Of a stretch of DNA of 64,000 nucleotides, positions 1-64,000 are shown in pieces. Both the position numbers and the translations under genes were made by a program. The stretch comes from Olsenella sp. SW781 (GTDB lineage: Bacteria > Actinomycetota > Coriobacteriia > Coriobacteriales > Atopobiaceae), in contig NZ_SJOU01000001.1 in the NCBI RefSeq assembly GCF_012027725.1, positions 186,001-250,000 of the forward strand, given 5' to 3'. The notes under the pieces are model-generated. The model made no database searches and was not told the origin of the DNA. It saw nothing but the letters and a program-made list of their open reading frames with translations. How positions within the stretch are numbered: the first letter of the stretch is position 1; the number at the start of each line of letters is the position of its first letter.

Positions 1-16
1 CCTCGAAGATGGTCAC
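1..16 (-). CDS. Possible first codons of the next operon gene (partial)
   Basis: A GTG at 16-14 overlaps the TGA of cdsA as GTGA, the same coupling used at several junctions in this window. Only five codons are visible (V/M-T-I-F-E). In many bacteria dxr or the rseP protease gene follows cdsA, so a non-mevalonate or membrane-protease gene is expected, but the sequence here is too short to tell. Confidence 0.3.
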
Positions 17-957
17 AGGATGCCTCCAAAGAGCAGAAGGAAGAACGCCGCCATGCTGCCGAAGAGCATGGAGTCGGACCGGTCGAGCAGGCCGCCGTGC
101 CCGGGCAGGACGTTGCCGGAGTCCTTGACCCCGACGCCGCGCTTCAGGCGCGACTCGAAGAGGTCCCCGATGACGCCCGCGACGCCCACGACGAGCCCGC
201 ACAGGACGGCCATGGAGATGCTCATGTCGCCGACGACGAAGACGGCGAGCACCACCCAGACGATGACGGAGCCGACGATGCCGCCGAAGAAGCCCTCGAC
301 GCTCTTGCTCGGCGAGATGCGCGGCGCGAGCTTGTGGCGGCCGAGCGCGGACCCGACGAAGTAGGCGAAGGCGTCGTTGGCCCAGATGGAGAGCATGACG
401 GCGAGGGTGACGAGCGCGCCCGTCAGGCCGGGGTCGAACTTGCGGATCAGGACCACGCTCGAGAACGCGAGCGACGTGTAGAGGGGGCCGAAGGCGGTCA
501 CGGCGACGTCGGCGACGCTCGCCCGCGGCGTGAACACGTACCAGCACGCGCAGGCCATCAGCATGACGAAGATGACGAGCGCGCAGGCGAGAAGGCCCGA
601 GACGAGGGCCGCGGGCGGGAACAGGACGGCAGCCGCGAGGCCGATGACCTCGTTGGGCATCCTGCCCCCCATGCGGCAGATGCGGAAGAACTCCGAGCAG
701 CACAGCCACGCCTGCGCGACGACGAGCGCCGTGGTGGTGACCGGCCCGCAGAACAGGCACGCGAGGGTGACGACGGCGTAGATCGCCCCCGAGGTCGAGC
801 GCGTGAGGAGGCGCTCTGCCGAGCTGCGCGCCTTCTGCCCCGTGAGGTCGCCGGCGGCGCGGCGCTCCTCCTTGGAGGCGCGCCGGCCCTCGAGAAACGC
901 TATCTGTCGGTCGAGCCCTGACGCGCGCTCGTCGTCGGTGCGGCGGCTCTCGCTCAT
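13..957 (-). CDS. cdsA: Phosphatidate cytidylyltransferase
   Basis: This 314-residue polytopic membrane enzyme makes CDP-diacylglycerol from phosphatidate and CTP, the branch point of phospholipid synthesis. The C-terminal family signature is clear: SRLKRGVGVKDSGN, then LPGHGGLLDR, with the conserved K-D and H-G-G-x-x-D-R residues, about 20 residues before the end. Eight or so hydrophobic segments cover most of the protein. The first roughly 65 residues are hydrophilic and charged, longer than usual, and hold no recognised domain. The ATG at 957 was chosen because it overlaps the uppS stop as ATGA; the frame stays open far upstream only as a shadow of uppS and frr. It is translationally coupled to uppS and belongs to the pyrH operon. 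Confidence 0.93.
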   Translation of the reverse strand: MSESRRTDDERASGLDRQIAFLEGRRASKEERRAAGDLTGQKARSSAERLLTRSTSGAIYAVVTLACLFCGPVTTTALVVAQAWLCCSEFFRICRMGGRMPNEVIGLAAAVLFPPAALVSGLLACALVIFVMLMACACWYVFTPRASVADVAVTAFGPLYTSLAFSSVVLIRKFDPGLTGALVTLAVMLSIWANDAFAYFVGSALGRHKLAPRISPSKSVEGFFGGIVGSVIVWVVLAVFVVGDMSISMAVLCGLVVGVAGVIGDLFESRLKRGVGVKDSGNVLPGHGGLLDRSDSMLFGSMAAFFLLLFGGIL

Positions 958-1739
958 GACGTCACGACCCCGCCGAAGCGCCGCGAGCGCGACTGGTACG
1001 AGACGACGGCCCGCAGGAAGTCCCAGCGGGAGAAGTCCGGCCAGAAGGTCGGCGTGACGTAGAACTCTGTGTAGGCGAGCTGCCAGAGCAGGTAGTTGGA
1101 GAGCCTGAGCTCGCCTGAGGTCCTGATGAGGAGGTCGGGGTCGGGGAGCCCCGCCGTGTAGAGACGGCTCGCCAGCGCGTCCTCGTCGACGTCGCTCGGG
1201 TCGAGGGAGCCGGCGGCGACCTCCTGCGCGATCTGGCGCGCCGCGCGCGCGATCTCCGCGCGGGAGCCGTAGTTGACCGCGAGGGCGAAGGTCATGCCGG
1301 TGTGGTCGGCCGTCTCGTCGAGGCCGCGCTGGAACACCTGCCGGGTCTTCTCCGGAAGCGCGTCGAGGTCGCCGAGGAACCTGAGGCGCACGTTCTCCTG
1401 GTGGAAGAGCGGGAGCTCGTTCACGAGCGTCGTGGCGAAGAGGTGCATGAGGAGGTCGACCTCGCGCTGGGGCCGCCTCCAGTTCTCCGTGGAGAAGGCG
1501 TAGACGGAGAGCGCGTCCAGACCGAGCCTCACGCTCGTGGTCACCGCCTCGCGCAGGGCGTCGACGCCCGCCACGTGGCCGCGCGAGCGATCGAGCCCGC
1601 GGGCCTGCGCCCAGCGGCCGTTGCCGTCCATGATGATCGAGACGTGGCTCGGGACGCGATCGAGGTCGACGTCCGCAAGGCAGATGTCGGCGGGGGCGGC
1701 GGCGTAGTACTCCCTCAGCTTGGCTTCGTCGCGCTGCAT
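954..1739 (-). CDS. uppS: Isoprenyl transferase (undecaprenyl diphosphate synthase family)
   Basis: The 261-residue protein is a cis-prenyltransferase that condenses isopentenyl diphosphate onto an allylic primer to make the C55 (or similar) lipid carrier for peptidoglycan. MDGNGRWA at residues 37-44 holds the Mg-binding Asp; the later RTSGELRLSNYLLWQ block and the TEFYVTPTFWPDF stretch bind the diphosphates and the dimer partner. Length is normal for the family. It lies between frr, whose stop is directly adjacent, and cdsA, which it overlaps by four bases. Chain length of the product cannot be read from the sequence. Confidence 0.94.
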   Translation of the reverse strand: MQRDEAKLREYYAAAPADICLADVDLDRVPSHVSIIMDGNGRWAQARGLDRSRGHVAGVDALREAVTTSVRLGLDALSVYAFSTENWRRPQREVDLLMHLFATTLVNELPLFHQENVRLRFLGDLDALPEKTRQVFQRGLDETADHTGMTFALAVNYGSRAEIARAARQIAQEVAAGSLDPSDVDEDALASRLYTAGLPDPDLLIRTSGELRLSNYLLWQLAYTEFYVTPTFWPDFSRWDFLRAVVSYQSRSRRFGGVVTS

Positions 1740-2285
1740 CTAGATTTCCATGACCTCGGCGGTCTTGGCCTTCAGCAGCTCGTCGACCTTGGCGACGTAG
1801 GAGTCCGTGAGCTTCTGGACGGCCTTCTTCTCGCGGGACTGCTGGTCCTCGGGAAGCTCCTCGTCGCGCTCGATCTTGCCGTTGACGTCCCTGCGGACGT
1901 TGCGGATGGCGACGCGGCTCTCCTCGGCGAGCTGGCTGCACTCCTTGGCGAGCTCGCGACGGCGCTCCTCGGTCGGGCGCGGGAAGGGCAGGCGGATGCA
2001 GACGCCGTCGTTGGACGGCGTGATGCCGAGGTCGGAGCCCTCGATGGCCTTCTCGATGGAGCGAAGCGCGCTCTTGTCCCACGGCTCGACGACGAGCATG
2101 GAGGCCTCGGGGACCTTCACGGCCGCGAGCTGGGTGATCGGGGTGGGCTGGCCGTAGTAGTCGACCATGATGGGCGCGAGGATCTGGGCGTTCGCGCGCC
2201 CCGTGCGGACGCGGGCGAAGTTGGCCTTGAGGGTGTCGAGGCACTTGCCCATGTTCTTCTCGGCGCGGTCGGTGTACTGACTCAT
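1740..2285 (-). CDS. frr: Ribosome recycling factor
   Basis: Ribosome recycling factor splits post-termination ribosomes together with EF-G. The 181-residue product has the standard length and the conserved FARVRTGRANAQIL and DLGITPSNDG regions, and ends in the usual helical EEL-rich domain I. The start ATG at 2285 is preceded by AGGAGGA that overlaps the end of pyrH; the frame is open for 38 more codons upstream but those codons are the pyrH 3' end in another frame. The gene follows pyrH with two bases between stop and start, so the two are almost certainly cotranscribed. Confidence 0.96.
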   Translation of the reverse strand: MSQYTDRAEKNMGKCLDTLKANFARVRTGRANAQILAPIMVDYYGQPTPITQLAAVKVPEASMLVVEPWDKSALRSIEKAIEGSDLGITPSNDGVCIRLPFPRPTEERRRELAKECSQLAEESRVAIRNVRRDVNGKIERDEELPEDQQSREKKAVQKLTDSYVAKVDELLKAKTAEVMEI

Positions 2286-2287
2286 GA

Positions 2288-3010
2288 CTAGTCCTCCTCG
2301 ACGACGGTCGTTCCAACGCTCTCCCCGCTCACGGCGCTCATGAAGACGCCCGGGGACTTGATGTCGAACACCATGATGGGCATGTGGTTGTCGTGGCACA
2401 GCGCGGTGGCCGTGGCATCCATGACCTTGAGGTCGCGGTTGAGGACCTCGCGATACGTGACGGTGTCATAGCGGCGCGCGTCCGGGTTGGTGCGCGGGTC
2501 GGCGTCGTAGATGCCGTCCACGTTGGTGGCCTTCATGAGGACCTCGGCGCCCACCTCGCAGGCGCGCAGCGCGGCGGCGGTGTCGGTCGTGAAGTAGGGG
2601 TTGCCGGTCCCCGCGGCGTAGATGGTGATGCGCCCCTTCTCGAGGTGGCGGATCGCGCGGCGCCTGATGTAGGGCTCGGCGATCTGGCGCATCTCGATGG
2701 CGCTCATGACGCGGCAGTCCATGCCGTTGCGCTCGAAGCAGTCCTGGAGGGCGAGGGAGTTGATGACGGTGGCGAGCATGCCCATGTTGTCGCCCTGGGC
2801 GCGGTCCATGCCCGCGGCGGCGCCGGTGAGCCCGCGGAAGATGTTGCCGCCGCCCACGACGATGGCGACCTGCACGCCGGCCTCCCAGACGGGCTTGATC
2901 TCCTCGGCGAGGCGCTGCGGGACCGCGGCGTCGATGCCGAAGGACTGCTCCCCCATCAGGGCCTCGCCGGATAGCTTGAGCAGGACGCGGTGATACTTGA
3001 TGTCTGACAA
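2288..3010 (-). CDS. pyrH: Uridylate (UMP) kinase
   Basis: Hexameric UMP kinase of the amino-acid-kinase fold, making UDP from UMP and ATP for pyrimidine and wall-precursor supply. Key parts are [10 protein letters not shown] near the N-terminus (phosphate-binding K and GE), [22 protein letters not shown], and [13 protein letters not shown] (UMP/phosphate loop). The start chosen is a TTG at 3010-3008, giving MSDIKYHRV, because GGAGG sits five bases upstream; the more upstream GTG at 3022 would place this Shine-Dalgarno inside the coding region. The product is then 240 residues, normal for the family. It heads the pyrH-frr-uppS-cdsA operon. Confidence 0.95.
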
Positions 3011-3065
3011 GCCAACCTCCACTCAGTCGTGCCGCGCGGGGGCGCGACGCCTTGTTCGAGACGAG

Positions 3066-3074
3066 ATTCTACCA
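3066..3074 (-). promoter_or_regulatory. Candidate extended -10 promoter for pyrH operon
   Basis: On the minus strand TGG-TAGAAT reads as an extended -10 element about 55 bases upstream of the pyrH TTG start and downstream of the tsf terminator. No good -35 hexamer is present 16-18 bases upstream, which fits an extended -10 promoter. Confidence 0.45.
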
Positions 3075-3128
3075 GAGACGCGCGGGGCGGTTCCGGATGC
3101 TCGGCGGACCGCCCCCGTATGCACACGA

Positions 3129-3161
3129 ACGGGGCCGGCGAGAAGAACTCGCCGGCCCCGT
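3129..3161 (-). terminator. Hairpin terminator after tsf
   Basis: A perfect 13-bp GC-rich stem (3129-3141 pairing with 3149-3161) with a 7-base loop lies 20 bases beyond the tsf stop. The following minus-strand bases are only weakly T-rich, so termination may be partial, but it separates rpsB-tsf from the pyrH operon. Confidence 0.6.
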
Positions 3162-3181
3162 CTGGCGTGAGAGGAAGCTCG

Positions 3182-4057
3182 CTACTCGGCGTCGCCGAAG
3201 GTGTAGCGGATGAAGCTCATGACCTCGACCTCGTCACCGAGGGACTTGCCGACGTTCTTGGCGAGCTGGCCGATGGTGACGGAGCCGTCCTTGACGAACT
3301 CCTGCTCGGTGAGGACGCTCTCCTTGAAGTACTTCTCGAGACGGCCCTGGGCCATCTTCTCCTGGATGGCCTCCGGCTTGCCGGACTCGGCGGCCTGGGC
3401 CTTGTAGATGGAGAGCTCGTGCTCGATCACGTCGGCGGGCACGTCGTCGCGGCGGGCGGCGACGGGCGCGGCGGCGGCGACCTGCATGGCGACGTCGTGC
3501 GCGAAGGTCTTGAACTCGTCGGCCTCGGCGGTCTCGGGCTTGCCGAGCTTGAAGGTCACGATGTCGGCGAGCTTGCCGCCGAGGTGGACGTAGCTGCCGA
3601 GGGCGCCGTCAGCGGCGGTGACGCGCTGGAAGCGGGCGATCTTCATGTTCTCGCCGATGACGTGGATCATCTCGGTGAGCTCGGCCTCGACGGTGGACTC
3701 GCCCATCGCGCACGCCTTGAGGGCCTCGACGTCGGCCGGGTCGTTCTCGGCGACGACCTTGGCGAGGTCGAGGGCGAAGCCGCAGAACTTGGGGTTGGTG
3801 CCCACGAAGTCGGTCTCGCAGGTGAGCTCGAGGATGGCGCCGAGCTTCTGGTCCTCGGAGACGTAGGTGGCGATGGTGCCCTCGTTGGTGTCGCGGCCGG
3901 CGCGCTTGACGGCCTTGGCGATACCCATGGTGCGGAGGATGTCAACGGCCTTGTCGATGTCGCCATCGGCCTCGACGAGGGCCTTCTTGCACTCCATCAT
4001 CGGGGAGTCGGTCATCTCGCGGAGCTGCTTGACGAGGGCGGCGGTAACCTGTGCCAT
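3182..4057 (-). CDS. tsf: Translation elongation factor Ts
   Basis: EF-Ts is the guanine-nucleotide exchange factor of EF-Tu. The N-terminal UBA-like domain shows LREMTDSPMMECKKALVEA (family form TGAGMMDCKKAL), followed by the core FVxxN-type region (CETDFVGTNPKF) and a second exchange subdomain to residue 291. RBS GAGGAG precedes the ATG at 4057. It is the second gene after rpsB, 30 bases downstream, the standard bacterial pair, with a hairpin terminator after it. Confidence 0.96.
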   Translation of the reverse strand: MAQVTAALVKQLREMTDSPMMECKKALVEADGDIDKAVDILRTMGIAKAVKRAGRDTNEGTIATYVSEDQKLGAILELTCETDFVGTNPKFCGFALDLAKVVAENDPADVEALKACAMGESTVEAELTEMIHVIGENMKIARFQRVTAADGALGSYVHLGGKLADIVTFKLGKPETAEADEFKTFAHDVAMQVAAAAPVAARRDDVPADVIEHELSIYKAQAAESGKPEAIQEKMAQGRLEKYFKESVLTEQEFVKDGSVTIGQLAKNVGKSLGDEVEVMSFIRYTFGDAE

Positions 4058-4087
4058 GGTGTTTCTCCTCTTCGTTCGTGAAGGTCG

Positions 4088-4846
4088 TTACTCAGCGGCG
4101 GGAGCCTCGGCGGCAGGGGCCTCCTCGGCTGCCGGGGCGGCCATCTCCTCGGCCGTGATCTGCTCCTTGCCGGAGCCGGCGAGGACGGCGTCGGCGGCGA
4201 GCTCGCACATGAGGGAGACGGAGCGGATGGCGTCGTCGTTGGCGGGGATGCCGTAGTCGACGACGTCGGGGTCGGAGTTGGTGTCGAGCAGGCTCACGAC
4301 GGGGATGTGGAGGCGGTTGGCCTCGCGGATCGCGATCTCCTCGCGCTTGGAGTCGACGACGAAGATGGCCTGCGGGAGGGCGAGCATGGTGCGGGCGCCG
4401 CCGAGGTTGGCCTGGAGCTTGCCGAGCTCCTTGGTCAGCACGGCCTGCTCCTTCTTGGGCAGGAGGCTCATGCGGCCGTCCTCGACCATGGCCTCGAGCT
4501 CCTCCATGCGCTGGATGCGGGAGCGGATGGTCACGAAGTTGGTGAGCATGCCGCCGAGCCAGCGCTGGTTGATGTAGGGCATGCCACAGCGCTCGGCCTG
4601 GGCGGCGATGGGCTCCTGGGCCTGCTTCTTGGTGCCCACGAAGAGCACGGTGCCGCCCTTGGAGGCGGTCTCCTTGAGGAAGGTGTAGGCCTTGTCGGCG
4701 CCGAGCATGGTCTGCTTGAGGTCGAGGATGTAGATGCCGTTGCGCTCGCCGAAGATGTAGGACTTCATCTTGGGGTTCCAGCGGCGGGTCTGGTGACCGT
4801 AGTGGCAGCCGGCGTCGAGCAGGGTCTGGATAGTGATCTTAGCCAT
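4088..4846 (-). CDS. rpsB: 30S ribosomal protein S2
   Basis: S2 is a late-assembling protein of the small-subunit body. The 252-residue product starts [25 protein letters not shown], carries the typical [13 protein letters not shown] and [12 protein letters not shown] motifs, and ends in an Ala/Glu/Pro-rich tail (from about residue 228) of the kind seen in actinobacterial S2. A strong AGGAGG lies 7 bases before the ATG. It is first in the rpsB-tsf transcript, read from a near-consensus promoter about 150 bases upstream, leaving a long 5' leader where autoregulation by S2 could act. Confidence 0.97.
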
Positions 4847-4997
4847 GATAACCTCCTGTGGTTGGTCCTCCGCGCGATGTCATCCCCGAGTCGCCACCCG
4901 GGACCTGGCTTGAGCCCCGGGCACCACGGCGGGCGGGTAGTCGCGCGTGCGTGATGGTACCGCGCCTGGCGCGGCATGTCGTGCGGACGCACAACGG
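4847..4997 (-). promoter_or_regulatory. Long 5' leader of rpsB
   Basis: The predicted transcript has about 150 untranslated bases before rpsB. It contains several GC-rich complementary stretches, for example CCCGG blocks near 4895-4920 that can pair. In several phyla S2 represses its own mRNA through such a leader. No known family structure was identified here, so the regulatory role is inference. Confidence 0.3.
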
Positions 4998-5003
4998 ACA
5001 GAA

Positions 5004-5032
5004 AGTATAGCGGGACGTCACGCCTTTGTCGA
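5004..5032 (-). promoter_or_regulatory. Vegetative promoter of rpsB-tsf
   Basis: Minus-strand TCGACA, 17-base spacer, TATACT: one mismatch from the -35 consensus and one from the -10 consensus, the expected strength for a ribosomal protein operon. Confidence 0.75.
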
Positions 5033-5070
5033 GCGCGACAGATGAAAATGCGCAGGCTCTTCCTGCCTCG

Positions 5071-5976
5071 CTACGAGCGCGGATGCGCGGCGCGGGCCGC
5101 CTCCCGGAGGCGCTCCACGGACAGGTGCGTGTAGACCTGCGTCGTGGAGAGGCTCTCGTGGCCCAGGAGCTCCTGGACGCTCCTGAGGTCAGCGCCCCCC
5201 GAGAGGAGCTCGGTGGCAAAGGTGTGGCGCATCGCGTGCGGCGAGAGCGCGGGGTCGAGCCCGGCGAGCGCCACGTGGCGGCCGAAGCAGTCGCGCATGG
5301 CCCCCGCCGACAGGGGGTTCCCCCGGGTGGAGAGGAAGAGGGCGTCGGTCGGCCGGCGCGAGCGGGCGGCGAGCTCCGGGCGGCCCTCCCCCACCCAGCG
5401 CTCCACCCAGCGCACCGCCTCGTCGTAGAGCGGCACGATCCGCTCCTTCGAGCCCTTGCCGAACAGGCGCGCCTGGCGTCCCGCGAGGTCGACGTCCGCC
5501 ACGGAGAGCCCGGCGGCCTCCGACACGCGGCAGCCGGTCGCATAGAGCGTCTCGAGGAGCGCGCGGTCGCGCAGGCCCTCGGTCGTGTCGACGTCGCAGG
5601 TCGCGAGAAGGGCGCGGACGTCCGCGTCGGACATCGTGCGGGGAAGGGGCCGGCCGGCCTTGGGGCTCGCGAGCGCCGCCGCTGCCGACGCGTCGCAGAC
5701 TCCCTCGCGCGCGAGCCAGCGATAGAAGCCGCGCAGCGCCGAGAGCCGCCGGTTGATCGTCCGCGGCGAGTAGCGGGCGCGGGAGAGCTCGGCGAGGTAC
5801 CCCCTCAGCTCGCGGTGCGTCACGCGCAGCGGGTCGACCCCCGCGCGGCGCGCCCACGACGCGAAGGAGGCGAGGTCGCACCCGTATGAGCGCACCGTGT
5901 TCGGGGAGAGGTTGCGGAAGCGGCCGAGGTGGTCGCAGAACCGCGCGACGAGCCCCTCGAGGTCGGGCTCGCTCAC
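5071..5976 (-). CDS. xerC: Tyrosine recombinase XerC/XerD
   Basis: Site-specific recombinase that resolves chromosome dimers at dif. The 301-residue protein has the SAM-like core-binding domain (about 1-90, with PNTVRSYGCDL and INRRLSALRGFYRWL) and a catalytic domain with the full R-K-H-R-H-Y set: R in ATGCRVSE, K in GKGSKERIVPL, HAMRHTFA, LGHESLSTTQ and the nucleophile Tyr in VYTHLS. The GTG start at 5976 overlaps the trmFO stop as GTGA, so the two are coupled. XerC rather than XerD is chosen from the neighbours (dprA, trmFO); the sequence alone does not decide it. There are no prophage genes nearby. Confidence 0.9.
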   Translation of the reverse strand: MSEPDLEGLVARFCDHLGRFRNLSPNTVRSYGCDLASFASWARRAGVDPLRVTHRELRGYLAELSRARYSPRTINRRLSALRGFYRWLAREGVCDASAAAALASPKAGRPLPRTMSDADVRALLATCDVDTTEGLRDRALLETLYATGCRVSEAAGLSVADVDLAGRQARLFGKGSKERIVPLYDEAVRWVERWVGEGRPELAARSRRPTDALFLSTRGNPLSAGAMRDCFGRHVALAGLDPALSPHAMRHTFATELLSGGADLRSVQELLGHESLSTTQVYTHLSVERLREAARAAHPRS

Positions 5977-7304
5977 GCTCCCCCGCCCCCGAAGAGGTCG
6001 TGGCGCGACCGCACGTAGGCCGCGAGGTCGGATCGCGCCCGCTCGGCGAGCGCCGCGCGGCGCTCGGCCTTCCTGCGCGGCGCGTCCGCAAGCGGCGGGA
6101 AGAGGCCGAAGTTCACGTGCATGGGCTGGTAGTCGACTGTGGAGGGGCTCGTCGCGTACGCGACGAGCGACCCGAGGGCGGAGGTGGCGGGAAGGGACGC
6201 CGGCGCCGCGCCCGAGAGCCCCGCGTACGTGTTGAGCGCCGCGAGAAGGCCCGAGGCGATGGCCTCGACGTACCCCTCGGTCCCGGTTATCTGCCCCGCG
6301 AGCCGACACCGCGTGCCCGGGATCGCGAAGGTGGCGTCGAGCGCGCGGGGCGCGTCGACGAAGGAGTTTCGATGCATGACCCCATAGCGCAGGAACTCGG
6401 CCGATCCGAGGCCGGGGATCATCCGGAACACGCGCCGCTGCTCGGGCCACGTGAGGTTGGTCTGGAAGCCGACGAGGTTGTAGGCGGCGCGCGCCTCGTT
6501 CTCCGCCCTGAGCTGGACCGCCGCCCAGGGCCGCCTGCCCGTGCGCGGGTCGGTGAGGCCCACCGGCTTGAGCGCGCCGAAGCGCAGCGAGTCGTGCCCG
6601 GTCCGGGCGACCTCCTCGACGGGCTGGCAGGCGCAGAAGAGGTCGGCCTGCTCGAAGTCGCGCGCGATGACGCGCCCGGCGGAGAGCAGGGCCTCCATGA
6701 AGGCGTCGTACTCGTCGCGGTCGAGCGGGCAGTTGAGGTAGTCGCCCCCGCCCGACTCGCCATAGCGGGACTGCGAGAAGACGACGTCGCGGTCGATGGA
6801 GTCGGCGTCGACGATGGGCGCCGCCGCATCGAAGAAGCTCATGCGCTCGCCTCCGACCGCCTTCGCGACGGCGTCGAAGAGCGCGTCGGAGCACAGGGGG
6901 CCCGCCGCGACGACGGACGGCCCCTCCGGGATGGACGTCACCTCCTCGCGGACGACCTCGACGAGCGGATGGCCCGCCACGAGCCGCGTCACCTCCGACG
7001 AGAAGGCCTCGCGGTCGACGGCGAGCGCCCCTCCTGCCGCCACCGAGCACGAGCGGGCGACGCGCAGCAGCTCGCAGCCCATCTGGTCGAGCTCCCACTT
7101 GAGAAGCCCCGCGGCGGTCTCCGGCTTGGTCGACTTGAGCGAGTTGGAGCACACGAGCTCGGCGAGGCTCGAGGTGCGGTGCGCCGGGGAGGGCCGGGAG
7201 GGACGCTGCTCGCAGAGCCTGACGCGCACGCCTCGGCGCGCGAGCTGCAGCGCGCACTCGCTCCCGGCGAGTCCCCCTCCGACGACCGTCACGATCTCCG
7301 ACAT
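5973..7304 (-). CDS. trmFO: Methylene-THF:tRNA (uracil-54-C5) methyltransferase TrmFO
   Basis: FAD- and folate-dependent enzyme that makes ribothymidine at position 54 of tRNA. The FAD-binding GGGLAGSE at residues 9-16 is followed by ELVCSNSLKS with a conserved Cys, and the later FCACQPVEEVARTG block carries the family's second cysteine region. Length (443) is normal. It lies in the order dprA-trmFO-xerC, common in Gram-positives, 17 bases after dprA's neighbour junction and coupled to xerC. Confidence 0.95.
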   Translation of the reverse strand: MSEIVTVVGGGLAGSECALQLARRGVRVRLCEQRPSRPSPAHRTSSLAELVCSNSLKSTKPETAAGLLKWELDQMGCELLRVARSCSVAAGGALAVDREAFSSEVTRLVAGHPLVEVVREEVTSIPEGPSVVAAGPLCSDALFDAVAKAVGGERMSFFDAAAPIVDADSIDRDVVFSQSRYGESGGGDYLNCPLDRDEYDAFMEALLSAGRVIARDFEQADLFCACQPVEEVARTGHDSLRFGALKPVGLTDPRTGRRPWAAVQLRAENEARAAYNLVGFQTNLTWPEQRRVFRMIPGLGSAEFLRYGVMHRNSFVDAPRALDATFAIPGTRCRLAGQITGTEGYVEAIASGLLAALNTYAGLSGAAPASLPATSALGSLVAYATSPSTVDYQPMHVNFGLFPPLADAPRRKAERRAALAERARSDLAAYVRSRHDLFGGGGA

Positions 7305-7321
7305 GCCCGGCTCCCCTCAGT

Positions 7322-8236
7322 TCACGAGAAACGTTTCGAGATACCATTCTGCCCCATCAGGTAGGCGCGCGTGGGCGAGTATCTCCCGTCGGGCAGCCGC
7401 TCCACGATTCCTCTCGCCTCGAGGTCCGTCAGCGTCCTCAGCAGCGTCAGGACGTCCTCGCCGAGGCGCGCCGCGAGCTCGTCCGGCCTCGAGGGGGAGG
7501 CGAGCAGGGCGGCCGCGACCGGCCCGCCCGGGCGCTCGGGCGCCGGGCCCGCCATGGGGGCGGAGCCGAAGTCGAGCGAGAGGGCGATCTCGAGCGACCG
7601 CTCGTCGGGGATAATCCTCGCCCCCTCGGCTGCCAGGCGGTTGGTCCCCGACGAGGCGGGAGAGAAGATCGAGCCGGGTATGGCATAGACCGCCCTGCCG
7701 AGCTCGACTGCGGCCTCGGCGGTCGACATCGTGCCCGACCGGAGCCCCGCCTCCGTCACGACGAGCACGTGGGAGAGCGCGGCGATGACGGCGTTTCTCT
7801 TCGGGAACGCCCATCTCCTCGGACCCGCGCCCCAGCGCTCGAGCGAGACCACCGCCCCGCCCGACGAGAGCGTCGCCTCGAAGACGTCCCGGGACGAGCT
7901 TGGGTAGACGACGTCCGCCCCGCAGCCCGACACGATGACGGAGCGGCCTCCTGCCGCGACGGCCGCGAGGCCCGCGGCGCGGTCGCACCCCATGGCCCCT
8001 CCCGAGACGACGGTGACCCCGTTTCGAGCCGCGACGCGGGCCGCCATCTCCGCCACCGCGAGCCCGTAGGGCGTCGCGCGGCGGGCGCCGATGACGGCGA
8101 GGCAGGGCCCGGCGAGCGCGCCGGGGTCGCCGAGGCCGCGCAGCTCCTCGGGCGGTCGCTCGAGCTCGAGGAGCGAGCGCGGATACGCCTCGTCGCCCAG
8201 GGCGACCTCCCAGCACGTCTGAGCGCACCCCTCCAT
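7322..8236 (-). CDS. dprA: DNA-processing protein DprA
   Basis: DprA binds incoming single-stranded DNA and loads RecA during transformation. The Rossmann-like core shows GARRATPYG, SGGAMGCDRAAG, GADVVYPSSS and FPKRNAVIAALS, the last being the DNA-binding FPxRN loop. A C-terminal winged-helix-like region spans about residues 235-300. The N-terminal SAM domain seen in some homologues is absent, so the 304-residue length is on the short side. It starts 10 bases after comM, giving a small competence-type pair. A competing open frame on the same strand, offset by one base, is only a shadow. Confidence 0.92.
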   Translation of the reverse strand: MEGCAQTCWEVALGDEAYPRSLLELERPPEELRGLGDPGALAGPCLAVIGARRATPYGLAVAEMAARVAARNGVTVVSGGAMGCDRAAGLAAVAAGGRSVIVSGCGADVVYPSSSRDVFEATLSSGGAVVSLERWGAGPRRWAFPKRNAVIAALSHVLVVTEAGLRSGTMSTAEAAVELGRAVYAIPGSIFSPASSGTNRLAAEGARIIPDERSLEIALSLDFGSAPMAGPAPERPGGPVAAALLASPSRPDELAARLGEDVLTLLRTLTDLEARGIVERLPDGRYSPTRAYLMGQNGISKRFS

Positions 8237-8246
8237 GGCAGCCCCC

Positions 8247-9737
8247 TCACTCCACGGACCGCGAGCGGAAGCCCACGGCCTCGACGATGTCGTCCGACGT
8301 CACGCGGTCGTGCCCCGCGAGGTCCGCGATCGTCCGCGCGACGCGGGCGACGCGGGCGATCGCGCGCCCGCCGAGCCTGAGCCGGTCGGCGAGGCCCTCG
8401 AAGGTCCTCTGCGCCCCCAGGTCGAGGAGCGCCGCCGCGACCGGCCCCGCCCGCCCGTCGTCCGCGCGGGCGCGCCGCGCGGCCCGCTCCCGGGCCTGCC
8501 CCACGAGAGAGGCCATCTCCTCCGAGCTCTGTCCGCGCTGCTCGCGTATCACCTTCCTCCCCGAGGGGCGCGCGACGTCCACGACCACGTCGATGCGGTC
8601 CATGAGGGGGCCGCCGATCCTGCCCTGGTAGGCCGCGACCCGCGCCGGCGTGCACGTGCACTCGGCGTCCGGGTCGCCAAGGTGCCCGCAGGGGCATGGG
8701 TTCGCCGCCGCGACGAGCTGGAAGTCGCAGGGGAAGGCGTACACCCCGTCGACGCGCACGATCCGCACCTCGCCGTCCTCGAGCGGCTGGCGCATCGCCT
8801 GGAGGGCCCCGCGGCCGAACTCCGGGAGCTCGTCCAGGAAGAGCACCCCCTTGTCCGCGAGGGACACCTCGCCGGGGCGCACCGGCCGGCCGCCCCCGAC
8901 GAGCCCGCCGACGGAGATGGAGTGATGTGGCGCCCTGAACGGCCGCTCCCCGCGCGCGATCCTGTCTATGGGCTCCCCCGCGACCGAGTGGATGAGCAGC
9001 GCCTCGTCCGCCTCCTGCTCGTCGAGGGGCGGGAGGATCGTGGGGAGCCTCCTGGCGAGCATGGTCTTCCCGGCGCCCGGCGGGCCCACCATGAGGACGC
9101 CGTGGCGCCCCGCGGCCGCGATGGTCATCGCCCGCTTCGCGAGGTCCTGGTCGACGACGTCGGCGTAGTCGAGGTCCGGCCGCAGAGGGGCGGGGGCCGG
9201 GACGGCGCCCGAGGCGCCCACGGGCGGCAGCGCGGAGATGCCGCCCTTGAGCTGCCCCAGGGAGACGAGCCCGTGCGTCTCCCCGGACCAGCCCGGGGAG
9301 ATCTCGGCTAACGCCGAGGTGACGAGCGACAGACCCCTTTCCTGCGCGAGCCGGGCGTACGCGACGCCGCCGCGCACCGGGCACACCGACCCGTCGAGAC
9401 CGAGCTCCCCCACCATGAGGCACCCGACGGCGACGCGCCGGGGGAGCTGCCCCGTCGCGACGAGGATGGCCGTCGCGATGGGGAGGTCGAAGCCGGTCCC
9501 CGTCTTTCTCATCTCGCTCGGCGCGAGGTTGACGGTGACGCGCGCCCGGGGGAGCTCGAACCCGCACGAGCGGAGCGCGCAGCGGACCCGCGAGCGCGCC
9601 TCGAGCACCGCAGAGTCGGGCATGCCGACGATGTCGATGCCTGGTATGCCGCCCGACGTGCTCACCTCGACCGTGACGCCCAGCGCCTCGACGCCCCTGA
9701 GCTCGGCGGCATCGATGCCGGAAGACCCCCGCGCCAT
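8247..9737 (-). CDS. comM: ComM/YifB-family AAA+ ATPase (Mg-chelatase-like)
   Basis: ComM-type proteins are hexameric helicases that drive branch migration of natural-transformation intermediates. The N-terminal Lon-protease-like ChlI fold covers about residues 15-160 (VNLAPSEMRKTGTGFDLPIA), followed by the AAA+ module with Walker A GPPGAGKT at 218-225, Walker B FLDELPEF, and a conserved zinc-like cysteine cluster (NPCPCGHLGD...CTCTP). The Mg-chelatase C-terminal domain ends at 496. It overlaps yraN by one base (TGATG). Confidence 0.93.
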   Translation of the reverse strand: MARGSSGIDAAELRGVEALGVTVEVSTSGGIPGIDIVGMPDSAVLEARSRVRCALRSCGFELPRARVTVNLAPSEMRKTGTGFDLPIATAILVATGQLPRRVAVGCLMVGELGLDGSVCPVRGGVAYARLAQERGLSLVTSALAEISPGWSGETHGLVSLGQLKGGISALPPVGASGAVPAPAPLRPDLDYADVVDQDLAKRAMTIAAAGRHGVLMVGPPGAGKTMLARRLPTILPPLDEQEADEALLIHSVAGEPIDRIARGERPFRAPHHSISVGGLVGGGRPVRPGEVSLADKGVLFLDELPEFGRGALQAMRQPLEDGEVRIVRVDGVYAFPCDFQLVAAANPCPCGHLGDPDAECTCTPARVAAYQGRIGGPLMDRIDVVVDVARPSGRKVIREQRGQSSEEMASLVGQARERAARRARADDGRAGPVAAALLDLGAQRTFEGLADRLRLGGRAIARVARVARTIADLAGHDRVTSDDIVEAVGFRSRSVE

Positions 9738-10264
9738 CAGTCGTCGACCTCGTACGCGCCCGAGAGGTGGCGCAGGCGAGCCGCGCCCTCGCCCACGACG
9801 TTCAGGGCGATGACGTCAAAGCGGACAGCGTCGGCCTCGGGGTGGTTGACGATGTAGGCGAGGGCGAGCATCTTGTAGCGTCGCCGCTTCCTGGAGTCGA
9901 CGGCGAGCTCGGGCATCCCCTCCCCGCGCTCTCCGAGGGCGAGTCGGGTCTTGACCTCGACGAGCACGATCGTGTCGTCCTCGTCGTCCTCTCGGGCGAC
10001 GATGTCGACCTCCCCGAACTCGCAGCGCCAGTTGCGGTCGAGGATGTACCACCCCTTGCGCTCGAGGTAGGCCGCGGCCATCTCCTCGCCCTTCATCCCA
10101 AGCTCGCGCGGCGTGAGGTCGCGCACCGTCCTCGGGCGCTCCTGGGCGCGCGCCTCGACCTCGCCGGCCGGTGCCTCAGGCGCCGCGGCGGGGTCCTGCT
10201 CGGGGTCGTACTCGAACGTGCGCTCCTGCTCCTCGTGCATGCTCTTCCTCCCATCGTCGGACAT
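9737..10264 (-). CDS. yraN: YraN family (UPF0102) endonuclease-like protein
   Basis: A restriction-endonuclease-like fold protein of unproved function found beside rnhB and comM in many genomes. The conserved core runs from about residue 53: LGMKGEEMAAAYLERKGW, then CEFGEVDIVAR with the catalytic-type Asp, and VEVKTR with the E-x-K. The first 50 residues are acidic and low in complexity (AAAPEAPAGEVEARAQERP) and are not part of the family. An internal ATG at codon 9 is an alternative start. Position rnhB-yraN-comM-dprA supports a DNA-processing link but does not prove one. Confidence 0.85.
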   Translation of the reverse strand: MSDDGRKSMHEEQERTFEYDPEQDPAAAPEAPAGEVEARAQERPRTVRDLTPRELGMKGEEMAAAYLERKGWYILDRNWRCEFGEVDIVAREDDEDDTIVLVEVKTRLALGERGEGMPELAVDSRKRRRYKMLALAYIVNHPEADAVRFDVIALNVVGEGAARLRHLSGAYEVDD

Positions 10265-10420
10265 GGTCAGAAGAGCTTGCCAGAGGGCGCTTTCGCGTCG
10301 CGCTCACCGAGGTCCCCGGTCTCTGCCGCGAGCCTGACGGGTCAGACTCGGTCCCGGGGACCCTCCCCGCTCGGGACGCCCCCGTGCCGCCGGGACGAAC
10401 GGTGGTTCAAAATGCGGGAA

Positions 10421-11209
10421 TCAGAAGAGGCGCGGCGTCTCGAGAAAGTTTCCACAGAAGGAGACGCGGTGTATCGGCGTGAGGCCGCGCGCACGAATGG
10501 CGGCGACGTGCTCCGCCGAGCCGTAGCCCTTCGACTCGGCGAGGTGATAGCCCGGGTAGTCGTCCTCGTAGGAGACCATGAGGGCGTCCCTGGTAACCTT
10601 GGCGACGATCGAGGCCGCCGATATGCACGCGACGCGCGCGTCCCCCTTGACGACGCAGGTCTCCCTCGGGTGCACGTGCACCGGGTTGCCGTCGATGAGG
10701 ACGCGGTCCGGCTCGACCCCGGCGTCGGCGATCGCAGAGGCCATGGCCTGCCTGAGCGAGACGGCCATGCCGACCGCGTCGATGGCCTCCGGCTCCACGT
10801 GGGCGATCCCGATGGCGAGCGCGACGTCGGCTATGCGGGCGGCAAGCGCCTCGCGCCGTGCCGGGGCGAGCTGCTTGGAGTCGTTGATGCCCCAGACGAC
10901 AGGGTCGTCGGGAAGGGCGACGGCGGCGACGGTGAGCGGCCCCGCGAGCGCGCCGCGGCCCACCTCGTCGACGCCGAGGACGATGCCCTCTCCCCCGAGC
11001 TCGCGCATCAGGCGATAGGACGCCTCGACGCGCTCGCGCTCCGCCCCCTCGCGCTCGAGGCGCCTCCGCGCGACCTCGATCGCGTGCCTGACCTGGCGAC
11101 GAGGGTCCTCGGCGTAGCGCTCGACGAGCCTGGACGCCTCGTCCGCGGGCGCGCTCGCGAGGGCGGCCGCGACCTCGCGAGCGGTTGCCGGTCGTGCAGT
11201 CGGGGGCAT
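10421..11209 (-). CDS. rnhB: Ribonuclease HII
   Basis: RNase HII removes ribonucleotides and RNA from RNA:DNA hybrids. The catalytic set is visible: VDEVGRGALAGPL (D81, E82), LIDGN (D173) and ISAASIVAKVTRD (D208). About 70 N-terminal residues precede the domain and are helical and charged, longer than in most homologues. The gene starts only 18 bases after the rplS terminator T-run, with GGAG before the ATG, so it probably depends on read-through from rplS or on a promoter inside the terminator. Downstream is a 156-base gap before yraN in which I see no clear promoter or hairpin. Confidence 0.93.
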   Translation of the reverse strand: MPPTARPATAREVAAALASAPADEASRLVERYAEDPRRQVRHAIEVARRRLEREGAERERVEASYRLMRELGGEGIVLGVDEVGRGALAGPLTVAAVALPDDPVVWGINDSKQLAPARREALAARIADVALAIGIAHVEPEAIDAVGMAVSLRQAMASAIADAGVEPDRVLIDGNPVHVHPRETCVVKGDARVACISAASIVAKVTRDALMVSYEDDYPGYHLAESKGYGSAEHVAAIRARGLTPIHRVSFCGNFLETPRLF

Positions 11210-11227
11210 GATGCTCCAATCTCATGG

Positions 11228-11252
11228 AAAAAGCCGCCCCCGTGGGGGCGGC
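11228..11252 (-). terminator. Terminator after rplS
   Basis: Minus-strand GCCGCCCC hairpin (arms 11233-11241 and 11244-11252) followed directly by TTTTT at 11232-11228, 25 bases past the rplS stop. Confidence 0.85.
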
Positions 11253-11276
11253 TCGAAGGTGGAACCTGAGGGTGAG

Positions 11277-11621
11277 CTAGTCGCGCTTCTCGCGAATGCG
11301 GGCGGCCTTGCCCACGCGGTCGCGCAGGTAGTAGAGCTTCGCGCGGCGGACGTCTCCGTGACGGACGACCTCGAGCTTGGCGATCTTGGGGCTGTGCAGC
11401 GGGAAGGTGCGCTCGACGCCCACAGAGAAGCTGATCTTGCGGACGGTGAAGGTCTCGCGCGCGCCGGCGCCGCTCATGCGGATGACGTCGCCCTCGAAGA
11501 CCTGCTCGCGGGTGCGGTCGCCCTCGACGATGCGGTAGTGGACCTTGACGTGGTCGCCAACCTTGACCGCGGGGATGTCCTCGCGAATCTGCTGACGCTC
11601 GATGGCGCGAATGTAATCCAT
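11277..11621 (-). CDS. rplS: 50S ribosomal protein L19
   Basis: L19 sits at the 30S-50S interface. The 114-residue product starts [20 protein letters not shown] and carries the family motifs [35 protein letters not shown] and [18 protein letters not shown]. The ATG at 11621 has AAGGA upstream; 20 additional open codons upstream run into the promoter and are not used. Here it is transcribed alone from its own promoter and has a strong terminator, rather than following trmD as in many bacteria. Confidence 0.97.
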
Positions 11622-11689
11622 GATCTGTCCTTGTCTCTCTAGAGGTGCCGCCACGCTTGAACGGCACATAGGCTTACACACAGCGCCTT

Positions 11690-11718
11690 AGTATACGGCA
11701 GCTGGCGTCGCTAGACAA
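11690..11718 (-). promoter_or_regulatory. Promoter of rplS
   Basis: Minus-strand TTGTCT, 17-base spacer, TATACT, about 65 bases upstream of the L19 start codon. Confidence 0.7.
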
Positions 11719-11730
11719 GAAGAACACAAC

Positions 11731-12690
11731 TCAGAGGCAGAGCCCCACGACGACCCCGACCCGCTCGCCCGGGCCGCTCGTCATGCTGGGGTAGCCGGAG
11801 GACATGACCTGGTAGACCATGCGCTGCTCCCAGCCCTCGAGCGCATAGGGGTACGAGGTCCGATACCACCAGTTGCACGCCGTCCCGCCATACGCCATGA
11901 CGAGCGCCGCCGAGGTGCTCGAGCCGTCGACCCCCGCGTCGGAGAAGTACTCGTACTGCTCGCCCTGCGCGGATAGGGCAGCATCGTAGGGCCCGAAGTC
12001 GACGTACTCCGAGCTGGCGCTCGGGGTGGTCCCGTACTCCCGCGCGAACCAGTCCACCTCGCCGCACACCTCCGAGACGGAGGGGGCCCAGAGCGCGTCG
12101 GCGGTCGTCGTGAGCGAGCCCACGGCATCCGAGTCGCCATAGCGCACGGCGACGTTGTCGGTGACCTTCAGCACGGGAACGACGCACGAGACGAGCTCGT
12201 CGGGCAGGAGGCTCGCCCCCTCCCCCGCGAGCCAGGACCTGAGGTCGGACGTCTCCCAGCCCCCCGCGTTCTTGTCGTCGGAGAACGGTCGCAGGGCGAT
12301 GGGCGAGGTCATGAGGGTGAGGCCGGCAACGCCGCCCCCGTCCGCGCGCTCGTCGGCGCGAATCCCCACGACGCGCAGCTCGACGACGCTGCCGTCTCCG
12401 AGGGTCAGCGTCCGCGCGGCACCGACCTCGATCCCGTGCTGGGAGGCGATGGCCCTCCCCTCCTCGTCGGAGGGCGCGGCGGCTATGAGGCCGGCGATGT
12501 CGGAGAGCTCCTGCCAGGAGTACTCGTCGAAGGAGTCCGCGACGACGCGCTCGGACGTGCGCTCGGGCTCGGGGGAACCGGGGCCGCCGCCGTTCGCGAC
12601 GAGCATGAGCAGCGTCGCCGCAAGGGCGACGAACGCGATCGAGAGAACGAGGGCGAGCGCCGTGAGGCACCCGCTGCCGCGACGGGACAT
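11731..12690 (-). CDS. Membrane-anchored DUF6273 domain protein
   Basis: After a short basic N-terminus there is one strong hydrophobic segment (about residues 8-30 of this start), then a Gly/Pro/Ser linker and an extracytoplasmic domain. The domain carries WETSDLRSWL, LWAPSVSEV and NWWYRTSYP, which fit the DUF6273 family, often found in surface-linked proteins of gut Firmicutes and Actinobacteria; its biochemical role is unknown. The start at 12690 was preferred because a purine-rich GGGGGAGGAG lies before it; upstream ATGs at 12750 and 12741 lack a ribosome-binding site. It follows dgt by about 100 bases. The family assignment rests on motif memory only. Confidence 0.7.
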   Translation of the reverse strand: MSRRGSGCLTALALVLSIAFVALAATLLMLVANGGGPGSPEPERTSERVVADSFDEYSWQELSDIAGLIAAAPSDEEGRAIASQHGIEVGAARTLTLGDGSVVELRVVGIRADERADGGGVAGLTLMTSPIALRPFSDDKNAGGWETSDLRSWLAGEGASLLPDELVSCVVPVLKVTDNVAVRYGDSDAVGSLTTTADALWAPSVSEVCGEVDWFAREYGTTPSASSEYVDFGPYDAALSAQGEQYEYFSDAGVDGSSTSAALVMAYGGTACNWWYRTSYPYALEGWEQRMVYQVMSSGYPSMTSGPGERVGVVVGLCL

Positions 12691-12786
12691 CTCCTCCCCC
12701 TTCTTCTGCGAGCGAGCGCGGCGAGAGGTCCTTCTCGCCATCCGTCGCATGTCAGTGTAGGGGAAGCGCGCCCCGTAGCGGAGGGC

Positions 12787-13821
12787 TCAGCGCCTTCTCC
12801 ATGACCTCGGTATCTTGAGGCCCTCGTAGACGCGGATGGCATATCGGTCGGTCATGCCGGAGACGAAGTCGGCCACCTGCACGTCAAGCGGGTCGTCGTG
12901 GAGACGGTACTCGGCGGGAACCTCGTCAGGGTGCCCGACGAAGTACCCGAAGAGGTCGACGAGCATCGCGTATGCCTTGGGCTCCTCCCACTTTGCGTCT
13001 CCGCGCGAGTAGAGCCGCTCGAAGAGAAACGAGCGCAGGGACATCATCGCCCCCCACACCCCCTCGGACATCAGGATGTCGCCGCTTCTGGAGCTCATGG
13101 ACACCACGTCGTGGACCATCGTCTCGATTCGCTCCGACGAGCTCGAGCCGAGCCTCTCGCATGACTCCGAAGGAAGGTCCGACTCCCTGAGCATCCCCGC
13201 CCGCTCGGCGTCGTCGATGTCATGGCAGACATAGGCGATGCGATCGGCGAGCGCGACGACGCGGCCCTCGAGCGTGCCCGCCCGGAGCGAGCCCGTGTGG
13301 CAGCGGATGCCATCGACCACCTCGCGGGAGAGGTTGAGCCCGCGGCCGTTGCGCTCGAGAACGTCCACGATGCGCGCGCCCTGCTCGTTGTGCGCGAAGA
13401 GCCGACCCGCGCCCTCGGGCTGCCCGCGGTGCCGCGCGAGGGCGCGGCTGAGCGCGCGCTCGCCCACATGGCCGAAGGGGGTGTGCCCGAGGTCGTGCCC
13501 GAGGGCGATGGCCTCGGTCAGGTCCTCGTTCAGGCCGAGCGGCCGCGCGATTGAGCGAGCCACCTGGGAGACCTCGAGGGTGTGGATGAGGCGGGTGCGG
13601 TAGTGGTCTCCCTCGGGGGCGAGAAACACCTGCGTCTTGTGCGCAAGCCGCCTGAAGCTCTTCGAGTGCAGGATGCGGTCGCGGTCGCACTGGAAGCACG
13701 TCCTGAGGGCATCGGGCTCCTCGGGAACGCGCCGCCCCCGGGAGTCGCTCGCGAACGTGGCGTCCGGGGAGAGCCGCTCGTGCTCGGCGATCTCGAGCTC
13801 GGCGCGCGTCAGGACCCTCAT
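12787..13821 (-). CDS. dgt: dGTPase-like deoxynucleotide triphosphohydrolase
   Basis: HD-domain hydrolase that cleaves dNTPs to the nucleoside and tripolyphosphate. The N-terminal segment FRRLAHKTQVF and GDHYRTRLIHTLEV (first HD histidine), ALGHDLGHTPFGHVGE (H-D and following metal/catalytic residues) and the later VVALADRIAYVCHDIDD (last Asp) define the dgt family. The product is 344 residues, the length of the type found in Gram-positives, so it is labelled dGTPase-like protein. The ATG at 13821 follows GAGGAGATAGG. The palindromic element at 13834-13977 ends 12 bases upstream, so transcription must come through it or from within it. Confidence 0.9.
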   Translation of the reverse strand: MRVLTRAELEIAEHERLSPDATFASDSRGRRVPEEPDALRTCFQCDRDRILHSKSFRRLAHKTQVFLAPEGDHYRTRLIHTLEVSQVARSIARPLGLNEDLTEAIALGHDLGHTPFGHVGERALSRALARHRGQPEGAGRLFAHNEQGARIVDVLERNGRGLNLSREVVDGIRCHTGSLRAGTLEGRVVALADRIAYVCHDIDDAERAGMLRESDLPSESCERLGSSSSERIETMVHDVVSMSSRSGDILMSEGVWGAMMSLRSFLFERLYSRGDAKWEEPKAYAMLVDLFGYFVGHPDEVPAEYRLHDDPLDVQVADFVSGMTDRYAIRVYEGLKIPRSWRRR

Positions 13822-13833
13822 CCTATCTCCTCT

Positions 13834-13977
13834 GTCATTTGGGGACGTGTTATTTCTCTCAGAAAAAATGGGACAGGTCAAGCACGCAAGCGACGAAGTC
13901 ACCCGCACGCAATACCGCGCATGCACGGGAAGGCCTGTCCCAAAAACTCTGAGAGAAATAACACGTCCCCAAATGAC
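13834..13977. mobile_element. 144-bp MITE-like palindromic element
   Basis: Perfect 30-bp terminal inverted repeats (13834-13863 and 13948-13977, ends GTCATTTGGGG...) enclose about 84 bases. A second inner inverted repeat (13869-13877 TGGGACAGG against 13934-13942 CCTGTCCCA) lies just inside, so the whole element folds as one long hairpin. The core GGGACAGG is shared with the two palindromes around the REP-type transposase at 26.5-27.3 kb, which suggests, without proving, the same mobilising machinery. No coding capacity. It is inserted between ppdK and dgt. No clear target duplication is visible. Confidence 0.75.
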
Positions 13978-14002
13978 GGGAGGGGGCACGTGGCCCCCTC
14001 CC
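13978..14002 (-). terminator. Probable terminator of ppdK
   Basis: GGGAGGGGG (13978-13986) pairs with CCCCCTCCC (13994-14002), 30 bases past the ppdK stop. The T-tract is poor because the palindromic element abuts the hairpin directly. Confidence 0.5.
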
Positions 14003-14031
14003 GCTTGAGAGACGCAGATGACGCTCAGGCG

Positions 14032-16791
<2,760 letters not shown>

Positions 16792-16885
16792 GTTTTCCCC
16801 TTGCTTTCCTAGGGTTCCTGACGCGTCCCGCCAAGGACGCGCCCTTACAGCTCGGTCGCGCACCGCCATCGCGCGGCCATAGGTC

Positions 16886-16913
16886 ATGGTAACAATCGCG
16901 GGACCCCTCGCAA
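16886..16913 (-). promoter_or_regulatory. Candidate ppdK promoter
   Basis: Minus-strand TTGCGA, 16-base spacer, TACCAT, about 95 bases before the ppdK start. Moderate match only. Confidence 0.35.
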
Positions 16914-16964
16914 CCGATTTTCTGCATCTGGTCCCGCTGAGTAGGTAAGCGGCGCGACGGCGAG

Positions 16965-16996
16965 AAAAACGGGGCCGCGCCCTGCGGCGCGGCCCC
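16965..16996 (-). terminator. Terminator after the PpsR-like half gene
   Basis: An 11-bp GC stem (16971-16981 with 16986-16996, loop of 4) followed on the minus strand by G and TTTTT. It separates the 17029-17433 gene from ppdK. Confidence 0.85.
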
Positions 16997-17028
16997 AAAG
17001 GTAGTAACATGGAATGCGATTTGGCCGT

Positions 17029-17433
17029 TTAGTTGGCCGAGCTCTCATCCTTGTAGATTGCGCCGATCTCGCGCGTGGGCTCCTCGCCCGTCAGCGTGGA
17101 GATGACCGTGACGGCCGGACCGAGCAGGTCGATGGAGGGGATGCCGCGGCGGTCGAGCTCGCGGCGGATCTCGCGGCGCAGCGTGCCGTTGGCGAACGTG
17201 TGGAACACGGCGCACGGGCGGCTCTCGTCGTAGTTCTCGTCGAGGAACGCGCGGACGGTGTCGACGTCCTTGACGTTGGAGAGGCGCTCGATGTCGACGG
17301 ACCCGTCGCCGAACTGTGCGGCGGCGGCCATGACGACGGTGTTGGCCGTCTCGCCACGAGCGTCGGAAAGAACGAAGATGAGGGGGACGACCTGACCGAA
17401 GATGTCGTCATCCAGATCGAGCTTAGTCACCAC
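17029..17433 (-). CDS. Half-length relative of the PPDK regulatory protein (N-terminal domain only)
   Basis: The 134-residue product resembles the first half of the bifunctional PEP-synthase/PPDK kinase-pyrophosphorylase (DUF299, PpsR/PDRP): PLIFVLSDARGETANTVV at about 17-34 matches the family's SDSxGETA signature, and SIDLLGPAV at 100-108 matches its DIIGP segment. The family is normally about 270 residues; the C-terminal half, with the GVSRxxKTPxS P-loop that binds ADP and phosphate, is absent. I find no P-loop in any frame in the 240 bases that follow, and a terminator ends the transcript. Its position next to ppdK supports a link, but without the P-loop it should not phosphorylate PPDK. 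Confidence 0.7.
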   Translation of the reverse strand: MVTKLDLDDDIFGQVVPLIFVLSDARGETANTVVMAAAAQFGDGSVDIERLSNVKDVDTVRAFLDENYDESRPCAVFHTFANGTLRREIRRELDRRGIPSIDLLGPAVTVISTLTGEEPTREIGAIYKDESSAN

Positions 17434-17486
17434 GAGTCCTCCTGTACCTATCAGGCTTCACGGGGCATACCCCGTCCCACCGTAGC

Positions 17487-19583
17487 CTACTTCTTCCGAG
17501 AGAGCGCGCCGATGTCGGCAATCCCCACGAAGACTTCAACGAAGCGATTGAGGAGGCGCAGGCGGTTCTCCCTTACCTCAGTATCCTCGTCCATGACAAG
17601 GACGTCGTCGAAGAATCGGTCGATGGGCGTCTTGAGTTCGGCAAGGGCGTCGATCGCCGCGCGGAAGTCCTTCTCGGCGAGCGCGGACGCGACCCTGCCC
17701 TCGCCCTCGTCGCAGGCAGCGAGCAGGGCGCGCTCGGCGTCGCCGAGAAGCGAGGCGTCGACGTCGGAGCCGAGGCTCGCGTCGGCGAGGTGGGCGGCGC
17801 GGGCGTACGCCGTGGCGAGGTCGTCGAAGACCTCGGGGCTCTGCGAGCGTGCGTCCTCGAGGGCGCGGGCGCGGGCCATGAACTCGACGGGGTCGATGAC
17901 GCCCACCGCGGAGACGGCCTCAATCGTGTCGGGGCGCAGGCCCTCGTCGCGCGCGATGGCGACGAGGCGCGCCTGGAAGAACCTCACGACGGCGGCGGCC
18001 ACCGCCTCGAGGTCGAACTCGAGGCCCTGGGCCTGGTAGGCGCCGAGCGCAAGGCCGATGAGCCGACGAAGGTCGCAGCCCGGGAGCGCGCGGAGCATGG
18101 CGATGACGCCGATGGTCGCTCGGCGGACCGCATAGGGGTCGGAGGACCCGGTGGGCGGCTCGTCGATCGCGAAGATGCCGCAGATGGTGTCGAGCTTGTC
18201 GGCGATGGCGACGCAGCGGCCGCAGGTGCCGGACGGGAGCTCGTCGCCGGCGAAGCGCGGGCGGTAGTGCTCGCGGATGGCGTCGCAGACCTCGGGGGCC
18301 TCGCCGGCTGCGGCGGCGTAGTAGCCTCCCATGACGCCCTGCTGGTTGGTGAACTCGACGACGGCCTGGGAGACGAGGTCGGCCTTGGCGAGGTGCGCGG
18401 CGCGCGCGGCGGCCGCGACCCCCGCCTCGTCCTCCCCCGCCTGCGTGGCGACGGCGGCGGCGAGCCCCTCCATGCGCTCGACCTTCTGGCGCATCGTGCC
18501 GAGCCGCTCCTGGAAGGTCACCGAGCCGAGGCGCTCAACGAACTCCTCCATCGGGCGCTTGAGGTCCTCGTCATAGAAGAACTTGGCGTCGTCGAGGCGG
18601 GCGCGCACGACCTTCTCGTTGCCGGCGACGACGGTCTTGGAGACCGCGGGGTCGGCGTTCGAGACCACGACGAACTCGCGCGTGAGCTCTCCCGAGGCGT
18701 CGTAGATCGGGAAGTAGCGCTGGTTGGAGAGCATGGACTCGCAGATGATCTCATGCGGGACCTCGAGGAATGCCTCGTCGAAGGTGCCCACGAGGACCGT
18801 GGGCCACTCGCAGAGGTTCACGACCTCGTCGAAGATGCGCTTGGGGGTGTCCACGCGAGCGCCCCCGCGCTCGGCCTCGATGCGCGCGATGCCCTCGCGG
18901 ATGGCCTCGGCCCGGCGCTCGGCCGAGAGCACGAAGGCCCGCTCGAGCGTGGCCTCGTAGTCGGCGGGAGACGCGACGACGTGCTCGCCCGGCGCCAGCA
19001 CGCGGTGGCCGCGCGTGACGTTGGACGAGGTGACGTCGGCATAGGACACGGGGACGACGTCGGTGCCGAGAAGCGCGCAGATCCAGCGGATGGGGCGCAC
19101 GAACGTGGCGTGCTCGGAGCCCCAGCGCTGGCTGCGGTAGTTGGGCCACTGCAGGCCGCCGATGACCTCGGCGGAGAGCCGGGAGAGGATGGGGGCGGCG
19201 GGCTCGGAGGGGACGCTCCTCTCGGCGAAGACGTACTCGTTGCCATCGGCGTCGACGCGGCGGACGAGGTCGGCGGCCTCGGCGCCGCACTTGCGGGCGA
19301 AGCCGAGGGCGGCCTTGGTGGGCGCGCCGGAGTCGTCGAACGCGATGGCGGCCTTGGGCCCGCGCTTCACCTCGTGGATCTCCTCGGTCGCGACGGCGAC
19401 GTCCGCGACGAGGGCGGCGAGGCGGCGCGGCGTGGAGATCACGCGCACCTCCCCGTGGGAGAGCCCGGCGGCGTCAAGCCCCTTGGCGACGAGCCCGCCG
19501 AGCTGGCCGGCGGCGTTCATGAGCGGCGCGGACGGCATCTCCTCGGTGCCGATCTCAAGCAGGAAGTCTCGGGTCTCGGCCAT
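17487..19583 (-). CDS. glyS: Glycyl-tRNA synthetase beta subunit
   Basis: Large subunit of the alpha2-beta2 glycyl-tRNA synthetase, holding tRNA-recognition and anticodon-binding parts. It begins RDFLLEIGTEEMPSAPL, the classic beta-subunit N-terminus, and keeps ATFVRPIRWICALLG, RYFPIYDASGELTREFVVVSN and ADKLDTICGIFAIDEPPTGSSDPYAVRR in pieces, the latter in the HD-like domain; a DALR-type helical region closes the protein at residue 698. It starts one base after the glyQ stop. The half-length PpsR-like gene follows 53 bases downstream. Confidence 0.95.
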   Translation of the reverse strand: MAETRDFLLEIGTEEMPSAPLMNAAGQLGGLVAKGLDAAGLSHGEVRVISTPRRLAALVADVAVATEEIHEVKRGPKAAIAFDDSGAPTKAALGFARKCGAEAADLVRRVDADGNEYVFAERSVPSEPAAPILSRLSAEVIGGLQWPNYRSQRWGSEHATFVRPIRWICALLGTDVVPVSYADVTSSNVTRGHRVLAPGEHVVASPADYEATLERAFVLSAERRAEAIREGIARIEAERGGARVDTPKRIFDEVVNLCEWPTVLVGTFDEAFLEVPHEIICESMLSNQRYFPIYDASGELTREFVVVSNADPAVSKTVVAGNEKVVRARLDDAKFFYDEDLKRPMEEFVERLGSVTFQERLGTMRQKVERMEGLAAAVATQAGEDEAGVAAAARAAHLAKADLVSQAVVEFTNQQGVMGGYYAAAAGEAPEVCDAIREHYRPRFAGDELPSGTCGRCVAIADKLDTICGIFAIDEPPTGSSDPYAVRRATIGVIAMLRALPGCDLRRLIGLALGAYQAQGLEFDLEAVAAAVVRFFQARLVAIARDEGLRPDTIEAVSAVGVIDPVEFMARARALEDARSQSPEVFDDLATAYARAAHLADASLGSDVDASLLGDAERALLAACDEGEGRVASALAEKDFRAAIDALAELKTPIDRFFDDVLVMDEDTEVRENRLRLLNRFVEVFVGIADIGALSRKK

Positions 19584-20495
19584 CTAGGCCACCTCCCCCT
19601 TCTGTGCGTCTCCGTCGGTCTTTCCCGCCACCTCCGCGAGGTAGCTCTCGCAGCAGAGCTTCGCGATCGTGCGGACGCGCAGGATGTAGTTGGCGCGCTC
19701 CGTCGCCGAGATGGCGCCGCGGGCGTCGAGCAGGTTGAAGGCGTGGGAGCACTTCATCACGCAGTCGTACGCCGGCAGCGGGAGGCGGCGCTCGAGGCAC
19801 GAGTGGCACTCGGCCTCGTAGTCGTCGAACTTCTGCCGCATCATCTCGACGTTGGCCACCTCGAAGTTGTAGGTGGAGAACTCGTACTCGTTCTCGTGGA
19901 ACACGTCGCCGTAGGTCATGGGCGTGCCGTCGGGCAGATACGACCAGACGACGTCGTAGACGGAGTCCACGCCCTGGATGTACATGGCGATGCGCTCGAG
20001 GCCGTAGGTGATCTCCACGGGCACGGGGTCGCACTCGATGCCGCCCACCTGCTGGAAGTAGGTGTACTGGGTGACCTCCATGCCGTCCATCCAGACCTCC
20101 CAGCCGAGGCCCCAGGCGCCCAGCGTCGGGCTCTCCCAGTCGTCCTCGACGAAGCGGACGTCGTGCTCGGCCGGGTCGAGCCCGATGGCCTTGAGGGAGC
20201 CGAGGTAGAGGTCCTGCGAGTCGACGGGGCAGGGCTTCAGGATCACCTGGAACTGGTAGTAGTGCTGCATGCGGTTGGGGTTCTCGCCGTAGCGCCCGTC
20301 CGCCGGGCGGCGGCACGGCTGCGGGTAGCAGGTCCGCCAGGGCTTGGGCCCGAGCGAGCGGAGCGTCGTGGCGGTGTGGAAGGTGCCCGCGCCCACCTCC
20401 GAGTCGTAGGGCTGCATGACGGTGCAGCCCTGGGCGGCCCAGTAGCGCTCGAGCGCGAGGATCATGTCTTGGAACGTCAGCGCGGAGTCTCTCAT
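19584..20495 (-). CDS. glyQ: Glycyl-tRNA synthetase alpha subunit
   Basis: Catalytic class II subunit of the bacterial-type tetrameric glycyl-tRNA synthetase. [21 protein letters not shown], the motif-2-like [18 protein letters not shown] and [13 protein letters not shown] blocks, and [19 protein letters not shown] are nearly invariant in the family. Length 303 is normal. It lies 24 bases downstream of lepB with GGAAGGA before its ATG, so it may be read as part of the rpsP-lepB transcript; no T-box leader is visible. Confidence 0.96.
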
Positions 20496-20519
20496 ATCAG
20501 TCCTTCCCTAGGTCAGGGG

Positions 20520-21083
20520 CTAGAGCGCCCCGATGCGAGAGAGCGGCCAGTAGATGAACAGTGCCCTCGATGTTACGTCATCGACGCTCACGGGGCCGAA
20601 GTAGCGCGAGTCCTTGGAGTTGGTTCGGTTGTCCCCCATGACCCAGACGCAGCCGTCGGGGACGACGTAGGGGTACTCGATGCCCGCGGAGCCCTCGAGG
20701 TCCGAGAGCGAGTAGGTCGGCCTCCCGCCGACGTAGGGCTCGTCGAGCGCCTCCCCGTCGACGTAGACGGCGCCGTCGACGAGGTCGATGGTCTGGCCGC
20801 CCACCGCGACGACGCGCTTGATGAGGGTCTCCCCGTCGAGCGGGCTCTCGAAGGTGACGATGTCGCCCTGGGCGGGCGCCTCGAAGCGCAGGCTCACCTT
20901 CTCGCCGAGCAGCATGTCGCCCTCGAGGATCGTGTCGCGCATCGACCCGGAGGGGACGTAGTAGGGCATCCCGACGAAGGTCCTGAGCAGGAACGCCACG
21001 CCGACCGCAAAGGCGACGCTCCCGATGATCCAGCCGTGGCGGGCGAGGAATCCCTCGCGCCCCGGGGCCTCATGACTCGCCAT
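20520..21083 (-). CDS. lepB: Signal peptidase I
   Basis: Type I signal peptidase, cleaving secretory signal peptides on the outer face of the membrane. One N-terminal membrane segment (about residues 17-36) is followed by PSGSM with the catalytic Ser47, the general-base Lys89 in LIKRVVAVGG, and the box E motif MGDNRTNSKDSRYFG. It is a short (187 residue), single-anchor Gram-positive type. Its start overlaps trmD by 14 bases, so it is coupled to the ribosome-maturation operon. Confidence 0.94.
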   Translation of the reverse strand: MASHEAPGREGFLARHGWIIGSVAFAVGVAFLLRTFVGMPYYVPSGSMRDTILEGDMLLGEKVSLRFEAPAQGDIVTFESPLDGETLIKRVVAVGGQTIDLVDGAVYVDGEALDEPYVGGRPTYSLSDLEGSAGIEYPYVVPDGCVWVMGDNRTNSKDSRYFGPVSVDDVTSRALFIYWPLSRIGAL

Positions 21084-21828
21084 GAGCGCCGTCCCCCCTC
21101 GTCTCGCGCGCGACCCGCTCGGCGAAGTCGCGCTCCTCCGTCGTGAGCTCGGCCGCCCCCAGCAGGTCGGGCCGCCAGCGGGCGGTGCGCTCGATCGCGC
21201 TGCGCCTCCGCCAGGCGTCGACCCGGGCGTGGTCGCCCGAGAGGAGCACCTCGGGCACCTCCATGCCGCGATAGCTCGCGGGGCGGGTGTACTGGGCGTA
21301 CTCGAGCAGGCCGGCAGAGGAGAACGACTCGTCCTCCGCGCTCCTCTCGTCGCCCAGGGCGCCCGGCAGCAGGCGGACCGTCGCGTCGATGACCACGAGC
21401 GCCGCCAGCTCGCCGCCCGTGAGGACGTAGTCGCCGAGCGATATGACCTCGTCGGCGAGCGAGTAGGCGCGCTCGTCCATGCCCTCGTACCGTCCGCAGA
21501 CGAGCAGCACGCGCTCGCGCCGCGAGAGCTCCTCGGCGCGCGCCTCGTCGAAGCGGGCGCCGCAGGGCGAGAAGAACACGACGTGGGGCGCGGGGCCGTG
21601 CGACGAGAGGTCGTCGATCGCCTCGAAGATGGGGGCGGGCTTCATGAGCATCCCCTGCCCCCCGCCGAACGGCGCGTCGTCCACCGTGCGGTGGCGGTCG
21701 TGCGTCCAGTCGCGCAGGTCGTGCGCGCGGAACTCGAAGACGCCCGCGCGCTGGGCGCGGCCCATGATGGACGCGTCGAGATAGGGGGCGAAGACGTCGG
21801 GGAAGACGGAGAGGGTCTCGAATATCAC
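21070..21828 (-). CDS. trmD: tRNA (guanine-37-N1)-methyltransferase
   Basis: SPOUT methyltransferase that makes m1G37 and prevents frameshifting. The knotted SAM site is seen in LLVCGRYEGMDERA and ISLGDYVLTGGELAALVVID, and EVLLSGDHARVDAWRR completes it. The GTG at 21828 was chosen because it overlaps the rimM stop as GTGA and begins the usual VIFETLSVFPDVF; the frame is open far upstream only as a shadow of rimM, khpA and rpsP. The product has 252 residues. Confidence 0.96.
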   Translation of the reverse strand: MIFETLSVFPDVFAPYLDASIMGRAQRAGVFEFRAHDLRDWTHDRHRTVDDAPFGGGQGMLMKPAPIFEAIDDLSSHGPAPHVVFFSPCGARFDEARAEELSRRERVLLVCGRYEGMDERAYSLADEVISLGDYVLTGGELAALVVIDATVRLLPGALGDERSAEDESFSSAGLLEYAQYTRPASYRGMEVPEVLLSGDHARVDAWRRRSAIERTARWRPDLLGAAELTTEERDFAERVARETRGDGAHGES

Positions 21829-22361
21829 AGCGACCCCCCCTCCCCCGGCCAGCCGAGCCCGCGCGGGACGCGGATGGGGATGGGCCCCTCGTCGGGCACC
21901 GTCGAGACGACCTCGTCGACCACCGGGACGAGGACCTCGCCGCCGCCGTCGACGTCGAGGACCCACACGTCGTTCGCGGGGCCGCTCATGACCTCGCGTA
22001 TCCGCGCGCGGCGGCCGTCCCCCTCGCCCACGACCTCCCGGCCCACGAGGCGCTCCGGGTCGTGCAGGGCGAGGTCCTCCGGCAGGTCGCGCTCGCGGGC
22101 GAGCAGGAACCGGCCGACGAGGCGCTCGGCCGACGAGACGTCGCCGACGCCCGAGAGCGCGACGAGTCTCCCCGCGCGCCCCTCGCCCGAGGCCGAGACG
22201 ACGGTGCGCCAGCGCGGCCCCTTGAGCTCGGGCGGCAGCACGGCGACCTCGAGCCCCTCGCGCACAAGTGAGGGAAGGCCGTGGACGGGCTCCGTCACGA
22301 CCTCCCCTCTTCTCCCGCGCGCCTTGGCGACGCGGGCTATGGTCCTGTAGCGCTCGCGCAT
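21825..22361 (-). CDS. rimM: Ribosome maturation factor RimM
   Basis: RimM assists 30S head assembly with S19. The N-terminal barrel begins YRTIARVAKARGRRGEVVTEP (family: GxIxxxxGLRGEVKV), followed by VERLVGRFLL-type sequence and a PRC-barrel half with LVGREVVGEG and VLVPVVDEVV. At 178 residues it is normal in length but rather divergent in the linker. It lies between khpA (7 bases upstream) and trmD (4-base overlap). Confidence 0.9.
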   Translation of the reverse strand: MRERYRTIARVAKARGRRGEVVTEPVHGLPSLVREGLEVAVLPPELKGPRWRTVVSASGEGRAGRLVALSGVGDVSSAERLVGRFLLARERDLPEDLALHDPERLVGREVVGEGDGRRARIREVMSGPANDVWVLDVDGGGEVLVPVVDEVVSTVPDEGPIPIRVPRGLGWPGEGGSL

Positions 22362-22367
22362 GCGCCC

Positions 22368-22658
22368 CTAGCCTACGACCTCGACCTCGACCATCGTGCC
22401 CACGCGCTGCCCGAGGGCGCGCGCGAGAGTGCGGATGGCCTTGATGGTGCGGCCCTTGCGGCCGATGACGCGTCCGGCGTCGTCCTCGGAGCACGTGACC
22501 TCGATGAGGGACGAGCCCTCGCTGTCCGTCACGTCGAGCGACACGGCCTCCTGGTCGTCGACGAGCCCGCACACGATGTACTCGACGAGGTCGGCGACCC
22601 GGTCGGACGGGAGCTCGCGCCCCTGCGCCCCGTCGAGCGCGCTGTCCGTGGCCTCCAT
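22368..22658 (-). CDS. khpA: KH-domain RNA-binding protein KhpA
   Basis: Small (96 residue) single-KH-domain protein. The KH signature is the GRVIGRKGRTIKAIRTL stretch with the GxxG loop (GRKG) at about 66-69. In Gram-positives KhpA pairs with KhpB/Jag and affects cell elongation and RNA regulation; its place between rpsP and rimM is the conserved one. A 20-residue hydrophilic N-terminal extension precedes the domain. Confidence 0.92.
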   Translation of the reverse strand: MEATDSALDGAQGRELPSDRVADLVEYIVCGLVDDQEAVSLDVTDSEGSSLIEVTCSEDDAGRVIGRKGRTIKAIRTLARALGQRVGTMVEVEVVG

Positions 22659-22667
22659 GGGGCGCGC

Positions 22668-23003
22668 CTACTCGGCGTCGGCCTCGGCGGCAGCCTCGGC
22701 GGCGGCAGCGGCCTTGGCGGCGGCCTTCTTGGAGAGCTTCGCCTTCTTCTCGACGACGGGCTCGCCGGTGCGGGCGATGTCGATCAGGTGGGCGACGGCG
22801 TTGGTCGGCTGGGCGCCCTTGGCGACCCACTCGTCGACCTTCTCGAGGTTGATGTCGATGACCTTCGGGGTGGTCAGCGGGTTGTAGCGGCCGACCTCCT
22901 CGATGTAGCGGCCGTCGCGCGGCATGCGGCCGTCGGCGACGACGACGCGGTAGTACGGGCGCTTCTTGGCACCGTGGCGGGCCAGGCGAATCTTAACTGC
23001 CAA
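22668..23003 (-). CDS. rpsP: 30S ribosomal protein S16
   Basis: S16 is an early 30S-assembly protein. The start is TTG at 23003 ([19 protein letters not shown]), with GGAGGAG six bases upstream; no ATG or GTG is available near the conserved N-terminus. [13 protein letters not shown] and the usual core follow, and the C-terminus has a Lys/Ala/Glu-rich tail after residue 80 typical of actinobacterial S16. It heads the rpsP-khpA-rimM-trmD-lepB transcript. Confidence 0.96.
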
Positions 23004-23078
23004 TGAAAACTCCTCCGATACGTGCGGTGCGCGTGGTTGGTAGGTAGGCCGCACCGCATAGCCACATAGCAGTTAGAC

Positions 23079-23106
23079 ATCATACCGCTCCTCAATGTGG
23101 TCGCAA
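23079..23106 (-). promoter_or_regulatory. Promoter of the rpsP operon
   Basis: Minus-strand TTGCGA, 16-base spacer, TATGAT, giving a transcript start about 70 bases before rpsP. Confidence 0.6.
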
Positions 23107-23228
23107 GGTGCAGTTTTTGTGAACGGCTGGCGTCGAGTCCGTGCGCGCCCGGGCGAGTTCAGGAGAAATTAAGGCTCGGTGGGTAGGATAGCAGCGACAA
23201 GTGCAGCCGAGGCCGACAGGGGGCACCT

Positions 23229-23906
23229 ATGAACATACTGGTCGTCGAGGACGAGAGAAACCTCGCGGACGCCATCGTCCGCATCCTGGAGGGGGCCTCC
23301 TACAACGCCGAGGCGGTCTACGACGGCACCTCCGGGCTCAGGTCGGCCCTCTCGGGGGCCTACGACGCCGTGGTGCTCGACGTGATGCTGCCCGGCATGA
23401 GCGGCTACGACGTGGTGCACGAGATGCGGCGCGAGGGCTCCGCGACGCCCGTGCTGCTCCTCACCGCCCGCTCCTCGACCGCCGACAAGGTCGAGGGCCT
23501 CGACTCCGGCGCGGACGACTACATGACGAAGCCCTTCGAGGCGGCCGAGCTCCTCGCCCGCCTGCGGGCCCTCACGCGCCGCCGCGGCGACGTCATGCTC
23601 GACGAGCTGACCTTCGGCGACATCCGCCTCGACCTCGAGACGCACGACCTCTCCTGCGGCGAGTCCTCCGTCCACCTCTCCGGCAAGGAGTTCGAGGTCA
23701 TGAGCGTCCTCATGAGCTCCTCGGCGCGCGTCGTCTCCAAGCAGGACCTCCTCCTCAAGGTCTGGGGGGCCGACGCCGAGGCGTCCGAGAACTCCGTCGA
23801 GGCCTACGTCTCGTTCCTGCGCAAGAAGCTCGCCCACGTGGGGTCCGCCGTCCAGATCACGACCCTCAGGATGCTCGGCTACCGCCTTGAGACGTTCGAG
23901 CGATAG
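23229..23906 (+). CDS. OmpR-family response regulator
   Basis: Two-component DNA-binding regulator of 225 residues. The receiver domain (1-115) has the acidic pair E7-D8, phospho-acceptor D51 in VVLDVMLPGMSGYD, T79, and K101 in DDYMTKPFE. A winged-helix output domain (about 125-222) shows LSGKEFEVMSVLM and ENSVEAYVSFLRKKL. It is followed by its histidine kinase, 16 bases downstream. A TAGGAT box at 23184-23189 could be its -10, without a clear -35. The regulon cannot be inferred; it is divergent from the rpsP operon across a 225-base gap. Confidence 0.93.
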   Translation: MNILVVEDERNLADAIVRILEGASYNAEAVYDGTSGLRSALSGAYDAVVLDVMLPGMSGYDVVHEMRREGSATPVLLLTARSSTADKVEGLDSGADDYMTKPFEAAELLARLRALTRRRGDVMLDELTFGDIRLDLETHDLSCGESSVHLSGKEFEVMSVLMSSSARVVSKQDLLLKVWGADAEASENSVEAYVSFLRKKLAHVGSAVQITTLRMLGYRLETFER

Positions 23907-23922
23907 CGCCCGGCGAGAGCCG

Positions 23923-25152
23923 ATGCTCGCGCGGCTGCGCCGCAACTTCATCGCCGTCGCGATGTCGATCGCCGGCGCCGTCCTTCTCGCCTCGCTCGGC
24001 TCCTCGTTCTTCTCGTCCTACACCACGCAGCAGGCCCTGACCGACGACCTGCTCACGCGCGCGCTCTCCGCAGAGAGCTGGGCCGCCGCCAGAATCGGCG
24101 ACGGCGACGGGCGTGGCGCGGACGTCATGCTCGCCGTCGCGGTCGACGTGGGGTTCGACGGCACGGTCAGCCTGAGCAGCGCCACCCCCCTCACGATCTC
24201 CGACCCCGCGCTCGAGGAGCTTCTCGCCGAGGCGCTCTCGAGCGAGTCGGCGTCCGGGAGGAACTCCTCCTATCACGTTGCCTGGATGCGGGCCTCGACG
24301 CCCAGCGGCTGGCGCGTGGCCCTCGCCGACACCTACTCGAGGGACGCCGCCCTGCGCGCGCAGGCGACGATGGACGCGGCCATCTTCCTCGTGGCCATGG
24401 CCGCGCTCCTGCTCGTCGTGAGGCGCCTCGCCCGCTGGATCCTGCGCCCCGTCGAGGAGGCGTGGGACCAGCAGAGGCGCTTCGTCTCCGACGCCTCGCA
24501 CGAGCTCAAGACCCCGCTCGCCGTGATACTCGCCAACGCGCAGATCCTCGAGACGGCCGAGGGCGTGCCCGAGGACGCCCGGCGCTGGGCGAGAAGCACG
24601 GCGGAGGAGGCCAAGCACATGAAGGGCCTGGTCGAGGACCTGCTCACCCTCGCGCGCGCCGACGAGCAGCGGGCCTCCGGGGAGCGCGCCGCCGCCGAGC
24701 GCGTGGACCTCAGCGCGCTCGTCGACGGCTGCGCGCTCGAGTTCGACGCCGTCGCCTTCGAGCGGGGCTGCTCGATCGAGAGCTCCCTCGAGCCCGGCCT
24801 CTCCGTCGTCGGGGACCCCTCGCAGCTCGGGAGGCTCGTGCGGACGCTGCTCGACAACGCGACGAAGTACGCCGCGCGCGGCACCGAGGTGCGCGTCGCG
24901 CTCGCCCGGGAGGGTCGGCGCTGCCGCCTTGCGGTCACCAACCTCGGCGACGTCATCGCGCCAGAGGACCTCGAGCACCTCTTCGAGCGGTTCTACCGCA
25001 CCGACCGCGCGCGCGAGCGCCAGCCGCAGGGGGGCTTCGGGCTCGGCCTCGCGATCGCACGCAGCATCGCCGAGGCGCATGGCGGCACGATCGGGGCCGC
25101 CTCGAGCCCCGAGGAGGGGACGACCTTCACCGTCCTTCTCCCCCTCGCCTGA
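23923..25152 (+). CDS. Sensor histidine kinase
   Basis: Partner of the preceding regulator, 409 residues. A first membrane segment (about 8-30), an extracytoplasmic region of about 115 residues with no recognised fold, and a second segment (149-167) lead to the HisKA domain with SDASHELKTPLAV (H193) and a HATPase domain with NATKYA and GGFGLGLAIARS. No HAMP domain is obvious between the second segment and the H-box, which are only about 25 residues apart. The ATG at 23923 was chosen; a TTG at 23887 inside the regulator gene would add 12 residues. It ends 36 bases from the convergent dinB. Confidence 0.92.
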   Translation: MLARLRRNFIAVAMSIAGAVLLASLGSSFFSSYTTQQALTDDLLTRALSAESWAAARIGDGDGRGADVMLAVAVDVGFDGTVSLSSATPLTISDPALEELLAEALSSESASGRNSSYHVAWMRASTPSGWRVALADTYSRDAALRAQATMDAAIFLVAMAALLLVVRRLARWILRPVEEAWDQQRRFVSDASHELKTPLAVILANAQILETAEGVPEDARRWARSTAEEAKHMKGLVEDLLTLARADEQRASGERAAAERVDLSALVDGCALEFDAVAFERGCSIESSLEPGLSVVGDPSQLGRLVRTLLDNATKYAARGTEVRVALAREGRRCRLAVTNLGDVIAPEDLEHLFERFYRTDRARERQPQGGFGLGLAIARSIAEAHGGTIGAASSPEEGTTFTVLLPLA

Positions 25153-25188
25153 CGAGGGCGACCTGGCCGGGGCGATGGGTCGCCGCCG

Positions 25189-26457
25189 TCAGAAGTCCGA
25201 CTTGTTCAGCGGGGCCGTGTCAGAGGTCCTCTGCCTGAAGCGCAGGTCGCGCCCGTAGCCCACCGCCGCGTCCCCGAAGCGGTCGCGGACGGCGTCCGTC
25301 ACGCGGCCGAGCGCCGAGAGGTCTCGCGTCACGCCCGCGTCGCTTCCGGCGGAATCGCCGAAGAGCGCGAGCTGCTCCGCGCCCGGCCCGTCGAACCCCG
25401 ACACGCCCACCCCCACGAGCCGCGCCGGCATCCCCGGCGCCCACACCTCGTCGAGCAGCGCCGCGGCCGCCCTCCCGAAGACGCGCTCGTCGTCGGTCGG
25501 CGCGGGGAGCGCGCGCTGGGCGGTGTGCCCGTGCCCGACGTCGTACTTCAGCTTGAGCGTCACCGTGCGCCCCTTGAGGCCCTTGCGGCGCAGGCGGCGC
25601 CCCACGACGGCGGCGACGTGCAGTATCGCGGCCTCGATCTCGTCGCGCTCCGTCAGGTCGGACGAGAAGGTGCGCTCGTTGGAGACCGACTTGACGTCGT
25701 CGGGCGCGGCGGCCTCGGCGACGCGGCTCCGCTCGCGCCCGGCGGCCCGCACCGCCATCCTGGGGCCGAGGACGCCGAACTCCCGCTCGAGCGCGCGCAC
25801 GTCGGCGCGTGAGAGCTCGCCGAGCGTGCGGATGCCCATGCGCCTCAGGCGCTCCTCGGTCGCGGGGCCGACGCCGCTCATGGCGCCCACCGGCAGCGGG
25901 GCGAGAAACGCCCGCTCGGTGCCGGGCGGGACCACGGTGAGGCCGCGGGGCTTCTCGCGCTCGGAGGCGATCTTGGCGACGGTCTTGTTGGCCCCGAGCC
26001 CGATGGAGCAGGTGACGCCGAGCTCGGCCACCCTCCTCTGGACGCGGCAGCAGATGGCGACGGGGCTCTCGCGCGAGAAGCGCCCCGGGGTGACGTCGAA
26101 GAACGCCTCGTCGATGGAGACCTGCTCGACGAGGGGCGTCTCCTCTCCGAGGATTCCCATCACCCGGGCGCTCATCTCGCGGTAGCGGTCGAATCGCCCC
26201 TGCGTCCATATTGCGTCGGGGCACAGGCGACGCGCGGTGGCCGAGGGCATGGCCGAGCGCACGCCGAAGCGCCGCGCCTCGTATGACGCCGTGGAGACCA
26301 CCCCGCGGCGATCCGCCGAGCCGCCCACGATGACGGGCCTCCCCCGCCACTCGGGATGGTCGAGCTGCTCGACGGACGCGAAGAAGGCGTCGAGGTCGAG
26401 CAGGCCCACGGCCGGGCCCTCCCACTCCAGGGACACGATGTTCGAAGCTCCGTCCAT
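25189..26457 (-). CDS. dinB: DNA polymerase IV (Y family)
   Basis: Translesion polymerase of 422 residues. The palm carries DLDAFFASVEQ (metal-binding Asp and the FF steric-gate region) and VSIDEAFFDVT (the D-E pair); helix-hairpin-helix LPVGAMSGVGPATEERL follows, then the little finger from about residue 240. QLALF at about residue 374 is a sliding-clamp binding motif, followed by an extra roughly 45-residue tail. A perfect TATAAT lies six bases before the ATG, so the mRNA is probably leaderless. No LexA-type operator is visible. The REP palindrome of the neighbouring transposase covers its upstream region. Confidence 0.94.
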   Translation of the reverse strand: MDGASNIVSLEWEGPAVGLLDLDAFFASVEQLDHPEWRGRPVIVGGSADRRGVVSTASYEARRFGVRSAMPSATARRLCPDAIWTQGRFDRYREMSARVMGILGEETPLVEQVSIDEAFFDVTPGRFSRESPVAICCRVQRRVAELGVTCSIGLGANKTVAKIASEREKPRGLTVVPPGTERAFLAPLPVGAMSGVGPATEERLRRMGIRTLGELSRADVRALEREFGVLGPRMAVRAAGRERSRVAEAAAPDDVKSVSNERTFSSDLTERDEIEAAILHVAAVVGRRLRRKGLKGRTVTLKLKYDVGHGHTAQRALPAPTDDERVFGRAAAALLDEVWAPGMPARLVGVGVSGFDGPGAEQLALFGDSAGSDAGVTRDLSALGRVTDAVRDRFGDAAVGYGRDLRFRQRTSDTAPLNKSDF

Positions 26458-26463
26458 GGGACG

Positions 26464-26469
26464 ATTATA
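26464..26469 (-). promoter_or_regulatory. Perfect -10 box (TATAAT) for leaderless dinB
   Basis: TATAAT on the minus strand ends six bases before the dinB ATG, which places the start point at or next to the A of the start codon, the spacing typical of leaderless genes in actinobacteria. The -35 region falls in the palindrome at 26473-26503 and has no consensus hexamer. Confidence 0.6.
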
Positions 26470-26472
26470 CGT

Positions 26473-26503
26473 TGCCTAAAGGGGGACAGGCCCCATTTAG
26501 GCA
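26473..26503. repeat. REP-like palindrome, transposase 3' side
   Basis: TGCCTAAAGGGG (26473-26484), loop GACAGG, CCCC-a-TTTAGGCA (26491-26503): 12 pairs with one bulged A. It contains the TAA stop of the transposase gene and lies just upstream of the dinB -10 box. Confidence 0.8.
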
Positions 26504-27258
26504 TCCCTGCGACGATGGGTCGCATGCGAGATCGTGCTTCTCCCTATGCCCGTGAGGCGCTCGACCTGCCGGATGGTGAGGCCCGCGTCGCGCATCAGCT
26601 GAAGGAGCCGGTCTCTCTCGGCGCGGCCCATCGCCTTCAGGGCGGAGGGCTCGACGTCCCCGAGGGTCTCGCGCGCCACGGCGAGCGCCTCGTCGTCTGA
26701 CACGCGTGCCCCCAGCCGCTCAACGTAGCCGAGGTAGTCGGCGCCCGCGCTGAAGTCGACGAACCCCTCTGGCCCGCCGAGCATGTCGAGGACGGTCCCC
26801 GTGCGTGCCAGAATCGTGGCGCCGCCGGCATACTCGGCGTAGCTGCTCCACGGATACTCCTCCGCGCGGCATATGCCGGCGCGCGCCGGGTTGTCGTGGA
26901 TGTAGCGCACGACCTGAAGGAGCTGGCGGTCCGAGGTGACGGGGACGCTCTTGAACCTCCCGTCGAAGACGTGGCCGACATGCCCGGTGAGCCGGTTGAA
27001 GTGCGCGGCATAGCGTCCGGCGAGCCGATGCATGGCATGGCTGAGCTCGTCTGCCGAATCCTCGAGGAGCAGGTGGACGTGGTTGCTCATGAGGCACCAC
27101 GCGAGCACGTTGATCCCGGCGTCGCCCAGGCATTCCCGCGCGAGCAGGAGGAAGAGCCTCCTGTCGCCGTCGCACTCGAATATGATCTGACGTCCGCTGC
27201 CGCGCAGGACGACATGGTAGAAGCCCTGCTCGGCACGAACCCTGGGGCTTCGTGCCAT
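26497..27258 (-). CDS. REP-associated tyrosine transposase (Y1/HUH family)
   Basis: The 253-residue protein is a TnpA-REP (RAYT) single-strand transposase relative. HUH motif H60-V-H62 lies in SNHVHLLLED, and the catalytic Tyr is Y119 in VRYIHDNPARAG; the N-terminal QGFYHVVLRG and the FDGRFKSVPV segments are typical. A C-terminal helix-turn-helix (about 205-250, LTIRQVERLTGIGRSTIS) is an addition seen in many RAYTs. The ATG at 27258 has GAGGAGG six bases upstream. The stop TAA lies in the 3' palindrome. Intact catalytic residues suggest it is or recently was functional. RAYTs are usually single-copy genes that act on REPs elsewhere in the genome. Confidence 0.9.
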   Translation of the reverse strand: MARSPRVRAEQGFYHVVLRGSGRQIIFECDGDRRLFLLLARECLGDAGINVLAWCLMSNHVHLLLEDSADELSHAMHRLAGRYAAHFNRLTGHVGHVFDGRFKSVPVTSDRQLLQVVRYIHDNPARAGICRAEEYPWSSYAEYAGGATILARTGTVLDMLGGPEGFVDFSAGADYLGYVERLGARVSDDEALAVARETLGDVEPSALKAMGRAERDRLLQLMRDAGLTIRQVERLTGIGRSTISHATHRRRDA

Positions 27259-27310
27259 GATTGCCTCCTCACCGCGTGGCAAGAAGGCTAGCACGATGCG
27301 GACGAGATAG

Positions 27311-27345
27311 CTTGCCTAAAAGGGGCCTGTCCCCTTTTAGGCAAG
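27311..27345. repeat. REP-like palindrome, transposase 5' side
   Basis: Perfect 15-bp arms CTTGCCTAAAAGGGG (27311-27325) and its complement (27331-27345) around a 5-base loop. The right arm supplies the TAA stop of rsfS. On the minus strand it could also slow transcription out of rsfS, but no T-run follows. Confidence 0.85.
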
Positions 27346-27687
27346 GTCGAGGCGAGGGGCGTCGCCCCAGAGGGTCTCGAGGCGGTAGAAGTCGCGCGAC
27401 TCGGGGCGGAAGACGTGGACGACGACCGAGCCGTAGTCGACGAGCACCCAGGAGAGCGCCTCCCTCCCCTCGCAGGAGAGGGGCGAGACGCCGCAGTTCT
27501 TGGAGACGCGCTCCCGGACCTCGTCGACGATGGCGTCGACCTGGCGGGCGTTCGCCCCGGTGCAGATGACGAAGTAGTCGCAGACGTCGGTGAGCGAGGT
27601 GAGGTCGAGGCAGACGAGGTCCTCCGCCTTCTTGTCGTCTGCCGCGCGGGCGGCGACGCGGGCGATCTCGAGCGGGGTGAGGGGCAT
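27337..27687 (-). CDS. rsfS: Ribosomal silencing factor RsfS
   Basis: RsfS binds L14 and blocks subunit joining in starvation. The 116-residue product has the family pattern: DKKAEDLVCLDLTSLTDVCDYFVICTG split across residues 17-43, then VSKNCGVSPLSCEG, SWVLVDYGSVVVHVF and FYRLETLWGDAP. AAGGAG precedes the ATG at 27687. Its last codon and stop (GCC TAA) lie inside the REP-like palindrome, so the native 3' end may have been replaced when the element arrived; the conserved domain is nevertheless complete. Confidence 0.94.
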   Translation of the reverse strand: MPLTPLEIARVAARAADDKKAEDLVCLDLTSLTDVCDYFVICTGANARQVDAIVDEVRERVSKNCGVSPLSCEGREALSWVLVDYGSVVVHVFRPESRDFYRLETLWGDAPRLDLA

Positions 27688-27697
27688 GTTCTTCTCC

Positions 27698-28339
27698 TTA
27701 CGGGCGACCCTCGGCGCGGCGCGCGGCGAGGGCGTTGTAGACTTCGATGGTGCCGGGATAGAGGTAGCGTCCTCCCTCGAGGACGTAGACGATGCCGCCG
27801 ACGAAGGACTCCCAGAAGAGGTCGTCAAGCGACGCCACGCCCACGAGCGAGCGGCTCCGCTCTATGCCGGGCGTGTCGGGCCGGAGCGGCTCGATCCCGT
27901 CCGCGACGAAGAGCACCTCGTCGAGCGGGGACATGTCAGGCGCGGCGGAGGTGTGGACGGAGATGGCGTGCCACACCTCGGAGGGCAGCTCGGGGTAGCG
28001 CGTCGGCAGCGTCCGGGAGGCGATCACGCCATGGAGCAGCGGAAGGACGAGCTCGAGGTCGACCCCGAAGTCGAGGCCGAGCCCGCGCGCGGCCTCGAGC
28101 TGCTCAGAGGCGGAGGACGCCTTGGCCCAGTCGTGGAGCAGCCCCGCGGCGCGCGCGAGGAAGGGGTCCACCCCGTAGGCCACCGCGAGCCGCTCGGCGG
28201 TCCGGGCGACCGAGAGCGAGTGCGCGAGGCGTCGCTGCTTCCTCGCGAGGTGCCCGGAGACGTCGGACTCGATCCTCGCGAGGAGCGCGCGCTCCTCGGG
28301 CGCGTACGCGACGGCCCCGGCGCGACTCCTGCCGCCCAC
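27698..28339 (-). CDS. yqeK: YqeK-type HD hydrolase (diadenosine tetraphosphatase)
   Basis: HD-superfamily protein of 213 residues; YqeK proteins hydrolyse Ap4A symmetrically to two ADP. The metal-binding set is seen as RRLAHSLSVARTAERL (H), AAGLLHDWAK (HD), PLLHGVIAS (H), WHAISVHTSA (H) and VLFVADGIEP (D). The GTG start overlaps the nadD stop by one base (TAGTG). The order nadD-yqeK-rsfS is the conserved Gram-positive arrangement. Confidence 0.92.
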   Translation of the reverse strand: MGGRSRAGAVAYAPEERALLARIESDVSGHLARKQRRLAHSLSVARTAERLAVAYGVDPFLARAAGLLHDWAKASSASEQLEAARGLGLDFGVDLELVLPLLHGVIASRTLPTRYPELPSEVWHAISVHTSAAPDMSPLDEVLFVADGIEPLRPDTPGIERSRSLVGVASLDDLFWESFVGGIVYVLEGGRYLYPGTIEVYNALAARRAEGRP

Positions 28340-29046
28340 TAGGAGACCACCTCCCCGGTCTGGCCGTACCTTCCCCTGCTGGCGCCATAGAGGCCGTGCT
28401 TGTGGAGGTATCCCGTGACCTGGTCCGGCGTGAGGTAGCGCAGGCTCTGCCCGGCACGCACGCGCTCGCGGAGGTAGCTCGACGAGATGGCGAGCGCGGG
28501 GACGGAGAGGTACGTCACGTCGAAGTCGAGCCCCGAGGCGGCGATGACGTCCCAGGCGCGGTCGAGGTCATAGCCCGGGCGCGTCGCGCCCACGAGGTGC
28601 GCGAGCCGGGCTATGTCCGCGGCGTCGCGCCAGGTGACGATCTCGGTGATGGCGTCGGCGCCCGTGATGAAGTAGAACTCGACATTGGGCGGGTAGAGCT
28701 CGCGGAGCAGCCGGAGCGTGTCGGCCGTGTAGGTGACGCCGTCGCGGTCTATCTCGAAGCGCGAGGCGACGAAGTGGGGGTTGTCGGCCGTCGCGAGCAG
28801 CGTCATGGCGAAGCGCTCCTCGCCCGAGGTGACGTCCTGGTCGAGCTTGAAGGCCGGGCGACCGGCCGGCATGAACACCACGAGGTCGAGCCCGAGGTCG
28901 TCGAAGGCCTGCTCCGCCGCGACGAGGTGGCCGTGGTGGATGGGGTCGAAGGTCCCGCCCATGATGCCGAGGCGGTAGGTGCGCCCCTCGTCCGCACCGA
29001 GGACGGGCAGGTCGGCGGCGCGCAGCGCGGAGACGTCGACGCTCAT
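28339..29046 (-). CDS. nadD: Nicotinate-nucleotide adenylyltransferase
   Basis: Makes deamido-NAD from nicotinate mononucleotide and ATP. The nucleotidyltransferase HxGH motif is in GIMGGTFDPIHHGHLVAAEQ, and ALAISSSYLRERVRAG is the family ISSTxIR motif. The ATG at 29046 overlaps the proA stop (ATGA). It has about 25 residues before the conserved GGTFDP, a modest extension. Length 235. Confidence 0.94.
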   Translation of the reverse strand: MSVDVSALRAADLPVLGADEGRTYRLGIMGGTFDPIHHGHLVAAEQAFDDLGLDLVVFMPAGRPAFKLDQDVTSGEERFAMTLLATADNPHFVASRFEIDRDGVTYTADTLRLLRELYPPNVEFYFITGADAITEIVTWRDAADIARLAHLVGATRPGYDLDRAWDVIAASGLDFDVTYLSVPALAISSSYLRERVRAGQSLRYLTPDQVTGYLHKHGLYGASRGRYGQTGEVVS

Positions 29047-30302
29047 CGCACCTGCCCGTCCCCGCGGGCGAGGTACTTCGTCGTGGTGAGCGCCGCGGCG
29101 CCCATGGGCCCGCGCGCGTGAAGCTTCTGGGTCGAGATGCCGATCTCGCCGCCGAGCCCGAAGACCCCTCCGTCGGTGAAGCGGGTCGAGGCGTTGGCGT
29201 AGACGGCCGCGGCGTCGACCCCGGCGAGAAACGCCTCGCAGGCGCCGTAGGACTCGCTCACGATGGCCTCGGAGTGCCCGGTCCCGTAGCGGTTGACGTG
29301 CTCGATGGCCTCCTCGACGCCCTCGACGCAGCAGACGGACATCTTGAGGTCCAGGTACTCGGTCCCCCAGTCCACCTCGGTGGCGACCCCCATCTCGACG
29401 CCGCACGACGCGGCGACGGAGCGGGCCGCATCGTCGCCCACGAGCTCGACCCCCCGCTCGGAGAGGGCGAGAAGGACGGGCGGCAGGAGCCGCGCCGCGG
29501 CGCACGAGTCGACGAGGAGGGACTCCGCGGCGTTGCAGACCCCGGGGCGGGAGCACTTGGCGTTCGTGACGATCCGCACGGCCTTCTCGGCGTCGGCCTC
29601 GCGATGGAGGTAGATGTGGCAGTTGCCGGTGCCCGTCTCGATGACGGGGACGGTCGCGCGCTCCACGCAGCGGCGGATCAGCGCGGCGCCGCCCCGCGGT
29701 ATGAGGGCGTCGACGAGGTCGTTGGCGCGAATGAGCTCGTCGGTCTCCGTGTGGGCGGCGTCGTCGGAGACGTACTGCAGGGCGTCTGCGGGCAGCCCCG
29801 CCTCAGCGAGCGCCTCACGGCATGCGGCGGCGATCGCCTCGCAGGACTCGCGGGCCGCGGAGCCGCCCTTCAGGACGCAGGCGTTCCCGGAGCGCACGCA
29901 GAGCGCGAACGCGTCCGCCGTGACGTTGGGACGCGCCTCGTAGACGATGGCGACAACGCCGAGCGGGACGCTGACCTGCTCGATGCGGACCCCGCACTCG
30001 AGGGTGCGCCCGCCGACGACGCGGCCGAGCGGGTCGTCCTGGCGCGCGATGTCCTCGAGGGCCGAGGCGATGGAGCGAAGGCGCCCGTCGTCGAGCAGCA
30101 GGCGGTCCTGGAGGGGCGCCGGCATGCCGGCCTCCCTCCCCCGCGCGAGGTCCCGCGCGTTCGCCGCGCAGATGTCGGCGGAGCGCTCGAGGATGAGCCG
30201 CGCGGCGGCGCGTATGGCGCTCGATCTGTCGGCCGCGCTCGAGCGACCGAGCCGTATGGACGCCTCGCGCGCGAGCGAGGCCTTGGTGCGAGCCTCTGAC
30301 AT
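29043..30302 (-). CDS. proA: Gamma-glutamyl phosphate reductase
   Basis: Second step of proline synthesis: NADPH reduction of glutamyl-5-phosphate to the semialdehyde. The aldehyde-dehydrogenase fold shows [22 protein letters not shown], the catalytic Cys in [18 protein letters not shown], and [10 protein letters not shown]. At 419 residues it is normal. It is 72 bases downstream of proB, with a perfect TATAAT in the gap, so it may have its own promoter besides the obgE-proB transcript. Confidence 0.95.
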   Translation of the reverse strand: [419 protein letters not shown]

Positions 30303-30332
30303 GGGCCGCTCCTTTCGCAGGGTCTGACCCCG

Positions 30333-30338
30333 ATTATA
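30333..30338 (-). promoter_or_regulatory. Candidate -10 box before proA
   Basis: Minus-strand TATAAT 31 bases before the proA ATG, within the proB-proA gap. No convincing -35 is seen, so this is a weak call. Confidence 0.35.
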
Positions 30339-30374
30339 TAGCGTCCGCCTCGCCGCGGCCCCGCGGGCAGGGGG

Positions 30375-31487
30375 CTAGAAGACGAGGAGGTCGTCGCGGT
30401 GGACGGCCGGCTGGGCGCGGTCCTCGCCGAGGAACCGCGCGATGACGTCCAGCTTGATGCCGCGGACGCGGCCCATGTCCTCCGACGAGTAGCGCGCCAC
30501 GCCGCGCCCGATGACGTCGCCCTCGGGCGAGCGGACGTTCACGACGTCCCCCGCGGCGTAGCCGCCCGTCGTCGAGACGACGCCGACGGGCAGGATCGAG
30601 GCGCCGTTCTCGAGGACGGCGCGCGCGGCGCCCTCGTCGAGGGTGATCGTGCCGCGCGGGACCTCCGCGAGACCGATCCAGAGCTTCCTGCCGCCCTCGT
30701 GGGGGGAGCCTGCGGGCGCCTCGAAGCGCGTGCCGACGGCCTCGCCGGAGACGACCTGCTCGAGCACCCGCTCGCGCCGACCGCGGCAGACGACCATGGG
30801 GATGCCCGCGGCGAGCATCGCGCGGGCGGCGCGGAGCTTGGAGGCCATCCCGCCCGTCCCGAACGAGGTCCCGGCGCCCCCCGCGACGGACATGAGCTCG
30901 TGGGTAATCTCACTCACGCGGCCGATCAGCTCGGCCCCCGGGTCCTCCTGGGGGCTGGCGGTGTAGAGGCCCTCGACGTCCGAGCAGATGACGTAGAGGT
31001 CGGCCCCCACGAGCGCGGCGACCAGCGCGCCGAGCATGTCATTGTCGCCGAAGGCGAACTCGGCGGTCGAGACGGTGTCGTTCTCGTTGACGACGGGGAC
31101 CGCGCCGAGCTCGAGCAGGCGGGCGAGCGTGCTCCTTGCGTTGAGGAAGCCGTCCCGGTCCATGACGTCCCGCCGGGTGAGCAGGACCTGACCGCAGGGG
31201 ATGCCCCGCTCGGCGAGGACGTCGGCGTATGCCTGCGTGAGGTTCGCCTGCCCCGCGGCGGCGCACGCCTGCAGCGTGGCGATGTCGTCCGGGCGCTCGG
31301 CGAAGCCGAGGACGTCACGGCCTGCGGCCGCGGCGCCCGAGGACACGACGACGACCCGCGTCCCCCGCGCGACGAGGGCGGCGACCTGGTCGCAGAGCGA
31401 GCGGATGAAGGCGCGGTCGAGCGCCCCGCCCCCGTCGACGAGGGTGGAGGACCCGACCTTGACGACCAGCAGCCTCGGGACGCCCAT
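30375..31487 (-). CDS. proB: Glutamate 5-kinase
   Basis: First, usually feedback-inhibited step of proline synthesis. The amino-acid-kinase domain (1-260) shows LLVVKVGSSTLVD, VVVVSSGAAAAG, VPVVNENDTVST and GTGGMASKLRAA. A C-terminal PUA domain (about 285-365, GTITLDEGAARAVLENGASILPVGV, given in parts) makes this the two-domain form. It starts immediately after the obgE stop. Length 370. Confidence 0.95.
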   Translation of the reverse strand: MGVPRLLVVKVGSSTLVDGGGALDRAFIRSLCDQVAALVARGTRVVVVSSGAAAAGRDVLGFAERPDDIATLQACAAAGQANLTQAYADVLAERGIPCGQVLLTRRDVMDRDGFLNARSTLARLLELGAVPVVNENDTVSTAEFAFGDNDMLGALVAALVGADLYVICSDVEGLYTASPQEDPGAELIGRVSEITHELMSVAGGAGTSFGTGGMASKLRAARAMLAAGIPMVVCRGRRERVLEQVVSGEAVGTRFEAPAGSPHEGGRKLWIGLAEVPRGTITLDEGAARAVLENGASILPVGVVSTTGGYAAGDVVNVRSPEGDVIGRGVARYSSEDMGRVRGIKLDVIARFLGEDRAQPAVHRDDLLVF

Positions 31488-33435
<1,948 letters not shown>

Positions 33436-33466
33436 GGTGTGACCTGCCTTCTACTCAGATACGAAA

Positions 33467-33775
33467 CTACGCGGGAATCTCGACGACCTGGAGCTTCGTC
33501 AGGTTCTGACGGTGGCCCTTGGTGCGGTGATAGCGCTTGCGCTTCTTGAGCTTGAAGACGAGGACCTTCTCGCCCTTGAACTGGTCGACGACCTCGGCGG
33601 TGACCTTCTTGCCCTGGAGGGAGGCGGGGTCGACGATGGTCGTGGTGCCGTCGTTCAGGAGAAGGACGTCAAGCTCGACCTTGTCGCCAGGCTGCGCGTC
33701 GAGCTTCTCGACGTCGATGACGTCGCCCTTGGCAACCTTATACTGCTTGCCACCAGTTGCTACGATTGCGTACAT
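33467..33775 (-). CDS. rplU: 50S ribosomal protein L21
   Basis: L21 binds 23S rRNA and L20. The 102-residue product begins MYAIVATGGKQYKVAKGDVI and has the signature LVFKLKKRKRYHRTKGHRQ at about 74-92. First gene of rplU-rpmA, read from a near-consensus promoter with a short leader. Confidence 0.97.
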   Translation of the reverse strand: MYAIVATGGKQYKVAKGDVIDVEKLDAQPGDKVELDVLLLNDGTTTIVDPASLQGKKVTAEVVDQFKGEKVLVFKLKKRKRYHRTKGHRQNLTKLQVVEIPA

Positions 33776-33817
33776 GTGCGAAACCCTTCATTGCTGGCGT
33801 GAATGCAACAGTTGCTT

Positions 33818-33846
33818 ATATTACTAGCAGCGCCCTCGCGCGTCAA
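33818..33846 (-). promoter_or_regulatory. Promoter of rplU-rpmA
   Basis: Minus-strand TTGACG, 17-base spacer, TAATAT, 43 bases before the L21 ATG. It is one of the best -35/-10 pairs in the window. Confidence 0.8.
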
Positions 33847-33959
33847 CGAGGAGTTGCCGTGACCTGCGGGTCCGTAAGGGAAAAGACGGCGCCCGAGCTC
33901 ATGCGGGGACGATGCGGCCTTGCTCAGGATAGCGGCGCGCGCGGCTCGCTCGCAAAAAA

Positions 33960-34697
33960 CTAGAGAGGCTCCACAAGACGCCCATCTTCCTCATGGCGCT
34001 GCGCGACCCTGCGGACGCGCACGGCGTCGGGCATGCCGCGCCCGACCTCGGCGAGCGCCGCGTCGATGAGGGCGCGCGGGCGGAGCGAGGCGCGCTCGCC
34101 CGAGCGCGTCTCCACGCGGAGCCGCACCGAGCCGCAGGGGCCGTCCTCGGCCGAGAGGCCCACGAGCGTCGAGCCCAGATCGACGGTCTTCTCGCGCTCC
34201 CCGCGCAGGTAGGTGAGGGTCCCACGCGCCCGCAGGGACTCCACGGCGCGCTCGATCAGGCCGGCGTCGGCGGGCGACGCCACGAGCTCGACCTCCCAGC
34301 TCGAGCGGTCCAGCCACGCCTCGAGGGCGGGGGCGGAGCCGGGCGCGTAGGCGGCGCGCGTCGGGGCGAGCGCCGGCGGCGTGGCGGCGCGCAGGAGGCC
34401 CAGCGCCTCCTCGGCGTCGACGCGCTCGGTGAGCCGGACGTCGTAGTACTCGCACGCCGAGCTCGCCCCGACGGGCAGGGCGCCCGAGAACTGGAGCCGC
34501 ATGCGCCGGGCGAACCCGTTGCCGATCGAGAACGGCAGCCCGGCGCGCCTGACGCAGCGCTCCACGGTGGCGATCACCTCGAGGTGGCCGAGGTAGGCGA
34601 GTCGCTCGTCCTTTCCGTACTCCACGCGCAGGCGCGCGAGCTCGGCCTTGGTCGGAAGGTCCTGCGGGCGCCCCGGGAAGGGCTGCTGCCTCGTCAT
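33960..34697 (-). CDS. DUF2344 (TIGR03936) protein linked to radical SAM enzyme
   Basis: The 245-residue product fits the radical-SAM-linked DUF2344 family: RVEYGKDERLAYLGHLEVIATVERCVRRAGLP (in parts) near the N-terminus and RMRLQFSGALPVG. In Gram-positive genomes this protein follows, or is fused to, a TIGR03960 radical SAM protein just upstream of rplU, as here; the reaction is unknown. The ATG at 34697 overlaps the radical SAM stop (ATGA). A T6 run follows the stop directly. It is the last gene of the long cell-shape operon. Confidence 0.88.
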   Translation of the reverse strand: MTRQQPFPGRPQDLPTKAELARLRVEYGKDERLAYLGHLEVIATVERCVRRAGLPFSIGNGFARRMRLQFSGALPVGASSACEYYDVRLTERVDAEEALGLLRAATPPALAPTRAAYAPGSAPALEAWLDRSSWEVELVASPADAGLIERAVESLRARGTLTYLRGEREKTVDLGSTLVGLSAEDGPCGSVRLRVETRSGERASLRPRALIDAALAEVGRGMPDAVRVRRVAQRHEEDGRLVEPL

Positions 34698-36571
34698 GAG
34701 CGCACCCCCTGAATGACGTTGCCGACGCCGAGCGCGGGGCACACCCCGCAGCCGGTGCAGCTCTCCCGCGTGCAGTCGGGCGTGGTGACCCCCTCCACGG
34801 CGCGCAGCCACTCACGCTGCAGGTAGCCCTTGGCGACGCCGGGCGACGTGTGGTCCCAGGGCAGCGCCGCGGAGAGCGGGAACTCCTCGCACGCCACCTC
34901 GGCGAGGCCGAGGCCGCACTCGCTCGCGGCGCGCTCCCAGAGGTCGAACCTGAACTCGCTCGTCCACGCGTCGAAGGCGCAGCCGAGCTCCCAGGCGCGC
35001 CGGACGAGCGCGAAGCCGGCGCGCCCCATCTTGGAGAGCGCGCCCTCGACGAGCGACACGTCGGCGTCGTGGTACGAGACGCGAATGGCTCGGTCGCGGA
35101 CCTCGTGCAGCAGGAGCTGCTGGCGGCGGCGGACCTCGTCGGGGTCGAGCTGGCCCACCCACTGGAAGGCGGTGTAGGCCTTGGGCACGAGCACGGCCAC
35201 GGATATCGAGACCGACACGCCGCTCTTGGGGCCTCGCCCCACGACCTCGCGTCCGATCTCGAGCACGCGCTCGGCCATCCGCGCGATCCCAACGACGTCC
35301 TCGTCCGTCTCGGTCGGCAGCCCGATCATGAAGTAGAGCTTCATGCGCCGCCACCCCTGGGCGAAGGCGTTGCGCGCGGCGCACTCGAGGTCATCCTCGG
35401 TCACGTTCTTGTTGATGACGTCTCTCAGGCGCTGGCTCCCGGCCTCGGGGGCGAAGGTGAGCCCCCCGCGCTTCCCTCCCGCCACGGCCGCCGCCATGTC
35501 GACCCCGAACGAGTCGAGTCGCTGCGAGGGGATGGAGACGCGGATGCCCCTCCCCGCGAGCCCCTCGTTCATGCCGCCCAGGATCTCCTCGCACTGGGAG
35601 TGGTCGGTCGTGGAGAGCGACGTGAGCGAGATCTCGTTGTGGCCGCTGGCGAGAAGCCCCTCCACGCCGCACGAGACGACCTGCTCCGCCGGGCGCTCGC
35701 GCACGGGGCGATACGTCATGCCGGCCTGGCAGAATCGGCAGCCGCGCGCGCAGCCGCGCAGCACCTCGAGCGAGAGCCGGTCCTGGACGATGCCCATGTA
35801 GGGGACGATCCTCTGGGCGACGGCGGGAGTCCCCGCGAAGTCCTGGAGGCAGCGCTTGAGGACGACCTCGGGGACGTCCTCCCCCGCCCTCGGCACCGCG
35901 CGGCCCCAGCGCGTGGTCGTCTCGTCCACCGCCACGTCGTAGAGCGACGGTACGTAGGTGCCGGGGACGCGCGCCAGGCGGCGCAGGACCTCGGCGCGGG
36001 GGACGCCCTGCGCCCGGGCGTCTCGAATGCACGCGCACGCCTCGACGATTGACTCCTCCCCGTCGCCGAGCAGGACGGCGTCGAGCGCGGGGGCGAGGGG
36101 CTCGCAGTTCCAGGCGGACGGGCCGCCCGCCAGGATGATGGGGTCGTCCTCGTCGCGCTCGGCGGACGTGAGCGCGATGCCGGCGAGGTCGAGCGTCTCG
36201 AGGACGTTGGTGGCGATGAGCTCGTGCGCGAGCGTGAACCCGATGGCGTCGAACGAGGCGAGCGGCGCGGAGCCCTCGAGGGAGAGCAGCGGAACGCCGC
36301 GCTCGCGCATGAGCGCCGCCATGTCCCTCCAGGGGAGGTAGCAGCGCTCGCAGCTCATGTCCGGCTGAGCGTTCACGGCGTTGTAGAGGATGGCCACGCC
36401 GAGGTTGGGCTGCCCCACCTCGTAGACGTCGGCATAGACCATGCAGAGGTGGAAGGGCCCCTCCTGCTCCTCGCACGCGCCCCACTCGTGGTCAAGGTAG
36501 CGGGAGGGATGCTCGACCTGCGAGAGGAGCGGCTCGACGAGGTGGAAGAGGTTCTCGCGCCGCGCCATCAT
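34694..36571 (-). CDS. Radical SAM protein, TIGR03960 type
   Basis: The 625-residue protein has an N-terminal B12-binding-like region (about 1-220, CMVYADVYEVGQPNLG, IILAGGPSAWNCEPL, VLLGDGEES), a radical SAM core with the [4Fe-4S] motif CARGCRFCQAG at about 295-305, and a C-terminal Cys cluster (DCTRESCTGCGVCPALG) that could hold another cluster. Substrate unknown; the partner is the adjacent DUF2344 protein. Two tandem ATGs at 36571 and 36568 overlap the upstream stop; the first was chosen. It is cotranscribed with rodA and the DUF697 gene. Confidence 0.88.
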   Translation of the reverse strand: MMARRENLFHLVEPLLSQVEHPSRYLDHEWGACEEQEGPFHLCMVYADVYEVGQPNLGVAILYNAVNAQPDMSCERCYLPWRDMAALMRERGVPLLSLEGSAPLASFDAIGFTLAHELIATNVLETLDLAGIALTSAERDEDDPIILAGGPSAWNCEPLAPALDAVLLGDGEESIVEACACIRDARAQGVPRAEVLRRLARVPGTYVPSLYDVAVDETTTRWGRAVPRAGEDVPEVVLKRCLQDFAGTPAVAQRIVPYMGIVQDRLSLEVLRGCARGCRFCQAGMTYRPVRERPAEQVVSCGVEGLLASGHNEISLTSLSTTDHSQCEEILGGMNEGLAGRGIRVSIPSQRLDSFGVDMAAAVAGGKRGGLTFAPEAGSQRLRDVINKNVTEDDLECAARNAFAQGWRRMKLYFMIGLPTETDEDVVGIARMAERVLEIGREVVGRGPKSGVSVSISVAVLVPKAYTAFQWVGQLDPDEVRRRQQLLLHEVRDRAIRVSYHDADVSLVEGALSKMGRAGFALVRRAWELGCAFDAWTSEFRFDLWERAASECGLGLAEVACEEFPLSAALPWDHTSPGVAKGYLQREWLRAVEGVTTPDCTRESCTGCGVCPALGVGNVIQGVRS

Positions 36572-37506
36572 GCCGCTCCCCCGCCGATCGTGACGTAGTC
36601 GTCCGCGCGAGGGGTCGCGGGGAGGGCCTGCGAGGCCGAGGCCGGGGCCGCGGGGGCCGCGCCCTCGGCGGGGCGACTCGCGCGACCGTCGTCCTCGAGC
36701 TCGAGCCGCAGCCTGATGGCGCGCGCCGTGGCGACGGTCCCCCCGTAGCCGACGCAGGCCTTGAGGATGGCGCCCAGCCCCGGGACGAGCCCCACGAGGG
36801 CGCGGGCGAGCGAGCGGTACGCGACGCCGCCGCCCATGACGCCGGCGAGCTCGGCCAGCCGCTCGAGGTCGACGTCTCGCCCGTACGCGGCGGCGATGTC
36901 GAGCGCGAGGGAGCACTGGCTCGCGCACATGATGGGAAAGTCGGAGCCCGGGATGAGGCTCACCGCGCCCACCGCCGCGTTCTCGAGCGCCCTGCGCGCC
37001 ACGAGCGCGTCGGTCACCGCACGGCGGCAGAAGGGGAAGTTGGCCGCGAGCGCGAGCGGCTTGTCCGCGGATCGGGCAAGCCAGGCGGCGAGGCCGTCGA
37101 GGAGCGCGGCCTCGCTCGAGCCGGCGATGATGCCCACGAGCGGGGCGGTCTGCTCGCCGAGCCCGAGCGGCGGAACGTCGAGCGCCCCCTCGGCGACCAT
37201 GGCGACGGGCACCCCGGCCCCGGCGTAGGCGCGCGCGAGCGCCGCGCAGGGGCCCTCACCCACGAGGACGAGCGCGACGTCGGCCGGCTCCGAGCCCTCG
37301 GGCGCGGCGGCGAGGCCGCGCACGTCGACGATGCCTCCGGGCCGCTCCGCGACGAGCGCGCCCCGCACGGCGGCGACGACCGCGCGCGGGCAGGTCGCGT
37401 CCACGTGGACGCGCACGACCACCCGCTCGTCACGCTGGGCGAACGAGCTCCTCCCCGAGGAGAGCACCTCGAGCGCCCTGCCCAGGGTGACCCTTCGCGT
37501 TGCCAT
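36568..37506 (-). CDS. DUF697-like protein, P-loop-free
   Basis: The 312-residue protein has an N-terminal region (1-125) with Rossmann-like hydrophobic strands but no GKS/T motif, and a C-terminal part (about 150-275) that matches DUF697: VSLIPGSDFPIMCASQCSLAL, RDVDLERLAELAGVMGGG and LVPGLGAILKACVGYGG. DUF697 is found attached to membrane-associated GTPases in other bacteria. A Pro/Ala-rich tail (DDGRASRPAEG...) closes it. Function unknown; it lies between rodA and the radical SAM gene. Confidence 0.75.
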   Translation of the reverse strand: MATRRVTLGRALEVLSSGRSSFAQRDERVVVRVHVDATCPRAVVAAVRGALVAERPGGIVDVRGLAAAPEGSEPADVALVLVGEGPCAALARAYAGAGVPVAMVAEGALDVPPLGLGEQTAPLVGIIAGSSEAALLDGLAAWLARSADKPLALAANFPFCRRAVTDALVARRALENAAVGAVSLIPGSDFPIMCASQCSLALDIAAAYGRDVDLERLAELAGVMGGGVAYRSLARALVGLVPGLGAILKACVGYGGTVATARAIRLRLELEDDGRASRPAEGAAPAAPASASQALPATPRADDYVTIGGGAA

Positions 37507-37548
37507 GCCTTCCTCCCCTCCTTCCGGGGCGGCGCCCCGGGAACTGCC

Positions 37549-38763
37549 TCATGCCACCTTCTGGCGGTGCCTCCACACCGACTGCACGACCCCGACCGCC
37601 GCCATCTGCACGATCATGGACGACGACCCGTAGCTGATGAACGGGAGCGGGATTCCCGTGATCGGCATGATCCCGATGCACATGCCCACGTTCTCGAGGA
37701 CCTGGAAGGTCCAGAGCGCCGCGCACCCCACGAGCACGAGCTTGGAGAACGGCGACTCCACACGCATGGCCAGCAGAATCGTGGCGAAGATCATCCAGGC
37801 GAAGAGGCCGAGAAGGACGACCGACCCCACGAATCCGAACTGCTCGGCGAAGGTCGCGAAGATGAAGTCCGTGTGCGCCTCCGGGAGAAAGCCCGACAGC
37901 GCCTGCGAGGCGTTGCCCACGCCCTTGCCGAGAAGCCCTCCCGAGCCGATGGCGATCTTGGCCTGGAGGAGGTTGTAGCCGTCCTCCGACGCCGTACCCT
38001 CGGGGTCCATGAAGACCGTGAGGCGCTTGAGCTGGTACTCCTTGAGGATGTGCGGAATCCCCTCAATGGAGGAGGTTATCACCACGAAGGCCGCCGCGGC
38101 CACGATGAGCGCGATCGTGGCGAGGACCCAGCTGCGCGGCGCGCCGCTGCAGATGATGATCGTCGCCCCGGCGAAGAAGATCATGAGGCCGGTGCCGAGG
38201 TCGGTCACCATGATGAGCAGGAGCGGTACGAGAAGCGTCCCGCACATCTTGGCGTAGTCGCGGAAGGAGTCTATCTTCCCGTTGTACTGCGCGCACGTCG
38301 CGGCCATGAGGAAGATGACGACGAGCTTGGCGGGCTCGGAGGGCTGGAACCTCAGGGGGCCGATCCGCACCCAGCCGACCATGCCTCCGCCCTCGACGCC
38401 GAGCCCCGGCACCTTGGGCAGCACCATGAGGACGCACGCGAGGACGAAGAGCACGGTCGTCATGTTCGCGAGGTTCCGGTAGTCGTAGCGCCAGACCACG
38501 AACGCGGCCGCCGCGCCGAGCGCGATGCCGGCGAGATGGCTCGTGAAGTTGGCGTCCGGCAGCGCGAGCGAGCACGACCACATGGTGACCACGCTGATGA
38601 TGAGGATGAGCAGGGTCGGGATGAGCTGCGAGAGGTAGAGCTTCTCGAGCGGGCCGCCGCGCTTCCCCACGCGCGCGCCGCCGGACCCCCCTCGCCCCGC
38701 GCGCTGCGCGATCGAGGAGAGGCCCCCGCCCGCGGTGCCCGGTCCGGTGAATTCGCGTGCCAT
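37549..38763 (-). CDS. rodA: Peptidoglycan glycosyltransferase RodA (SEDS family)
   Basis: SEDS polymerase of the elongation machinery, working with the class B PBP encoded just upstream. Around ten membrane segments follow a Gly-rich cytoplasmic N-terminus of about 38 residues. Conserved pieces are IGPLRFQPSEPAKLVVIF, the catalytic-Asp-type EAHTDFIFATFAEQFGFVG, and ITGIPLPFISYGSSS. Position after mreBCD-pbp2 makes RodA, not FtsW, the likely identity. Length 404. Confidence 0.94.
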   Translation of the reverse strand: MAREFTGPGTAGGGLSSIAQRAGRGGSGGARVGKRGGPLEKLYLSQLIPTLLILIISVVTMWSCSLALPDANFTSHLAGIALGAAAAFVVWRYDYRNLANMTTVLFVLACVLMVLPKVPGLGVEGGGMVGWVRIGPLRFQPSEPAKLVVIFLMAATCAQYNGKIDSFRDYAKMCGTLLVPLLLIMVTDLGTGLMIFFAGATIIICSGAPRSWVLATIALIVAAAAFVVITSSIEGIPHILKEYQLKRLTVFMDPEGTASEDGYNLLQAKIAIGSGGLLGKGVGNASQALSGFLPEAHTDFIFATFAEQFGFVGSVVLLGLFAWMIFATILLAMRVESPFSKLVLVGCAALWTFQVLENVGMCIGIMPITGIPLPFISYGSSSMIVQMAAVGVVQSVWRHRQKVA

Positions 38764-38772
38764 GCTCCCCTC

Positions 38773-40815
38773 CTAGTCCGTGCCGCCGACTTCGGCGGTC
38801 GAGGTGTCGGGCTGCCCGTAGATCGTGCCGAAGATGTCGCGGACGACGAGCATGGCGCTCGACGAGCCCCAGTCCGCGCCGTCGATGTTGGCGAAGACGA
38901 CGTACTTGGGGTCGTCGGCCGGGGCGTAGGCGCCGAACCAGCCGACGTTGCGGTTGGCGGAGGTCTGCTCGGCGGTGCCGGTCTTGCTGCAGACGCGCAC
39001 GTCGAGGTTCGTCCAGTGGGCCGCCTGCGTCGGGCTCTCCTCGTAGGTGACCCCGAGCATGCCCTGCTTCACGAGGTCGCGATAGGCGTCCTCCTCGTGG
39101 ACGTCGTTGATCTGCTCGCAGCGGTAGCGCGAGATGAACCCGTCGCCGATGCGGGCGCGCACGCCGCGCATGACGTGCGGACGCCAGATGGGGCCGCCGT
39201 TGGCGAGCCCGCAGTAGACGCAGGCCATCTGGAGGCAGGTGACGAGCATGTCGCCCTGGCCGATGGCGAGGTTGCAGTTCTCGCCTCCCTGCCAGGTGCT
39301 GTCGTCGTCGGAGTAGCCGAGGGACTTGAAGTAGTCCCACTTCCATGCCGCGTCCGGGACGCGGCCGGCCGCCTCGCCGGATATGTCGATGCCCGTCGTC
39401 GACCCGAGCCCGTACTCCCGGAAGGTCTCCTGCATGCCCTCGGGGTTGTCGGAGTTCCAGAAGCCCTTGCCGATCTCGTAGAAGACGACGTCGCACGAGT
39501 AGGTTATGCCGTCGACGAGCCCCACGCCGCCGTGTCCGCTCTCGCTCCAGCACTTCATGCCGTTGGGGTCGCTCTGGTCCCCCGACCACGTCCACCACCC
39601 GGTGCAGTAGTAGCCGGAGTCGGGGGACGCGATCCCGTGGTCGAGCGCCGCGAAGGTGGTGAGCGGCTTGATGACCGAGCCGGGAGGGTACTGGCCGGCG
39701 ATCGCGCGGTTGAGCATGGGGTTGTGCGCGCCCTCGTCCTGGAGCGCGTCCCAGTCGGCGGTGGAGATGCCGCCCACGAACACGCTCGGCGAGAAGGTCG
39801 GGTTGCTCGCCATGGCGAGGATCTCGCCGTTGGTGCAGTCCATGACGACGGCGGACCCGCCGACCGAGTCGATTCCGGTGTCGCGCATCTCGCCCACGAT
39901 GCGCTCGAGGGACTCCTCGGCCGTGCGCTGGACGTCGACGTCGAGCGTGAGCACGAGGTCGGAGCCGCTCTGCGGCTCGATGCTGGTGGACAGGCCCAGG
40001 ACGTCGCCATAGGCGTCGATGTAGACGACCTGCTCGCCGCGCACGCCCTGGAGCACGCTCTCGTAGGCGAGCTCGACGCCGGTCTGCCCCACGACGTCGC
40101 CCGAGCGATACGTGATTCCGTCGCCGTCGGACTCCTCGCTCGCCTTGAGCTGCTCGGAGGTCACGGTGCCGGTGTAGCCGACGACGTGGGCGGCGAGCGA
40201 GCCGAGCGGGTAGGAGCGCTGGGTGCGCTGCTCGACCTTGACTCCCGGGAAGACGTCCGGGTGCTCGCCTATGTAGGCGACGACGCGCCGGGAGACGTCG
40301 ACGGAGACGGTGCGGAGGTTCTGATAGCCCTCGGAGCTGTCCTGAAGGCGGCGGCGGACGGCCTGGGCGGGCATGCCGATGAGGTTGGCGAGCAGCTGCA
40401 CCTCGACCTCGTCGTCGAGGACGTCCGCGCTCGCCGCCACGGTGAGGCTCGCGCGGTTGCCCACGATCTCGCGCCCGTTGCGGTCCAGGATGCGACCGCG
40501 CGGGGCCTGCGTGTAGACGGTGCTCGTGCGGTTTGACTCGGCCTGCTCCGAGTACTCCTCGCTCGAGACGAGCTGCATGGACCAGAGGCGCGCGAGCAGC
40601 GTGGCGAAGACGGCCCCGGCCGCCACGGCGAAGCCGGTGAGCCTGCCGGAGAGGGTCTTCTCGGCCGAGGAGTCGGAGCCCCCCGACGCGCGCGGGGACG
40701 CGCCGCCGATGTCGAACGTGAAGGCGGCCTCCGAGCGGCCGTACACCACGAAGACGACGATCAGCGCGACGGCGAGGACCGCGCACACGATGACGATCAC
40801 GAGGGAGAGGTCCAT
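38773..40815 (-). CDS. mrdA: Penicillin-binding protein 2 (class B transpeptidase)
   Basis: Elongation-specific transpeptidase, 680 residues. There are two hydrophobic segments near the N-terminus (3-25 and 57-77), separated by a polar stretch, an unusual topology that would put the main domain outside only if one is not spanning. The PBP dimer domain starts at APRGRILDRNGREIVGN; the catalytic S380-V-I-K383 is in PPGSVIKPLTTF, S440-C-D is the SxN/SxD motif, and VCSKTGTAEQ is the KTG box. It is 9 bases after mreD and 9 before rodA. Confidence 0.93.
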   Translation of the reverse strand: MDLSLVIVIVCAVLAVALIVVFVVYGRSEAAFTFDIGGASPRASGGSDSSAEKTLSGRLTGFAVAAGAVFATLLARLWSMQLVSSEEYSEQAESNRTSTVYTQAPRGRILDRNGREIVGNRASLTVAASADVLDDEVEVQLLANLIGMPAQAVRRRLQDSSEGYQNLRTVSVDVSRRVVAYIGEHPDVFPGVKVEQRTQRSYPLGSLAAHVVGYTGTVTSEQLKASEESDGDGITYRSGDVVGQTGVELAYESVLQGVRGEQVVYIDAYGDVLGLSTSIEPQSGSDLVLTLDVDVQRTAEESLERIVGEMRDTGIDSVGGSAVVMDCTNGEILAMASNPTFSPSVFVGGISTADWDALQDEGAHNPMLNRAIAGQYPPGSVIKPLTTFAALDHGIASPDSGYYCTGWWTWSGDQSDPNGMKCWSESGHGGVGLVDGITYSCDVVFYEIGKGFWNSDNPEGMQETFREYGLGSTTGIDISGEAAGRVPDAAWKWDYFKSLGYSDDDSTWQGGENCNLAIGQGDMLVTCLQMACVYCGLANGGPIWRPHVMRGVRARIGDGFISRYRCEQINDVHEEDAYRDLVKQGMLGVTYEESPTQAAHWTNLDVRVCSKTGTAEQTSANRNVGWFGAYAPADDPKYVVFANIDGADWGSSSAMLVVRDIFGTIYGQPDTSTAEVGGTD

Positions 40816-40824
40816 GGCAGCCCC

Positions 40825-41373
40825 CTACACGCCCCGCCTGGAGAAGTGCCCGCCGCCGAGGCTCGGCCCCGAGGGGACGTGGACGCGGGAGAAGTAGTAG
40901 GCGAAGGGGAGGAAGAAGACGAAGGTGAGCGCCGCCGTGGGAAGCGTGCGGAACACGAGGACGTCGAGCAGAGAGTCGGCCTGCCCCACGAGAAGCATCG
41001 CCAGGTGGTAGACGAGAGACACGACGAGCGACGCCGCGGCGAAGTGGGCCGTCGCCGAGGCGAGGTCCCCCGCCATGCGGTTGCGCTCCTCCATCCCGAG
41101 CGCGAAGGAGGAGGCGGAGAGGCAGAAGGCCATGAGGCCGATCGGGCCGGTCGTCGAGAGGTCGAAGAAGAGGCCGGCGAGAAAGCCCGCCACGACGCCG
41201 CGCCTGCCGCCCGTCTGGAGGGCGACGCAGGCGGAGAACACGAGCGCGAAGTTGGCGCGGCCGTTGCCGAGCCCCACGTTGGGCGCGAGGGCGAGCTGCA
41301 GCACCGCGCAGACGAGCGCGAGCACGGCGATGCTGCGCGACTCCCTGTTCCTGTCGGAGACCTGCATGGGCAC
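40825..41373 (-). CDS. mreD: Rod shape-determining protein MreD
   Basis: A 182-residue hydrophobic protein with about five membrane segments (NFALVFSACVALQTGGRRGVVAGF, FFDLSTTGPIGLMAFCL in parts), the MreD pattern of GFLxGLxxDLxxxxPxG. MreD is a membrane subunit of the elongasome with no known enzymatic role. It is 3 bases downstream of mreC. Confidence 0.88.
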   Translation of the reverse strand: MPMQVSDRNRESRSIAVLALVCAVLQLALAPNVGLGNGRANFALVFSACVALQTGGRRGVVAGFLAGLFFDLSTTGPIGLMAFCLSASSFALGMEERNRMAGDLASATAHFAAASLVVSLVYHLAMLLVGQADSLLDVLVFRTLPTAALTFVFFLPFAYYFSRVHVPSGPSLGGGHFSRRGV

Positions 41374-41376
41374 CCC

Positions 41377-42417
41377 CTACTCCCCTGTCGTCCCGGCGTC
41401 GGCGCCGTCCTGTGCCGAGCCGTCCTGGCCCTCATCGCCCGACTGGCCGTCGGCGCCCGACCCGTCCTCCCCCTCGTCCGAGGAGCCCTGGGAGGCGACA
41501 GACGAGCTGTCCTGGGCGTCCGCGGCGGCGATGTCCTCCGCGGTGGCCCGCTGCTCCTCGGTGAGCGAGGTGATGACGAGCACCTCCTCGTAGTTCTCCG
41601 CGTGCGCGAAGGGCTCGACGACGATGGTGAGGTAGGCCGCGCCCGGGCTGCTCTCGACGCTCGTGACCTCGCCGAGGGGGAGGCCCTTGGGGAAGACGCC
41701 CCCGAGGCCGCTCGTGACGACGACGTCGCCCTGCGAGACGGTCTGGTCCGCACCGATCAGCGTGAGCTCGAGCTGGCCCGTCACCGTTCCGACGAGCATC
41801 CCCTGCGCGCGGCTCGACTGGATCATGGCGGAGACGGAGGAGTTGTCGTCGGTCACGAGGCGCACCGTCGAGGTGGCGGGCCCGCACTCGACGATCTGGC
41901 CGATGACGCCGGTCGAGGTCGCGACCGGCATGCCGACGGAGAGGCCCGAGGACGTGCCCTTGTCGATGGTGACCGTGGTCCCCCACGAGTCGCCCGAGCC
42001 GGAGATGATGCGCGCGGCCGTGGACTGGAGGTTGTTGGCGTCGCGCAGGTCGAGCAGGCCCTGCAGGCGCTCGGCGGACTGAGCGGCCTCCTCGAGCTCG
42101 ACGTTTCTCGCCTTGAGCTCCTCGTTCTCGGCGCGGAGCTCGGAGAGGGTGGCCTGGTCGGCGGTGAGGTTGGTGACGATGTTGCCGAGCCCCTGGAAGG
42201 GGGCGGCGACGGTCGCGCCGAGATAGCGGACCGGCAGCGTCACCGTCTGGAAGGCGCCGCGCACCGCGGCGAGCGGGCCCTCGTCGCCGAAGCGGCAGCT
42301 CACGGTGAAGAGCGCGAGCGAGACGAGCAGGCACGCGACGAGCGTGCGCCCGCTGCCGCCCTTTCGGTTGTTGCCTATGGTCGGACCCGCCTGCCGCCCC
42401 CGCGTAGAGAGAGGCAC
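41377..42417 (-). CDS. mreC: Rod shape-determining protein MreC
   Basis: Extracytoplasmic scaffold that activates PBP2/RodA. One N-terminal membrane segment (about 24-42) is followed by a coiled coil (about 75-120, LSELRAENEELKARNVELEE) and the paired beta domains with VTIDKGTSSGLSVGMPVATSTGVIG (in parts) and VTSGLGGVFPKGLPLG. After residue 290 comes an acidic Ser/Gly/Asp tail (SSDEGEDGSGADGQSGDEG) of low complexity that is not part of the family core. Four bases separate it from mreB. Confidence 0.92.
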   Translation of the reverse strand: MPLSTRGRQAGPTIGNNRKGGSGRTLVACLLVSLALFTVSCRFGDEGPLAAVRGAFQTVTLPVRYLGATVAAPFQGLGNIVTNLTADQATLSELRAENEELKARNVELEEAAQSAERLQGLLDLRDANNLQSTAARIISGSGDSWGTTVTIDKGTSSGLSVGMPVATSTGVIGQIVECGPATSTVRLVTDDNSSVSAMIQSSRAQGMLVGTVTGQLELTLIGADQTVSQGDVVVTSGLGGVFPKGLPLGEVTSVESSPGAAYLTIVVEPFAHAENYEEVLVITSLTEEQRATAEDIAAADAQDSSSVASQGSSDEGEDGSGADGQSGDEGQDGSAQDGADAGTTGE

Positions 42418-42421
42418 GCGA

Positions 42422-43462
42422 CTACCCGGCGCTCTGGACGAAGCCGCCCGAGAGCGCGTTGGCCTCGAGCACCTTTGCGCACCCGTTCACCACGTTCTCG
42501 AGCGCGGTCGGGCTCACGTTGACGGGGACGCCCGTCTCCTCGCGCAGCCGCTGGTCGAGCCCGCGGAGCAGGCCGCCGCCGCCCGTGAGGAGGATGCCGT
42601 AGTACATGAGGTCCGAGGCGAGGTCGGGCGGCGTCACGTCGAGGGCGTCCTTGACGGCCTTGGTCACCTCGTCGAGCGGGCGGTCGAGCGCGCGGCGGAT
42701 CTCCTCGCTCTCGATGCGCACCGACTTGGGCAGGCCGCTCATGACGTCGCGGCCGTTGACCTCGACGTCGAGCTCCTCGGCGAGCGGGGCGGCGGAGCCG
42801 ACCTTGATCTTGATGTCCTCGGCGGTGCGCTCGCCGATGGAAAGGTTGTACACGTCGCGGACGTGCTGGAGGATGGTCTGGTCGAACTCGTCCCCGGCGG
42901 TCCTGATGGACTGCGAGACGACGATGCCGCCCATCGAGATGACGGCGACCTCGGTGGTGCCGCCGCCGATGTCGACGACCATCGAGCCCGTCGGGTCCTC
43001 GATGGGCAGGTCCGCGCCGATGGCGGCCGCCATCGGCTCCTCGATGAGGTAGGCCTGGCGGGCGCCCGCGGAGATGGTCGCCTCGAAGACGGCTCGCTTC
43101 TCGACGGACGTGACGCCCGACGGGACGCAGACGACGACGCGCGGGCGCGGCGACCACGGGTAGTGGTTGCCGCGCGCCTTCTCGATGAAGTAGCGGAGCA
43201 TGACCTCGGTGACGTCGAAGTCCGCGATGACGCCGTCCTTGAGGGGTCGCTCGGCGATGATGGAGCCCGGCGTGCGGCCGATCATGCGCTTGGCGTCGGC
43301 GCCCACCGCGAGCACGCGGCTCTCGCTCTTGTCGATGGCGACCACGGAGGGCTCGTTGATCACGATCCCCTGGCCGCGGACGGCCACGAGCGTGTTGGCC
43401 GTGCCGAGGTCGATGGCGAGGTCGCCGCCGTACTCCCCGAAGAGGGTGTCGAAAAGTGACAT
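42422..43462 (-). CDS. mreB: Rod shape-determining protein MreB
   Basis: Bacterial actin that guides lateral wall synthesis. DLAIDLGTANTLVAVRGQG (phosphate 1), MVVDIGGGTTEVAVISMGG (phosphate 2) and LLTGGGGLLRGLDQRL (adenosine) are complete, and the length of 346 is standard. It is followed by mreC, mreD, pbp2 and rodA. A cell that keeps this set is expected to be rod-shaped or ovoid with lateral wall growth. Confidence 0.97.
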   Translation of the reverse strand: MSLFDTLFGEYGGDLAIDLGTANTLVAVRGQGIVINEPSVVAIDKSESRVLAVGADAKRMIGRTPGSIIAERPLKDGVIADFDVTEVMLRYFIEKARGNHYPWSPRPRVVVCVPSGVTSVEKRAVFEATISAGARQAYLIEEPMAAAIGADLPIEDPTGSMVVDIGGGTTEVAVISMGGIVVSQSIRTAGDEFDQTILQHVRDVYNLSIGERTAEDIKIKVGSAAPLAEELDVEVNGRDVMSGLPKSVRIESEEIRRALDRPLDEVTKAVKDALDVTPPDLASDLMYYGILLTGGGGLLRGLDQRLREETGVPVNVSPTALENVVNGCAKVLEANALSGGFVQSAG

Positions 43463-43486
43463 GGTCCCTGCCCTGTTCGCTGGCTC

Positions 43487-44803
43487 TTAGTCGTTGGCCG
43501 TCGTGTCGCCGGCGGAGGCGTACTCGGGCGTGACCGAGACGACCTTCCAGCTGATGCCGTCGCGGCGGAGCTCGACGGTGTAGTCCTGCTCCCCGCCGGC
43601 CGCGAGCGCGGCGGTGAGGTAGACGGTGGAGTCGGTCATGCTGCGGTCGCAGCCGCCCACGGTGACGGTGACGTCGCCGGTGGGCAGCGAGTCGCTCATG
43701 GCCTCGATCTGGCTTGCGGAGGTGCCGGCCACGACGTACTGCGCGATGTCCTCGCCGGAGGACTTGGCCTCGAAGAGCTCCTCGGCGACGGCCTCCTGGG
43801 TGGGCCAGCCGTAGCCGCGCACGTACGCGAAGACCGCGGCGCCGACGGCGAGGACGAGCAGCACGAGGAGGAAGACGAGGACCTTGAGGCCCGTGTGGCG
43901 GTGCTTGCGGCGGACCTTGCGCTCCTGCTTGTCGGCGGCCATGAGGTCCTCCTCGGTGACCGAGAAGAAGCCCGTGTCCTCGGGGGACGGCATGAGCTCG
44001 CCGGACTCCCCCATCGGGTCGAGCGGGTCGTAGCCGCCGCCGTAGCCCGCGGCGGCGAGGAACGCGTCGGTGTCGGACTGGCGGCGCTCGCCGATGGAGG
44101 CGACCGCCTTGCGCGCGGCGTCGTAGGAGGCCTGCGCCTCGGGGGTGAGCGAGTAGGTGCCGTCGGCGGTGGCGTGCGCGAAGGCGTCGACGGCCTCGTT
44201 CATGCGGTTCGCGGCGACGTAGGCGAGGCCGAGGTCGCACCATATCTGGTTCTGGCTCTCGAGGGGCGTCGTGAAGTCGAGCGCGGTGCGGTAGGCCTCG
44301 ACGGCGTCGACGGCGCGCCCGAGGCGCATGAAGCAGCTGCCGAGCTTGGAGAGGGCCGCGGCGGGGGCGGGGTTGGCCTCGTCGATGGCGGCGTTGCGAT
44401 ACGCCATGCCGGCGCCGCGGACGTCACCGACCTGCTCGTACGCCGCGCCAAGCGCGAGATAGGCCTTGTAGGGGGTCGCGTAGGAGGCGTCGGAGACGGC
44501 CTCGCTGAGCGCGGGGATGGCCTCGTCCGCGCGGCCGGCAGCGAGCAGCGCGCGGCCGAGGTTGCACTGGAGCGCGCCGCGCTTCCCGTACGACGCGTCG
44601 CGGAGCGCGCCCTCGTAGGCGCGCGCCGCGGAGTCGAACTGGCCGAGCTTCATGTACGCGTTGCCGCGGAGGTGGTCGACCTCGCCGGACGGCTCCCCCG
44701 GGGCCGCGGCGTCGGCGAGGCGGGTCACCGCCCCGAACCAGTCGCCGCTCTTGTAGGCGAGCTTGCCGGATTCATAAGCCTGCTGGTTCACTGTGCCCTC
44801 CAA
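43487..44803 (-). CDS. TPR-repeat membrane protein
   Basis: A 438-residue protein with a cytoplasmic series of five to six tetratricopeptide-type repeats (about 5-235; e.g. LRGNAYMKLGQFDSAARAYEGAL, YLALGAAYEQVGDVRGAGMAYRNA, each in parts), an acidic spacer, a basic patch RKVRRKHRHTG and one membrane segment (306-328), then an outside domain of about 110 residues with no recognised fold. Its place directly upstream of mreB in one operon suggests a scaffold for the elongation machinery, which is inference. The start at 44803 is ATG-equivalent codon at the frame's beginning, 18 bases after the cyclophilin stop. Confidence 0.75.
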   Translation of the reverse strand: MEGTVNQQAYESGKLAYKSGDWFGAVTRLADAAAPGEPSGEVDHLRGNAYMKLGQFDSAARAYEGALRDASYGKRGALQCNLGRALLAAGRADEAIPALSEAVSDASYATPYKAYLALGAAYEQVGDVRGAGMAYRNAAIDEANPAPAAALSKLGSCFMRLGRAVDAVEAYRTALDFTTPLESQNQIWCDLGLAYVAANRMNEAVDAFAHATADGTYSLTPEAQASYDAARKAVASIGERRQSDTDAFLAAAGYGGGYDPLDPMGESGELMPSPEDTGFFSVTEEDLMAADKQERKVRRKHRHTGLKVLVFLLVLLVLAVGAAVFAYVRGYGWPTQEAVAEELFEAKSSGEDIAQYVVAGTSASQIEAMSDSLPTGDVTVTVGGCDRSMTDSTVYLTAALAAGGEQDYTVELRRDGISWKVVSVTPEYASAGDTTAND

Positions 44804-44821
44804 CGTGTGCTCCGCCCGCGC

Positions 44822-45370
44822 CTAGGCGCCGGCGTGCTCGATCCTGACCGAGTTGATGACGTCGCCCTGGCGAAGGGCGGCGATGACGTCGAGCCCCTCG
44901 AGCGTCTGGCCGAAGACGGTGTAGCCCGAGTCGAGGCCGTGCTGGGGCCCGAGGCAGAAGTAGAACTGGGACCCGGCGGAGTTGGGGTCCATGGAGCGCG
45001 CCATGGCGAGCGCGCCGTCGTCGTGGGAGTTGCGGGGGTTGACCGTGTACTCCTCGCGGATGCGGTAGCCCGGGCCGCCGGTCCCGGGACGGCCCGTGGG
45101 GCCGACGCGGCCGGCGGCGACGTCGGCGGAAGACATGTCGCGGGTGTTGGGGCAGCCGCCCTGGATGACGAAGCCGGGGACGTAGCGGTGGAACTTCAGC
45201 CCGTCGTAGAAGCCCGAGGTGGCAAGCTCGCAGAAGTTGGCCACGTGAACGGGCGCGCCCGCGCCGTCGAGGCGTGCCCGGATGGTGCCCCTCGACGTGT
45301 CGAAGACGGCCACCTCGTCGCCCACGACCTGGTAGACGGGCGTATAGAGCGGGTCTTGGATGAATCCCAT
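44822..45370 (-). CDS. Cyclophilin-type peptidyl-prolyl isomerase
   Basis: Cyclophilin of 182 residues: GFYDGLKFHRYVPGFVIQGG holds the catalytic Arg and FHR motif, SMDPNSAGSQFYFCLGP the second half of the site, and YTVFGQTLEGLDVI the end of the barrel. There is no signal peptide, so it should be cytosolic. An insertion GRPGTGGPGYRIREEY resembles other actinobacterial enzymes. It is the first gene of the operon that leads through the TPR gene into mreB. Confidence 0.92.
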   Translation of the reverse strand: MGFIQDPLYTPVYQVVGDEVAVFDTSRGTIRARLDGAGAPVHVANFCELATSGFYDGLKFHRYVPGFVIQGGCPNTRDMSSADVAAGRVGPTGRPGTGGPGYRIREEYTVNPRNSHDDGALAMARSMDPNSAGSQFYFCLGPQHGLDSGYTVFGQTLEGLDVIAALRQGDVINSVRIEHAGA

Positions 45371-45428
45371 GTCCCTCTCCCCTCTCGGGGCGCGTTGCGT
45401 ACGCGCGCACTATGCTTCCAACTAGATG

Positions 45429-45456
45429 ATTCTAGCAGGAGGCGCCAGGTTTCACA
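45429..45456 (-). promoter_or_regulatory. Promoter of the cyclophilin-mre operon
   Basis: Minus-strand TGTGAA, 16-base spacer, TAGAAT with an extended TGC in front of the -10, about 58 bases before the start codon. Confidence 0.5.
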
Positions 45457-45490
45457 TATTCGGCAGAGAGACGGCGCGCGGGACGCCCCC

Positions 45491-46471
45491 TCAGGCGGCG
45501 GGGTCCCACGCGTCGTAGTTCTGCGAGAAGAGCCTCTGGAACGCGGAGCCGGCGGCCATGGCGCGGGTGATCGCCTCGGCGTCCGCGGACGGGTCGGAGG
45601 AGTCCGCGGAGATCTGCCAGGCCTCGGTGAGGGCGTCGCAGCGGTTCCTGAGCCAGTTGCCGAGCGTCTCGAGGTGGTCGACCGCCTCCGAGACCCCCTC
45701 GCTGCCGTCGTCGAGCGCGCCGATGTCGTTGATGAGGTTGGAGACCTCGATCGAGATGCCCCGCGCGGCGTCGAGCCCCGCCGCCCGGTCCTCTGACGAG
45801 GTGGACGACAGGACGCCGTCCGACCGCAGGAGCCGCTCGGACTCGTCCACGCGCGCCGAGAGCGAGCCGAGCGACTCGTGGGCGTCGGAGAGCGTCTCCT
45901 CGATGGTCCGCGTCTCCCCGGCCCGGTTCCCGTCCTGCCCGACGAGCGTCTCGAGGAAGCCGGGGAAGCCCGACATCGAGGTGTCGGCGGGCGTCGTCGC
46001 GGAGATGCGCGTGGCGCTCGGGTCCCAGGGGTGGGTGATGAGGACGGTGGCCCCGCCCACCACGAGGACGGCGAGCAGGCCGGCGAGCAGGAACGCCCGC
46101 GTGCGGGGCATGCGGTCGCTGCGCGACACGGGCGACGAGGCGTCGTCGACGGAGGGCAGCGCGCTCTCGATGCGCGTGATCACGCCCGTCTCGTCGGCGT
46201 CCGCGGCCCCTCCGAGCTCGCCCGTCGCGCCGATGTCGGGGAGGTCGAGGTCGCGGGTCGGCCGCGCGGGGGCGGCCTCGGGCCCCTCAGGCCGGACCGA
46301 CGAGCCGCACTTGGGGCACACGTCGGCCCCCGGCGGCAGCAGGGCACCGCAGCCGGGGCACCAGGCCGCGTCGCTCAGCGAGATGCGCTGGGTCGCGTCT
46401 ATGGTCTCATGGCAGCAGGGGCAGGTGAGCGAGCCGTCGGGCACGCGGCCCCCGCAGGCGGGGCAGATCAC
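45491..46471 (-). CDS. Zinc-ribbon membrane protein
   Basis: The 326-residue product starts with two zinc-ribbon-like cysteine sets: C3-x2-C6 with C17/C19/C20, then C38-x2-C41 with C52-x2-C55. An acidic linker leads to one membrane segment (126-146) and an extracytoplasmic helical domain rich in Glu/Ser, possibly coiled coil. No known family is recognised beyond the double zinc ribbon, common in gut Actinobacteria and Firmicutes. It follows acnA by 29 bases, probably the same transcript. Confidence 0.7.
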   Translation of the reverse strand: MICPACGGRVPDGSLTCPCCHETIDATQRISLSDAAWCPGCGALLPPGADVCPKCGSSVRPEGPEAAPARPTRDLDLPDIGATGELGGAADADETGVITRIESALPSVDDASSPVSRSDRMPRTRAFLLAGLLAVLVVGGATVLITHPWDPSATRISATTPADTSMSGFPGFLETLVGQDGNRAGETRTIEETLSDAHESLGSLSARVDESERLLRSDGVLSSTSSEDRAAGLDAARGISIEVSNLINDIGALDDGSEGVSEAVDHLETLGNWLRNRCDALTEAWQISADSSDPSADAEAITRAMAAGSAFQRLFSQNYDAWDPAA

Positions 46472-46500
46472 GGGGCGGCGCCCTCCTCTCTCTCAGTCCG

Positions 46501-49167
46501 CTAGCGGAGCTCGTCCAGGACGAACGGAAGGATACCACCCTTCGCGAGGAACGCGCCCTCCATGGGCGTGTCCACGCGCACAACGCACTCGAAGCTGAAG
46601 GAGGAGCCGTCCGGCCGCGTCGCGCGGACGGTCACCCTCGGCGAGGCCGGCAGCCCGCCCGAGAGGTCGACCGGGGAGACGTCGAAGGTCTCGTCTCCGC
46701 GGATGCCGAGGGCCTCGGCTCCCTCGCCCTCGAGGAACTGGAGCGGGAGGACGCCCATCTGGACGAGGTTGGAGCGGTGGATGCGCTCGAAGCTCTCGGC
46801 TATGACGGCGCGCACGCCGAGCAGCAGCGGGCCCTTGCCCGCCCAGTCGCGGCTCGAGCCGGAGCCGTAGAGCTTGCCGGCCACCACGACGAGCGGGACC
46901 CCCGCGGCGCGATACGACTCCGCGGCGTCGAATATGGGTACGACGTCGCCGCTGAGCAGGTCCTTGGTCCAGCCGCCCACGCGACCCTCGGCGAGCTCGT
47001 TTCTGAGCTTCACGTTGGCGAAGGTGCCGCGAGCCATGACCTCGTGGTTGCCGCGCCGTGCGCCGTAGGTGTTGAAGTCGGCGGGCTCGACGCCGTGCCC
47101 GATGAGGTAGCGGGCCGCGGGCGAGTCCTTGGCGATGGACCCGGCGGGCGAGATGTGGTCGGTCGTGACGAAGTCGCCGAGCAGGGCGAGCGCCCGGGCC
47201 CCGCGCACCTCGACGACGTCCTGAGGGCGGGCGATCTCGAAGTAGGGGGCGCGGCGCACGTAGGTGGACTCGGGGTCCCAGGGGAAGGTCGCGGACTGGT
47301 CGGAGGGGATGGAGCGCCAGGTCTCGGAGCCCTCGAGCAGGCCCCGCGAGCCCTCCTCGAAGAGCGAGGCGTCGCAGTGGGCCGCGAGCTCGGCGGCGAC
47401 CTCCTCGTCGGTGGGCATGATGTCGGAGAGCATGACGGGGGTCCCGTCGGGGGCGACGCCCACCGGCTCGGTCGAGAGGTCCACGTCCATCGTGCCGGCG
47501 AGCGAGTAGGCGACCACGAGCGCGGGCTGGCACAGGTAGTTCTGGCTCACGTCCGGGGAGATGCGCCCCTCGAAGTTACGGTTGCCCGACAGGACGCTCG
47601 TGAGCTCGAGCTCGGCGGCGTGGGGCTTCAGGCAGGCCTTGATCTCCCCGGAGTTGCCGATGCAGCTCATGCAGCCGAAGCCGCAGGTGAAGAAGCCGAG
47701 CCTCCGGAGCGGCTCGGCCAGGCCGCACCGCTCGAGGAGCAGCTCGGTGGCATGGCTGCCGGGCGCGAGGACCTTCTTGACCCAGGGGCGGGGCGCAAGC
47801 CCGCGCTCGACGGCGTGCCGGGCGAGCAGGCCCGCGGCGACCATCATCGCCGGGTCCGTCGCGGTGGTGCAGCTCGTGATGGCGGCGATGGCGATGGCGC
47901 CGTGCCCGAGCTCCCCTGCGCCCTCGACGGCGACGCGCTCGGAGAGGTCGCGGCCGTTCTCGCGGGCGGACGACTCGAAGCGGGCCTTGAGCCCCGAGAC
48001 GGCCACGCGGTCGTGCGGGCGCGACGGGCCGGCGAGCGAGGGCTCGACGGAGGAGAGGTCGAGCTCGAGGGTGCGCGCGTAGACACGACCCTCGCGCGTG
48101 CCGTAGACGCCCTGGGCCTCGAGGTAGGCGCGCGCGAAGGCCATCTCGCCCGAGTCGCGCCCGGCGGTCTCGAGGTAGTCGAAGGTGACGTCGTCCGCGG
48201 GGAAGAGCGTCGCCGTCGCCCCGTACTCGGGCGTCATGTTGGAGACGCACGCGCGCTGGGTGGCGGAAAGCGACGCCACGCCCTCGCCCGTGACCTCGAC
48301 GATCGAGCCCACGACCCCCTCGGCGCGGAGCAGCTGCGCCACGGAGAGGGCGACGTCCATGCCCGAGACGCCCTCCGAGGTGGCTCCCGACAGGCGCAGC
48401 TCGACGACGGGCGGCACGAGCATCGAGATGGGCTGACCGAGCGCCGCCGCCTCCGCCTCGATGCCGCCGACGCCCCAGCCGAGCACGCCGACGCCGTTGG
48501 CCGTCGTGGTGTGGGAGTCGGTGCCGACGAGGGTGTCGAAGCACGCCACGTCCTTCTCGCCCGCGGCGAGCGCGTCGGTCGTGACCACGCCGCAGAAGCG
48601 CTCGATGTTGAGCTGGTGGCAGATGCCGCCTCCCGGCGGGACGATCTCGACGTTCTGGAAGGAGCGGCTCGCCCACTTGAGGAAGGCGAAGCGCTCGCGG
48701 TTGCGCTCGGCCTCGAGGCGCTGGTTCTCCCCCACCGCCCCCGGGCACTCGGCGACGTCGGCGATGACGGAGTGGTCGACGACGAGCGTGCAGGGGATGC
48801 GCGGGTTCACGAGCAGCGGGTCGCCGCCGCGCTCGACCATGGCGTCGCGCATGGCGGCGAAGTCGACGAACACCGGGACGCCCGTGAAGTCCTGGAAGAG
48901 CACGCGGGCGGGCATGAACTCGATCTCGGCGCCCGCCGCCCCGGCCGTCCCCGCCTCGACGACGGCGGAGGCCATGCGCACGGCGTCCTCGTCGGTCGCG
49001 GCGCGTCGGACGACGTTCTCGAGAAGGACGAGAAGCGCCCTCGGGAGGCGCTCGGCGCCCGGGATCCCCGAGACCACGTGGGCGAGGCGCGAGACGCCCC
49101 CGCCCTTAAGGGTCACCGGCCGGCGCGCGGAGAGGACCGCCTCGCGGAAATCAGTCGTTGCTGCCAT
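46501..49167 (-). CDS. acnA: Aconitate hydratase
   Basis: Citrate-isocitrate isomerase of the AcnA/IRP type, 888 residues. The three cluster cysteines are in ITSCTTATDP (family TSCTNTSNP) and CGFGCMSCIGNSGE; DSHTTTANGVGVLGWGVGG and LLGDFVTTDHISPAGSI (swivel domain), and GSGSSRDWAGKGP (substrate-binding SxRDWAxKG) are intact. The Asn-to-Thr/Ala changes after the first Cys are tolerated differences. It overlaps the P-type ATPase by 17 bases. No other citric-cycle gene is in the window. Confidence 0.95.
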   Translation of the reverse strand: MAATTDFREAVLSARRPVTLKGGGVSRLAHVVSGIPGAERLPRALLVLLENVVRRAATDEDAVRMASAVVEAGTAGAAGAEIEFMPARVLFQDFTGVPVFVDFAAMRDAMVERGGDPLLVNPRIPCTLVVDHSVIADVAECPGAVGENQRLEAERNRERFAFLKWASRSFQNVEIVPPGGGICHQLNIERFCGVVTTDALAAGEKDVACFDTLVGTDSHTTTANGVGVLGWGVGGIEAEAAALGQPISMLVPPVVELRLSGATSEGVSGMDVALSVAQLLRAEGVVGSIVEVTGEGVASLSATQRACVSNMTPEYGATATLFPADDVTFDYLETAGRDSGEMAFARAYLEAQGVYGTREGRVYARTLELDLSSVEPSLAGPSRPHDRVAVSGLKARFESSARENGRDLSERVAVEGAGELGHGAIAIAAITSCTTATDPAMMVAAGLLARHAVERGLAPRPWVKKVLAPGSHATELLLERCGLAEPLRRLGFFTCGFGCMSCIGNSGEIKACLKPHAAELELTSVLSGNRNFEGRISPDVSQNYLCQPALVVAYSLAGTMDVDLSTEPVGVAPDGTPVMLSDIMPTDEEVAAELAAHCDASLFEEGSRGLLEGSETWRSIPSDQSATFPWDPESTYVRRAPYFEIARPQDVVEVRGARALALLGDFVTTDHISPAGSIAKDSPAARYLIGHGVEPADFNTYGARRGNHEVMARGTFANVKLRNELAEGRVGGWTKDLLSGDVVPIFDAAESYRAAGVPLVVVAGKLYGSGSSRDWAGKGPLLLGVRAVIAESFERIHRSNLVQMGVLPLQFLEGEGAEALGIRGDETFDVSPVDLSGGLPASPRVTVRATRPDGSSFSFECVVRVDTPMEGAFLAKGGILPFVLDELR

Positions 49168-51547
49168 GTCTGCCCTCCACCTTCCTCACGAGGCGCGCGA
49201 AGCGCTCGTCAGTCTCGTAGCTCGCGAGCGAGCGGTTGTACATCCAGTTGAAGAACGCGACCGCGATAAGGCCCGCGGCGGCGATCACCACCCCCATGCT
49301 ACCCGTCATGTCCTCCATCTCGAAGAACGAGGCGAAGACCGTACACCCACACGCAACAATGGCGACGATCACGACGAGCAGCGCGGCCCTGAGCGGCGTC
49401 AGCGGCTGGGAGATGCGCCAGACGAGCGCGATGCCCACGAAGGCGACCAGCACGGTGCAGACCGTCGAGATCTCGCTGAACGAGTGGGAGAGCGCGCGCC
49501 CCACGACGAGCTCGGCGAAAAGCGCCGCAACGATGGCGGCCGAGGCCGGCAGCGACCGAGCGAGCACGTTGGCGAGAAAGCTCCCGCGCACGAGCTCGTG
49601 GTTGGGCTCGAGGGCGAGCACGAACGAGGGTATGCCGATGACCGCCGTCGAGAGCAGCGACATCTGGATGGGGATGAAGGGGTACGGCGGCATGACGATG
49701 CAGATGAGCGCCAGGGCGGCCGTGAAGACGGTCTTCACGAGGAAGAGCGACGCTGAGCGCTGCAGGTTGTTGATCGACCGCCTGCCCTCGGCGACGACCT
49801 CGGGCATGTGCGAGAAGTCGTTGTCCGCGAGGACGATCTCGGAGACGTTGCGCGCCGCGGCGGACCCCGAGGCCATGGCGACGGAGCAGTCGGCCTCCCG
49901 CAGGGCGAGGACGTCGTTCACGCCGTCGCCGGTCATGGCCACCGTGCGCCCGCGCCGGTGAAGGGCGCGCACGAGGTCGCGCTTCTGCTGCGGGGTGACG
50001 CGCCCGAACACGCGCGCCTCGTCGACGGCGGCGTCGAGCTTCTCGGGGGTGTCGAGCGTCGCGGCGTCCACGTACCTCTCGGCGTGCGGGACGCCGGCGC
50101 GCGCGGCGATGGCCGAGACCGTGCGCGGGTCGTCCCCGGAGATGACCCTGAGCTCGACCCCCTGGCCGAGGAAGAACCGCATGGTCTCGGGGGCGGTGGC
50201 GCGGATCTCGTCGCGAATGGCGACGCACCCCATCAGGCGCACCTCGCCGACGAGCGCGTTCCCCTCGTCGAACCCGTCGGCCTGGCCCACCACGAGCACG
50301 CGCTCCGTGGCGTCGAAGGCCCGCGCGACCCGGTCAGCCTCCCCCGCGCGGTCGCGGCCGAGCACGAACGCGGCGGCGCCCATCACGAGCGCGCGGCCGT
50401 CCGCGGTCACGCAGCCCGAGTACTTGCGCGCCGAGTCGAAGGGGACGGCCCGGGCCGCCCCCGCCGCGCGGATGCCGAGCGCGTCGGCGTGGCGCAGGAG
50501 GGCGAGCGCGGTCTCGTTGGCGTCCTCCGCGTTGGCGGAGGCTATCGCGGCCATGGCGGACTCGACCTCGGCCTCGGAGAACCCGGTCGCGGGGCGCACG
50601 GAGGAGACCTCCATCTCCCCCGAGGTGATCGTGCCCGTCTTGTCGAGGCAGAGCGTGTCCACGCGCGCGAGCGTCTCCACGCAGTACGCCTGCTGGACGA
50701 GGACCATCCGCCGGCCGAGCCGGAAGGTGGCGATGGCGAGGACGGAGGAGGTGAGCAGGACGAGGCCCTGCGGGATCATGCCGATGACGGCGGCGACCGA
50801 GGTGAGGATCGCGTCGTCCAGGCTGCCGCCGTCCATGAGGACCGACCTCAGGAAGAGGCCGAGGCCGAGCGGCACGAGCGCGACCGTGCCGAGTCGGATG
50901 ATGGCGCGCAGCGTCTCCTGGATCTCCGACCGGACCGCCTTGACGTACTTCGCCTCGGCGTTGATGCGCGCGGCGTAGCCCTGCGCCCCCACGCGCGTCA
51001 CCCGCGCGACGAGGCTCCCTGCGTCCACGAAGCTGCCGGAGAGCAGCTCGTCGCCCGGCCCCTTGGAGACGGGCTTGGCCTCGCCGGTGAGCAGGCTCTC
51101 GTTCATGGAGACGTTGCCGGAGACGATGACGCCGTCGGCGGGCACCTGGTCTCCGTGGGAGAGCCGCACGAGGTCGTCGAGGACGAGCTCGGAGGCGGGC
51201 AGCGAGCGCTCGCCGGAGGCGCGGACGACGGTGACCTCCTTCTGAGTGAGGATCGTGAGCCGGTCCACCATGCGCTTGGCGCGGACCTCCTGGGCGACGC
51301 CGATGAGCAGGTTGGCCCCCACGACGCACATGAAGAGGAGGTTGCGGTACTGGCCCGTGAGCAGCACGAGGACGGCGAGCGCGAGGTTCACGCCGTTGAA
51401 CAGCGTGAGCGCGTGCTCCGCCACGATCTGGCGCACGGACTTGGTCTTGACGTCGGTGTTCGCGTTGGTGAGGCCCCTGACCGCGCGGTCGGCGACCTCC
51501 GCGTCGGTGAGCCCGGCGGGCACCGCGTCCCTCTCGTCTGGCGTCAT
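49151..51547 (-). CDS. Cation-transporting P-type ATPase (CtpE-like)
   Basis: P-type ATPase of 798 residues: TGEAKP (154-159, dephosphorylation loop), MIPQGLVLLTS in TM4, phosphorylation D302 in CLDKTGTITSG, and the hinge MTGDGVNDVLALREADCSVAM. About ten membrane segments with six after the hinge fit the P2/CtpE type; mycobacterial CtpE moves Ca2+, so Ca2+ is a guess. There is no N-terminal metal-binding CxxC. The ATG at 51547 has AGGGGAG in front; ATGs further up would overlap the promoter area. A CACAAT box at 51576-51581 is a weak -10 candidate. It is coupled to acnA by overlap. Confidence 0.88.
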   Translation of the reverse strand: MTPDERDAVPAGLTDAEVADRAVRGLTNANTDVKTKSVRQIVAEHALTLFNGVNLALAVLVLLTGQYRNLLFMCVVGANLLIGVAQEVRAKRMVDRLTILTQKEVTVVRASGERSLPASELVLDDLVRLSHGDQVPADGVIVSGNVSMNESLLTGEAKPVSKGPGDELLSGSFVDAGSLVARVTRVGAQGYAARINAEAKYVKAVRSEIQETLRAIIRLGTVALVPLGLGLFLRSVLMDGGSLDDAILTSVAAVIGMIPQGLVLLTSSVLAIATFRLGRRMVLVQQAYCVETLARVDTLCLDKTGTITSGEMEVSSVRPATGFSEAEVESAMAAIASANAEDANETALALLRHADALGIRAAGAARAVPFDSARKYSGCVTADGRALVMGAAAFVLGRDRAGEADRVARAFDATERVLVVGQADGFDEGNALVGEVRLMGCVAIRDEIRATAPETMRFFLGQGVELRVISGDDPRTVSAIAARAGVPHAERYVDAATLDTPEKLDAAVDEARVFGRVTPQQKRDLVRALHRRGRTVAMTGDGVNDVLALREADCSVAMASGSAAARNVSEIVLADNDFSHMPEVVAEGRRSINNLQRSASLFLVKTVFTAALALICIVMPPYPFIPIQMSLLSTAVIGIPSFVLALEPNHELVRGSFLANVLARSLPASAAIVAALFAELVVGRALSHSFSEISTVCTVLVAFVGIALVWRISQPLTPLRAALLVVIVAIVACGCTVFASFFEMEDMTGSMGVVIAAAGLIAVAFFNWMYNRSLASYETDERFARLVRKVEGRHGSND

Positions 51548-51647
51548 CGCTCCCCTCTCGTCCGGTGCGTGACCCATTGTGCCACGGGGCGGGCGCGGCT
51601 CGGCGAACCTTACGAAAAAGAGAGACTTTCGGGCGAGGCCCCGACGC

Positions 51648-51691
51648 GCGCAGAACAGAAACGAACCCGCGAGGCCGAGGGTCTCGCGGGT
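51648..51691 (-). terminator. Terminator after tRNA-Arg
   Basis: A 9-bp stem (51665-51673 with 51683-51691), loop of 9, followed on the minus strand by T-rich TTCGTTTCTGTTC, 17 bases beyond the tRNA. Confidence 0.6.
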
Positions 51692-51707
51692 CCGCGCGTC
51701 TTGCGGA

Positions 51708-51784
51708 TGGTGCGCCCAGGGGGATTCGAACCCACGACCTTCTGCTCCGGAGGCAGACGCTCTCATCCACTGAGCTATGGGCGC
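51708..51784 (-). tRNA. tRNA-Arg, anticodon CCG
   Basis: Complete cloverleaf with encoded CCA: acceptor GCGCCCA/TGGGCGC, D arm GCTC...GAGC, anticodon stem TCTGC/GCAGA around CTCCGGA (anticodon CCG, reads CGG), T loop TTCGAAT. The T stem GTGGG/CCCCC has one T-C mismatch at the second pair. It has its own promoter on the minus strand. Confidence 0.93.
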
Positions 51785-51794
51785 GTGCGAGGGC

Positions 51795-51823
51795 AGTATA
51801 GCTCAATCCCCCGCCCGTCACAA
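51795..51823 (-). promoter_or_regulatory. Promoter of tRNA-Arg
   Basis: Minus-strand TTGTGA, 17-base spacer, TATACT, ten bases before the mature tRNA 5' end. Confidence 0.75.
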
Positions 51824-51865
51824 TCCAGACGCGCGGCGCGCCGTAACCTCGCGGTCACACGCGCG

Positions 51866-51874
51866 TGGTATCAT
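51866..51874 (+). promoter_or_regulatory. Extended -10 promoter of the aromatic cluster
   Basis: TGG-TATCAT on the plus strand, 37 bases before the DAHP synthase ATG; no clear -35. It diverges from the tRNA-Arg promoter about 45 bases away. No T-box or attenuator is seen in the short leader. Confidence 0.45.
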
Positions 51875-51911
51875 CGCGCAGCATTTCACGCACCCAACAC
51901 AGGAGAAGCGA

Positions 51912-52937
51912 ATGATCGCAGTAGTGAGGGACAGCGCCACAGCCGAGCAGCTCGACCACTTCGTCAGGTGGATCGAGGACCGAGGCTTCAGGACGAACGT
52001 CTCCCAGGGAGACAACGAGACCCTGGTCGGCATCATCGGCGACACGACCCGCATCGACCCGTTCCTGCTCGAGAGCATGGACATCGTCGAGCGCGTCCAG
52101 CGCGTCTCCGAGCCGTTCAAGCTCGCCAACCGCAAGTTCCACCCCGAGGACACCGTCGTCGACTGCGGGCACGGCGTGCTCGTAGGCGGCGGCCACTTCC
52201 AGGTGATCGCCGGGCCGTGCTCGGTCGAGGGCGACAACCTCATGGCCATCGCCCGCGCCGTGCGCGCGGCGGGCGCCACGATGCTGCGCGGTGGCGCGTT
52301 CAAGCCGAGGACCTCCCCCTACACGTCCCAGGGCATGGGCGCGCGCGGCCTCGACCTGCTCATGGAGGCGGGCTCCGAGCTCGACATGCCCGTCGTGACC
52401 GAGATCATGGACCCGCGCGACGTCGGGCTCTTCCTCGACAGGGGCGTGGACGTCCTCCAGATCGGGGCGAGAAACGCGCAGAACTTCCCGCTCCTGCGCG
52501 AGGCCGGCAAGTCCGGCATCCCGGTCCTGCTCAAGCGCGGCATGTCCGAGACCATCGACGAGTTCGTCATGAGCGCCGAGTACGTCATGAGCGAGGGCAA
52601 CGCCAACGTCATGCTCTGCGAGCGCGGCGTCCGCACCTTCGAGACGCGCACGAGGAACACCTTCGACGTGAACGCTATCCCCGTCCTGCACCACCTCACC
52701 CACCTGCCCGTCGTCGGCGACCCGAGCCACGCCACGGGCTACACGCGCTACGTGAGGCCCGCCGCCTACGCGGCCGTCGCCGCGGGGGCCGACGCGCTCG
52801 AGATCGAGGTGCACGACTGCCCCGCGAAGGCCTGGTCGGACGGCGCGCAGGCGCTCACGCCGGACCAGTTCGCCGACGCCATGCGGCGCATCGCGCTCAT
52901 CCGCGAGGCCGTCACCGCCGACCTCGGGGAGGCCTAG
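51912..52937 (+). CDS. aroF: 3-deoxy-7-phosphoheptulonate (DAHP) synthase
   Basis: First shikimate step: PEP + erythrose-4-P to DAHP. The 341-residue enzyme is of the KDO8P-synthase-like type I-beta: an N-terminal ferredoxin-like domain (1-75), which in other members binds Tyr or Phe for feedback, then the barrel with VIAGPCSVEG, GATMLRGGAFKPRTSPY, VLLKRGMSETIDEF and the metal region VVGDPSHATG. GGAG precedes the ATG at 51912. It opens the plus-strand aromatic operon. Confidence 0.95.
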   Translation: MIAVVRDSATAEQLDHFVRWIEDRGFRTNVSQGDNETLVGIIGDTTRIDPFLLESMDIVERVQRVSEPFKLANRKFHPEDTVVDCGHGVLVGGGHFQVIAGPCSVEGDNLMAIARAVRAAGATMLRGGAFKPRTSPYTSQGMGARGLDLLMEAGSELDMPVVTEIMDPRDVGLFLDRGVDVLQIGARNAQNFPLLREAGKSGIPVLLKRGMSETIDEFVMSAEYVMSEGNANVMLCERGVRTFETRTRNTFDVNAIPVLHHLTHLPVVGDPSHATGYTRYVRPAAYAAVAAGADALEIEVHDCPAKAWSDGAQALTPDQFADAMRRIALIREAVTADLGEA

Positions 52938-53813
52938 GTGGCCGCCCGCGCGCTCGCCCCCGAGGTCGTGCCGGGGCGCATCGGCATCGTGGGGCTCGGC
53001 CTCATGGGGGGCTCCTTCGCCAAGGCCTTCGCGGCCGCCGGCGTCGAGGCCTTCGCCTGGAACAGGACGCGCTCCACGCTCGAGCTTGCGATGATAGAGA
53101 CCGTCTCGGGCGAGCTTACCGACGAGGTGGTGCCGACCTGCGAGCTCCTGATCCTCGCGGGCTACCCCGCCGCGGCCGTATCGTGGCTCGAGGAGATGGC
53201 GCCGCTCATCTCCGCCGGCGCCATCGTCATCGACACGGTGGGCGTCAAGCGCGTCATCTGCGAGCGGTGCGAGAAGATCGCGGAGGGTCGCCCCTTCACC
53301 TTCGTCGGCTGCCACCCCATGGCGGGGACGCAGTACTCCGGCTTCGCCCACGCGCGCGCCTCGATGTTCAGGGGAGCGCCGATGGTCGTCGTGCCGCCCG
53401 AGATGGACGACTTCGAGCGGGCGGACGTCCTCGAGCGCCTGAAGGAGCTCCTCGAGCCGTGCGGCTTCGGCAGCTTCACGCTCGCCACGCCCGCGGAGCA
53501 CGACCGCGTCATCGCCTTTACCTCGCAGCTCGCCCACGTCGTCTCCAACGCCTACGTCAAGAGCCCGACGGCACGCGCGCATCGGGGGTTCTCGGCGGGC
53601 TCCTACCGCGACCTCACGCGCGTCGCCCGCCTGAACGCGCCCATGTGGACGGAGCTCTTCCTCGACAACGCCGACTTCCTCTCCGAGGAGATCGGGACCA
53701 TCATCCGGAGCCTCTCCGAGTACAAGGAGGCCATCGACGCGCGGGACGCCGCGCGCCTCGAGTCGCTCCTCGCTGAGGGCGACAGGATCAAGAGGGAGGT
53801 CGACCGCCGATGA
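52938..53813 (+). CDS. tyrA: Prephenate dehydrogenase
   Basis: NAD(P)-dependent oxidative decarboxylation of prephenate to 4-hydroxyphenylpyruvate, the tyrosine branch. GIVGLGLMGGSFAKAF (nucleotide-binding GxGxxG), VGCHPMAGTQYSGF with the conserved catalytic His, and HDRVIAFTSQLAHVVSNAY are clear. There is no ACT domain at the 291-residue end, so feedback control through that route is not expected. GTG start directly after the DAHP synthase stop. Confidence 0.94.
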   Translation: MAARALAPEVVPGRIGIVGLGLMGGSFAKAFAAAGVEAFAWNRTRSTLELAMIETVSGELTDEVVPTCELLILAGYPAAAVSWLEEMAPLISAGAIVIDTVGVKRVICERCEKIAEGRPFTFVGCHPMAGTQYSGFAHARASMFRGAPMVVVPPEMDDFERADVLERLKELLEPCGFGSFTLATPAEHDRVIAFTSQLAHVVSNAYVKSPTARAHRGFSAGSYRDLTRVARLNAPMWTELFLDNADFLSEEIGTIIRSLSEYKEAIDARDAARLESLLAEGDRIKREVDRR

Positions 53814-54919
53814 GCGCGCCGTCTTCCGTCGAGCGCGCGGTGCGCGTGAGCGCCGCGTCGGGCGCCTATGATGTCCACGTCGGCGCGGGCGTGCTCGCCC
53901 GCGCCGGGGCCATCGCCCGCGAGGCGGCGGGCGGCGGGAGGTGCTGCGTGGTCACGGAGACCAACGTCGGGCCCCTCTACGCCGACGAGCTCGAGGCCTC
54001 GCTCGCCTCCGCCGGCTACGAGGTCGCCCCCAGGCTCACCTTCCCGGCCGGAGAGCCCTCGAAGAACCTCGGGACGCTCGCGGGCCTGCTCGAGGGACTC
54101 GCCGAGCGCGGCCTCACGCGAGACGACGTCGTCGTCGCGCTCGGGGGCGGCGTGACGGGCGACGTCGCGGGGCTCGCGGCGGCGCTCTACCTCAGGGGCT
54201 GCCCCGTGGTGCAGGTCCCCACGTCGCTCCTCGCCATGGTCGACTCCTCCGTCGGCGGCAAGACCGCCGTCGACCTGCCCGCGGGCAAGAACCTCGCGGG
54301 CGCGTTCTGGCAGCCGTCCGCCGTGGTGGCCGACGTGCGATGCCTCTCCACCGTATCCCCCGAGCTCTTCCGCGACTCGTGCGGGGAGGTCGTGAAGCAC
54401 GCCGTCCTCGCCGACGCCCGGATGCTCGACGACCTCACGCGCTCCCCGCTCACCGCGCCGGGCGTCGGCGAGGCGCGCCTCGTCGACGTGGTGGCGAGAA
54501 ACGTGGAGATTAAGCGCGACGTCGTCGACGCCGACGAGCGCGAGCGCGGGCTTCGCCAGACGCTCAACCTCGGGCACACCCTGGGGCACGCCATCGAGTC
54601 GGCGAGCGGGTTCTCCCTCGGGCACGGCTCGTGCGTCGCCGCCGGCCTCTGCATGGTCTCGCGCGCGTCCGCGAGGATGGGGTGGTGCTCCGAGGAGACG
54701 GCCGTGCGCATCGTCGCGTGCGTCGAGGCGCACGGGCTGCCCACGGGAAGCGACGTCCCCGCGGAGACGCTCATGGGCTACGTCGGGCATGACAAGAAGC
54801 GCCACGGTAACTCCGTGAACCTCGTCGTCCCCGTCGAGCCCGGCAGGGTCGAGGTCCGCCGCGTCGCCCTTGGCGAGCTCGCGCGCATCGTCGAGCTTGG
54901 AAGGGGGACCAGATCGTGA
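53810..54919 (+). CDS. aroB: 3-dehydroquinate synthase
   Basis: Cyclises DAHP to 3-dehydroquinate. Motifs: GGGVTGDVAGLAAALYLRG (NAD-binding), QVPTSLLAMVDSSVGGKTAVD, CGEVVKHAVLAD, QTLNLGHTLGHAIESASG with metal-binding histidines, and GYVGHDKKRHGN. Length 369. The ATG overlaps the tyrA stop (ATGA). Confidence 0.96.
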   Translation: MSAPSSVERAVRVSAASGAYDVHVGAGVLARAGAIAREAAGGGRCCVVTETNVGPLYADELEASLASAGYEVAPRLTFPAGEPSKNLGTLAGLLEGLAERGLTRDDVVVALGGGVTGDVAGLAAALYLRGCPVVQVPTSLLAMVDSSVGGKTAVDLPAGKNLAGAFWQPSAVVADVRCLSTVSPELFRDSCGEVVKHAVLADARMLDDLTRSPLTAPGVGEARLVDVVARNVEIKRDVVDADERERGLRQTLNLGHTLGHAIESASGFSLGHGSCVAAGLCMVSRASARMGWCSEETAVRIVACVEAHGLPTGSDVPAETLMGYVGHDKKRHGNSVNLVVPVEPGRVEVRRVALGELARIVELGRGTRS

Positions 54920-56235
54920 ACGTGACCATCGAGGCCGGCCCCCTCTCCGGCGAGCTCGACGCCCCCTCCTCGAAGTCGGAGGCGCACCGCCTGCTCGTCT
55001 GCGCCGCCTTCGCGCCGGGCGTCACCGACGTCTCCTGCGCCACCTCCTCGGAGGACATCGAGGCCACGGCGTCGTGCCTCGGGGCGCTCGGCGCCCGCAT
55101 CGCCCGGACGAAGGGCGGCTTCCGCGTGCGCCCCGTGCCCGGCACCTCCGCGACGGACAACCTCCCCGAGGCGCGCCGCGGGGCCCTGCTCGACTGCGGA
55201 GAGTCCGGGTCCACGCTGCGCTTCCTCCTGCCCGTCGTCGCCGCGCTCGGCTGCGACGCCCGGCTCACCGGCCGCGGCAGGCTCCCCGAGCGGCCGCTCT
55301 CGCCGCTCTACGAGGAGCTCGAGGCGCATGGCGCGACCCTCTCGGGGCAGGGCGTCTTCCCGCTCTCGGTGGGAGGCAGGCTCAGGCCCGGGCGCTTCTC
55401 CCTTCCGGGCGACGTCTCCTCGCAGTTCGTGACCGGGCTCCTGCTCGCCGCCCCGCTCCTTCGCGCCCCCGTCGAGGTCGTGGTGGGCGAGCCCGTCGAG
55501 TCGGCGCCCTACATCGACATCACCGTCTCCGCCCTCAGGACGTTCGGCGTCGAGGTCTCCGAGGGAGGCGCGGTGACGGACGACGGGCGGCCGGCCCGCT
55601 CCTTCGTCGTCTGCGCCCCGGGCGGCTACGTCACGCCCGGCGAGGTGTCCGTGGGCGGCGACTGGTCGAACGCCGCGTTCTGGCTCGCCGCGGGCGCGAT
55701 CGGGGAGGGCGGCGTCGCCGTGCGGGGGCTCGACCTCGCGAGCGCCCAGGGCGACCGCCAGGTCCTCGCCGCGCTCGCCCTGCTCGGCGCCCGGGTGCTG
55801 CGCCGCCCGGGCGGCGCCGCGTGCGAGCTCGACCGCCTGCGCGGCCGCGAGCTCGACGTGAGCAGCTGCCCCGACCTCGTGCCGCCCCTCGCCGCCGTCG
55901 CCGCCGTCGCGGAGGGCACGACGCGCGTGCGCGGCGCGGCGCGGCTGCGCATCAAGGAGTCGGACCGCCTCGAGACCGTCTCCGCCGCGATCCGCGCCCT
56001 TGGGGGCCGCGCGCGGGCCCTCGACGACGGCCTCGTCATCGAGGGCGTGCCCGAGCTCGCCGGCGGCACCGTCGACGCGGCGAACGACCACCGCATCGCC
56101 ATGATGGCCGCGATTCTCGCGTCCCGCTGCTCCGGCCCCGTGACCATCCTCGGGGCGGAGTGCGTCGCCAAGTCCTACCCCGCCTTCTTCGAGGACCTCG
56201 CGGCCCTCGGGGGCATCGTCAGAAAGGAGCGGTGA
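54916..56235 (+). CDS. aroA: 5-enolpyruvylshikimate-3-phosphate synthase
   Basis: Transfers the enolpyruvyl group of PEP to shikimate-3-phosphate; the glyphosate target. APSSKSEAHRLLVCAAF has the substrate Lys-Ser, LDCGESGSTLRFLLP the signature (class I has GNAGTAMRPL; here ESGSTLRFL, the class II-like form), RLRIKESDRLETVSAAI the second signature, and NDHRIAMMAAI the C-terminal one. GTG start overlaps aroB stop (GTGA). The class II-like loop predicts lowered glyphosate sensitivity, an inference. Length 439. Confidence 0.94.
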   Translation: MNVTIEAGPLSGELDAPSSKSEAHRLLVCAAFAPGVTDVSCATSSEDIEATASCLGALGARIARTKGGFRVRPVPGTSATDNLPEARRGALLDCGESGSTLRFLLPVVAALGCDARLTGRGRLPERPLSPLYEELEAHGATLSGQGVFPLSVGGRLRPGRFSLPGDVSSQFVTGLLLAAPLLRAPVEVVVGEPVESAPYIDITVSALRTFGVEVSEGGAVTDDGRPARSFVVCAPGGYVTPGEVSVGGDWSNAAFWLAAGAIGEGGVAVRGLDLASAQGDRQVLAALALLGARVLRRPGGAACELDRLRGRELDVSSCPDLVPPLAAVAAVAEGTTRVRGAARLRIKESDRLETVSAAIRALGGRARALDDGLVIEGVPELAGGTVDAANDHRIAMMAAILASRCSGPVTILGAECVAKSYPAFFEDLAALGGIVRKER

Positions 56236-57350
56236 TGCCGTCCTCGTTTGGCACCGCGCTCAGGGTCACCGTGTTCGGCCAGTCGCACTCCCCCGCCGTC
56301 GGGTGCGTCGTGGAGGGACTCCCCTCGGGGCTGCCCGTCGACCTCGAGGCCCTCTCGGCCTTCGTGGCGCGCCGCGCCCCCGGAAACGACCCCTGGGGGA
56401 CGCCGCGCAAGGAGCCGGACGCCCCCCGCATCGTCTCAGGGCTCAACCCCGACGGGCGCACCTGCGGCGCTCCGCTCGCCGCCGTCATCGAGAACACCAA
56501 CACCCGCTCGCGCGACTACAACAACCTCCTCGCCGTGCCGCGGCCGGGGCACGCCGACTTCGCCGCCTGGGCCAAGTGGCACGGGGAGCAGGACGTGCCG
56601 GGCGGCGGCCACTTCTCCGGCCGGCTCACCGGCCCGCTCTGCGTTGCGGGCGGGATAGCCCTCCAGTGGCTCGCCACCAGGGGCGTGAGCGTGCGCGCCC
56701 ACGTCGCCGAGCTCGCCGGCATCTCCGACGAGCCCTTCTCCGCGCTCGACAACTCGCCCGCCTCGCTCGAACTTCTCGCCCGCCAGATGGCCGCCCTCGC
56801 CGACGGGAGGCGCATGCCGATCGTGGACGGGACGGCGGGCGAGCGCATGGTCGAGGCCGTCATGGACGCACGGTCGCGCAAGGACACGCTCGGCGGCATC
56901 GTCGAGTGCGTCGCCACGGGCCTGCCCGCGGGGGCGGGCTCGCCGATGTTCGACGGCGTGGAGAACGTCATGGCGCGCGCCCTCTTCGGCATCCCCGCGG
57001 TGAAGGGCGTCGAGTTCGGGCGCGGCTTCGGCGTGGCCCGGCTCTCCGGCACGCAGAACAACGACCCCTACGAGGTCCGCGGCGGCGCCTGCGTCCCCGC
57101 GACCAACAACGCCGGCGGCATCCTCGGCGGCATCACGACGGGCGCCCCGGTGCTCGTGCGCTGCGCCTTCAAGCCCATATCCAGCGTCATGGTCGAGCAG
57201 GACTCCGTCGACCTCACGACGATGGAGCCGGCGCGGCTCAAGGTGCACGGCCGCCACGACACCACGGCGGTCATCCGGGCGGTCCCCGTGGTCGAGGCGG
57301 TCTGCGCGCTCGCGCTCGCGGACGTCCTTCTCGCCTGGCCCGCCGAGTGA
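56235..57350 (+). CDS. aroC: Chorismate synthase
   Basis: FMN-dependent last step to chorismate. LRVTVFGQSHSPAVGCVVEG, RSRDYNNLLAVPRPGHADF, HFSGRLTGPLCVAGG and TNNAGGILGGITTGAPV are all conserved; length 371. The ATG overlaps the aroA stop by one base (TGATG) with AAAGGAG upstream. An in-frame open stretch continues upstream through aroA but is an artefact of base composition, not a fusion. Confidence 0.96.
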   Translation: MPSSFGTALRVTVFGQSHSPAVGCVVEGLPSGLPVDLEALSAFVARRAPGNDPWGTPRKEPDAPRIVSGLNPDGRTCGAPLAAVIENTNTRSRDYNNLLAVPRPGHADFAAWAKWHGEQDVPGGGHFSGRLTGPLCVAGGIALQWLATRGVSVRAHVAELAGISDEPFSALDNSPASLELLARQMAALADGRRMPIVDGTAGERMVEAVMDARSRKDTLGGIVECVATGLPAGAGSPMFDGVENVMARALFGIPAVKGVEFGRGFGVARLSGTQNNDPYEVRGGACVPATNNAGGILGGITTGAPVLVRCAFKPISSVMVEQDSVDLTTMEPARLKVHGRHDTTAVIRAVPVVEAVCALALADVLLAWPAE

Positions 57351-57379
57351 CGCCCACAGGCGACTAAGAAAGGTTTGAC

Positions 57380-58531
57380 ATGCCTGAGCTCTCTGAACTT
57401 CGACGTGAGATAGACCGCATAGACGGGGAGATCTTCCGGCTCTTCTCGGAGCGCGCCGGCGTGGCCGAGCAGGTCGCGGCCTACAAGCGCGAGCGCGGCA
57501 TGCGCGTCTTCGACCCCGCCCGCGAGCGCGCGAAGGTCGCGGACGCCGCGGAGCGCGCGCCCGAGGACCTGGCGACCTACGCCCAGGTGCTGATGGAGCT
57601 CCTCATGGAGGCCTCCCGGGCGCGCCAGCACGCGCTGCTCTCCGACGTGGCGGACGACGGCACCCTCGCGCTCGTCGAGCGCGCCCGCGCGGAGACGCCG
57701 GAGCTTTTCCCCCGCTCGGCGCACGTCTCGTGCCAGGGGGTCGAGGGGGCCTACTCGCAGATCGCGGCGGAGCGCATCTTCCGCCGCCCCTCGATCAGCT
57801 ACGCCGCGACGTTCGACGGCGTGTTCCGCGCCGTCGAGCAGGGCGCCGCGGACTACGGCGTCATCCCCGTCGAGAACTCCACCGCCGGCTCGGTGAACCA
57901 GGTCTTCGACCTCATGATGGAGCACTCGTTCTACGTGGTGCGCACCACCCGCGTGAAGGTGGACCACAACCTGCTCGCCCTGCCCGGCGCCGAGCTTTCC
58001 GGCATCCGCGAGATATTCAGCCACGAGCAGGCGATCAACCAGTGCGCGGAGTTCCTCTCCGGCCTGCCCGACGTCCGGGTGCGCGTCTGCGAAAACACCG
58101 CGGCGGCGGCCAAGGGGGTCGCCGAGTCCGGCCGGCTCGACGTCGCCGCGCTCTCGTCGCTCCCCTGCGCCGGCCTCTACGGCCTCGAGGTGCTCTCCGC
58201 CGACGTCCAGGACCGCGACAACAACTACACGCGCTTCGCATGCATCTCCAAGAGCCTCGAGGTCTACCCCGGCGCGGACCGCACCTCCCTCATGATCGTG
58301 CTGCCCCACGAGCCCGGCGCCCTCTACAAGCTGCTCGCCAAGTTCTACGCGCTCGACATCAACCTCCTCAAGCTCGAGAGCCGCCCCATCCCCGAGCGCG
58401 ACTTCGAGTTCATGTTCTACTTCGACATCGAGTGCCCGGTCGCGGCGCCCGAGTTCTCCTCCCTCCTGGCGACGCTCTCCCCGCTCTGCCAGGAGTTCCG
58501 CTACCTCGGGAGCTATGCGGAGGTGATCTAG
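57380..58531 (+). CDS. pheA: Bifunctional chorismate mutase / prephenate dehydratase
   Basis: Phenylalanine-branch P-protein of 383 residues: AroQ-type chorismate mutase (1-90, LRREIDRIDGEIFRLFSERAG), prephenate dehydratase (about 112-290, GVEGAYSQIAAE, VIPVENSTAGSVNQVFD, DNNYTRFACIS with the TRF catalytic Thr), and a C-terminal ACT domain (about 300-375, SLMIVLPHEPGALYKLLAKF, LKLESRPIP ESRP motif) for feedback by Phe. AGAAAGG lies upstream of the ATG. It is the only chorismate mutase seen in the cluster, so it must supply tyrA too unless another is elsewhere. Confidence 0.95.
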   Translation: MPELSELRREIDRIDGEIFRLFSERAGVAEQVAAYKRERGMRVFDPARERAKVADAAERAPEDLATYAQVLMELLMEASRARQHALLSDVADDGTLALVERARAETPELFPRSAHVSCQGVEGAYSQIAAERIFRRPSISYAATFDGVFRAVEQGAADYGVIPVENSTAGSVNQVFDLMMEHSFYVVRTTRVKVDHNLLALPGAELSGIREIFSHEQAINQCAEFLSGLPDVRVRVCENTAAAAKGVAESGRLDVAALSSLPCAGLYGLEVLSADVQDRDNNYTRFACISKSLEVYPGADRTSLMIVLPHEPGALYKLLAKFYALDINLLKLESRPIPERDFEFMFYFDIECPVAAPEFSSLLATLSPLCQEFRYLGSYAEVI

Positions 58532-59821
58532 GTGGCGGGCATGAGGGGCCTCGGCGAGGCGAGCTTCGGCCTCGTGGGGCGCTCGCTCGGGCACAGCTGG
58601 TCGCCGCAGATCCACGCGCGGCTGGGCTCCGCCCCCTACGCGCTCGTGGAGGTCGAGCCGGACGGGCTCGCCCCCCTCGTGCGCGACGGCGCGTGGCGCG
58701 GCCTCAACGTGACCATCCCCTACAAGCGCGAGGCGGCGGCCCTCGCGGACGTGCGCTCCCCCGCCGTGGAGCGGATCGGCGCGGCGAACACCCTCGTGCG
58801 AGCCGAGGACGGGAGCGTCGTCGCCGAGAACACCGACGTCCTCGGCTTCTCCTGGATGCTCGCTCGCTTCTGCCGAGAGCGCCTCGGGGGCTCGCCGCGC
58901 GACCTCCTCGAGGGCGAGAAGGTCCTCGTCCTCGGGAGCGGCGGCGCGAGCCAGGCCGTCGTCGACGCGCTCGAGCACGTCGCCGGGGCGCGCGCCGTCG
59001 TGATCTCGCGCTCGGGCGCCGAGACCTACGCCACCCTCGTCGAGCGCCATGCGGACGCAGCGCTCCTCGTCAACACCACGCCCGTGGGCATGTTCCCGCG
59101 CTGCCCCGCGACGCCCGTCCCCGAGGGGGACCTCGCGCGCCTCGCGGGGCTCAGGGGCGTGCTCGACGTGGTCTACAACCCCGAGCGCACCGGGCTCTGC
59201 CTCTGCGCCGAGCGCCTCGGTCTCCCAAGCGAGTCGGGCCTCGCCATGCTCGTCGCCCAGGCGCTCTACGCGAGCGAGCTCTTCCAGGGCCGCCCGATCG
59301 ACGACGCCGTCGTCCCCCGGATCGAGCGCGAGATTCGCTCCCAGACCCAGAACGTGGTGCTCGTCGGCATGCCCGGCGCCGGCAAGACGAGCTGCGGCAG
59401 GGCCCTCGCCCGCGCGCTCGGCAGGCCGCTCGTCGACATAGACGAGGTCATCGCCACCGAGCAGGGCCGCAGCGCCGCCCAGATCATCCGCGAGGACGGC
59501 GAGGGGGCCTTCCGCGCGGTCGAGTCCGAGGTCACCGGCCGCTACGGCGCCCGCTCCGGCCTCGTCATCGCCTGCGGCGGGGGCGTCGTCACGCGCCCGG
59601 AGAACTACGCCCCGCTGCACCAGAACGGCACGATCGTCCTTCTCGACCGCCCGGTCGACCAGCTCGGCACCGAGGGCCGCCCGGTCTCGCAGTCGCGCGG
59701 CGTCGAGGCGCTCGCGGCCGAGCGCATGCCGCTCTACCGCGCCTGGGCGGACCTCGTCGTGACGTGCACGGGGACGCCCCAGGGCGACGCCGCGCTCGTC
59801 CGGTCCCGCCTCGGCCTGTAG
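58532..59821 (+). CDS. aroE/aroK: Fused shikimate dehydrogenase - shikimate kinase
   Basis: Two consecutive shikimate steps in one 429-residue chain. Residues 8-265 are AroE: SLGHSWSPQIH, NVTIPYKREA with catalytic Lys65, ENTDVLG with Asp102, and NADP loop GSGGAS (135-140). Residues 274-429 are AroK: Walker A GMPGAGKTS (279-287), DIDEVI (302-307), the FRAVESE shikimate-binding Arg328, ACGGGVV (347-353) and ERMPLYRAWAD. The linker is only about ten residues. The GTG start follows the pheA stop directly. Both domains look complete, so both activities are expected. Confidence 0.94.
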   Translation: MAGMRGLGEASFGLVGRSLGHSWSPQIHARLGSAPYALVEVEPDGLAPLVRDGAWRGLNVTIPYKREAAALADVRSPAVERIGAANTLVRAEDGSVVAENTDVLGFSWMLARFCRERLGGSPRDLLEGEKVLVLGSGGASQAVVDALEHVAGARAVVISRSGAETYATLVERHADAALLVNTTPVGMFPRCPATPVPEGDLARLAGLRGVLDVVYNPERTGLCLCAERLGLPSESGLAMLVAQALYASELFQGRPIDDAVVPRIEREIRSQTQNVVLVGMPGAGKTSCGRALARALGRPLVDIDEVIATEQGRSAAQIIREDGEGAFRAVESEVTGRYGARSGLVIACGGGVVTRPENYAPLHQNGTIVLLDRPVDQLGTEGRPVSQSRGVEALAAERMPLYRAWADLVVTCTGTPQGDAALVRSRLGL

Positions 59822-59871
59822 CGGCGCGCGAGGCGCGCGGACTTGTGGCGTTTTGCCGGAGCCTCGACCGC

Positions 59872-59907
59872 CCGCCGCGCCGCTCGGCGGGATGGGCGGC
59901 GCGGCGG
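59872..59907. repeat. Inverted repeat over the aroQ -35 region
   Basis: CCGCCGCGCCGC (59872-59883) and its exact complement (59896-59907) around a 12-base loop. The right arm covers the place where the -35 hexamer for the TATACT at 59919 would lie. It could be an operator or a poor terminator after aroE-aroK; no T-run follows. Confidence 0.45.
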
Positions 59908-59918
59908 CGCGACACACG

Positions 59919-59924
59919 TATACT
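59919..59924 (+). promoter_or_regulatory. Candidate -10 box for EIIB-aroQ
   Basis: TATACT about 93 bases before the GTG of the EIIB-AroQ gene, with no consensus -35 (GC-only sequence there). Suggests separate, possibly activator-dependent, transcription from the upstream aromatic genes. Confidence 0.4.
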
Positions 59925-60016
59925 AGCCATTCAAAAAGACGGATGACGCAGTCGTATGACGGTGAGTGGAGACGGGGCTCTGACTCGCGATTCGACGACG
60001 GGGAAAGGATCGCGGA

Positions 60017-60970
60017 GTGGACAGGCACCAGATCGCAGAGGAGGTCCTCGCGGCCATCGGCGGGGGCAAGAACGTCATGGCCAACGACATCTGCATGACC
60101 CGCCTCAGGCTCGTGACCGAGGACCCCTCGCTCGTCGACACCGACCAGCTCTCCGCCGCGCGCGGCGTGCTCGGCTTCGTGAGGAGCGGGGACAACGGCA
60201 TCGAGGTCGTCTTCGGGCCCGGCAAGGCCGAGGCCGTCCACGACGAGATCGCACGCATGACCGGCGTCGACACGAGCGACGTCGAGCAGGGCCCCTCCTT
60301 CCTCCCCCAGCAGAGCTCAATCAGGGTCCACATCACCCCCGCCCGCCTTCGCCCCGCCCCGGTGGCGCCCGCCGCGCCCGCGGCGGACGACGAGCGCTCC
60401 CCCGTGGACGAGCTCGTCAGCCTGCTGAGCGAGATCGAGCCCTCTGACGCCGACCTCGACGCGGAGGACGATGACGACGCCCTCGAGGCGACCGAGGACG
60501 ACGAGGGGCGCGGCGAGCCCGAGCGCAGGAAGCCGCGGGTCCTCGTGATCAACGGCCCCAACATCAACATGCTCGGCATCCGCGAGCCGGACATCTACGG
60601 GCACGACACCTATCAGGCCCTTCTCGGCATCTGCCAGGCGAGCGCCCGCGACGCCGGCTTTGCGGACTGCACCTGCTTCCAGTCCAACCACGAGGGCGAC
60701 CTCATCGACGCCATCCAGGACGCCTACGGAAGCTACGACGGCATCGTCATCAACCCAGGCGCCTACACGCACACCTCCATCGCCATCCTCGACGCCGCGA
60801 AGGCGGTGGGCCTGCCCATGGTCGAGGTGCACATCTCCAAGCTCGACGAGCGCGAGGAGTTCCGCCAGGTCTCCTACATCCGCGCCGCCTGCTTCGAGAC
60901 GATCACCGGCCTCGGCCTGGACGGCTACCGCAAGGCGATGTTCGACCTTGCGGGGCACCTCGGGCTCTAG
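60017..60970 (+). CDS. aroQ: PTS EIIB(Glc)-like domain fused to type II 3-dehydroquinase
   Basis: A 317-residue protein in three parts. Residues 3-82 match a glucose-family PTS EIIB domain: IAEEVLAAIGGGKNV, DICMTRLRL with Cys26 in the CxTRLR phosphocysteine motif, and NGIEVVFGPGKAE. Residues 90-172 are a Pro/Ala then Asp/Glu-rich linker. Residues 173-317 are a full type II dehydroquinase: LVINGPNINMLGIREPDIYG (Asn182, Arg189, Tyr194), INPGAYTHTS (Asn246, His252), VHISKLDEREEFR (His272, Arg279, Arg283). The usual SN after VHI is SK here. It dehydrates 3-dehydroquinate; the EIIB part may be a sensor or phosphate relay, which is inference. GTG start with AAGGA upstream. Confidence 0.9.
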   Translation: MDRHQIAEEVLAAIGGGKNVMANDICMTRLRLVTEDPSLVDTDQLSAARGVLGFVRSGDNGIEVVFGPGKAEAVHDEIARMTGVDTSDVEQGPSFLPQQSSIRVHITPARLRPAPVAPAAPAADDERSPVDELVSLLSEIEPSDADLDAEDDDDALEATEDDEGRGEPERRKPRVLVINGPNINMLGIREPDIYGHDTYQALLGICQASARDAGFADCTCFQSNHEGDLIDAIQDAYGSYDGIVINPGAYTHTSIAILDAAKAVGLPMVEVHISKLDEREEFRQVSYIRAACFETITGLGLDGYRKAMFDLAGHLGL

Positions 60971-61103
60971 CGCGACGTTGCCTCCGGGCCCACGAGCCCG
61001 GGGTCCACAGGCGGTTGGGCGATCGCATCCCCCGGGACGACAGACGCTCCTCTCGACATCTGCCAGGATCTAGGCGAGAGGAACCCCGTCGAAGGAGGCC
61101 GCC

Positions 61104-61508
61104 ATGAAGCCCCGTCCCCCTGCCAAGCTCGTGCTCCCCGTCGTGTACCTCGCCGTCTGGGGAGGCTCCGTCGCCGGCATCTGGATGGCCGACGACGCGG
61201 GCCTCATGGGCGCCATCATCCTGTGGCTCTACCTCCTCATGCCCGCCGTGACCCTGGGGACGTCGGTCGCCGCCGCGCTGCTCGACGCCTACGGGAGGGC
61301 CACGTGGCTCTGGGCGCCCGCCTGCGGCGTCGGGCTCATGCTCGTGCCCTCCCTCACGACGTCGCTCGCCAACACGCTCGCCACGGGCAACGTCCACGCG
61401 CCCGACCTCGGCGTCTTTGCCGTCGGGACGGCCATCTCGCTCGTGGGACTCCTGGCCGGGCGAGCTGCGGGGGCCCTCCGACGGCGGCGAGGGGGCGGTC
61501 GGGCATGA
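61104..61508 (+). CDS. Small membrane protein, paralogue 1
   Basis: A 134-residue protein with four predicted membrane segments (about 9-27, 34-58, 68-85, 100-118) and a basic RRRRGGG end. The segment LWLYLLMPAVTLGTSVAAALL recurs in the following gene. GGAGG precedes the ATG. No family recognised. It is 133 bases downstream of aroQ, with a weak GC hairpin (60984-61001) between them. Confidence 0.65.
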   Translation: MKPRPPAKLVLPVVYLAVWGGSVAGIWMADDAGLMGAIILWLYLLMPAVTLGTSVAAALLDAYGRATWLWAPACGVGLMLVPSLTTSLANTLATGNVHAPDLGVFAVGTAISLVGLLAGRAAGALRRRRGGGRA

Positions 61509-61870
61509 GGCCGCGTTCGGGGGCTTCCCTGTCGCTTGCCTACCTCGGCGCGTGGGCGGTCGCGGCCGTCGTGCTCCTCGCCGCCCGTGAGGGCGCGTTC
61601 GGCCCGCCCCGGCTGGCATGGCCGGCCCTGCTCGCGCTCTACCTCCTCATGCCCGCGGCGGCGGTCGGGGTCTCCTACGCGGCGGGGCGCGGGGGCGCGT
61701 TCGGGCGATGCGCGTGGGCGCCGATCCTGGCGATAGGCGTGCTCCAGCAGGCGCTCCACTGCTTCACGCCCCACTTCTACCTGAGCGCCATCGAGCTCTG
61801 CCTGAGCCTCGGGGTGTCGCTCATCGCCTACCTCGTGGGATACGTGGTCAGGCGCGTGCGGGAATCCTGA
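61505..61870 (+). CDS. Small membrane protein, paralogue 2
   Basis: A 121-residue protein with four hydrophobic segments, overlapping the previous stop as ATGA. LALYLLMPAAAVGVSYAAG aligns with the same region of its neighbour, so the two look like a tandem duplication and may form a heteromer. The 3' end overlaps the convergent LuxR-type gene by 23 bases. Function unknown. Confidence 0.65.
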   Translation: MRPRSGASLSLAYLGAWAVAAVVLLAAREGAFGPPRLAWPALLALYLLMPAAAVGVSYAAGRGGAFGRCAWAPILAIGVLQQALHCFTPHFYLSAIELCLSLGVSLIAYLVGYVVRRVRES

Positions 61871-63398
61871 GCGCCTCCCTGAGCTCTGCCGCGCTGTGCA
61901 CCCCAAGGGCCCGGTAGACGCGGCTCCGGTACGACTTGACCGTGCCGCGCGCGAGGTGCAGGCGCTCGCACACCTCGGGCTCGCCCATGCCGCCGGCGAG
62001 GCAGAGCGCCACCTCCACCTGCGTCTCACTGAGCCCGCGCTCGCTCAGGAGCTCCCGCGCGAGCGCGTCATGGCGCGGGGCGTCGCCGCGCTCGGGCCCG
62101 AAGGCGCGACCGAAGGCAAGCGCGGTCAGGGCGGCGACGAGGAGCCACGCCCCGTCGAGCGGGCCGGGCTCGGGGAGGACGACCCTCGCCACCGCGTCCT
62201 GAGAAAGTGCGATCAGAGCGAGACCCATGAGACCCGAGGCCTCGGGCGCACGGCAGGCGAGCTCCTGCGACCCCGCCCTGAGGACGCGGCGCGCCCGCGA
62301 GGCGGGGGCGTCCCCGGGCTCGCGGCGCGCGATGTCCGCGCCCAGAAGCGCGAGCGCCGCGACGACGAGCAGCGCTCCCGCGAGGCGACGTGGCCACGTC
62401 GAGACGACGAGCGCGGGGACGAGGGGCGCGACCAGCGCCGTGACGAGCCCCTTGTCCCAGGAGGGCGAAGTGCCGAGGCGCTCGCCGAGCGCATGGGCGC
62501 CGCCGGTGTCCGCGCCCAGGAGGACGAAGCACGAGAGCGAGACCGAGACGAGCAGCGCGCCGGCAACGACGCAGGCGCTGGAAAGCGACGAGGGCGCCAG
62601 GAGGGTGACCAGCGAGGCGCAGGGCGGCGTGGCCGCGGCCAGCGCCTCCGCAAGCCGCCGCGCGCGGCTCTCGCCAGCTCGGTCGTCCTTCTCGCCCCGC
62701 GCCCCTCCGGCCTCTTTCGCGAGGGCCTCGAGCTCGTCCTTCGAGCCGACGCCCAGCTTCTCGTAGCCCCTCGAGCGCAGGGTGCCGACGGTCGACTCCG
62801 AGACGCCGAGCGCGCGGGCGATCTGGGGGCGCGTCTCGCCGGCAAGGGTCCTCTCCAGCACCTCCGCCTCACGCGGGCTGAGGGGGCGGGCGGCGAGGGA
62901 GGCGAGGGGCGCGGAGGCGTCAGCGGGCTTACCGCCGCGGGACGAAAGCGCCCTGACCGCGAGCACCGCCACGACCGCGCACGTCGCGAGCGAGAGCGAC
63001 GCGAGCGCGACGGCGGGCGAGGGGGCCGGGAGGAGGGCGCAGGCGAGGACGGCGACGCCAGAGACCGAGAAGAGCTCCCGCTCGGGAACGCCCGCCCCCA
63101 CGGCCAGGCATATCAGGCCGATGAGCGAGACCGTCGAGAGGGCGACCGCGAGGGCAGAGGGGAGCTGCAGTCCCAGCGCCCGAGCGGCGGCGCAGAGCGC
63201 GAGGGCTGACGTGGCAACCCCGCCGGCCGCCACCATCGCGCGCCGGCAGCGCTCGGAGGAGACGGGGTCCGCCGCGCCGAGCAGCCTCCCGACGAGGACG
63301 AGGGCGGAGGCGAGGGGAACGGAAAGGGGGAGCGCGCACGCGGAGGTCAGAAGGCAGGCGATCCAGGCGAGCGCGAGCGGTCCCCGGCGACGACCCAT
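61848..63398 (-). CDS. Membrane protein with two LuxR-type helix-turn-helix domains
   Basis: A 516-residue protein with alternating membrane and DNA-binding parts. About five hydrophobic segments (8-150) precede a first LuxR HTH (172-228: LSPREAEVLERTLAGETRPQ, VSESTVGTLRSRGYEKLGV); about five or six more segments (262-435) precede a second HTH at the C-terminus (455-512: LSETQVEVALCLAGG, LARGTVKSYRSRVYRALGV). One C-terminal LuxR HTH behind a membrane domain is common in Coriobacteriia; two in one chain is unusual and suggests fusion or duplication of such a regulator. The start at 63398 (MGRRRGPLAL) was chosen; earlier codons overlap the upstream gene. Target and signal unknown. Confidence 0.82.
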   Translation of the reverse strand: MGRRRGPLALAWIACLLTSACALPLSVPLASALVLVGRLLGAADPVSSERCRRAMVAAGGVATSALALCAAARALGLQLPSALAVALSTVSLIGLICLAVGAGVPERELFSVSGVAVLACALLPAPSPAVALASLSLATCAVVAVLAVRALSSRGGKPADASAPLASLAARPLSPREAEVLERTLAGETRPQIARALGVSESTVGTLRSRGYEKLGVGSKDELEALAKEAGGARGEKDDRAGESRARRLAEALAAATPPCASLVTLLAPSSLSSACVVAGALLVSVSLSCFVLLGADTGGAHALGERLGTSPSWDKGLVTALVAPLVPALVVSTWPRRLAGALLVVAALALLGADIARREPGDAPASRARRVLRAGSQELACRAPEASGLMGLALIALSQDAVARVVLPEPGPLDGAWLLVAALTALAFGRAFGPERGDAPRHDALARELLSERGLSETQVEVALCLAGGMGEPEVCERLHLARGTVKSYRSRVYRALGVHSAAELREALRIPARA

Positions 63399-63423
63399 GT
63401 GGGCACGCGCGGACAAGGGAGCC

Positions 63424-64000
63424 CTACCGGTCGCGGCAGCTCCAGACGGCGCCCTCCGTGGCGATGAAGTCAACGGGAACGTCATGGCCGTCCGTCGGGA
63501 GCGGGTTGGAGGAGAGCATCGTCGTGCGCGCGAGGCCGATCTTGTCGCCGGGATAGAACGCGAGGAAGCGGTCGTAGTAGCCGCCGCCGTAGCCCACGCG
63601 GTGTCCGGCCCCGTCGAAGACGAGGCCCGGGACGAGGCATACCGAGCCGACCATATCGGGCGTGGTCACGACCGGCGCGTCCGCGGCGGGCTCGAGGATG
63701 CGCATCGTGCGCGGGACGAGCTCGTCGAGCGAGCGGATCTCGTGGAAGGCCATGTCGTGGGCCTCGAGGTCGACCCTCGGGACGGCGACGCGCCGCCCCT
63801 CCGCGAGCAGCGACTCGATGAGGGGGCGCGTCCCCACCTCCGCCTCGCGCGACACGTACGTCAGCACGAGGGAGGCCTCGGAGAAGAGCGGGAACGCCTC
63901 GAGGGCGCTTCGTATCGAGGCGTCGCTCTCAAGGCGGGAGCGTGCCGGGATGGTGCGACGAGCGACGAGGTAGTTGCTCCTGAGCGAGCTCTTGTCGGCG
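63424..64000 (-). CDS. 5-formyltetrahydrofolate cyclo-ligase (5' end outside window)
   Basis: Recycles 5-formyl-THF to methenyl-THF with ATP. The frame reads from the window edge through LRSNYLVARRTIPARSRL, ASLVLTYVSREAEVGTRPL, PRVDLEAHDMAFHEI, to VPGLVFDGAGHRVGYGGGYYDRFL, the ATP-binding G-x-G-G-G-Y-Y-D-R signature, and ends in PLPTDGHDVPVDFIATE. The start codon lies beyond 64000; the ATG-like codon at 63867 is internal. It reads toward the LuxR-type gene, 25 bases ahead of it. Confidence 0.93.
   Translation of the reverse strand, partial: ADKSSLRSNYLVARRTIPARSRLESDASIRSALEAFPLFSEASLVLTYVSREAEVGTRPLIESLLAEGRRVAVPRVDLEAHDMAFHEIRSLDELVPRTMRILEPAADAPVVTTPDMVGSVCLVPGLVFDGAGHRVGYGGGYYDRFLAFYPGDKIGLARTTMLSSNPLPTDGHDVPVDFIATEGAVWSCRDR

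Follow-up and report, generated by a model that had tools for sequence, protein, structure and literature searches.

A membrane protein with two LuxR-type helix-turn-helix domains and a candidate operator beside its gene in Olsenella sp. SW781

The locus and the LuxR2 protein

The window analysed here is a stretch of 64,000 nt from the genome of Olsenella sp. SW781. Positions 61848–63398 of its (−) strand encode a 516-aa membrane regulator with two helix-turn-helix (HTH) domains of the LuxR type, which we call LuxR2. Just upstream on the same strand lies the gene for 5-formyltetrahydrofolate cyclo-ligase (63424–63999, (−)), which runs off the window; it holds this position in all orthologous loci examined and is a probable operon partner of LuxR2. 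On the other side, two genes are read from the (+) strand: hyp1 (61104–61508), encoding a small hydrophobic membrane protein without a Pfam or NCBIfam family, which is our proposed target gene, and hyp2 (61505–61870), which is convergent with LuxR2 and encodes a second small membrane protein, a paralogue 28 % identical to hyp1. The conserved order at orthologous loci is folate cyclo-ligase, LuxR2, then hyp1, aroQ and aroE/K.

Some features of the neighbourhood were recorded in passing. The type II dehydroquinase of the window (60017–60970, (+); PF01220) has an N-terminal extension with a partial match to PTS EIIB (PF00367), and dehydroquinases of similar length occur in relatives. The frame at 58532–59821 (+) resembles, by eye, a shikimate dehydrogenase–shikimate kinase fusion in a single frame, within a pheA–aroE/K–aroQ cluster. 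The spacer between the divergent trpS and folate cyclo-ligase genes contains a 14-bp block (TATGGTACGGCAAA) that is identical in six species (L204–L209).

The LuxR2 frame is unbroken, running from an ATG at 63398 through 516 codons with zero internal stops; this start is favoured, though not certain, because starting at the ATG further upstream, at 63485, would create an overlap with the folate cyclo-ligase gene. Against the Pfam GerE profile (PF00196), the whole protein scores 81 bits in two stretches. HTH1 (H1 type; residues 172–228; 62715–62885, (−)) matches PF00196 positions 2–53 of 57 at residues 172–223, and HTH2 (H2 type; residues 455–512; 61863–62036, (−)) contains the second stretch, at about residues 455–507. 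Scored singly in the genome scan, the two reach 51.3 and 38.0 bits, respectively, each above the PF00196 cut-off of 23.5. Beyond these two GerE/LuxR domains, LuxR2 matches generic HTH-type families only, and no receiver domain was found among its Pfam matches.

An AlphaFold2 model built from 40 homologues (mean pLDDT 85.5, pTM 0.78) places six long helices before HTH1 (model helices 175–231) and about six more before HTH2 (model helices 458–515), with pLDDT mostly >90 in both HTHs, which show the canonical four-helix fold. The first set of helices forms an N-terminal membrane module (residues 5–154; 62937–63386, (−)) and the second a further membrane module (residues 236–433; 62100–62693, (−)); a crude hydropathy count gives 5 helices for each. 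Both HTHs match the solved LuxR-type domains of RcsB, GerE and FixJ, which are the best PDB matches by structure and sequence. A transporter fold was considered and rejected, as Foldseek against the PDB gave high probability to the LuxR-type HTHs only; the membrane part returned no confident match to a solved structure or known transporter in that search.

These data bear out the preliminary description, which had placed two separate LuxR HTHs, each behind a set of membrane segments, on one membrane protein at these coordinates, now assigned to the (−) strand, and had named a search for two PF00196 matches among its checks. It had also asked whether two adjacent genes had been merged by a missed stop or frameshift, or whether only one HTH was real. 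Each HTH scores above the cut-off alone. The fusion of two single-HTH genes as an annotation artefact is refuted by the lack of any internal stop and by the numerous orthologues and paralogues in which one frame likewise holds two HTHs, including orthologues in five other species with the same double layout, and can practically be dismissed.

A family that keeps two types of HTH in one chain

By sequence comparison, LuxR2 belongs to a family that keeps an H1-type and an H2-type HTH together in one chain, and its own H1-type HTH precedes the H2-type. All eight confident GerE domains of the window's genome reside in four double-HTH proteins, while the ninth GerE match (C36) belongs to a sigma factor. 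Across the genus, the search yielded about 45 frames with a double HTH. In genomes sampled at one per species, 66 non-redundant double proteins from Atopobiaceae and Coriobacteriaceae-like genomes carry the H1 type first and the H2 type second, with few exceptions, and nearly every H2-type protein fetched from these families also has an H1-type HTH ahead of it. Among the Eggerthellaceae-like proteins sampled, one HTH at the C-terminus is the rule; the sole exception, L156 (154–1932), is a membrane protein with two tandem HTHs, both C-terminal, and this layout is apparently independent in origin. In a phylum sample restricted to the best 10 candidates per genome, no adjacent HTH pair covering both halves was found outside the Coriobacteriales. 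In the open-access papers searched, no LuxR family with two HTHs was described, though an earlier mention elsewhere is possible.

The two HTH types appear to be old. Mean identity is 0.45 between H1 domains and 0.50 between H2 domains, but 0.28 between the H1 and H2 of the same protein. A tree of 66 pairs and 12 single HTHs gave 2 label changes for H1 and 5 for H2, compared with about 48 for shuffled labels, suggesting that H1 and H2 form largely separate clades; it rests on only 64 columns, and its deep forks are weak. The single HTHs of membrane LuxR proteins fall on the H2 side. H1 and H2 share mean identities of 0.45 and 0.44 with 34 distant homologues and so are conserved equally, whereas the two membrane parts reach just 0.21 and 0.16. 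We rejected the idea that an entire membrane-plus-HTH unit was duplicated in tandem, as hhalign detected no similarity between the two membrane halves in any group; the test had some power, relating several groups to each other with up to 99 % probability. The earlier remarks that the two HTHs differ considerably and are not a recent perfect duplication thus hold, identity within one protein being about 28 % on average, the HTHs falling into largely separate old clades and the membrane halves showing no detectable relation.

The membrane spacer between the HTHs comprises 0, about 4, about 6 or 8–12 helices as predicted by crude hydropathy. The same HTH pair hence sits on membrane parts without detectable relation to each other. 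At the compact end, two proteins of 222–224 aa from a Coriobacteriaceae-like genus (L152 and L153) have adjacent H1-like and H2-like HTHs and one helix. In the window's genome, L032 (1532–2779; G000:C35) combines adjacent LuxR HTHs with one membrane helix and two PASTA domains, which makes it a membrane-anchored regulator that might sense the cell wall.

Candidate operators and their distribution

Upstream of hyp1, we identified a block that is a candidate operator of LuxR2, a tie that is drawn from comparison of species. On the (+) strand of the window, it consists of a left arm (TCCACAGGC, 61004–61012; TTGACAGRC in three relatives), a core GCATCCC (61025–61031) and a right arm (CGACAGACG, 61038–61046). 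The CAT core is followed 38 bp on by a candidate −10 hexamer, CAGGAT (61064–61069), which reads YACGAT in relatives. Both the −10 hexamer and the left arm of the window are weak copies of the block at the hyp1 promoter of this group (group B), which reads T-K/S-ACA...GCATCCC...TGACAGAC, then YACGAT. It is kept in all six species with an intact LuxR2 orthologue. In three of these loci (L207–L209), it overlaps the end of the LuxR2 gene and leads into hyp1. In the window and two relatives (L205 and L206), block and hyp1 have been inverted as one unit; although it is non-coding there and away from LuxR2, the block is still conserved. Element and 3′ coding end partly overlap in relatives of groups B and E, but the element of the window is non-coding. 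Allowing up to three mismatches, core plus right arm has a single match in the window's genome.

Orthologues of hyp1 (>160 bits) were found in nine genomes, and the block is present at all seven loci that have LuxR2 or a LuxR2 remnant. The remaining two (G008 and G029) are close relatives and have the same gene order but no LuxR2 between hyp1 and the folate cyclo-ligase gene, and the block is gone from both (2/2), while their hyp1, 75–78 % identical, is retained. In such a layout, hyp1 stands between regulator and block, so that losing both takes more than one simple deletion. Loss in the two species may be shared from one ancestor, in which case 0/2 would count as one event. In G016, the LuxR2 gene is reduced to a 200-aa C-terminal frame containing HTH2 only. 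As the block persists beside this truncated gene, either HTH2 alone suffices or the decay of LuxR2 is recent. An unrelated long palindrome (AAAGGTGTCAGGGTCGTTTGTCATGA..) precedes hyp1 in G029 (L244, about 1395–1500), where the operator is missing.

Blocks with arms and a CAT core lie beside the genes of groups A, B and D; they were not found for all members of the family and are hence no strict criterion of it. Group A, which is nearly universal in the genus and is represented in the window's genome by L031, has a conserved block between the rplT terminator and the start of its own gene; it reads TGTCRYG...GCATANC...CGACRTGACR, is followed by TACGAT and occurs in 20 distinct versions. The group D block, GTGGCAA...KCATA...TTGCCAC, also precedes the start of its own gene. 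In groups A and D, the arms are inverted repeats around a central CATA; those of group B are direct, not inverted, repeats. The CAT core begins about 38 bp (37–39) ahead of the −10 hexamer in all three groups. Among 65 −10-like hexamers of the window, none had CAT exactly 38 bp upstream, a weak control with about one expected by chance. A wider regulon was not seen: the A, B and D1 (L192 form) elements each have one perfect match in the window's genome.

For groups C, E and F, no operator was recognised directly upstream of the gene; the elements of groups C and E sit downstream of the double-HTH genes. GACAGAC occurs near the 3′ end (between 60 bases ahead of the stop and 200 past it) in 16/80 double-HTH stretches, from groups B, C and E and several genera, some being close relatives, compared with 0/16 of the controls, which were Eggerthellaceae-like genes. 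The other 64/80 stretches, which lack it just downstream, include groups A and D, with their different blocks, but also others with no recognised block. Across 19 aligned elements, the arms are 31–34 bp apart, mostly 32, about three helical turns, and the CAT core and left ACA arm are in place in 14/19, compared with 0.7 % of background GACAG sites. Some selection affects these counts, since the alignments in which the operators were spotted by eye also supplied most of the data for testing them.

By eye, the genes after the group C and E elements encode short proteins with signal-peptide-like starts and an ABC-2-like membrane protein, and most of the products have no Pfam or NCBIfam family. 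Recurrent operons downstream of double-HTH genes (L256, L259, L265 and L269–L272) encode short secreted-looking proteins with the motif RSWFG/RSWYG, together with further small proteins that look secreted and an ABC-2-like membrane protein of 280 aa, all without a known family. A resemblance of these downstream products to lactococcin-972-type bacteriocins was considered but not supported.

LuxR2 among known regulators and its likely mode of action

Membrane-bound LuxR regulators with 10–12 transmembrane helices were described from Coriobacteriia in 2022; they carry their membrane block at the N-terminus and a single HTH at the C-terminus, and include DadR, CadR and HcdR of Eggerthella lenta (PMC9734109). 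LuxR2 resembles the DadR type in its occurrence in Coriobacteriia, its overall count of about 12 membrane helices, its C-terminal LuxR/GerE HTH, the position of its gene beside the likely target and the clustering of its H2 with the HTH of single-HTH membrane LuxR proteins. It is set apart as a variant because both stated features of the group fail: the order is six helices, HTH1, six helices, HTH2, rather than an uninterrupted N-terminal block of 10–12 helices, and there are two HTHs rather than a single C-terminal one. The likely targets also differ, being small membrane and secreted-looking proteins here and dehydroxylases in the DadR type. Between LuxR2 and the Eggerthellaceae membrane domains, the hhalign probability is <1 %, though even among themselves those domains generally share <20 % identity (PMC9734109). 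LuxR2 probably works like the 10–12-transmembrane group, whose Eggerthella members activate neighbouring genes (PMC9734109), a precedent for our reading of LuxR2.

LuxR2 shares the LuxR four-helix HTH fold, in both of its HTHs, with proteins of the NarL/FixJ/GerE type (RcsB, GerE and FixJ), which have one HTH and often a receiver; LuxR2 has two HTHs, a membrane part and no receiver. By architecture, the ToxR/CadC type likewise unites a sensor with a DNA-binding domain in a single membrane protein; those proteins, however, have a winged-helix HTH and one membrane helix, in contrast to the two LuxR HTHs and 12 helices of LuxR2.

Our preferred explanation, which we hold with somewhat better than even confidence, is that LuxR2 acts as a one-component regulator in the membrane and uses both of its HTHs to read a long operator of several parts, thereby controlling hyp1 and hyp2. 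The 6+6-helix membrane part would most likely sense a small molecule or the state of the membrane, with both HTHs presumably cytoplasmic, one in a central loop and the other C-terminal. HTH1 and HTH2 would jointly read an operator with two arms about three helical turns apart and a GCAT core between them, its parts presumably divided between the two domains. If the blocks are binding sites, the operator would closely precede the −10 hexamer of the target promoter, and LuxR2 would most likely switch on the adjacent hyp1/hyp2 rather than repress them. The earlier suggestion that two DNA-binding domains on one chain could bridge two sites gains indirect support from the candidate operator, with its arms 31–34 bp apart and central GCAT.

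The HTHs could be arranged on the DNA in more than one way. LuxR2 might form a homodimer or higher oligomer in which like HTHs from two chains come together on either half of the operator, giving four HTHs per operator; we judge this quite plausible, if somewhat short of even, and it is a variant of the preferred explanation that does not exclude the main claim. Classical LuxR HTHs dimerise, and the inverted-repeat arms around CATA in groups A and D suit a symmetric dimer. AlphaFold, moreover, shows no H1–H2 packing in relatives of the adjacent type, joining the two HTHs by a low-confidence linker (pTM 0.49); a rigid H1:H2 dimer was rejected for that type on these grounds, and the earlier idea that the chain could act as its own dimer found no support there. 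The direct arms of group B do not fit such symmetry, however, and the persistence of H1 and H2 in one chain across many architectures suggests joint action. With direct arms in group B but inverted ones in groups A and D, the site may be covered either by a single chain or by a dimer. More tentatively, the HTH pair could be an obligatory, built-in heterodimer on a tripartite operator three helical turns long, movable as a module onto unrelated membrane or extracellular sensor parts, be these 6+6, 4+4 or about 12 helices or PASTA domains.

That only one HTH, probably H2, reads the operator, leaving the other for dimerisation, contact with RNA polymerase, autoinhibition or a second target, strikes us as unlikely: H2 is the type nearest the single C-terminal HTH of the Eggerthellaceae regulators in the tree, and the H2-only remnant of G016 still lies beside an intact element, but H1 is conserved as strongly as H2 and keeps its GerE profile over all groups. 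We consider it more doubtful still that the block is a plain hyp1 promoter read by another factor, with LuxR2 regulating, for example, its own folate cyclo-ligase operon. The perfectly conserved 14-bp block in the trpS–folate cyclo-ligase spacer of six species would suit such a role. Against it, the hyp1 block vanishes with LuxR2 while hyp1 remains, and blocks of this kind also lie behind other double-HTH genes, where the next genes have no relation to hyp1.

Membrane LuxR regulators govern drug and diet chemistry in gut Coriobacteriia, and how they contact DNA is the question. The two-HTH family supplies specific candidate operators, dedicated target genes close by and naturally occurring loss mutants; with these, the way in which a pair of HTHs on a single membrane-tethered chain finds and reads DNA becomes directly testable.
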